Positions 1 to 29,417 of a stretch of DNA of 29,417 nucleotides are shown piece by piece. Under the pieces are notes generated by a model. That model had not been told where the DNA came from. It saw only the letters and a list, made by a program, of their open reading frames with translations, and ran no database searches. Position 1 is the first letter of the stretch; each line of letters begins with the position of its first letter. The stretch lies in IMG/VR virus record IMGVR_UViG_3300027801_000115, positions 1-29,417 of that record, one strand, 5' to 3'. The position numbers were made by a program, and so were the translations under genes. Source of the stretch: a virus.

Positions 1-486
1 CAAATAGTTTTGTGGGTTCAAGTAGTAACATTGATATTAGCTCTTGGATTGTTGGATCACAAGATCTTTCATACATGTTCCAAGGCGTTGTTAGAGGACA
101 TGATAGCTCTAGCGGATCATTAAACGATTGGGATATGAGTGGTGTAACAAATTTAACAGGATTTTCAAAAAATGTTACAACGCAAAGTGCGTTAGTCTCT
201 ACTGATTTAACATGGCAGTTAGGTAACATAAGTTTAGAATCATTTGCAGAAGATACAAGATATTTTAAAATGAACATATTACAAAATGATGGTGCTGAAA
301 GTGTTAATATAAGCAACGTTACTAGCATGAAAAACATGTTTAAAAATGCAGACGAAATGTCTACACCATATACAACAGTTAGCGGAGTATTTCCAAACTT
401 AACAACTATGGAAGGCATTTACCGTGATGCAAGTTTTGACAATGAATTTCCTGACCAGCACCGGTTGGAAAACATCATTGCACCTA
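1..486. repeat. Terminal direct repeat, left copy (closure overlap)
   Basis: This stretch is repeated at 28932-29417 (offset 28,931). Only three bases differ: position 74 C versus 29005 T, 125 C versus 29056 T, and 128 T versus 29059 C. All three are third-codon-position silent changes. The frame entering from the right end matches the frame leaving the left end. This is best read as overlap of a circular or circularly permuted genome, not a true internal duplication. Confidence 0.93.
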
Positions 487-1304
487 ATTGCACCACAATG
501 AAAGATGCTTTTAGAAAGAGTTCAAATGCAACACCTACAAGTAATGCTATAGTAAACATTGCTAATGTAACAATGAGCAGTTTAGTAGACGTAAGCAACG
601 TGTTTCATAATTGCACCATACAAAATAATGGTTTTACTAGTATTTCAAATACATGGGTAACTGGCACATTAACAAACATAAGTAATTGTTTCCACGCAAC
701 AAAATCAAATTCAGACATACATTTAAATGGATGGGACGTATCAACCATATCTGACTTTAGTGTATCATTTGCAAATTGTGTTTTAGGCGGAGGCAATAGC
801 TTTTTTGGGCCAAAGGGTAATTCAACAATAGATATTTCCGATTGGAACATGAACGCCGCAAGTAATTGTAGAGAAATGTTTAGAACAACTTATTCAAATA
901 TACATGTTCCTGAAACTGTAACATTTGGCTCTGGTAGTATAGATTTATATGAAACGTTCTTAGGCGTAGGCAACGTAGCTGGACAAGGAGGCTTACTAAC
1001 TAGTTTAGCAGGTTGGGACTGGATAACGAACCCTAGTAATCTTACTACAACAAGGTTTGCACGTTACAGTGGTATGAGTGATGCCCATTATAACCAAACA
1101 CTTATTGCATGGGCAAATAGAGCTCATGCTAAATTAGCCGCTGGCGGCTCATTGCCATCAGTTGCTACAGATTGGAACTTTACAGGAAACTTAAGATCCA
1201 ACGTGGTATACTCAGGTTCACCATATAACACAGGCTTTTCCGCTAGAGCATATTTAACTAGTGCTCCTGTGTCTTATATCTTTATAGATGACGGGAGTCA
1301 ATAA
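1..1304 (+). CDS. BspA-like repeat surface/tail protein, C-terminal part (continues from 26960)
   Basis: This is the 3' part of a gene that starts at 26960 and crosses the circle junction. The joined protein has 1,091 aa. It consists of repeated modules with a Trp-Asp/Asn-Val/Met-Ser core (LNDWDMSGVTNL, LNGWDVSTISDF, IDISDWNMNAA), each followed by a loop ending in Met-Phe. That is the pattern of BspA-family leucine-rich surface proteins (DUF285-like). The last ~90 residues contain AHYNQTLIAWA and end with an Ile-Asp-Asp-Gly motif, as in the C-termini of many BspA-like proteins. BspA proteins in bacteria and protists are adhesins. On a phage, next to the tail fibre, host-surface binding is the likely role, but that is inference. 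The next gene starts at the stop codon (TAATG overlap). Confidence 0.85.
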   Translation, partial: NSFVGSSSNIDISSWIVGSQDLSYMFQGVVRGHDSSSGSLNDWDMSGVTNLTGFSKNVTTQSALVSTDLTWQLGNISLESFAEDTRYFKMNILQNDGAESVNISNVTSMKNMFKNADEMSTPYTTVSGVFPNLTTMEGIYRDASFDNEFPDQHRLENIIAPNCTTMKDAFRKSSNATPTSNAIVNIANVTMSSLVDVSNVFHNCTIQNNGFTSISNTWVTGTLTNISNCFHATKSNSDIHLNGWDVSTISDFSVSFANCVLGGGNSFFGPKGNSTIDISDWNMNAASNCREMFRTTYSNIHVPETVTFGSGSIDLYETFLGVGNVAGQGGLLTSLAGWDWITNPSNLTTTRFARYSGMSDAHYNQTLIAWANRAHAKLAAGGSLPSVATDWNFTGNLRSNVVYSGSPYNTGFSARAYLTSAPVSYIFIDDGSQ

Positions 1305-1483
1305 TGGCGACATATTTTGGAGCAAGTTGTATAACAAGTGGATGTGATGGTCATAAAGCCGGAGCAGTATATGTTAGAAGAGGTGGTAGACTTAAAAATA
1401 ATAAATCACCCAGCTTTACTAGTGGAATGGGTAAACAAGCAAAACGTATGAGAAAACGTGGCACAGCAGTAAGATTAAGATAA
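1304..1483 (+). CDS. Small basic protein of unknown function
   Basis: The 59-codon frame starts at the ATG that overlaps the preceding stop (TAATG), indicating translational coupling. The product is Gly-rich with two Cys (SCITSGCDGHKAG) and becomes strongly basic at the C-terminus (GKQAKRMRKRGTAVRLR). I do not recognise the family. The Cys/His-containing first third followed by Gly-Gly could suggest a small metal-binding or spike-tip-like fold, but nothing visible proves it. Its coupling to the BspA-like gene suggests a virion or late function. Confidence 0.6.
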   Translation: MATYFGASCITSGCDGHKAGAVYVRRGGRLKNNKSPSFTSGMGKQAKRMRKRGTAVRLR

Positions 1484-1499
1484 CGGATATAACGGAGAA

Positions 1500-1916
1500 A
1501 TGAATGGCTTACATGAAAACAAAAAAGAAAAAGAAGAAAAAGAACAGAGGAACAAAGAAGTAGATTGGGGTGCTTACTTTGACAGTATAGTTAAAGTATG
1601 TCCTTGGTCAAAACAGTATTATATGCAAGACAAGATCTTACATGTAAAAGTGGGAACTCCGGGGACGGAGTTGTCCTTTGTAGCAAGTTTTAGTGCTACT
1701 AGTTATAAAGCATTGTTATTAGAATACAATGAAGGCACTAGTATAGATACATTGTTAAGTGTAGTAGAAAAAATAGAAGACAAGTATTTGCATTTAGCGG
1801 CATTTTGGAGTCATCCAGACGAGAAAGAAAACAATACGCCTACACCATGTGTGATAGTGCAAGACAAACAAGAGTTAACAGACTTAAGAAAAACAATAGG
1901 ATATAAAGATGAGTGA
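1500..1916 (+). CDS. Hypothetical protein, 138 aa
   Basis: The frame starts at ATG 1500, preceded by GGAG about 5 bases upstream. The first 20 residues are a Lys/Glu-rich helix (ENKKEKEEKEQRNKE). The rest looks like a compact globular alpha/beta domain with a central hydrophobic segment (YKALLLEYNEGTSIDTLLSVVEKI). No catalytic motif is recognisable. It lies between the BspA-like adhesin gene and a holin-like gene. A lysis role is a guess only: it shows no lysozyme, amidase or peptidase signature. Confidence 0.7.
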   Translation: MNGLHENKKEKEEKEQRNKEVDWGAYFDSIVKVCPWSKQYYMQDKILHVKVGTPGTELSFVASFSATSYKALLLEYNEGTSIDTLLSVVEKIEDKYLHLAAFWSHPDEKENNTPTPCVIVQDKQELTDLRKTIGYKDE

Positions 1917-2016
1917 AACAACCGAAGCAGAAGTAAGAGAAGGCATGGGTGCAGATCTTTTAGCACAATTAGAAAAGCTAAATGAAGACATTGCTAATGG
2001 ACTTGAAGTTAAATAA
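1909..2016 (+). CDS. Small acidic peptide, 35 aa
   Basis: ATG 1909 overlaps the end of the 138-aa gene by 8 bases, and the stop at 2014-2016 overlaps the next ATG by one base (TAATG). The product is acidic and helical (MSETTEAEVREGMG... then an amphipathic LLAQLEKLNEDIANGL). The tight two-sided coupling is the main evidence that it is translated. No family is recognised. Confidence 0.5.
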   Translation: MSETTEAEVREGMGADLLAQLEKLNEDIANGLEVK

Positions 2017-2255
2017 TGACAAAGCCCACAGCACAGACAGTTCAAGCAGAATTAGTTCAATTAAAAAAAGACAACACCAAAGAGCACGGCGCTCTAGAGA
2101 AAAAAGTGGATGATTTACAAGGTCAAATAAAAGAGAACAGAACATTCTTTACTGAACGGTTAGACCGTTTAGACAGCAGAATATGGCTCATAATGGTTGG
2201 CACAGTTAGCACATTGTTTACGGTGGTAGTAACACTTGTTAGCGGAATGCTTTAA
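2016..2255 (+). CDS. Holin-like coiled-coil plus single-TM protein (XhlA-like)
   Basis: The 79-aa product has a charged, heptad-like N-terminal helix (about residues 8-52: ELVQLKKDN, ALEKKVDDLQGQIKEN, ERLDRLDSR). One hydrophobic segment follows at about 54-77 (IWLIMVGTVSTLFTVVVTLV) and reaches almost to the C-terminus. This arrangement, small size and position resemble the haemolysin XhlA/holin-associated family, whose members insert in the inner membrane and assist lysis. It ends a cluster of coupled late genes before a terminator. A membrane-anchored structural or exclusion protein is the alternative. No endolysin is recognisable next to it. Confidence 0.55.
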   Translation: MTKPTAQTVQAELVQLKKDNTKEHGALEKKVDDLQGQIKENRTFFTERLDRLDSRIWLIMVGTVSTLFTVVVTLVSGML

Positions 2256-2329
2256 CCACATAAACCCACCAAATACACCAAATTAGCATAAATATATGTG
2301 TTAGAGAAGAACCAGAGATAGTATTTCAT
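2252..2329 (-). CDS. Candidate antisense hydrophobic micropeptide, 25 aa
   Basis: On the minus strand a perfect GGAGG (plus-strand 2337-2341) lies 7 bases before an ATG. The ATG opens a 25-codon frame rich in Tyr, Leu, Trp and Phe (begins MKYYLWFF, ends YLVGLCG). Its stop overlaps the 3' end of the holin-like gene. The Shine-Dalgarno sequence is stronger than most in this genome, and the peptide could span or line a membrane like a small toxin. The frame is short and could be chance; no other minus-strand protein gene is supported. Confidence 0.25.
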   Translation of the reverse strand: MKYYLWFFSNTYIYANLVYLVGLCG

Positions 2330-2437
2330 ATTATTTCCTCCAGTGCTTCTTGCACGTTTTACCTTTGATTGAGCTCTTAAGTAAACTTCTTTAACATGAT
2401 AATAATTTGATTGCCATTGAATTATGACTCTAAAATA

Positions 2438-2455
2438 TATTATACGAGTATAATA
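2438..2455. promoter_or_regulatory. Perfect inverted repeat overlapping TATAAT (operator candidate)
   Basis: The 18-bp element reads TATTATAC-GA-GTATAATA, an 8-bp arm on each side of a 2-bp centre. It therefore carries a TATAAT-like -10 box on both strands. It sits immediately before the terminator at 2461-2499. No good -35 box is seen on either side. It could be a repressor or activator site or a symmetrical promoter core; function is inferred. Confidence 0.35.
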
Positions 2456-2460
2456 CATTT

Positions 2461-2499
2461 AAAAAACTCCCTTTGCTGACGTTAGGGGAGTTTTTTTTT
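2461..2499 (+). terminator. Rho-independent terminator (probably bidirectional)
   Basis: The stem is ACTCCC (2466-2471) with GGGAGT (2486-2491), extended by A/T pairs, followed by T9 on the + strand. The A-run at 2461-2466 gives a T-run on the minus strand, so it may act both ways. It closes the late cluster ending at 2255. The same AACTCCC/GGGAGTT stem recurs in the terminator at 13957-13983. Confidence 0.8.
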
Positions 2500-2533
2500 G
2501 GCCCGCTTTAACTGCCCTTAAATTGCGTTTTAT

Positions 2534-2541
2534 GATAAATA
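2534..2541 (+). promoter_or_regulatory. GATAAATA motif upstream of the gene at 2619
   Basis: This is one of four GATAAATA octamers in the window, all in gaps between genes (2534, 4472, 8241, 8843). It resembles the TATAAATA core of T4-type late promoters, but no phage sigma factor gene is visible. Promoter activity is inference. Confidence 0.25.
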
Positions 2542-2618
2542 ATACTGTATTAGAAATAATACTACTGGAGCTCACAACTATATTTGGCAATATAGTATTT
2601 AAACAAAAGGTAAAAAGT

Positions 2619-2990
2619 ATGCAAAATAAACAACACAAACAATATGTAATAGTAAAAGTTAACCCATGGGCTAAGTCTAGTTCAATTGGTGGATCTACTG
2701 TAAGCATAGTCGAATTGTTAGACATAGACAACGACTTTAAGCATTGTTTCACTTACGTTAGTGAAAGCAATTGGAACTATGACCAATGGCAAAAGATATA
2801 TGATGAAGACTATCATGAACATGCATTAGTTATTAATGGCGTGTTTGCTAAATCAAAAGGCAAAAGTCATAATGCTAGAGACTATCAAGGTTCAGAACTC
2901 ATTAACGCAGATGCTAAGTTTAAAATAACTGAACGTTGTGATAGACATGAAACATTGTATCAAATTGCAAAGAATCAGGGCTTATTGTAA
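2619..2990 (+). CDS. Hypothetical protein, 123 aa
   Basis: I choose ATG 2619 because AAAAGG lies about 8 bases upstream. An in-frame ATG at 2523 would add 32 residues, but it lacks a ribosome site and sits close to the terminator. The product starts MQNKQHKQYVIVKVNPWAK. It has a beta-rich first half, a Trp/Tyr-rich centre (SNWNYDQWQKIYDEDYHEH) and a basic, polar C-terminal part. No known domain is recognised. It is the first gene after the terminator, so it probably begins a new transcription unit. Confidence 0.65.
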   Translation: MQNKQHKQYVIVKVNPWAKSSSIGGSTVSIVELLDIDNDFKHCFTYVSESNWNYDQWQKIYDEDYHEHALVINGVFAKSKGKSHNARDYQGSELINADAKFKITERCDRHETLYQIAKNQGLL

Positions 2991-3015
2991 TGAGTAGAAA
3001 TAACTAATACTGCTA

Positions 3016-3348
3016 ATGTCAAATATATTAACACAAATAATCCGTAACCAACGACATGAGAAAGCTGTTAAGCAGTTCCTCACTAGTGTTAATGTGGCTG
3101 AAGAATATATCAACTATGATAACTTCAAGTTGTTTGCTGATGCAAAGAAAACAATAGATTTCAATACTGTTAGTAATAATGATACTAGAGTATTAAACAA
3201 GTTTTGTAAACGCTGGATACAACAAAAGGGTGATATAAGCCCTAAAGACATAAGACGTATACAAAACAAAGTGGTGCATTATGCACACAAAGAACAAAAC
3301 TTAGCATTGAGAAGTGCTAGGCTACAAAGAAGAAAAACTTTAAATTGA
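3016..3348 (+). CDS. Hypothetical basic helical protein, 110 aa
   Basis: The product looks entirely alpha-helical and basic, especially at the C-terminus (KEQNLALRSARLQRRKTLN). The ribosome site is weak. Nucleic-acid binding would fit the charge but is not shown. The stop is followed directly by the folded non-coding block at 3350-3888, so the two may share a transcript. Confidence 0.6.
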   Translation: MSNILTQIIRNQRHEKAVKQFLTSVNVAEEYINYDNFKLFADAKKTIDFNTVSNNDTRVLNKFCKRWIQQKGDISPKDIRRIQNKVVHYAHKEQNLALRSARLQRRKTLN

Positions 3349-3349
3349 G

Positions 3350-3888
3350 ATAGGCATAAAAGCCGTAAAAGTTGCTGGGGTCACATGAAGATGCTAAGAG
3401 CCCCGGAGCAGTTTGATATTGTTCTTACTATAGTGATATCAAACAGATTGCTGAGGCGGTCAGCCAGTAGTGAGATACTGGTAGGTGATGATAGTCAACT
3501 CCACCCTTTAAATGATGATAGTAAACTCAAAACCCTTCCGGGCGTCTCAAGGAAGCAGTTAACTCTGTATTGACGTTTGTATCTCACATAGAACTTGAAG
3601 GTGCTATAAAGTATTTTTTTTATGGAAAAATACACTTAGCACTCTTATGACTTCTTCATTCAGAAGTCCTTCTCCCCTTCCAAGCATCTTAGGAAGTTCT
3701 ATTAAACAAATACATCAACAAGTTTCAACTGAGCTAATAAAAAAATTGAGTTAGCTGAAAGCAATTAAATTGTGTTTGGTTCTCATGAACGTAAGTGAAG
3801 TAAGAACAAATGCAATTTCAACTGAACGTAGTGCAGTTGATTATAAAAAACAACACTGAGGTGATTATGTTTACATAATTGCCTTTTG
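3350..3888 (+). ncRNA. Large structured non-coding RNA candidate (~540 nt)
   Basis: No convincing gene lies between 3349 and 3924, yet the stretch is full of stems. Local hairpins include TGCT-GGGG/CCCC-gg-AGCA (3373-3410), GTTTGATAT/ATATCAAAC (3411-3444), GCTGA/TCAGC (3450-3464) and CCAGTA/TACTGG (3464-3481). Others are CTTCC/GGAAG (3535-3555), a two-part stem at 3601-3642, GACTTCT/AGAAGTC (3649-3668), CTTCC/GGAAG (3677-3696), TTTGgTTCT/AGAACAAA (3775-3810), TCAACTG/CAGTTGA (3818-3840) and a terminator-like stem (3860-3887). Two long-range pairings join them. Loop AAGATGCT (3388-3395) is complementary to loop AGCATCTT (3683-3690). GTGAGATAC (3470-3478, a hairpin loop plus part of its stem) is complementary to GTATCTCAC (3579-3587). 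Size and style recall the large ornate phage RNAs GOLLD and ROOL, but I cannot match it to either. The strand is taken from the terminator and flanking genes. Confidence 0.65.
3860..3887 (+). terminator. Terminator-like hairpin ending the structured RNA
   Basis: GGTGATTATG (3860-3869) pairs with CATAATTGCC (3874-3883), including two G-U pairs, around a TTTA loop. TTTT follows directly. The G-U pairs favour the + strand. It would define the 3' end of the non-coding RNA, before the small gene at 3925. Confidence 0.55.
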
Positions 3889-3924
3889 TCTTGACTCCAA
3901 TGCACACACAGGATAAGTAATACT

Positions 3925-4101
3925 ATGAAGTTTTCAGATAAGAACCCAGTAATAACAAAGAACCAATTTCAATATGAGATGCATCAACTCAGTAAGGAGT
4001 TTGACAGACTTATGTTACACAATGCCGTAGTAGCAAGTTACTTGATGTGCCCTTGCTATCAAACAAAGGAACGTATAAACGCCTTAAAGAAAGCCGATTA
4101 A
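3925..4101 (+). CDS. Small hypothetical protein, 58 aa
   Basis: ATG 3925 follows AGGAT by about 10 bases. The product starts MKFSDKNPVITKNQ, is mostly helical with a Met/His/Leu core (DRLMLHNAVVASYLM), contains a Cys-Pro-Cys pair and ends in a basic tail. No family is recognised. It begins just after the terminator of the structured RNA. Confidence 0.55.
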   Translation: MKFSDKNPVITKNQFQYEMHQLSKEFDRLMLHNAVVASYLMCPCYQTKERINALKKAD

Positions 4102-4125
4102 AACTGTTGTTAATAAATATGCTGT

Positions 4126-4476
4126 ATGACCATACACACAGAAGTATTAATATCACATGCAGTTAACATAATAAAGAATTGCAAACACAACATAGGATTT
4201 AGTAAGCTGAGCCAAACTCCAAGTCACCTTACATATGACGTTAGACGTATTGAAAAGCAATGGGAGTTACGTGGGGCCATATCAGAAGAAGATACACACT
4301 ATCTAGCACACATATATGTATCAAGTAATGACTACTTACGCAGTCACGTTTACATGCTAGGCGGTTGGCATAAGTTTAAAAGCTATAGACACGCAAGTCA
4401 CAACATGCACACTCTAAAGCGTCAAAAACGTAGTAAACTCCGCTATTCCACAGAGCATTACACCCAAACAAGATAA
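4126..4476 (+). CDS. Hypothetical protein, 116 aa
   Basis: The ATG at 4126 lies shortly after an ATAAATA motif (4113-4119); no strong Shine-Dalgarno sequence is visible. The product is His-rich and basic toward the C-terminus (HASHNMHTLKRQKRSKLRY), with a helical N-terminus (HTEVLISHAVNIIKNCKHN). No domain is recognised. It lies just upstream of the small-terminase candidate and may be a DNA-binding accessory protein, which is a guess from charge and position. Confidence 0.6.
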   Translation: MTIHTEVLISHAVNIIKNCKHNIGFSKLSQTPSHLTYDVRRIEKQWELRGAISEEDTHYLAHIYVSSNDYLRSHVYMLGGWHKFKSYRHASHNMHTLKRQKRSKLRYSTEHYTQTR

Positions 4477-4479
4477 ATA
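4472..4479 (+). promoter_or_regulatory. GATAAATA motif upstream of the terminase operon
   Basis: The octamer lies at the end of the preceding gene, 54 bases before the small-terminase start. A 5-bp hairpin, CACGC/GCGTG (4492-4506), lies between them. It shares its sequence with the motifs at 2534, 8241 and 8843. Confidence 0.3.
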
Positions 4480-4532
4480 ACATTGCAATTACACGCATAA
4501 GGCGTGGTTTACACTAACTAAGTGGATACAGT

Positions 4533-4919
4533 ATGAAACAACCTAACTACCAAGTAAAACAAGTCAAATACGGTGAAAAGACCGTGCAAGGCAGAGTTGT
4601 GGGCAGAGACAAAGTGGTTATCCCAGAAGAAGAGTTCTACAAGTTAGCATGTTTACATACCACGTGGAAAGACCTTAGTGACTTCTTTGGCGTTCCAGTA
4701 GGGACCTTAAGAGACAACTTCGCTGATTTATACATAAAAGGAACGCAAACCACAAAGCAGAAACTCCGTCAAAAGATGTTTGAGACTGCTATGAATGGCG
4801 ACCGTGTTATGATGATATGGTTAAGCAAGAACTGGTTGGGTTATAGCGATAACGGACCACAAGAAGGAAATGAGGAAGATAATATGCTTCCTTGGACAGA
4901 AAAAGAAGAAGAAAAATGA
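4533..4919 (+). CDS. terS: Terminase small subunit candidate
   Basis: The 128-aa product has a helix-turn-helix-like region at about residues 30-65 (FYKLACLHTTWKDLSDFFGV, then VGTLRDNF). A helical segment ending in MIWLSKNWLGY follows, with an acidic tail. The sequence pattern of a resolvase-like HTH followed by residues resembling 'A..GD..M.IWL.K..LG' is common in small terminases. These bind the packaging site on phage DNA and recruit the large subunit. The large terminase gene starts 1.6 kb downstream in the same operon, separated by HNH genes. The call rests on pattern and position; another DNA-binding regulator is the alternative. Confidence 0.65.
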   Translation: MKQPNYQVKQVKYGEKTVQGRVVGRDKVVIPEEEFYKLACLHTTWKDLSDFFGVPVGTLRDNFADLYIKGTQTTKQKLRQKMFETAMNGDRVMMIWLSKNWLGYSDNGPQEGNEEDNMLPWTEKEEEK

Positions 4920-4940
4920 TTAACAGTTTGTGGGGTAAGA

Positions 4941-5008
4941 CCTGGTTGGTGTTAATGTGTTAACAGGTATAGGATACTGTTACACCCTTTGTTAACATTG
5001 CAACCAGG
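4941..5008 (+). other. Long imperfect stem-loop in the terminase operon
   Basis: CCTGGTTG (4941-4948) and CAACCAGG (5001-5008) are perfectly complementary. Inside them AATGTGTTAACA and TGTTAACATT continue the stem with bulges. No T-tract follows, so it is not an ordinary terminator. It could be an mRNA processing or stability element, or a DNA site for terminase. It fills most of the 124-base gap after the small-terminase gene. Confidence 0.5.
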
Positions 5009-5043
5009 CACTTCTTAATAATATAGATATAAAGGATAAAGAT

Positions 5044-5271
5044 ATGAAGTTTACAACACCAAAGATAAAAGACATCTCAGACTTTCAAAAAGAAAGAGTA
5101 TGTGGACCACTTAACGTTTTCAGTTTAACAACAGTCAGCTTAGTGTGGGGACACATGTTGGGCTTACTTAGTCCATGGTTTATTCCAGTCACAGTATGCA
5201 CATTACTAATTGGCTATGGATCAGAAATAAACAAAGAAAAACCTAAAACAACTCAAACAATCAGCGTATAA
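5044..5271 (+). CDS. Small two-TM membrane protein, holin-like
   Basis: AAGGAT lies about 8 bases before the ATG. The 75-aa product has a charged N-terminus and two hydrophobic stretches, about residues 24-43 (NVFSLTTVSLVWGHMLGLLS) and 45-62 (WFIPVTVCTLLIGYG). These are separated by a short Pro-containing turn, and a polar, Lys-rich tail follows. Two closely spaced membrane helices in a protein of this size suit a small holin, which would permeabilise the inner membrane at lysis. It is located in the packaging operon rather than beside an endolysin, so the role stays uncertain. The next gene starts within its stop codon. Confidence 0.5.
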   Translation: MKFTTPKIKDISDFQKERVCGPLNVFSLTTVSLVWGHMLGLLSPWFIPVTVCTLLIGYGSEINKEKPKTTQTISV

Positions 5272-5858
5272 TGAAAGGCATTAAAAAGTCTGGCGTTAAA
5301 GGTGAGCCCCACAGTATTAGTAATATCAGCAACCACTACATACAGAAGTTTGCAGATAGAATCACAATACAACCAAACGGATGTCACTTCCTAAATGGCA
5401 ATACTATTAATACTGGATACGTTAACTGGTGGTATCGTTATGAAGATGCTAGTGGCGAAACTAGAGTGCGTTATATAAGTGCCCACCGCTTTAGTGCATT
5501 TACAAGTGGTAAGTTTAAAGAAGCCGAAGTTAATGACTATTGTGTGTTACATGATTGTGATCAACACTATGAAGATGATGATGTTAGTTACAGACAGTGT
5601 GTTAATCCTGCTCACCTCTTTATTGGCACCGTGCAAGACAATGCACTTGATTGTGTTCGCAAAGGCAGACACCGCAATGGTGAACCACGACCAGGCGAAC
5701 TGAATGCTAACAGTAAACTAACTCAAAGTCAAGCACAATTTATCATAGACAATCACTACATTATAACACAAAGAGAACTGTCAGCACAATTGAATATTAG
5801 TGTTAGCACCGTTGAAGCAATACACAGTAACAAAACATGGAAGCACCTAGGCAGATGA
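5271..5858 (+). CDS. HNH endonuclease with C-terminal helix-turn-helix
   Basis: The 195-aa product carries an HNH core at about residues 70-133. AHRF is followed by CVLHDCD (His94), then QCVNPAHL (Asn112, His115), GT, DN and KGR, the usual order of phage HNH_3-type nucleases. Residues about 150-195 form a helix-turn-helix (SKLTQSQAQFI..., ELSAQLNISVSTVEAIHS, TWKHL). Such proteins are either free-standing homing endonucleases or, next to terminase, packaging cofactors as shown for HK97 gp74. The key residues look intact. It shares architecture with the 162-aa protein at 6033-6521 and is probably its paralogue. A TAATG overlap couples it to the upstream gene. Confidence 0.87.
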   Translation: MKGIKKSGVKGEPHSISNISNHYIQKFADRITIQPNGCHFLNGNTINTGYVNWWYRYEDASGETRVRYISAHRFSAFTSGKFKEAEVNDYCVLHDCDQHYEDDDVSYRQCVNPAHLFIGTVQDNALDCVRKGRHRNGEPRPGELNANSKLTQSQAQFIIDNHYIITQRELSAQLNISVSTVEAIHSNKTWKHLGR

Positions 5859-6040
5859 TGGATATGAATGACGTAAGAGAGATCATACTACAATGGGAAC
5901 GTGGCTTTGAAACTAATGAAGACAAGATGTTCTTTTACTTAAAGCATTGTGACACACTACAAGATAACTATTGGGATATGCTACCAATGGACGGACAATT
6001 AAAAATAAAGGATCATCCTTGGGATAACCTAGATGACTAA
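5855..6040 (+). CDS. Small acidic protein, 61 aa
   Basis: I choose ATG 5855 because it makes a classic ATGA overlap with the stop of the HNH gene (5856-5858). An in-frame ATG at 5837 would lie deeper inside that gene. The product is acidic, with aromatic and Asp-rich parts (EDKMFFYLKHCDTLQDNYWD, ending HPWDNLDD). No family is recognised. It is sandwiched between the two HNH genes. Confidence 0.6.
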   Translation: MMDMNDVREIILQWERGFETNEDKMFFYLKHCDTLQDNYWDMLPMDGQLKIKDHPWDNLDD

Positions 6041-6521
6041 CAATATGCACAAACCAATTACACAAAGAGATTTAGATAGATTCTGGAGAAGCGTTGAAAA
6101 ACGTGGAGAGGATGAATGTTGGGGCTGGAAGTTGTGTAGCACTCATGAAGGCTATGCATTGTTCACAGCTGGTAATGGCTTACACAGAGCACAACGTTTT
6201 GCTTACAATAACTTTGTGGCACCCTTAAAACATCAGCAACGTGTGAGTTCAACATGCAAAGACAGACAGTGTTGTAACCTTAAACACTTGTATACTACCA
6301 CTCAAGGCGAACTGTTAGCAGAAGCTAGAGAACGTGGAACGTTATGTGTTGGCTCAAAGAACAGAGCAAGTAAACTACAAGAGGCTGACATTGTAGCCAT
6401 AAGAGCACGTTATGAATGGCGTTCACCAGTTAACGGATTGGGCGGCATTGGTGCAGACTATGGTGTATCACCTGGCTGTGTTAGAGACATCATGATACGC
6501 AAGACATGGAGACATGTTTGA
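6033..6521 (+). CDS. HNH endonuclease-like protein with altered active site
   Basis: The 162-aa product begins like many phage HNH proteins: a helix (DLDRFWRSVEK), then DECWGWK, a beta region (EGYALF) and HRAQRFAY. The expected 'V-x-H-x-C' block reads VSSTC, so Ser73 stands where the first catalytic His is expected. The later Asn and His are kept (CCNLKHL, Asn82, His85). The C-terminus repeats the helix-turn-helix layout of the first HNH protein (SKLQEADIVAIRARY..., IRKTWRHV). It may be a catalytically weak or inactive paralogue retained for DNA binding. It overlaps the gene before by 8 bases and the large terminase by 16. Confidence 0.75.
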   Translation: MTNNMHKPITQRDLDRFWRSVEKRGEDECWGWKLCSTHEGYALFTAGNGLHRAQRFAYNNFVAPLKHQQRVSSTCKDRQCCNLKHLYTTTQGELLAEARERGTLCVGSKNRASKLQEADIVAIRARYEWRSPVNGLGGIGADYGVSPGCVRDIMIRKTWRHV

Positions 6522-7747
6522 AACTGAGCAAACCACAACAGGTTATTAGTAATGACAGCACACGCTTTAGGATCATCGTAGCCGGTAGGCGTTTCGGTAA
6601 GACTATGTTAGCCATTAATGAGCTGGCTAAACATTGTGTAAAGCCCAAGCAGAGAGTGTTAGCACTATACAGCACGTTTGGTCAAGCTCGTAATACCATA
6701 TGGCCCGATCTGTTAGATAAACTATATGATAAGAACTGGATAAAGAAAGTTAACCAGTCAGAACTAACTATAACACTAAAGAACGACAGCAAAATATTTG
6801 TTAAGAGTGCAGACAACAGAGAAGCATTACGTGGAAGCCGTTATGACTTTATTGTGCTAGATGAATGTGCTGACTTACACAAGGATGTATGGACTACTAT
6901 TTGTCGTCCCATGTTAGCAGACAGTGGTGGACATGCTATGTTCATTGGAACGCCAAAAGGAAAAGGCAATTGGTTCTATGATCTATTTGTTAAGAGTGGA
7001 GCTGAACAGGAATGGAACAGTCACAGTTACACAACGTTAGCCGGTGGATGGGTTACAGTAGAAGAAATAGAAAGTGCTAGACGTGACCTTGATGAAAGAG
7101 AATTTAAACAAGAGTTTGAAGCAGAGTTCCAAGACTATTCTGGCGTGATCTATTTTTCCTTCAGCGAGGACAATATACAGCCCAATACGTTCCCAGTAGA
7201 ACAACTCCGCACCCTACATATAGGCATGGACTTTAACAACAGTCCTATGAGTGCTGTGATGGGTTATATGAACGGTAATAAGTTGAACATAGTAGATGAA
7301 ATAGAGATATACCAAAGCAACACATATGAAATGATACAAGAGATTAAAAGACGTTACCCAAACAAGAACTATGTGTGTTATCCAGACAGTAGTGGCAGTT
7401 TTAAATCTACCAATTCAAATGTAAGTGACCATACCATACTGGCAAACAATGGATTTAAGTTAGTTGTGGGCAAAACAAACCCTAGTGTTATTGACAGAAT
7501 AAATGCAGTAAACAGTTTGTTATGCAATGCTAACGGTGAACGCAACTTGCTAATAGATCCTAAATGCAAAAAGACCAGAGAATGTTTGATTAAACACACC
7601 TACAAGCCGGGCACTAGACAACCTCACAAAGAAGGTAACACAGATTTCTCGCATATGAATGACAGTCTAGGATATTTAGTTTGGCAAAACTTTGGCATTA
7701 AACGAGATTTAGGTAAAGGCTATGGACACACAAGGAGGAGTTTATAA
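6506..7747 (+). CDS. terL: Terminase large subunit
   Basis: This is the ATP-driven motor that pumps and cuts phage DNA at the portal. The ATPase domain shows Walker A GRRFGKT (27-33), Walker B FIVLDECAD (115-123, with Asp119/Glu120) and the GTPKGKGNW coupling region (148-156). The nuclease domain shows Asp242 in IGMDFN, an acidic cluster at 264-267 (DEIE), Asp294 in YPDSSGS and Asp386 in HMNDSLGYLVW. These fit an RNase H-like fold with two-metal catalysis. Length (413 aa) is normal for a compact TerL. The start at 6506 overlaps the HNH gene by 16 bases; no later Met would keep the full ATPase domain. Confidence 0.96.
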   Translation: METCLKLSKPQQVISNDSTRFRIIVAGRRFGKTMLAINELAKHCVKPKQRVLALYSTFGQARNTIWPDLLDKLYDKNWIKKVNQSELTITLKNDSKIFVKSADNREALRGSRYDFIVLDECADLHKDVWTTICRPMLADSGGHAMFIGTPKGKGNWFYDLFVKSGAEQEWNSHSYTTLAGGWVTVEEIESARRDLDEREFKQEFEAEFQDYSGVIYFSFSEDNIQPNTFPVEQLRTLHIGMDFNNSPMSAVMGYMNGNKLNIVDEIEIYQSNTYEMIQEIKRRYPNKNYVCYPDSSGSFKSTNSNVSDHTILANNGFKLVVGKTNPSVIDRINAVNSLLCNANGERNLLIDPKCKKTRECLIKHTYKPGTRQPHKEGNTDFSHMNDSLGYLVWQNFGIKRDLGKGYGHTRRSL

Positions 7748-8040
7748 TGAGTGGACCAAAAGAAATATCAAATGAAAACAAAGAACGAGCTAAAGCAATA
7801 GTTGACGGATCGTCGGAATTAAAAAAGTTAAAAGACATTAGTAATGGCTTTAGTGGTAAAGGCTTTGGTGCTTCACATGGTGGCAAAGGATCGTCAACAA
7901 GACCAGGCAATGAACAACAATACAAAGACAACTTCGACCAAATAGACTGGGGTAAGAACAAAGAGAAGCCCAAGTTTAAAGTTAAAGTAAATGGTGTTTA
8001 CGTTAATGACGTAAGCGAACAGGAAATAGATAAGTCATGA
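7747..8040 (+). CDS. Hypothetical Gly/Lys-rich protein, 97 aa
   Basis: A strong GGAGG precedes the ATG, which overlaps the TerL stop (TAATG). The product has a charged helix (ENKERAKAIVDGSSELKKLK), then a flexible Gly/Ser/Lys stretch (SGKGFGASHGGKGSSTRPG) and a short beta-like basic C-terminus (KFKVKVNGVYVNDV). No domain is recognised. Its tight coupling to TerL suggests a packaging or head-related accessory role. Confidence 0.65.
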   Translation: MSGPKEISNENKERAKAIVDGSSELKKLKDISNGFSGKGFGASHGGKGSSTRPGNEQQYKDNFDQIDWGKNKEKPKFKVKVNGVYVNDVSEQEIDKS

Positions 8041-8237
8041 AAACAAGAACATACAGATTCTATTGGTATGATATGAGTAGCACATACCAAAAACAAGACC
8101 GCATACTACACACTAATATGACTTGGAAGATGAACACTATAAAAGAACTTGACCAGTATGCAGTATACAAAGCAAAAGCCATCGGTGCATTCAAGCATGA
8201 AGTATATGATGAAAGAGAATTGTTAAAAGGCATATAA
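8037..8237 (+). CDS. Hypothetical protein, 66 aa
   Basis: An ATGA overlap couples it to the preceding gene. The product is rich in Tyr, Lys and Arg (TRTYRFYWYDMSSTYQKQDR) and ends in an amphipathic helix (LDQYAVYKAKAIGAFKHEVY). No family is recognised. It is the last gene before the terminator at 8302-8338. Confidence 0.6.
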   Translation: MKTRTYRFYWYDMSSTYQKQDRILHTNMTWKMNTIKELDQYAVYKAKAIGAFKHEVYDERELLKGI

Positions 8238-8240
8238 CAA

Positions 8241-8248
8241 GATAAATA
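8241..8248 (+). promoter_or_regulatory. GATAAATA motif at the end of the packaging operon
   Basis: The octamer starts 4 bases after the stop of the 66-aa gene and precedes the TAGCAAC/GTTGCTA stem (8253-8300). It is the same sequence as at 2534, 4472 and 8843. A role is inferred only from repetition and position. Confidence 0.25.
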
Positions 8249-8301
8249 CACATAGCAACGGTGTGAGTGTGTATGTGTGGTATGTTAAACTAAGTTGCTA
8301 G

Positions 8302-8338
8302 GCCTCGCAATATATAGGGTATGTTGTGGGGCTTTTTT
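8302..8338 (+). terminator. Rho-independent terminator of the packaging operon
   Basis: GCCTCGCAA (8302-8310) pairs with TTGTGGGGC (8324-8332) over 9 bp, followed by T6. Two of the pairs are G-U on the + strand and would be A-C mismatches on the other, which fixes the direction as rightward. It is preceded by the 7-bp stem TAGCAAC/GTTGCTA. Confidence 0.8.
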
Positions 8339-8339
8339 A

Positions 8340-8539
8340 TGGATAAAATAAAGTGAAGGCAAACTAGGAGTATATAAACACACAATAGTTAATTTTAATC
8401 CTAGCCGCCTTCTGTAGAGTAACATGCTGTCCCACCCGGGACAAACAAGAGAAGCTAAACATTGCATTAAATTCACAGGAAGTTCCTTTAATTAAGTGGA
8501 AAGTATTACCTTTCCGGATTATGCTTTCTCTTTGTTACA
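8340..8539 (-). ncRNA. Leftward structured RNA candidate
   Basis: The consensus promoter at 8546-8573 points into a stretch with no reading frame but several stems: AACAAGAGAAGC (8444-8455) with 8523-8536 (12 pairs, two single-base bulges), GGAAAG/CTTTCC (8498-8515), TGTCCC/GGGACA with an ACCC loop (8428-8443), and a two-part stem GAAGGC-CTAGGA/TCCTAG-GCCTTC (8355-8412). The expected start is near 8539. The 3' end is not clear; after the last stem the minus strand reads ACTTTATTTTAT, which could end it near 8340. Known 6S, tmRNA or RNase P features are not seen. Confidence 0.5.
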
Positions 8540-8545
8540 GCAACT

Positions 8546-8573
8546 ATTATAACATCTTTGAGAGGTATGTCAA
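8546..8573 (-). promoter_or_regulatory. Perfect-consensus sigma70 promoter, leftward
   Basis: On the minus strand TTGACA (plus 8568-8573) is followed after 16 bases by TATAAT (plus 8546-8551). Both hexamers match consensus exactly. It lies downstream of the tRNA and fires away from it, into the folded stretch below 8540. It is the strongest host-type promoter I found in the window. Confidence 0.75.
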
Positions 8574-8590
8574 CCTTTATTGGAGGAAAG

Positions 8591-8665
8591 TGGCTGGCAA
8601 GGTAGGGATCGAACCTACGACATTCTGATTAACAGTCAGATGATCTACCGCTGATCTACTTGCCA
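8591..8665 (-). tRNA. tRNA-Asn (anticodon GTT)
   Basis: On the minus strand all four arms fold. The acceptor is TGGCAAG/CTTGCCA, the D stem GATC/GATC with loop AGCGGTA, the anticodon arm TCTGA-CTGTTAA-TCAGA (anticodon GTT), and the T arm GTAGG-TTCGATC-CCTAC. The variable loop is ATGTC, the discriminator is G and CCA is encoded. The G discriminator and ATGTC match bacterial tRNA-Asn. It probably supports translation of the Asn-rich tail proteins. It is the only clear gene on this strand. Confidence 0.95.
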
Positions 8666-8702
8666 AAAAAAAAACTACAAAGTGGTTATAGCACAATGTA
8701 GT
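8664..8702 (-). terminator. Terminator-like hairpin abutting the tRNA 5' end
   Basis: On the minus strand ACTACA pairs with TGTAGT (plus 8697-8702 and 8674-8679), with an inner GTG/CAC stem. About ten T follow and run directly into the first base of the tRNA. It looks like an intrinsic terminator placed just upstream of the gene it should not block. It may end a leftward transcript from the right, or form part of a tRNA leader. Confidence 0.5.
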
Positions 8703-8842
8703 TCCTTAAGTTAGTTTATAATCAGAGTAGGCAATAACCCCATATTATATAACACGGGTAGGACAAGCCCTGCGCCTAATTAGTCACTTACACATACTTA
8801 TCGTGCATTACACCGTATTTACACCCTAAACTGGACTAAAGC
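8703..8842. other. Non-coding stretch upstream of the portal operon
   Basis: No gene is seen between the tRNA and the portal gene. The stretch holds a weak nested stem (TAGGC 8728-8732 with GCCTA 8774-8778, GGG/CCC inside) and two TTACACC copies at about 8810-8825. TATAAT (8717-8722) occurs without a matching -35. It probably contains the promoter of the morphogenesis operon. Confidence 0.3.
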
Positions 8843-8850
8843 GATAAATA
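8843..8850 (+). promoter_or_regulatory. GATAAATA motif upstream of the portal operon
   Basis: The octamer lies 53 bases before the portal start, in the only gap between the terminator at 8338 and the head genes. A promoter must lie somewhere here. The overlapping TATAGT (8849-8854) could be a -10, but no good -35 is found. Confidence 0.35.
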
Positions 8851-8902
8851 TAGTCGTATACAACAAAAAGTTTAAAAGAACATTTTACCACCGCGGGGAA
8901 AT

Positions 8903-10570
8903 ATGAGCGATAGCCTATCCGAATACAGTGAGTTTATCACTAACGTCCACTCTTTATATGCAAGATACCACGACACATGGGACTTATCCTATCGTAGTTT
9001 TGTAGGTTCAGAAGAATATAAACAAGGTCGATATCTTAAAATGTTCCAATCCGACCAACAAACAGCCTCAGAAGTAATAAGCACTTATACTCAAGACGAG
9101 TTTGGCAATACTACTGGCAAATACAAATCAAGAGTAAACAATGCAGGTGGCTTCAATAGACAAGATGCAGTAAGCGGCGATGATGCTGGCGGTAGCTTTT
9201 ATAATGAAAAAATAAACAATGTCAGCTTTTACAATTATGTAAAACTAATCGTTAACGAATACAACGCAATCCTATTTAAGAATCCAGCACATAGACTTTT
9301 ACCAGAAACTCAAACAATGGATTCCTTTGCACAAAACTGTGACGGTGAAGGCAATAGTTTACCGGAGTTCTTTAGTCAAGTAGATACATTAGTAAGTGTA
9401 TTTGGTGTTAGTTGGTTAAGTGTTGTTAAGCCTAGTGGAGCAGAAGTTCCACGTTTTAATATATACAAGCCTTTAGATGTTATGAACTGGGAATTCGGTT
9501 ATGACCTAAATGGCGACCAAGTGTTGAGAAAACTGGTCATTAAAGTAGCAGAAGATGAAAATCAAACAGTATACAGATACTTTACTCAAGACACAATTGA
9601 AACAGTATTTGTGGCGGTAGACGAAGAATACTTACCACCAGACCTAGAAGGATTGTTTCAAGAAGACGAAGGCATATTTAGAGTAGTGCAAGAAAACGAA
9701 TTAGGATACATTCCGGTGTTTCCAATTTATCAAGGCATACCTACATTCCCTGGCGTTGGATCAAGTCCTTTATTAGATGCATCAATTATACAAAGAGAAG
9801 TGTATAACTTGAACAGTGAAATATACTCAAGTGTTAACTACAGCATACATCCTACATTAGTAGTAGACGAAGCAACAGACGAATTAAACAACGGTGAGAT
9901 TGGCGCAGAAGCTGGTTCCGTTATTAGAGTAAACGCAGGCTTACAAGGTGAGCAAAACTTTACATACGAATTTAGACAACCAAATACAGATCCTATAACA
10001 GAAATTAGAGAACTAATAGACAACAAAATAGATAAGATGCTAGAGACTTGCATGATTAGAAGCGATGAGCTCATCAAAGCAAGTAGTAGTGCCGCAATGG
10101 TAGAAACATTAGATACAAAACTACAGGCATTCGTAAGAAAGAAAGCAGTTCAAATGGAAAACGCAGAGAAACGTGCATTTGATATCTATCATGATTGGAC
10201 TGGTGAAAACAATACAGTTGAAATCAGTTACAATAGACAATACAACAATCGTGCTATGGAGCATGAACTAAAAGAATTAAACATGCTAATGGACCTTAAC
10301 GATAGATTAAATGGTTCCACAGAAGCATTACCAGATTTACAAGAATACGATACTCAAGATGAAGCAGAAGCCGTTGCAATAGCAATGGGTGGAAGTGGAT
10401 CTCATGAGCACACAGCAGACAACGGCTCTGTAAAATATATGCCGTTCACCACACATGACGAGTATACAGAATTAATGGGAGCAAGTGCTCCTGAAACAGA
10501 TTTGCGTGACAAACTTCGCGATCGGCTAGAGCAATTGATGACACAATCATCAACCAGTAATAGTTTATAA
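8903..10570 (+). CDS. Portal protein
   Basis: The 555-aa product has the length, position and style of a siphovirus portal. The portal is the dodecameric ring at one head vertex through which DNA is pumped and to which the tail connects. The N-terminal half is mixed alpha/beta with a region around IYKPLDVMNWEFGYD. A mid region, GVGSSPLLDASIIQREVYNL, leads into a helix-rich stem/crown section (IREL IDNKIDKML..., ALDTKL-like helices). The C-terminus is acidic with Gly/His-rich loops. GGGGAAAT lies just before the ATG. It follows the terminase operon and precedes scaffold and capsid, the canonical order. No HNH or protease fusion is seen. Confidence 0.88.
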   Translation: MSDSLSEYSEFITNVHSLYARYHDTWDLSYRSFVGSEEYKQGRYLKMFQSDQQTASEVISTYTQDEFGNTTGKYKSRVNNAGGFNRQDAVSGDDAGGSFYNEKINNVSFYNYVKLIVNEYNAILFKNPAHRLLPETQTMDSFAQNCDGEGNSLPEFFSQVDTLVSVFGVSWLSVVKPSGAEVPRFNIYKPLDVMNWEFGYDLNGDQVLRKLVIKVAEDENQTVYRYFTQDTIETVFVAVDEEYLPPDLEGLFQEDEGIFRVVQENELGYIPVFPIYQGIPTFPGVGSSPLLDASIIQREVYNLNSEIYSSVNYSIHPTLVVDEATDELNNGEIGAEAGSVIRVNAGLQGEQNFTYEFRQPNTDPITEIRELIDNKIDKMLETCMIRSDELIKASSSAAMVETLDTKLQAFVRKKAVQMENAEKRAFDIYHDWTGENNTVEISYNRQYNNRAMEHELKELNMLMDLNDRLNGSTEALPDLQEYDTQDEAEAVAIAMGGSGSHEHTADNGSVKYMPFTTHDEYTELMGASAPETDLRDKLRDRLEQLMTQSSTSNSL

Positions 10571-10620
10571 TTAAGATTGGTTAACGATACTTCGTCGTAT
10601 TAAATAGAAGGAGAAATATT

Positions 10621-11448
10621 ATGTCGGAAGACAATACAACAACAGTAGTTGACACTGGTGAAAGTCAAACAGTTCCAGAGACTGTAAAGCAATCGGAAGA
10701 AAGTATCTCTGTTAGCAGTAATGCAAAACCAGAAGTGGAAATGAGAGACGGCAGATACTTTGTGGATGGTCAACGTATGTTTACCAAAGCAGAGAAAGAT
10801 GCAATAGCTAAAACAACCACTAGAGAAGTAGAGCAACGTTTAATTACAGAATTAGGTGTTGACAGTTTAAGTAGTGTAAAGCAGGTAGTGAAGGAACTTC
10901 AAACCGCGAATATTACTGAAGGCGAAAGTAGTTTAGATGTTAGTGCATTGAAAAGTGCAGTAGCAAAGAAAGAACAAACTGTAGCTGAACTTAAAGCTGA
11001 ACTAGAAGGTGTTAAAAGTCAATATGTCTTAGATGCCCACGTAGGAAAACTAAAGGAAGTTATGCCAAGTGCATGGACGCCTGAACAAAGGAACTCAGTA
11101 GTCAAATTGATGAATGCTGATAACATGTTCAAAGTTGAAGGACAAAGTTTCCATATTGCAAATGGAGAAGATTTCTTTACAACTGATGAAGGACAACCTA
11201 ATTATACTGCCGCTGTTGAAAAAGTGGGTAGAGATTTAGGTTTACAGTTTTCTAAGAAAGGAGTTGCAACTGTAGATGCACAAAGCACACCAGTATCAAA
11301 TAAGAGTTCTGAAATTGACCAAAGTAGGTTAAAATCAGACCATGCTTATAGAAATGCTTATGTTGATTTGCGTAGCACAACAATTGGACGTAGCGGTAGC
11401 ATCAACAATAAAACAGTTGAAGCACATATGGCTAAGTTCAAAAGATAG
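10621..11448 (+). CDS. Head scaffold protein candidate
   Basis: A strong AAGGAG precedes the ATG. The 275-aa product is acidic at the N-terminus and has a predicted coiled coil around residues 118-142 (SAVAKKEQTVAELKAELEGV). The C-terminus is basic and polar. Length, charge pattern and position between portal and major capsid fit a scaffolding protein, which guides procapsid assembly and leaves before maturation. No serine-protease motif is apparent, so scaffold removal without a dedicated phage protease is likely. A head-decoration or minor head protein is the alternative. Confidence 0.7.
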   Translation: MSEDNTTTVVDTGESQTVPETVKQSEESISVSSNAKPEVEMRDGRYFVDGQRMFTKAEKDAIAKTTTREVEQRLITELGVDSLSSVKQVVKELQTANITEGESSLDVSALKSAVAKKEQTVAELKAELEGVKSQYVLDAHVGKLKEVMPSAWTPEQRNSVVKLMNADNMFKVEGQSFHIANGEDFFTTDEGQPNYTAAVEKVGRDLGLQFSKKGVATVDAQSTPVSNKSSEIDQSRLKSDHAYRNAYVDLRSTTIGRSGSINNKTVEAHMAKFKR

Positions 11449-11485
11449 AGAACTTTTAAACATAAACTTATAACAGGAGACAATT

Positions 11486-12457
11486 ATGTCAACAAATAAC
11501 ACAGGAATTGCAGGATTATACGCAAATGTTGTAGCAGACCTTCAGGCTTACTACGACAATGCAGTATTGTTGCCTAACAGCACATTAATCCCTAATTCAA
11601 TAAATATATCGGATGGAGCAGGCGACACAGTCCAGTTTCCAATCCAAACTGCTTTCGGCGTAGGTGTAACACTTACTCAGGAAGAAGATATCGTAACAAA
11701 TCACCCAAATAACTTTGCGGCAACAGGTCTACCGATCTCAGCAGTAAAACGTGGGTCAGGAACATTCGTAACAGAAGAAGCCTTAGAAGACGGTCAATTT
11801 GACCAAGTAAGAAACGCAGTAGTATCTCAACTTAGTTCGGCAGCCGCAAATGCTACTGACAAGGCCGGATTTACCGTTATGCTCAATAACAGCGAAACAG
11901 TAATTACTAATGCTAACGAACTTGACGGTCAAAACACTGAAGTCTTAATGGTAAACCAAGCAACAGTAGGTGCAAACGGCGGGGCAGTAGATGTCAACGT
12001 TGTATTCTCACCACAAGCTATGGGTTACATGGAAAAAAGAGCTATCGTTGCCAAGATGGAAGAAGACGTTCAGTTCGATAGACATATCGTAACAGGAACA
12101 GTCAGAAATGGTTTCGGACAATTAAGAAGAGATTACATTAGAGCTGTTGGTTCAATTACTGGATCATTAGCGTCGGCAGATAACGCTTCTCTTGTAGATT
12201 TTGCTCAGACAGTAGCTTTACTAAGAGCGGCAAACGCACCAGCAGACGCTTCAGGCTTCTACTATGCGGCTATCACTCCACAAGTAGAGTTCATTCTTTC
12301 CAGTCTTATTAACGGCGTTAACGGAGCAAGTAATATTGGTTCATTAAGTGACGTTGGTAACAGAGCTTTAGTTGATGCAGTTATTTCAGAAGCAATTGGA
12401 ATTAGATGGTTAAGAACTAATAACTTAGTAACAAACATCACTAATACACAAGGCTAA
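11486..12457 (+). CDS. Major capsid protein
   Basis: AGGAG precedes the ATG by about 6 bases. The 323-aa product has the layout of an HK97-fold capsid protein without a long cleaved delta domain. It has a helical N-terminal arm (GLYANVVADLQAYYDNAVLL), an E-loop-like beta stretch with charged tip (VGVTLTQEEDIVTNHP, then AVKRGSGTFVTEEAL), a spine helix and an A-domain-like C-terminus rich in Ala/Gly/Asn. It lies immediately after the scaffold. Expression is probably very high, given the strong ribosome site and its own isolated leader. The call is from position and pattern. Confidence 0.87.
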   Translation: MSTNNTGIAGLYANVVADLQAYYDNAVLLPNSTLIPNSINISDGAGDTVQFPIQTAFGVGVTLTQEEDIVTNHPNNFAATGLPISAVKRGSGTFVTEEALEDGQFDQVRNAVVSQLSSAAANATDKAGFTVMLNNSETVITNANELDGQNTEVLMVNQATVGANGGAVDVNVVFSPQAMGYMEKRAIVAKMEEDVQFDRHIVTGTVRNGFGQLRRDYIRAVGSITGSLASADNASLVDFAQTVALLRAANAPADASGFYYAAITPQVEFILSSLINGVNGASNIGSLSDVGNRALVDAVISEAIGIRWLRTNNLVTNITNTQG

Positions 12458-12469
12458 TTAGGAGATAAC

Positions 12470-13027
12470 ATGGCATTTCAGAGAGACGGCGCACAAAACG
12501 TATTGGCTTTTGCAGAAGCAGAAGACATTCGAAATTTGGATCAACGATTGTTTGAAGCAAATGAAATATCATTTGCGGACTCTGGAACTGCGGCAACAAC
12601 TCAAAATGAATACCTTGACATATTATGTCAACGTGCTACAGATAGAATAGTTACTAGAATGCAGGCTTCTCCCGAGTGGAGTAACTACGCTAGTGCTAAG
12701 AGTATTAGTAGCACGTCTATTTTGCCAGCTGTCAATAAGAATTTAATTATTGGCAACTTGCAAGATTGGACAGACATGTGTTCAAGTTATGTTATGAAAG
12801 AAATGCTACTTCCAAAAGTAGCTGACTTTGGTAACCCAGAAAGTAGTGAAGTAAACAAAATCAACTTTTACGAAACTAAATTTAATGAATTGTTTACAGA
12901 AAAACTTTCAGTAATTGTGTGGTATGATGTAGATGCAGATGCAACTATAACATCCGCCGATGAAATGGTCAATTTTAGAAAAAACCGTAGGACTCGTGGC
13001 AAACGATTTATAACAAGGGTTAGATAA
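12470..13027 (+). CDS. Head-tail connector (adaptor) protein candidate
   Basis: AGGAG lies before the ATG. The 185-aa product is mainly helical in its first two thirds (EYLDILCQRATDRIVTRMQA, then LQDWTDMCSSYVMKEML). A short beta element with an Asp-rich turn follows (VIVWYDVDADATITSADE), and the C-terminus is basic (FRKNRRTRGKRFITRVR). The gene following the major capsid protein in siphoviruses usually encodes the gp6/gp15-like ring that seals the portal, and the length fits. The basic tail could contact DNA or the portal. It overlaps the next gene at TAATG. Confidence 0.65.
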   Translation: MAFQRDGAQNVLAFAEAEDIRNLDQRLFEANEISFADSGTAATTQNEYLDILCQRATDRIVTRMQASPEWSNYASAKSISSTSILPAVNKNLIIGNLQDWTDMCSSYVMKEMLLPKVADFGNPESSEVNKINFYETKFNELFTEKLSVIVWYDVDADATITSADEMVNFRKNRRTRGKRFITRVR

Positions 13028-13425
13028 TGAGTGTGATCAGAAGCAATCTTATAACACGACTTACCACAAACTTAACTAACAGCAATGTTAGTGTAAGTGC
13101 AGAACTTCCGTTCGAAAGTGGTGGGGACACGTTGTATGACAAGAATATGAAAACACTTTACGTTGATGAAGAGCAAATTTCACAAGATACACTTTATCCT
13201 GTATTGGACCGAAGTAACCTCAACACCAACACATCTACACTTAATGCATTCGTCACCCTCGATGCCAAAACCCAATTAAGCGATATCAACAGTATAATCA
13301 GTAATATATTAAATGCAAAGTCTGTGATTACTAACACTATAACTAGTGAAAGTGATTATGATACAGAAATTGTATTAGATAAGATTACATATACTTTTGA
13401 ATTTCGTTTCGAAAAAACTGTATAA
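13027..13425 (+). CDS. Tail terminator / tail completion protein candidate
   Basis: The 132-aa product has an alpha/beta layout. An N-terminal helix (VIRSNLITRLTTNLTNS) is followed by a beta hairpin, a central 'NAFVTLDAKTQLSDI' strand and helix, and a final pair of strands ending in ITYTFEFRF. This resembles lambda gpU-like tail terminators, which form a hexamer that ends tail tube growth and binds the head connector. The position between the connector and the major tail protein supports this. No direct motif proves it. Confidence 0.6.
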   Translation: MSVIRSNLITRLTTNLTNSNVSVSAELPFESGGDTLYDKNMKTLYVDEEQISQDTLYPVLDRSNLNTNTSTLNAFVTLDAKTQLSDINSIISNILNAKSVITNTITSESDYDTEIVLDKITYTFEFRFEKTV

Positions 13426-13439
13426 CATAGGAGAACAAC

Positions 13440-13919
13440 ATGACAGTAATTAATGTAACAAGCGGTTCTCAAGCAACATTAAACTTAGGAACAACAGAAG
13501 CAATGAGCCTCCCAGGCGGCACAGATATTCTAATTGTCCCTTTAATGCAAGACGTAACAGTAAGTGCAACTACAGGAACAACTCGATATTCAGTATTGAG
13601 TAATCCATCCAGTAGTGCTTTTACAACTACAAATGAAAATAGTGTTTCTATCAACATGTTGGTAGACGGAGCAACCTTCTTTGGAGATGGCGCTTCAACA
13701 AACTCTATTGCAAACTTAGGTTTATTACAAACTTCTAAAAACAAAACTGAGATCTTTTGGTCTGTTGCGTTTAACGAAGGTAATAGCACAGGTGAGTATT
13801 ACGTCAAAGGCAAGGGTTTCTTAACAGGGTTAACTCCAACAGCATCTATGGATGCCGCGGTATGGGTTAGTCCGATGGAAATCGTAGTTAATGGTGAGAT
13901 TACGCCAGTCACTGTTTAA
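13440..13919 (+). CDS. Major tail (tube) protein
   Basis: AGGAG precedes the ATG. The 159-aa product is beta-rich with many Thr, Ser and Gly residues and no long helix, as expected of a tail tube subunit that stacks in hexameric rings around the tape measure. It lies between the tail terminator and the assembly chaperones. A terminator follows at 13957-13983, which would favour high expression of capsid and tube genes over the downstream tail-tip genes. It is short for a major tail protein but within range for small siphoviruses. Confidence 0.8.
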   Translation: MTVINVTSGSQATLNLGTTEAMSLPGGTDILIVPLMQDVTVSATTGTTRYSVLSNPSSSAFTTTNENSVSINMLVDGATFFGDGASTNSIANLGLLQTSKNKTEIFWSVAFNEGNSTGEYYVKGKGFLTGLTPTASMDAAVWVSPMEIVVNGEITPVTV

Positions 13920-13956
13920 TAATTAAACAGATTGCGTAAACCGTAAACAAAATTAT

Positions 13957-13983
13957 AAACTCCCCTTAAAAAGGGAGTTTATT
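13957..13983 (+). terminator. Rho-independent terminator after the major tail gene
   Basis: AAACTCCC (13957-13964) pairs perfectly with GGGAGTTT (13973-13980) around the loop CTTAAAAA, followed by a short T-rich run. It has the same stem as the terminator near 2490. Partial read-through would set the ratio of structural to assembly proteins. Confidence 0.8.
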
Positions 13984-14003
13984 CTTATATAAAGGAAAAA
14001 AAC

Positions 14004-14231
14004 ATGCAAGATATAAAAGCAAAACTACAATCAATTCTAGATAATGGATTTGAAGGTGATACAGTTTACATATACGGTGAAAAGTATAAGACTGCAGAAG
14101 TTGCCAAAGAACACGGAATTACCTTACCTCATGCTAAGAAGGCAAAGAAGCAGGTAAATACAACTGAAGATATAAAGGAAGAAGAATATGCAGATATGGG
14201 AAAAACACTCGACGAAGGACATACTAAGTAG
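14004..14231 (+). CDS. Small hypothetical protein, 75 aa
   Basis: AAAGGA lies shortly before the ATG. The product has a helix (MQDIKAKLQSILDNG), a short strand pair (DTVYIYGEKYKTA) and a second helix leading to a Lys-rich then acidic tail. The 'EKYKTAEVAKEHGI' part resembles a small winged or HTH-like unit but is too short to judge. Its location between the major tail gene and the chaperones suggests tail assembly or regulation. It overlaps the next frame by 44 bases. Confidence 0.55.
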   Translation: MQDIKAKLQSILDNGFEGDTVYIYGEKYKTAEVAKEHGITLPHAKKAKKQVNTTEDIKEEEYADMGKTLDEGHTK

Positions 14232-14367
14232 TCTAACAGCCGAGATAGCAAAAGCACAGAACGAATTACGTTGTGCTGAACGAGATATACTTAAAGCACA
14301 AGGCAGACTACAGTTTGCACTTAGTGGTATAAAACATTTAACAGATAAAGATATAAAGGAACAATAG
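14188..14367 (+). CDS. Small coiled-coil protein, 59 aa
   Basis: AAGGAAG lies about 5 bases before ATG 14188. The 59-codon frame overlaps the end of the preceding gene in another frame. Most of the product is one amphipathic helix (LTAEIAKAQNELRCAERDI, then LKAQGRLQFALSGIKHL), likely a coiled coil. No family is recognised. It ends two bases before the next ATG, so coupling is likely. Confidence 0.55.
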   Translation: MQIWEKHSTKDILSSLTAEIAKAQNELRCAERDILKAQGRLQFALSGIKHLTDKDIKEQ

Positions 14368-14369
14368 AT

Positions 14370-14669
14370 ATGAAGAAATTATCAGACCTAGCGGCAAAAC
14401 CAGAACTAACACCAATCATTATAGACGACAAGGACATCGTAGAAAAATACGGTGACGAACTTGAATTCTTCGTTTATGACAAACTTCCAATTAGCACATA
14501 CACTAAACTAGCAAGTCTAGACACAAAGAATGCAGGTGAAATGTATAATGCTGTTAAGGATTTAATTCTAGACGAAAAAGGGAACCCGGTCATTAGTGGC
14601 GAAAACACTTTACCAATGGATGTAATGACATCAGCGGTTATAAGGGTCACCGAAAACCTGGGAAAGTAA
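14370..14669 (+). CDS. Tail assembly chaperone, short form (lambda gpG-like)
   Basis: The 99-aa product has the small acidic alpha/beta layout of lambda gpG-type chaperones, with KLSDLAAK at the start and KLPISTYTKLASLDTKNAGE in the middle. It ends ENLGK-stop. These chaperones coat the tape measure protein during tail assembly and are absent from the virion. Position just upstream of the tape measure gene fits. The last sense codons lie in a GGGAAAG slippery heptamer that allows the longer GT-like product. Confidence 0.85.
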   Translation: MKKLSDLAAKPELTPIIIDDKDIVEKYGDELEFFVYDKLPISTYTKLASLDTKNAGEMYNAVKDLILDEKGNPVISGENTLPMDVMTSAVIRVTENLGK

Positions 14670-14932
14670 GCCAAGTTGATAATCTAATTGATCCCAGATT
14701 ACACAACTTAATTTTACTTGTAGATACAATGGCTGAAAAGTATCATTGTTTACCCAGTGAAATATTAGAAAAGGGATCAACACTGGACATACAAATACAT
14801 GTTCATGCCATGTCCCATCAAGACAGGATGAGGAAAAAGGCTAAAGGAGAAGACATTACTTCAACATTCAAACAAGATGAATTAGTTGAAATGCGTAACA
14901 GAGGACTAGAGAGTGCCCAGACGGATTACTAA
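14370..14932 (+). CDS. Tail assembly chaperone, frameshifted long form (lambda gpGT-like)
   Basis: A -1 slip at 14660-14666 gives join(14370..14666, 14666..14932), 187 aa: the 99-residue G part plus an 88-residue T part. The T frame is open through the junction (VSQVDNLIDPRL, then HNLILLVDTMAEKY) and has a T-domain-like pattern, LPSEILEKGSTLDIQI. An ATG at 14729 in this frame could in principle start a separate protein, but it has no good ribosome site. In lambda the T domain recruits tail tube subunits while G binds the tape measure; the same split is inferred here. Confidence 0.85.
14660..14666 (+). promoter_or_regulatory. Programmed -1 frameshift site GGGAAAG
   Basis: In the G frame the codons read CTG GGA AAG TAA, so the heptamer is G GGA AAG, the canonical X XXY YYZ form and the same heptamer used by lambda G/T. 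The stop codon follows directly. A small stem AATCT/AGATT (14681-14700) begins 14 bases downstream and may stimulate slipping. Confidence 0.9.
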
Positions 14933-15320
14933 AACTGCAAATGGTGTTAGACTTGATGATAGAAAGTTCAAGAAAAGCATGAAAAAACTAAAACGTTATC
15001 TTACTAAACGTAGCGGTTTGCCTGGCGAAGTCTTTAAAGAATGGAAGAGAGTTACACCACGTGGTCAAACAGGAACAGCTAGAAGAAGTAATAAGCTGAG
15101 AAGAACAAATAAAGGATATACCATTAGTGGCCAATATGATTACAGTGGTGTTATCGATCGAGGAGAATATCCTAATCCTCCTAAAGAAGGAACAGGTAAA
15201 ACTTCCGGTGGTTATAGTAGAAAGAATTTAAGTAAGGCAAGACCATATAAAGGATTGGTCGAACCTTCATTAGAATATACAATTAAAAGATTTAAACGAT
15301 TTATTAGGAGATTAAAATAA
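14913..15320 (+). CDS. HK97 gp10-like tail protein candidate
   Basis: The start is GTG 14913, with GAGGA about 7 bases upstream, overlapping the GT-like frame by 20 bases. The 135-aa product is very basic. It shows an N-terminal helix (KFKKSMKKLKRYL), then TPRGQTGTARRSNKL, a beta region ending YSGVIDRGEY, and PYKGLVEPSLEYTIKRFKRF at the C-terminus. The order 'TP..TG..R.S ... Y...I..G ... P...PSL' matches HK97 gp10-like/minor tail or tail-completion proteins. Such genes usually lie before the tail tube genes, so its position before the tape measure is slightly unusual. Confidence 0.6.
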   Translation: MPRRITKTANGVRLDDRKFKKSMKKLKRYLTKRSGLPGEVFKEWKRVTPRGQTGTARRSNKLRRTNKGYTISGQYDYSGVIDRGEYPNPPKEGTGKTSGGYSRKNLSKARPYKGLVEPSLEYTIKRFKRFIRRLK

Positions 15321-17224
15321 TGGCTATTCCAGTCGCGGCGGCGTTAACACTTAGCACAGGATTATTTACAGGCGGATTATCTGCCGCAGGCACAGGGCTT
15401 AGAGCATTTTCAGGCTTAGTAAAAGTTGCCACTATAGCAGTAGCAGGTTTAGCCACAGGGTTAGCATTAGTAACTGCAAGGCAAATAGCATTTGTTGATA
15501 GGCTAGGTAAGATATCGGATACTGTTGGTCTCACAACGGATCTAATCCAGAAGTTTGGCTTTGCGGCTGAAATTGCTGGTGTTAGTTTTGACCAAAGTAG
15601 TGTAGCACTTAGACGTTTCTCACGTAGATTAGGTGAAGCCAAAAAAGGTGTAGGTGAACTACGTCCAGCATTACGTGAAATAGGATTAAAAGACGCTGAA
15701 ATAAAGGCAATGAGTGCCGAGCAAGCCTTAATGGCATTGGCAGATGGTATTGCCAACACAGAAGATGAATCCAAAAGATTAGCACTTGCGTTTAAGGCGT
15801 TCGATAGTGAAGGTGCTGAATTAGTTAATGCTCTGAAAAATGGTAGTGAAGGCCTTAAAGAAATGTTTAAGGAAATGGAAAAGCTAGGCATATTGTTATC
15901 CAGAGACAGTATTAGGCAAGTAGAAGATTTACAAGACAGTTTAACAACATTATCAACAGCAACATTTGGTGCCGCTAACGCATTGTTAGTAAGTTTAGCA
16001 CCAGCATTAGAACGAGTTGTTACTGGATTAACAGAAACAATTACAGCAGAAGTAGAAGCACGTGGTGGCTTCCAAGAATTTGGACAATTCCTAAAAGAAG
16101 AATTTCTCGGATTATTACAAAAAACAATAACAGGTATTGTGGGTATATATAATGCATTTGCAATATTAATAAACGGTATTATGGACTCGGCCGCGGCAAT
16201 AGGTCTTATAAACAATGATATCCATAGCCTCAAAAAGAATTTAGCAGAATTTAAGGAGATTGAAGGGAATGGATTCCTAGAAAACTTCTTTGACCTTAGC
16301 AACTGGCAGATGTCTGCAGGACGAGCAGGCGACATATTGGAAAAGGAATTAGGATCAGGCTTTCTATTAACAAAAGACAATGTTAGCAAAGCAATAGCAA
16401 TTCTAGAAAGAGAATTAACAAAAGCAGAAAACGAAGGAAAAGTTGGTCTAAATCTTCCTTTAATAGATGCAGAGGATATAACAGGCGCATTAACATTCCT
16501 AGAAGATTTAAAAGGCAAATCAACTGAAGCCGCTACTAATGTAGCAGAAGTTATTACTACAGGAACACAAGGCACACTTCACTTCCTAGACGCGGCACTT
16601 AATAAAGTGTTTGGTGTAGATAGAGTAGACAAGTTCTTTAGTGAAACAGAAGAGTATGCCGAGAAAGCAGTTCTCAGTATTGGCGATTTTATAAAAATAA
16701 CATTCGAAATGATGGGTGAGGACATGAAAATGTTCTTCGAAGGCATAGCAGAAGCAGTTAGAAATAGTGGATTAGGCGATGCAACAAAAACATTAGCAGA
16801 AGGATTTATTAAAGCAGGACAGTTATTAGAGCAGAGTTTAACAGATGCAGTATTAACAGGTAAAGCCAGTTTTAGTGACCTAGCAGACCATATTAAGCAA
16901 GTGTTAGCCAAAGCACTTATACAGAAGTTTATTACAGGACCTCTATTAGCAATGATACCTGGACTAGCAAGTGGTGGACCAGCAACAGCAGGCAAGCCAT
17001 ATGTTGTGGGTGAAGAAGGACCAGAGCTATTTGTTCCTACAGCAAGTGGCACAGTTATTCCAAATGACGAAATGACTAGTGGCGGTAGCGGAATGGGTGG
17101 AGCAACAAATGTTACATACAATATTCAGGCTACTGACGCCGCCAGCTTCAAATCTTTAGTTGCTAGGGACCCCGAGTTTATATATAACGTATCCAGAGCA
17201 GGACAAAGGAGGCAACCAGCATAA
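15320..17224 (+). CDS. Tape measure protein
   Basis: The 634-aa product has a hydrophobic, Ala/Gly-rich N-terminus (about residues 4-53) and a TMP-like segment (DRLGKISDTVGLTTDLIQKF, then GVSFDQSSVALRRFSRRLGE). Long helices follow, with a second hydrophobic patch at about 265-300. The C-terminus carries the frequent TMP ending SGGPATAGKPYVVGEEGPEL followed by FVP. It sets tail length, threads the tube and is probably released into the host envelope at infection. At about 0.15 nm per residue the tail would be near 95 nm. TAGGAG precedes the ATG, which overlaps the gene before. Confidence 0.92.
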   Translation: MAIPVAAALTLSTGLFTGGLSAAGTGLRAFSGLVKVATIAVAGLATGLALVTARQIAFVDRLGKISDTVGLTTDLIQKFGFAAEIAGVSFDQSSVALRRFSRRLGEAKKGVGELRPALREIGLKDAEIKAMSAEQALMALADGIANTEDESKRLALAFKAFDSEGAELVNALKNGSEGLKEMFKEMEKLGILLSRDSIRQVEDLQDSLTTLSTATFGAANALLVSLAPALERVVTGLTETITAEVEARGGFQEFGQFLKEEFLGLLQKTITGIVGIYNAFAILINGIMDSAAAIGLINNDIHSLKKNLAEFKEIEGNGFLENFFDLSNWQMSAGRAGDILEKELGSGFLLTKDNVSKAIAILERELTKAENEGKVGLNLPLIDAEDITGALTFLEDLKGKSTEAATNVAEVITTGTQGTLHFLDAALNKVFGVDRVDKFFSETEEYAEKAVLSIGDFIKITFEMMGEDMKMFFEGIAEAVRNSGLGDATKTLAEGFIKAGQLLEQSLTDAVLTGKASFSDLADHIKQVLAKALIQKFITGPLLAMIPGLASGGPATAGKPYVVGEEGPELFVPTASGTVIPNDEMTSGGSGMGGATNVTYNIQATDAASFKSLVARDPEFIYNVSRAGQRRQPA

Positions 17225-17874
17225 TGAGTTTACAAACAATAGTAGATAATGCAACTTACATAGAAGTTGACAAAGGCAAGGTAGCCGCACAAAGCGTTAG
17301 TAGAAGTGGCAGAGTGTTAACAGCCGAAAGAGCAACCAACGTGCCATACAGATTTAAAATAGGTATGCACAAAGGATTACAATACAGCACTAACAGAGGA
17401 CTACTAGAAGACCTACAAGGTTTAGATGTTACTGCAGAAGCCACAATTGATATCGGTGATACAAACACTGACATGGCATACGTTACTGCTTATCAAGGTG
17501 GTATTACTGGCGGCAACTTAACAGCAGTAAGTGGTGCAGGACTTGTTTTAACAGTGAATGCAAGTGGTGTAAGTGGAGCTGGCACATTGTTCAAGAAAGG
17601 TGATTATTTACAGCCAGTGGGCAACACAGGGGCATATAGATACCCTTATCAAGTAACGGCTGACGTTGCTTTTACCACAAGTTCAAGTGTGGCTATTCCA
17701 GTCCACAGACCAGTTATTAGCCAATCAGGTGTTACACTTGGTTCTGGCATAGTTAACAAAGGCGTTGATGTTAGATTCAAAGTCAAGATGACCAGAAAGG
17801 CAAACTACAGAATAGTCCCATATGATAGAATTAGTTTTCTAAGTGACTTCGAACTAGTGGAGATTATTACATAA
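17224..17874 (+). CDS. Distal tail / lambda gpM-like tail-tip protein candidate
   Basis: GGAGG lies upstream and the ATG overlaps the tape measure stop. The 216-aa product is beta-rich with a Gly/Ser/Val-rich centre (TAVSGAGLVLTVNASGVSG) and a C-terminal strand set ending DRISFLSDFELVEIIT. The gene directly after the tape measure normally encodes the ring that starts the tail tip (Dit in many siphoviruses, gpM in lambda). No sequence motif distinguishes these. Confidence 0.65.
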   Translation: MSLQTIVDNATYIEVDKGKVAAQSVSRSGRVLTAERATNVPYRFKIGMHKGLQYSTNRGLLEDLQGLDVTAEATIDIGDTNTDMAYVTAYQGGITGGNLTAVSGAGLVLTVNASGVSGAGTLFKKGDYLQPVGNTGAYRYPYQVTADVAFTTSSSVAIPVHRPVISQSGVTLGSGIVNKGVDVRFKVKMTRKANYRIVPYDRISFLSDFELVEIIT

Positions 17875-18533
17875 TGGCTACTAGTATACCACCAGTCACT
17901 GGCACAAACAACATACAACATGCTATGTTGATAGATCTCACGTTAGACGACACCACATACTATCTCAGCGGTGCTTATTACCCTGTGGTAGCTAACGGAA
18001 ACACTTACACTGAACTAGGAAGTTTCTTAGGAGTAAGTGATATTCCAGAAGACATTAAAGCAACTAACGGTGATGTTGGATTAAGTCTATCAGGTATCCC
18101 ATCAGATGCAAACTATATGAATGAAGTATTGACAACACCAATCAAAGGTGGAGTTGTTAAAATATACAGAGCATTCTTTAACGATGATTACACTGTGGAT
18201 GCCGCGAATATATTCCAACGTTATAACGGTATTATAACTAACTTTAGTATTACAGAAGATTTCAATTACAGTGACGGAGTAAACACAAACAGTATTGGCA
18301 TTACATGTGCCAGTGTTAACGCTATCCTGGAAAACAAAGTTGCTGGCGAAAGAAGCAACATCACAGATAGACAAAAGTATTTCCCAACAGACTTAACATT
18401 TAACAGAGTAACAGAACTACACAATGTGCAATTCGACTTTGGCAAGAAGTATTCAGCAGGCGCCGGCTACGGCGGTGGCTACAGAGGCGGTGGCGGTGGT
18501 CCATTCGACTTCGGCAACTTCAATATGAGATAA
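17874..18533 (+). CDS. Minor tail protein, lambda gpL-like
   Basis: The 219-aa product starts in the stop of the preceding gene. Its first ~180 residues are beta-rich. A conserved-looking block, ERSNITDRQKYFPTDLTFNR, resembles the 'R...D.Q.yfP.D..f..v' motif of gpL/DUF2163-type tail-tip proteins. The C-terminus is Gly-rich and aromatic (GYGGGYRGGGGGPFDFGNF), likely flexible. Lambda gpL carries an iron-sulfur cluster bound by four Cys, which are not seen here. A tail-tip structural role is inferred. Confidence 0.65.
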   Translation: MATSIPPVTGTNNIQHAMLIDLTLDDTTYYLSGAYYPVVANGNTYTELGSFLGVSDIPEDIKATNGDVGLSLSGIPSDANYMNEVLTTPIKGGVVKIYRAFFNDDYTVDAANIFQRYNGIITNFSITEDFNYSDGVNTNSIGITCASVNAILENKVAGERSNITDRQKYFPTDLTFNRVTELHNVQFDFGKKYSAGAGYGGGYRGGGGGPFDFGNFNMR

Positions 18534-18535
18534 GA

Positions 18536-18991
18536 ATGATTAGACCAGCAACAATACAAGACTATGATGCAATAATGGCAATGATGATTAACTTTGCTAA
18601 CAGCTCACCATTCAGTCCTTTACATGATCCTAAATACAATGACATGTATATTAGAAGACTACTTGATAGTTTTGGAAAAAACGGTTGCATATTGCTAGGT
18701 GAAAAAGACGGAGTAGTGCAAGGCATGTTGATAGCACAAATACAAACAGATGCATGGCTACCTGAAATAAGCACAATGAAAGAAATAGCGTGGTGGGTTG
18801 AACCAGCACAAAGAATGAGCAGTATGGGTTATAGACTACTTAAAGAATATATCAAAATAGGTGAGAAACTACAGGAAAAAGACATTATACAAGGTTTTAC
18901 TCTCACAAACATGGAAATTTCACCAGACTTTGATTTAGAGAAACGTGGTTGGCGACCAATAGAGACAAATTATATATATGAGGGTGTGTAG
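18536..18991 (+). CDS. GNAT-family acetyltransferase in the tail cluster
   Basis: The 151-aa product has the GNAT layout: an N-terminal strand and helix (MIRPATIQDYDAIMAMM), the central strands GCILLGEKDGVVQGMLIAQI, and a Trp-rich strand leading to a pyrophosphate-loop-like turn (IAWWVEPAQRMSSMGYRLLK). The C-terminal 'DLEKRGWRPIETNYI' is frequent in this fold. GNAT enzymes move an acetyl group from acetyl-CoA to an amine. The P-loop is degenerate (AQRMSSMGY where Q/R-x-x-G-x-G/A is expected), so activity may be changed. It lies where lambda has the gpK peptidase and gpI genes. Confidence 0.78.
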   Translation: MIRPATIQDYDAIMAMMINFANSSPFSPLHDPKYNDMYIRRLLDSFGKNGCILLGEKDGVVQGMLIAQIQTDAWLPEISTMKEIAWWVEPAQRMSSMGYRLLKEYIKIGEKLQEKDIIQGFTLTNMEISPDFDLEKRGWRPIETNYIYEGV

Positions 18992-21652
18992 ATGGCAGTA
19001 TTTACAGCAATAGCAACAGCAATTGTAGGAGCAATCGGTATGACCGGTTTTGTTGCCACACTTGCCACAAGTATTATTAGTGCTGGCTTAGCCTTAGGCA
19101 CAGCAAAGTTATTGGGTGTAATGGACCCACCAACACAACAAGCTACTAAAGATCCTGGAGTTAAAATCCAGTTACCACCAAGCACTGATAATAGAATCCC
19201 AGTATTCTACGGAAGGAATCACAGTGGTGCTATTATTGTGGATGCAGAAATTAAGAACCAAAACAACACCATGGTGTATTGTATGGTTATTGGTGAGAAA
19301 ACAGACACTGGCGCAATCACAATTAACCAAATATACAGAGATGATGCAAAACTAAACTTTAGTGGCGCAAATGTTATAAGCATGACCGATCCTAATGCAA
19401 CAACTTCGACCAACGTGGCTAACAAAATGCGTGTTAGAGTATTTGCCGGTAATGCACAATCAAGTGTTAATCAGATATTCCCAACAACAGGCAAAGTGGC
19501 CGCACAAACATTAATGAGCACAATTACTACAGCAACAAACTATGAAGATTTAGTTTATGCCATATATGAAATGGACTATGATGCAGAAAACGGAATGCAA
19601 GGCTTAGGTGCTATTACATATGATATCACAAACAGTTTAAGTGAGCCTTCAAACGTGTTATTAGACTACATTACAAACGATAGATACGGATGTGGTATCA
19701 GCACCAGTGATTTAGATTTAACGTCGTTTAACGAGCTCTACGATTACTCTACAGCCCAAGTTGACTACTTGGATAGCCTAGGTGCAACTCAACAACAAAA
19801 CAGATGGCAAATTGACGGCATGTTATCAACTTATGTGCCAGTCAAAAACAACATTAATGAATTGGTTAAAAGTTGTAGTTCATACTTTGCTTACAATCCT
19901 AAACAAGGTAAGTTTATGGTTGTGCCAAACAGAGAGGCAACTACCGCAGAAAAGAATGCGGCATACTTGTTTAATGATGACAACATAACAAGTTCAATTG
20001 ATATTACTAGCACAGAGCTTTTCAGTTTATACAACAGCATTGATGCTGAGTATCCAGCTGTTAACAAGAAAGACCAAACACAAACAGTGATCATATCAAC
20101 ACCTAGTGCTGATAGAAACAACAACGAACCAGACAATCCATTAAGCACAAGATTTAGTATAGTTAATGACAAGAGTAGAGTATACAACTTAGCAGACATT
20201 GACTTGCGTCAAAGTAGAGAAAGCCTAGTGCTTAGTTTTACAGCAGACTATAGTGCTATTGTTAATGACGTGGGCGACATTGTTAAAGTAACAAGTGCCA
20301 TATACGGATTCACTAACAAGCTGTTTAGAATAATGCGAGTTACTGAAGTAGAAACGGCAGATGCTATGCTGGGTGCAAAAGTGCAAATGATTGAATATGC
20401 TGACAGCATATATGCTCACACCAGTATACAAACAGATACTGTTCCTGGATTAAGTGGCATACCTAATTGGGGTATAGGCATTTGGGGTAACATTGATTAC
20501 GGTAACATTGCAAACATTGTGGGTAATATCACAATTGTGGATGATCCAGTAGGCGGTAGTAATGCAAACATTGTTGCACCAGGCACCGGAACTGTTATTG
20601 GCAACGTTGATTATGCTAACATTGATTTTAGCGGTATAGGCGGCGAGGGCGGTTTTGGTGGAGTAGGAAATTTCCCATTTATTAATTTCCCTGTTACAAT
20701 TCCAAACATTCCAGGCATAACCAGTATTGACGCATGTGTTGATCCAATTGGATCTAGTGTAAGCAGTAATGTAGCAAACTCATCACCTGGCAGTAGAGTT
20801 CAAATTAGACCAGGAGGACGTAATGGTAGAGACCGCACAACATTTGACCCAGGTGAAGTTGTAAACGTAGCAATACCAACACCAGCATTACCACTACAAG
20901 ATATAACGGCACCAGTTGGACCGTTACTACCAGACATACTAGCAAACATTGATTTAAGTTTCTTTGGTATAAGCGGAATAAACACAATAAGAGCAACAGC
21001 ACCAAACATTTCACTAAAACCAACAGGCACTATTGACAGAGGCAGTATTGGTGCAGTTCAGGCAGGACTACAAATTGAAGAAGATGGCTTTAATGCCTCA
21101 ATGGCAAATAGTGCCACAACCAGTGTGCCATTGGGAATTAACGCGGCACTAATAACAGCAAACGCAATTATTGATGCAGGTGGTATTGATGAAGGCATAT
21201 TTAGTGCTGTAAACAATATGGTTCCATATGGTGCTACATTGGCAGACGGCAATGCCGCTATTTCATATCAACCATTTAGGCAAATAAATTACAAAGCAGT
21301 AGATGTTGCACCAGATGGTAAAATGACTGCAAACGCCGCCATGGCAAACTCTGGCATACATCAATTAGCATTAGGAAGTGGGATTGTTGCATCAGGCATT
21401 AGTCAATTAGGCACATTTGATGATAACTTTAAGTATGAAGTAAGCAGGGCAAAAGGCAACGTAGTTGCAACGGGAGGTGGATTGCCTCCACAAAGTAGTA
21501 TATTACAATACATTCCACAAGATGTTATAGTAGGTAATTGGGCGAATACAAATTTATCACCCAGTGGAGCTGGTAGAAGATTAGACGTAACGAATTCAGA
21601 CAAACGTATTAGTAAGTCAGACTTTTACTTAGATATAGGGAACATTTTCTAA
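18992..21652 (+). CDS. Tail tip (central fibre / host specificity) protein, lambda gpJ-like
   Basis: The 886-aa product begins with a hydrophobic stretch (about residues 3-46) as in the gpI-to-J region of many siphoviruses. A domain with NRIPVFYGRNHSGAIIVDAE follows, typical of J-like tip proteins. The middle (about 200-480) is the beta-rich hub region, with NVLLDYITNDRYGCGIS and DVGDIVKVTSAIYGF. The C-terminal 400 residues are Gly/Asn/Ile-rich repeats such as NIDYGNIANIVGNITI. It probably closes the tail tube and contacts the host. Its start is directly after the GNAT stop. Confidence 0.85.
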   Translation: MAVFTAIATAIVGAIGMTGFVATLATSIISAGLALGTAKLLGVMDPPTQQATKDPGVKIQLPPSTDNRIPVFYGRNHSGAIIVDAEIKNQNNTMVYCMVIGEKTDTGAITINQIYRDDAKLNFSGANVISMTDPNATTSTNVANKMRVRVFAGNAQSSVNQIFPTTGKVAAQTLMSTITTATNYEDLVYAIYEMDYDAENGMQGLGAITYDITNSLSEPSNVLLDYITNDRYGCGISTSDLDLTSFNELYDYSTAQVDYLDSLGATQQQNRWQIDGMLSTYVPVKNNINELVKSCSSYFAYNPKQGKFMVVPNREATTAEKNAAYLFNDDNITSSIDITSTELFSLYNSIDAEYPAVNKKDQTQTVIISTPSADRNNNEPDNPLSTRFSIVNDKSRVYNLADIDLRQSRESLVLSFTADYSAIVNDVGDIVKVTSAIYGFTNKLFRIMRVTEVETADAMLGAKVQMIEYADSIYAHTSIQTDTVPGLSGIPNWGIGIWGNIDYGNIANIVGNITIVDDPVGGSNANIVAPGTGTVIGNVDYANIDFSGIGGEGGFGGVGNFPFINFPVTIPNIPGITSIDACVDPIGSSVSSNVANSSPGSRVQIRPGGRNGRDRTTFDPGEVVNVAIPTPALPLQDITAPVGPLLPDILANIDLSFFGISGINTIRATAPNISLKPTGTIDRGSIGAVQAGLQIEEDGFNASMANSATTSVPLGINAALITANAIIDAGGIDEGIFSAVNNMVPYGATLADGNAAISYQPFRQINYKAVDVAPDGKMTANAAMANSGIHQLALGSGIVASGISQLGTFDDNFKYEVSRAKGNVVATGGGLPPQSSILQYIPQDVIVGNWANTNLSPSGAGRRLDVTNSDKRISKSDFYLDIGNIF

Positions 21653-22071
21653 TGCAAGAATATATATTTTATAACAATGTAGACGGCAAAATTTATTATG
21701 TTAGATGGATTAGAGATGATTCAAAAGCACAACAATTTGTTAATAACAATAGCAGTTTTCCTATGAGTTTTGCATTGCTAAGTGAAGTTGATGGAAACTA
21801 TACCGGGCATAAGATGCAAAAAATAAATTTAACCACAACTCCATTAAGTCTTATGAAGTCAGTGCCGCCACAACTAATTACAATTAATGCAGAAACAAAA
21901 GAACAGAGAAACAGACGTTTGTTAGCATCTGACTGGACACAAGGCCAGGATTCACCATTAAATGATGAAAAGAAAACAGAATGGCAAACATATAGACAAG
22001 CACTTAGAGATTTAGATTACGCTAATTTAAGTGAAGGGCAAACAGTAACTTGGCCCACAGAACCAAATTAA
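21652..22071 (+). CDS. Tail fibre assembly-like protein (Phage_tail_APC-like C-terminus)
   Basis: The 139-aa product has a C-terminal block with RNRRLLASDWTQGQDSPL, then KKTEWQTYRQALRDL and a closing WPTEPN. This order 'R..LL..SDWTQ..D.PL...K..W..YRQ.LRD...WP..P' is a hallmark of phage tail fibre assembly chaperones of the Phage_tail_APC type. The N-terminal ~65 residues form a small beta domain (YIFYNNVDGKIYYVRWIRDD). It likely helps fold or trimerise the large fibre encoded downstream, though related sequences are also found fused to tail proteins. Confidence 0.8.
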   Translation: MQEYIFYNNVDGKIYYVRWIRDDSKAQQFVNNNSSFPMSFALLSEVDGNYTGHKMQKINLTTTPLSLMKSVPPQLITINAETKEQRNRRLLASDWTQGQDSPLNDEKKTEWQTYRQALRDLDYANLSEGQTVTWPTEPN

Positions 22072-22083
22072 GGATATACAGAT

Positions 22084-22248
22084 ATGGCTCATAGAAACAA
22101 ATATATAATAGAAGCATTCATACTAGGCTTGTTTGATGAAAACAATGTATGGTGTGGCATGCCAGCAAGGGTTGTCTATATAGACGACGAAGCAATTCAG
22201 ATCGATGATTATGCTTCAGAGTATGGCTTTACACTACCAGATGCGTAG
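22084..22248 (+). CDS. Small hypothetical protein, 54 aa
   Basis: AAGGATAT precedes the ATG. The product starts MAHRNKYIIEAFILGLFDEN, has Cys-Gly-Met in the middle and an acidic C-terminal half (VVYIDDEAIQIDDYASEYGF). No family is recognised. Its place between the fibre chaperone and the fibre genes suggests a late role. Confidence 0.55.
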   Translation: MAHRNKYIIEAFILGLFDENNVWCGMPARVVYIDDEAIQIDDYASEYGFTLPDA

Positions 22249-22255
22249 GAACGGC

Positions 22256-22262
22256 ATAAATA
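22256..22262 (+). promoter_or_regulatory. ATAAATA motif upstream of the fibre genes
   Basis: The motif (GCATAAATAC in context) lies in the 83-base gap before the fibre operon, 70 bases from the next ATG. It belongs to the same group of intergenic ATAAATA copies as the GATAAATA sites. Confidence 0.25.
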
Positions 22263-22290
22263 CAAGCATAACAAAACATATAAGCCTTTA

Positions 22291-22314
22291 GGGAATACCT
22301 TATAGGTTATTTCC
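22291..22314 (+). other. Leader hairpin of the fibre genes
   Basis: GGGAAT-ACCT (22291-22300) pairs with AGGT-t-ATTTCC (22304-22314), one bulged T and one G-U pair, around a TAT loop. AGGAG and the ATG of the next gene follow. No T-run follows, so a 5' stabilising or processing element is more likely than a terminator. Confidence 0.5.
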
Positions 22315-22331
22315 AATAGGAGAACACCAAG

Positions 22332-22847
22332 ATGTCAAGGACACTCGACTTTAAACAATATTTAGGTGGGGCCGACAACGTTCAAATGATTGAAATGTTG
22401 CCCGATCACCAAAGAACATTCACATATAATTACGACACAGATATTACTAATTATAATTTCACAGCAAATTATTCTAGTATTGTAGTCGATGCAATAACTT
22501 ACAATATTAACAATGGCGAACCAAACTTTGCTAGTAGTAACGTAATTGGATACGTTGGTGCAGTATCTACTTCAGTGCCAGGTGCTAACATAGTTAAAAC
22601 AAATGCAACTGCAGGCACAGTTGATTTCACAATTCCTAAAAACAGATACACTGGACCTTTAATTCCAGATGCTAGAACTAATGTAGTTATTACTATAGTA
22701 GAATTTACATGGGAAAACACTATCCCAACAGTTAACACATTTGATAGTCACAGGTGGGCAATTATAGAAAGATATAGTGCGGACGTAACAGCAGGTAATC
22801 CTACTTCCGATGCAAGTTTCGTAGCTATAACAACAACAGGAGTTTAA
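22332..22847 (+). CDS. Tail-associated protein of unknown function, 171 aa
   Basis: AGGAG lies about 9 bases before the ATG. The product starts SRTLDFKQYLGGADN and then is beta-rich (NYNFTANYSSIVVDAITYNI, then TAGTVDFTIPKNRYTGPLIP). It ends shortly after HRWAIIERYSADVTAG. The single-domain beta fold directly upstream of the large fibre suggests an adaptor that attaches the fibre to the tail tip. This comes from position only; no family is recognised. Confidence 0.65.
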   Translation: MSRTLDFKQYLGGADNVQMIEMLPDHQRTFTYNYDTDITNYNFTANYSSIVVDAITYNINNGEPNFASSNVIGYVGAVSTSVPGANIVKTNATAGTVDFTIPKNRYTGPLIPDARTNVVITIVEFTWENTIPTVNTFDSHRWAIIERYSADVTAGNPTSDASFVAITTTGV

Positions 22848-22848
22848 C

Positions 22849-25800
22849 ATGGCTTCTTCAAATATAACTGTCACAGTAGCAACATCTAATGTTGCAGTAA
22901 GTAATGACCAAACAAACGTAACAGTAAGTTCAGCAATATCCAATGTTACAGTTAGTAATACAGCAGTTGTCACAAACGCTGACATAAGATCAGCTTTAAG
23001 CGGTGGGTATGGCATAACATACTCTAATGTATCAGGTGTTATACAAACAGCTAACAGTGACGTTACAGCTTTGTCTAGTGTTACTAATGCAGGCGGAGAT
23101 GGTAGTTTATCTTATGTGGGTTCCACAGGTGTATTCACATACACTGGACCAAGTGCAACAGAAACAAGAGCACACTTTAGTGCAACAGCACCTATAACAT
23201 TAGCTAGTGGTGTAATTGGCATTAATGCAAATGCTTTATTCTCAGGCAAGACCACAGACGACCTTACAGAAGGTTCAACAAACTTATATTACACTAATGC
23301 AAGAGTAAACGCTTACATTATTGATAATGGATTAGACTTTAACGCAGAAAAAGTAGATGACCGTGTTGCTGACTTAATGGTAGCAGGCGCTAACTTAACA
23401 TACACTTATGATGATGCCGCAAATAGTCTAACATTAACTCAACAATTAAAAACACAAGATATTACAGAAGGCACAAACTTATACTTTACTGATAGTAGAG
23501 TGCATAATGCTATTGCAGAGGTTACTGACAACGGAACAGTTGCTGGTAACATTACTCTAGATTTAGCAAGTAATATAACGCATTCAGCAAACATTTCGGG
23601 CAATATAACAAACATTAGTTTTACTAATACTCCTTCCACTGGATACCAAGCAACAGTTATATTAACACAAGATTCATCAGGTGGACATGTTATTGACCCA
23701 ACATATTTTAGTAATTGGGAATTTACAGACAATTACAAAACATTCGATACAAGTCCTGGTGACCAAAACATAGTAACAGTTCTCAACGATGGTTCAACAA
23801 CTTATGCTAGTGTAGTAGGTTTCAAGAGCAGTAACTTTACAACAGATTCAGTTCCAGAAGGCTCAACTAACTTATACTATACAAATGCTAGGGCAAATAG
23901 TGCAATACAAGACCAATTAGACAGTTATACAAGCATTATAAGTTCAAGTGCTAATGTTACTACTACTGCAAACGTAAGCGGTGCATTTATTTTAGGCGAC
24001 GGTAGTCAATTGACTAACATGCCACAAACACTAACCAACGCACAAGTTATTTCACACATTGCAACAGGTCCACTCTCAGTGGGTGGCAATTTGTCTGTGA
24101 CTGGCAATATTGATGCGACTGGTAATATCAATTACCAAAACGTTACAGACTTATATGTAACAGACCAAAAGATTACACTGAATGCAAATGCAACAACAGA
24201 TGCTACAGTAGAAATAATTTCAAACAGACCGCAAAGCACACATAATGCTATAATATCATGGAATGAACCATCAGAAAAATGGACATTCATGAATGGTGAC
24301 AACGTTTACCAAGACATACTTACAACAACGCAAGTAATTACAGAATCTAGAGGTTCAATAAGCACGGCAACTCCGGCAAGTGCAAGTGGCGGTGGTGCAT
24401 TAGCATATAATTCATCAACTGGCGCATTCACATTTACTCCATCAGTTCCAGGCATACAATTAAATGCTTTAAGTGTATCAACAGGATCAGCAAGTGGTAG
24501 TGGCTCTTTAGCATATGATAACAGTAATGGACAATTTGCTTTTGCTCCTGCTGACTTATCAAGCCTTATATCATTAAGTGCATTAAGCACAACTACAGCA
24601 AGTGCAAGTGGTGGTGGCAGTTTAGCATATGACAACAGTTCAGGCGTATTCACTTTTGCTCCGGCAGAAGTAAGAACAGATCCTCAAATAAGAGGACTAC
24701 TAAGCACAACAACAGCTACAGCAAGTGGCGGTGGAAGTTTAGCATACGATAATAGTAGTGGTGTGTTTACTTTTGCTCCAGCAGATGATACAGCTGGTGT
24801 AGTTGCAATCACAAATGATACTTCAACTAACGCAACAGTTTATCCAGTGTTTAGTCCAGCAAGTAGTGGTGACAATGCATTAAAAGTAAGTGATTCGAAA
24901 CTATACTTTAATGTTGCATCAGGTGACTTTAATATTGCAGGAAAAGTAAGTGCTTCAGAATTAATTAATACAACAGCAGTAACAAGCTCTGCAGGTAGTA
25001 GTCTACAACTTAAAGGTCAAACAGACGGTATTAAGTTAAACACAACACTTTCTAGTGTTGAGAGTAAACTGTTTGATATAGACACAACTGGTTATAGTGT
25101 TGCAGATGCAGACTTGGCCAGTCAAAACATTACAACGGTAAATACACCACAAATATTATGTGTATTGGCCTTTACATCAGGTTCAACCACAGCAACAGTA
25201 ACACCGCTGTTTGCTGGACTAGGTATGTATATTGGTATACAACAAGTTGGTGGCGGCTTTGGTGATTTTAATAGTGCTTATGTTGTAGGTGACAGCAGTT
25301 TAGAAAATGCATTAACAACATCAGGTAATAACTGGAACGGTGGTGCAACACCATCTCAAATATGGGACGGCAGTGGTAAATTAGCAGGTTGGGGCATATA
25401 TGATGTAACTACAGCTAGTTCAACTACCTACATGAGTGCCGCTGGACACATTGCTAGTATAAGCGGAAATAATGTAACATTAAGTGAAGCGGCATTAGCC
25501 ACTGGTGGCGGTGCATGTCTATTAATTCCAGGTGCATTTAGTAGCACACAAAACTTTGGAATGCGTATTACAGCTGATACGGCAACTACAGGCTTGCCTT
25601 ACGGTTACGCTCAAACTGCCTACAATGCTTATGACTTACCAGAGACACTAAGCAACGTAACACTTGATAGAGTAAGTTATGGTAATACTTCCACAGTAGA
25701 CATGGCTAACGTTGTGATGCGTCACAGTGCAGATATACAAACTGGACCAGACAGTGCAATTAGAATACCAAGAGCAATGCTTATTGGTGCAAATGCTACA

Positions 25801-26928
25801 CCAGATTTATTAAGTGTTGGCACAAATACACTATTTCCAGCAACAAGCACATTAGGTATTACTGTAGAACAAGACGGCTTAACAAACTATGGTCCAGTAG
25901 AAACTATACCTCAAATGAAGGTGATGTTTAACAACTACAAAACAGGCAGTTTAGCAAGTCAAACAGCATACCCTAACTGGAGTCAGTTCTTAGGACAAGG
26001 TGGAAATGCTACGGTAGACATGAAGTTCCTAGGTGCACCAAACTTTAACTTTAAGTTGTTAGGTGGCACAAAAGATGCAATTGCTTCTACATCTCCCGGT
26101 GATATTCCAGGAAGAATTACTTGGAACCCATCAATAACAACTGGATCAAGTGGAGCAGACCAGTTTAATCCTCCAGCAAGTATTACAGCAATGATTGGCG
26201 GTGTAGGTGATCCTACTACCCTTGCTAATACAGATGTTTATTTACAAAGCACATCACCAAATTCTTTCAGATCCGGTCCTTTATATGGAACTTTGCAAGG
26301 TAGTGCGGTTGGCGGCTCAATACCAACAACGTTCTTAGCAAGTAAATCCGGAACAACAACAATAGCACCCGGACCTTTTGGCAAAATTAGTTTAAGACCA
26401 GCAAGAGATTATGCTGACTCTGGCTCAGCAACAACTTATGTTGCTAACAGATACGCTAATGAGTTGCATGAATATCATGAATTCCTTGGTGCAGGATGGG
26501 GAAACACCATCGCCAGAACAGGAACACTAGTAGAGATACAGCCTAAGTCAGGCCAGACTAATGGAGTTACACCAGGTGCATCAGACTTTAACTATGATTC
26601 AAAAGGTGATAGCACATTAAGAATTAAAACGCATAATGCAAACTCAACTGTTAAATCAAGTTGGGACATAACAAATAGTCAAAGCACTGGTAAATTATCA
26701 ATAGTTAATTCAATAAATGAAAGTTCACTTGCAACAGCAGTAACTATTGATAGTGCCAAAACAGAGTTTAATCAAAGGATAAGATTACAAAACTTAACTA
26801 CCACAGAGATTAACGCATTGGTTGGACCAGCAGATGGTGATATGGTTTACAACACAACATTAGACAAAGTGTGCGTCTACAGTGGAAGCACAGACGGTTG
26901 GCAACAAGTCTCAAGCACGGCAATGTAA
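22849..26928 (+). CDS. Large tail fibre protein with internal repeats
   Basis: The 1,359-aa product is rich in Ser, Thr, Ala, Asn and Gly. The N-terminus is a run of 'SNVTVS'-like strands. Three copies of a marine-phage fibre motif follow (EGSTNLYYTNARVNA, EGTNLYFTDSRVHNA, EGSTNLYYTNARANSA). Four tandem units of the form ASGGGSLAYDNSSGVFTFAP occupy about residues 505-644. A large unique region of about 600 residues comes next, and a C-terminal fibre ending, LTTTEINALVGPADGDMVYN, precedes the final ~30 residues. It is likely a trimeric receptor-binding fibre. CAGGAG precedes the ATG. Confidence 0.88.
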   Translation: MASSNITVTVATSNVAVSNDQTNVTVSSAISNVTVSNTAVVTNADIRSALSGGYGITYSNVSGVIQTANSDVTALSSVTNAGGDGSLSYVGSTGVFTYTGPSATETRAHFSATAPITLASGVIGINANALFSGKTTDDLTEGSTNLYYTNARVNAYIIDNGLDFNAEKVDDRVADLMVAGANLTYTYDDAANSLTLTQQLKTQDITEGTNLYFTDSRVHNAIAEVTDNGTVAGNITLDLASNITHSANISGNITNISFTNTPSTGYQATVILTQDSSGGHVIDPTYFSNWEFTDNYKTFDTSPGDQNIVTVLNDGSTTYASVVGFKSSNFTTDSVPEGSTNLYYTNARANSAIQDQLDSYTSIISSSANVTTTANVSGAFILGDGSQLTNMPQTLTNAQVISHIATGPLSVGGNLSVTGNIDATGNINYQNVTDLYVTDQKITLNANATTDATVEIISNRPQSTHNAIISWNEPSEKWTFMNGDNVYQDILTTTQVITESRGSISTATPASASGGGALAYNSSTGAFTFTPSVPGIQLNALSVSTGSASGSGSLAYDNSNGQFAFAPADLSSLISLSALSTTTASASGGGSLAYDNSSGVFTFAPAEVRTDPQIRGLLSTTTATASGGGSLAYDNSSGVFTFAPADDTAGVVAITNDTSTNATVYPVFSPASSGDNALKVSDSKLYFNVASGDFNIAGKVSASELINTTAVTSSAGSSLQLKGQTDGIKLNTTLSSVESKLFDIDTTGYSVADADLASQNITTVNTPQILCVLAFTSGSTTATVTPLFAGLGMYIGIQQVGGGFGDFNSAYVVGDSSLENALTTSGNNWNGGATPSQIWDGSGKLAGWGIYDVTTASSTTYMSAAGHIASISGNNVTLSEAALATGGGACLLIPGAFSSTQNFGMRITADTATTGLPYGYAQTAYNAYDLPETLSNVTLDRVSYGNTSTVDMANVVMRHSADIQTGPDSAIRIPRAMLIGANATPDLLSVGTNTLFPATSTLGITVEQDGLTNYGPVETIPQMKVMFNNYKTGSLASQTAYPNWSQFLGQGGNATVDMKFLGAPNFNFKLLGGTKDAIASTSPGDIPGRITWNPSITTGSSGADQFNPPASITAMIGGVGDPTTLANTDVYLQSTSPNSFRSGPLYGTLQGSAVGGSIPTTFLASKSGTTTIAPGPFGKISLRPARDYADSGSATTYVANRYANELHEYHEFLGAGWGNTIARTGTLVEIQPKSGQTNGVTPGASDFNYDSKGDSTLRIKTHNANSTVKSSWDITNSQSTGKLSIVNSINESSLATAVTIDSAKTEFNQRIRLQNLTTTEINALVGPADGDMVYNTTLDKVCVYSGSTDGWQQVSSTAM
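24361..24780 (+). repeat. Tandem coding repeats in the tail fibre
   Basis: Four imperfect units begin near 24370, 24480, 24590 and 24711, each coding a Gly/Ser-rich turn followed by LAY(D/N)N(S)-x-G-x-F-x-F-x-P. Unit spacing is about 110-120 bases. The DNA differs at many silent positions, so selection seems to act on the protein. A related earlier unit lies near 23086-23150. Confidence 0.8.
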
Positions 26929-26959
26929 TTGTTAGTGCATAGTATAAAGGATATAAGTC

Positions 26960-29417
26960 ATGAGTAATTGGCAGTTCGGAACATTTACAAATAGATTACA
27001 TCCGGATAGCGATGGGCTTGAAAGCGATTTAATTTTTCCTGTTGATATCGATGTGTCTCAAAAAGCAGGCTTACTATTACCTGTTAGTGGAAATGTGGAT
27101 ATTGAAGTATTTTGGGGTGACGGAACTTCTAATGTATACAATCAAACAGGCATTGCAAATACGGTAACAAATTTTGCTTCAGCGTCTAATCCTAAACACA
27201 CTTATGCAGAAACTGGAACTTATGTAGTTGCAACACGTGGTAATGTTTCAAACATTAAAGCAATCACAGACAACAGTTTAGCTAATAACAATCCTTACAT
27301 TACTACATTTACTAGTGTAGGCACTGGTAGTAGAGCTAATGCATTTGATTTAAGTTTTGAAAACAAAGAAAACCAAATACTTGGATTACCTGATTTCCTA
27401 CCAAGTTTTATAAAAAAAGTAAAGTTTGCTAATTGCACAACATTACCCGCAAGTATTACAAAATGGAATACATCTGCGGTAATAGACTTTAGTGATTGCT
27501 TTAAAGATGCAAACTATACAGGAAACATATCCAATTGGAACTTATACAATGCAGAATTAAGTGCTAACATGTTTGCTGGATCAACTAACTCCACAGTAAA
27601 TATAAAAGACTGGGTAGTAACTGATAACAAAGCAAATGGTGTAAACCAATTGTTCTCATCTACTACAGGCTTTCAAGGTGACATGAGTAACTGGTCATTT
27701 AACAACAGCACAATACTATACGGCTTAACAAGTGGATCCACAGACTTTAAAGGCAACATGAGTGGCTGGAATGTAAGTGCTATCAATAACACAACTGCTA
27801 ATAATTGGAAATTGTTTAGTGGTTCAACTACCGCACAACCTAATTTAAACAATTGGACGTTAAGCAATGCAACAAACATACATGGATTGTTTGATGGTTC
27901 CAATAACGTTACAGTTGATATTAACACATGGAATGGATTACAAGACTATATCATTACCGTAGCAGGAAGATCGGGCACTAACAAAGGACATTTGTTTGCT
28001 AATGCTACATTGCCAACATTAACACAACCTAATATTACAAATTACAGTGAATTGTTTGCTGGTGTTGATAACATTGTCGACTCCGGGGGTAATGGTAATC
28101 TAGATACATGGGATATGTCATCAGTAACAAACATAAGCGGATTGTTTACGGGTGCTTTAGACCTAGATGCTAACATATCAGCTTGGAGTAGCACATTACA
28201 AACTGGCATAGATATGAGTAGGCTAGCCGATGGTGCTAATGAAGGCGATGGTAATGACTACTTACGATTAAATTTATCAGACTGGGACGTAAGCGATTCA
28301 AATTGTTCTAAAATGTTTGCTAATACTGGAAGTATGAGAGGCAATTTATATAATTGGAACTTCTCTACAAGCACTAATGCAACTGAGATGTTTGCAAATG
28401 CCGAGTTCACGCTGGCAAATGTAGATGGTTGGAATATGAGTAACCTCACTTTAAATACTAATACAACAATGTTTAAAGATGCCTCAAACATTCGCATAAA
28501 AGGATTAAGCAATGTAACATTTCCAACAAATTCAAATTTTTTCTTTAAAGATGCAAACTCAATCATAAGTGAACCATTAAATAATTTAAGCCTAACAGGT
28601 GCTACTAATATAAATGGATTCTTTAAAGGTGTTAATGTAGTAAGTTCAGATGCATCTGCTAATCTAGATTACTTAGATATAAGTTCAGTAACAAGTATGG
28701 ACGAAATGTTTGCAAATGTAGGAGCTATGTTTGGACAATGGAATAATGTGACAATACCAATAACTACATCAATTACAAATATGTTCCATGGATCAACGTT
28801 AGGACAAAGTGCAAACTTTAAAAATTGGGATTTACAAGGTAGAGCAGACTTAGATGGCGTATTAGCCAATGCTGGAACTGGAAATGCCCCATTAATGACT
28901 GGATGGGACGTTTCAGACGTTACCAGTTTAGCAAATAGTTTTGTGGGTTCAAGTAGTAACATTGATATTAGCTCTTGGATTGTTGGATCACAAGATCTTT
29001 CATATATGTTCCAAGGCGTTGTTAGAGGACATGATAGCTCTAGCGGATCATTAAATGACTGGGATATGAGTGGTGTAACAAATTTAACAGGATTTTCAAA
29101 AAATGTTACAACGCAAAGTGCGTTAGTCTCTACTGATTTAACATGGCAGTTAGGTAACATAAGTTTAGAATCATTTGCAGAAGATACAAGATATTTTAAA
29201 ATGAACATATTACAAAATGATGGTGCTGAAAGTGTTAATATAAGCAACGTTACTAGCATGAAAAACATGTTTAAAAATGCAGACGAAATGTCTACACCAT
29301 ATACAACAGTTAGCGGAGTATTTCCAAACTTAACAACTATGGAAGGCATTTACCGTGATGCAAGTTTTGACAATGAATTTCCTGACCAGCACCGGTTGGA
29401 AAACATCATTGCACCTA
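26960..29417 (+). CDS. PKD plus BspA-like repeat protein, N-terminal part (continues at base 1)
   Basis: AAAGGAT precedes ATG 26960. The frame stays open to the window end and joins the frame at 1-1304 across the closure, giving 1,091 aa. Residues about 45-97 look like a PKD/Ig-type module: VEVFWGDG-like (IEVFWGDGTSN) followed by KHTYAETGTYVVAT. From about residue 160 on come BspA-type units built on 'W-D/N-V/L/M' (ISNWNLYNAE, MSGWNVSAIN, LDTWDMSSVTN, LSDWDVSDSN, MTGWDVSDVTS). PKD plus BspA-like repeats occurs in bacterial surface adhesins. Its place after the main fibre suggests a second host-contact protein. Confidence 0.87.
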   Translation, partial: MSNWQFGTFTNRLHPDSDGLESDLIFPVDIDVSQKAGLLLPVSGNVDIEVFWGDGTSNVYNQTGIANTVTNFASASNPKHTYAETGTYVVATRGNVSNIKAITDNSLANNNPYITTFTSVGTGSRANAFDLSFENKENQILGLPDFLPSFIKKVKFANCTTLPASITKWNTSAVIDFSDCFKDANYTGNISNWNLYNAELSANMFAGSTNSTVNIKDWVVTDNKANGVNQLFSSTTGFQGDMSNWSFNNSTILYGLTSGSTDFKGNMSGWNVSAINNTTANNWKLFSGSTTAQPNLNNWTLSNATNIHGLFDGSNNVTVDINTWNGLQDYIITVAGRSGTNKGHLFANATLPTLTQPNITNYSELFAGVDNIVDSGGNGNLDTWDMSSVTNISGLFTGALDLDANISAWSSTLQTGIDMSRLADGANEGDGNDYLRLNLSDWDVSDSNCSKMFANTGSMRGNLYNWNFSTSTNATEMFANAEFTLANVDGWNMSNLTLNTNTTMFKDASNIRIKGLSNVTFPTNSNFFFKDANSIISEPLNNLSLTGATNINGFFKGVNVVSSDASANLDYLDISSVTSMDEMFANVGAMFGQWNNVTIPITTSITNMFHGSTLGQSANFKNWDLQGRADLDGVLANAGTGNAPLMTGWDVSDVTSLANSFVGSSSNIDISSWIVGSQDLSYMFQGVVRGHDSSSGSLNDWDMSGVTNLTGFSKNVTTQSALVSTDLTWQLGNISLESFAEDTRYFKMNILQNDGAESVNISNVTSMKNMFKNADEMSTPYTTVSGVFPNLTTMEGIYRDASFDNEFPDQHRLENIIAP
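28932..29417. repeat. Terminal direct repeat, right copy (closure overlap)
   Basis: This is the right copy of bases 1-486, with the three silent differences listed for the left copy. It lets the 28,931-bp circle be closed in frame through the BspA-like gene. Confidence 0.93.

Follow-up and report, generated by a model that had tools for sequence, protein, structure and literature searches.

A large structured RNA, probably the first of its family, next to a small basic protein gene in an exchangeable slot of environmental phage genomes

The window analyzed here, a stretch of DNA of 29,417 nt from a small tailed phage, contains a gene for a small protein of 110 aa, p110, that is followed on the same strand by a gap of about 540 nt, corresponding to about 2% of the 29-kb genome (Table 1). 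ORFs of 70 aa or more are absent from positions 3349–4125. Downstream of the gap lie small genes and then the terminase subunits, with TerS starting at 4533 and TerL at 6506. An earlier note, made from the letters of the sequence, had read the gap as a large folded non-coding RNA, and the hairpins that it described, as well as the terminal stem followed by TTTT, are all in place.

Several other features of the window may be recorded. The left end of the contig (12–1304) carries a 430-aa ORF with DUF285 repeats (E 4e-12). The interval between TerS and TerL encodes two related-looking proteins of 195 aa (5271–5858) and 162 aa (6033–6521), both of which have counterparts in every close relative; the C-terminal end of the 195-aa protein is helix-turn-helix-like (HTH_24, E 0.0017, below cut-off). 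The gap of 862 nt between TerL and the portal gene (8041–8902) includes a tRNA-Asn(GTT) on the minus strand (8591–8665). The matching gap of one relative, L043, also has a tRNA-Asn, and in other relatives it is 550–840 nt long and has no tRNA. An alignment of five of these gaps gave an alifold z of −3.2 (25 shuffles), and the gap may hold another RNA or site.

The region after p110 had been described as lacking a convincing gene, and this holds up. Its longest internal ORF is 62 aa and is not conserved in the homologues described below. In tblastx comparisons among these, similarity was found in short pieces scattered across all six frames, which argues against a conserved protein, and the frame of the longest open stretches varies from member to member. 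A reading frame conserved across the region, which the earlier note had named as evidence against an RNA, was thus not found. The plus strand of 3350–3900 has a minimum free energy of −149.1 kcal/mol, compared to −121.8 ± 6.7 kcal/mol for dinucleotide shuffles (z −4.1), which supports the view that there is structure beyond composition, these z-scores being measures of excess structure only. The minus strand is also better than chance (z −3.1). The G+C content is 37% for the RNA and 38% for the window.

Four members of the RNA, here called class A, were identified, all of them from metagenomic virus contigs and with pairwise RNA identities of 48–60%. In addition to the window, these are L008 (IMGVR 3300025137_000185), which was reached via terminase neighbours and in which the RNA is recognisable; L016 (3300010354_005412), which came from a search for the motif GATGATAGTCAAC...AATGATG across 2.9 million viral contigs and has a small terminase of only 43% identity; and L045 (3300022198_004466), which was reached through the L016 terminase. 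The three homologues also fold better than their shuffles (Table 1). When the four sequences were aligned with MAFFT, unguided by structure, RNAalifold gave a z of −8.1 for the plus strand vs. −6.6 for the reverse complement (100 and 60 shuffles, respectively, with gap pattern and column identity preserved), and 17 of the 52 pairs that it picked are maintained through two-sided change in at least one sequence.

The conserved fold, placed by hand, consists of 13 hairpins (H0–H13), several of them two-part, whose order, gaps aside, is common to the four members. There is near-complete sequence turnover in H2, H8 and H12. In the hand-made alignment, compensatory double changes are seen at 48 of the 73 tabulated helix positions and 279 of 281 cells pair, counts that are illustrative rather than a test, since this alignment was built with the structure in mind. 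A closing stem around H3–H5 (GAGGCG/CGTCTC), noticed by eye in the window and, shifted, in L008, is missing from L016 and L045 and was rejected. The comparison of the four members supports a large structured phage RNA. With its compensatory changes, the lack of a conserved frame and a defined 3′ end, as generally expected of large structured non-coding RNAs, the plus strand of 3350–3890 can be called a structured non-coding RNA with near certainty.

Table 1. Features of the RNA locus, in positions of the window, with their counterparts in the homologous contigs
Feature	Position	Strand	Homologues and evidence
p110 gene, 110-aa basic helical protein (predicted)	3016–3348	+	directly upstream of the RNA in 4/4 members
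Class A structured RNA, whole	3350–3890	+	fold z −4.1; homologues z −3.9 (L008), −5.4 (L016), −6.5 (L045); alifold z −8.1
H0, hairpin GGC/GCC	3353–3364	+	L016 TTGGC/GCCAA; L045 GCAC/GTGC
H1, hairpin CTGGGG/CCCCGG; 20-nt loop with conserved AGATG	3375–3406	+	homologues CCTAAG/CTTAGG, CCTGGG/CCCAGG, CTCAAG/CTTGAG
K1′ 5′ strand, AAGATGCTAAG, H1 loop	3388–3398	+	RNAalifold, unguided alignment, columns 50–60 with 323–334; duplex tests
H2, two-part hairpin	3407–3452	+	compensatory change at 11/11 aligned pair positions
H3, hairpin CCAG/CTGG; loop is K2 5′ strand	3464–3481	+	CCTG/CAGG in L016, L045
K2 5′ strand, GTGAGATAC, in H3 loop	3470–3478	+	L008 TGTGTATG; L016 GTGGTATG; L045 TTTAGAGATA
H4, holds best-conserved sequence motif GATGATAGTCAAC	3484–3505	+	identical in L008, L016; CATGATAGGCAAC in L045
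H5, hairpin	3533–3542	+	
H6, hairpin GCAG/CTGT	3555–3568	+	homologues GCAGTA/TACTGT, GCAGC/GCTGT, GCTGTGC/GCACGGT
K2 3′ strand, GTATCTCAC, 3′ of H6	3579–3587	+	L008 CATACACA; L016 CATACCGC; L045 TATCTCTAAA
H7	3601–3642	+	basal stem in 3/4 members, upper stem in 4/4; basal part competes with K1′
K1′ 3′ strand, CTTAGCACTCTT	3635–3646	+	RNAalifold, duplex tests; overlaps H7 basal stem
H8, hairpin GACTTCT/AGAAGTC	3649–3668	+	5/5 aligned positions compensated
H9, hairpin, contains AGCATCTT	3677–3696	+	stem weak in homologues
H10, hairpin	3732–3756	+	
H11 + H12, 3′ module common to class A and class B	3767–3840	+	
H13, intrinsic terminator with U tail	3859–3887	+	covaries with L016, L045; absent from L008

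Two long-range pairings had been proposed from the window sequence, and both complementarities exist there. One of them, between GTGAGATAC and GTATCTCAC, is borne out and is here called K2. The two strands are complementary at the same place in all four members, with a different sequence in each (Table 1). Swapping the loops between members weakens the pairing and the strand's own partner is the best each time, so that the diagonal ranks first among the 24 permutations. Shuffled-loop p values are 0.007, 0.005, 0.038 and 0.003 (combined 6e-6), and K2 is established.

The other proposed pairing, between AAGATGCT (3388–3395) and AGCATCTT (3683–3690), is not conserved. Its duplex p is 0.18 in the window, with no significance in the other three members and a combined value of 0.64 for the corresponding region, and the complementarity may be due to chance or specific to one lineage. 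The partner of the H1 loop that is conserved across the members is CTTAGCACTCTT, not AGCATCTT. RNAalifold, unaided, paired AAGATG and five variable positions of the H1 loop with CTTAGCA-C-TCTT. The p values of this duplex, K1′, are 0.008, 0.001, 0.13 and 0.12 (combined 1e-4), individually significant in the window and L008 only, and K1′ is likely. Loop–loop pairings backed by covariation, as looked for in RNAs of the ROOL or GOLLD kind, are thus represented by K2, in four members, and by K1′. In three of the four members, the 3′ strand of K1′ also makes the basal stem of H7 (H7a, GTGCTA/TAGCAC). Since the same strand is used by both, the two pairings are mutually exclusive, and this is a possible switch.

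With the 4227 families of Rfam 15, cmscan gave no match for the RNA, neither in the window nor in the homologues that were searched, at the gathering thresholds (window, L003, L005, L007, L008, L016 and L021) or at relaxed E-values (E ≤ 10 in window 3000–4200; E ≤ 1 in L008, L016, L021, L045, L048 and L050). C/D snoRNA-like scores with E-values of 5–9 were regarded as chance. Identity with GOLLD or ROOL was rejected, as their covariance models went unmatched at both settings, as was identity with tmRNA, RNase P or group I and II introns, for which the Rfam and ARAGORN models were unmatched. A search of 50,697 phage records with the RNA from the four loci and with p110 returned DNA matches of chance length only, and bacterial and archaeal genome contigs, searched by RNA pattern and p110, returned nothing. 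Pattern matches in L017, L018, L020 and L030–L041 were discarded as chance, as lying in coding sequence or as lacking context. No fitting description was found in the open literature, subscription papers being outside the scope of the search. The RNA had been expected to be either a member of a GOLLD- or ROOL-type class or a new one. Membership is not supported, and the lack of an Rfam match points to a separate, undescribed family, of which this RNA is very probably the founding member.

The position between the same flanking genes is an exchangeable slot. In place of p110 and the RNA, relatives carry an ORF of 485 aa (L007), 245 aa (L005) or 373 aa (L003), and neither p110 nor the other slot proteins matched a PADLOC family. 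Three other related phages have in this slot some 550 nt with no clear gene, called class B (L021:3047–3622, L050:2680–3222 and L048:1–560). It begins with AACACAGAACCCT, at or near the stop codon of the upstream ORF. The 5′ part of class B is unrelated to class A, and the 3′ module formed by H11 and H12 is common to both. A model of this module, R1, scores 79–83 bits in class A and 48–81 bits in class B, these being the model's own input sequences, with the next best match at 17.

Single-fold z-scores for class B are −1.5, −2.7 and −3.5. The alifold z is only −1.5, from three sequences and an imperfect alignment, and class B was therefore not accepted as a covariation-supported family; what is claimed for it is limited to its length, the absence of a gene, the single folds and the shared 3′ module. 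In L048, a TTGACA-16-TATAAT promoter follows the element. Upstream of p110, L045 has a further small ORF (459–704), a relative of which (33% over 57 aa, E 4e-12) is the L050 ORF ending at 2729 that immediately precedes the class B element; this links the two types of cassette.

The class A RNA usually ends at the H13 terminator, for which covariation is seen between the window, L016 and L045. These three members all preserve its tandem G·U pair, and such pairs are possible solely in RNA made from the plus strand. In L016 and L045, a near-perfect sigma-70-like promoter comes directly after it (TTGACA-16-TATAAT and TTGACT-17-TATAAT, respectively), which indicates that the element closes one transcription unit there. 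At the other end, the L016 p110 gene finishes with a promoter-like site (TTGACA-16-TAAAGT), so that the RNA may be started separately. A small hairpin, GCATTGAGAARTGC, in the last part of the p110 gene (window 3300–3345) is conserved as DNA, even at third codon positions, in the window, L008 and L045. The RNA element may begin within the p110 gene.

These boundaries bear on whether the element is instead a long cis-acting leader or 3′ UTR, of the put-like antitermination or riboswitch type, that controls p110 or the downstream gene. It abuts the p110 stop codon, and some pairings of the H1 loop and H7 exclude each other in a switch-like manner. A terminator was sought in L008 but not seen; the element there runs into the next gene and could thus be read as its leader. 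The class B elements of L021 and L050 likewise have no terminator before the ribosome site of the next gene. However, the terminator stands between the element and the next gene in three members (window, L016 and L045), the latter two of which supply a fresh promoter beyond it, and the gene downstream is not constant, being p58 in the window and L008 and a gene of 72–82 aa in L016 and L045. Control in cis is therefore considered rather unlikely.

The p110-type ORFs are 108–126 aa long, with identities to p110 of about 85–86% in L008, 35–36% in L016 and 35% in L045. The protein has a pI of about 10 and a net charge of +12 to +17, and its basic C-terminal part is kept despite the divergence. It is predicted to be all-helical, made from four helices of which the C-terminal one (76–109) is long (pLDDT 79, from only three sequences). 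No match was found in Pfam, PHROGs, NCBIfam, PADLOC or the PDB, and a structure search of the PDB and BFVD with the predicted model gave nothing below E 0.001. p110 and the RNA are linked and probably form an accessory cassette.

Given that p110 and the pseudoknotted RNA are passed on together in a slot whose cargo varies, they could also be a toxin–antitoxin or abortive-infection pair similar to type III systems, with a small toxic protein kept in check by the RNA. However, p110, with its predicted all-helical structure, matches no family, the gene order is protein and then RNA, and the locus shows no evident tandem array of a short antitoxin repeat. The combination of a ToxN-like toxin and short pseudoknotted RNA repeats that marks type III systems was not found at the locus, and this explanation is unlikely.

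The location just before TerS and TerL brings to mind a role in DNA packaging comparable to that of the pRNA of phi29. However, close relatives with TerS and TerL about 80–88% identical have other cargo there and no RNA, and the phi29 pRNA is shorter, at about 170 nt, and works with a different packaging motor, making such a role highly improbable. That the inverted repeats act as DNA, as a replication origin, recombination site or packaging site, is equally hard to credit: the minus strand does fold better than chance by both measures, as expected of perfect stems, but the plus strand does better on both, the conserved G·U pairs, including the tandem pair of the terminator, pair only as plus-strand RNA, the T tail is on the plus strand, and long-range loop pairings would not be expected.

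The many helices, the loop–loop contacts, the size and the RNA's own terminator are the anatomy of an RNA that, like OLE, ROOL and GOLLD, functions as a folded object in itself. The linked basic protein suggests a ribonucleoprotein (RNP), and the exchangeable slot suggests an accessory role. Judged from sequence, there is an even chance that the element is a trans-acting accessory phage RNA that forms a compact RNP with the neighbouring p110. The RNA would be released from the p110 transcript, or started inside the p110 gene. Its folding via K1′ and K2 would give a compact particle, which might be a homo-multimer like those of OLE, ROOL and GOLLD. The very basic p110 would bind this RNA, and during infection the resulting RNP may act in trans on some target in the host. 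Counter-defence or host takeover is the commonest function of phage accessory cargo of this kind and would fit a slot in which close relatives carry different cargo. A more speculative and rather doubtful extension is that large ornate RNAs are exchangeable effectors carried by a family of phage cassettes, with whole RNA bodies swapped at one locus, such as classes A and B, that share a 3′ domain and each come with a small protein gene, and that a multimeric RNP held together by kissing loops disarms a host process.

OLE, ROOL and GOLLD are known to form homo-oligomers (PMC12286853), and each resembles the class A RNA in part. ROOL is phage-encoded and of similar length (659 nt in a solved example), with many helices, loop–loop pairings and pseudoknots, but no protein partner of ROOL is known and it often lies near tRNA islands (PMC12286853), whereas the class A RNA always follows p110. 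GOLLD, also phage-encoded, is modular, with a 5′ part that varies joined to a conserved 3′ region (PMC12286853), reminiscent of the 3′ module of classes A and B. However, many of its members exceed 800 nt and have other neighbours, and the class A RNA has no match to it in Rfam. OLE is a multi-helix RNA of about 600 nt that works with small proteins such as OapA and OapC (PMC12286853), but it is bacterial and chromosomal rather than phage-borne, p110 matches no Pfam or NCBIfam model, and the RNA matches no family in Rfam. Racr RNAs are non-coding RNAs carried by phages as accessory counter-defence (PMC10651486); these are small, solitary mimics of CRISPR repeats, in contrast to the large multi-domain fold described here. 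Proximity to a tRNA island, a trait of ROOL and GOLLD, is not seen, as the sole tRNA of the window is 4.7 kb away on the other strand and L008, L016 and L045 have no tRNAs.

To our knowledge, very few classes of structured RNA longer than 400 nt have been described from phages, and we know of no established role for GOLLD or ROOL. For the class A RNA, the linked basic protein, the exchangeable slot and the existence of close relatives without the RNA make function testable. The presence of a second RNA-like element with a common 3′ module suggests that there are modular RNAs of this kind, and that they are commoner in small environmental phages than Rfam records.
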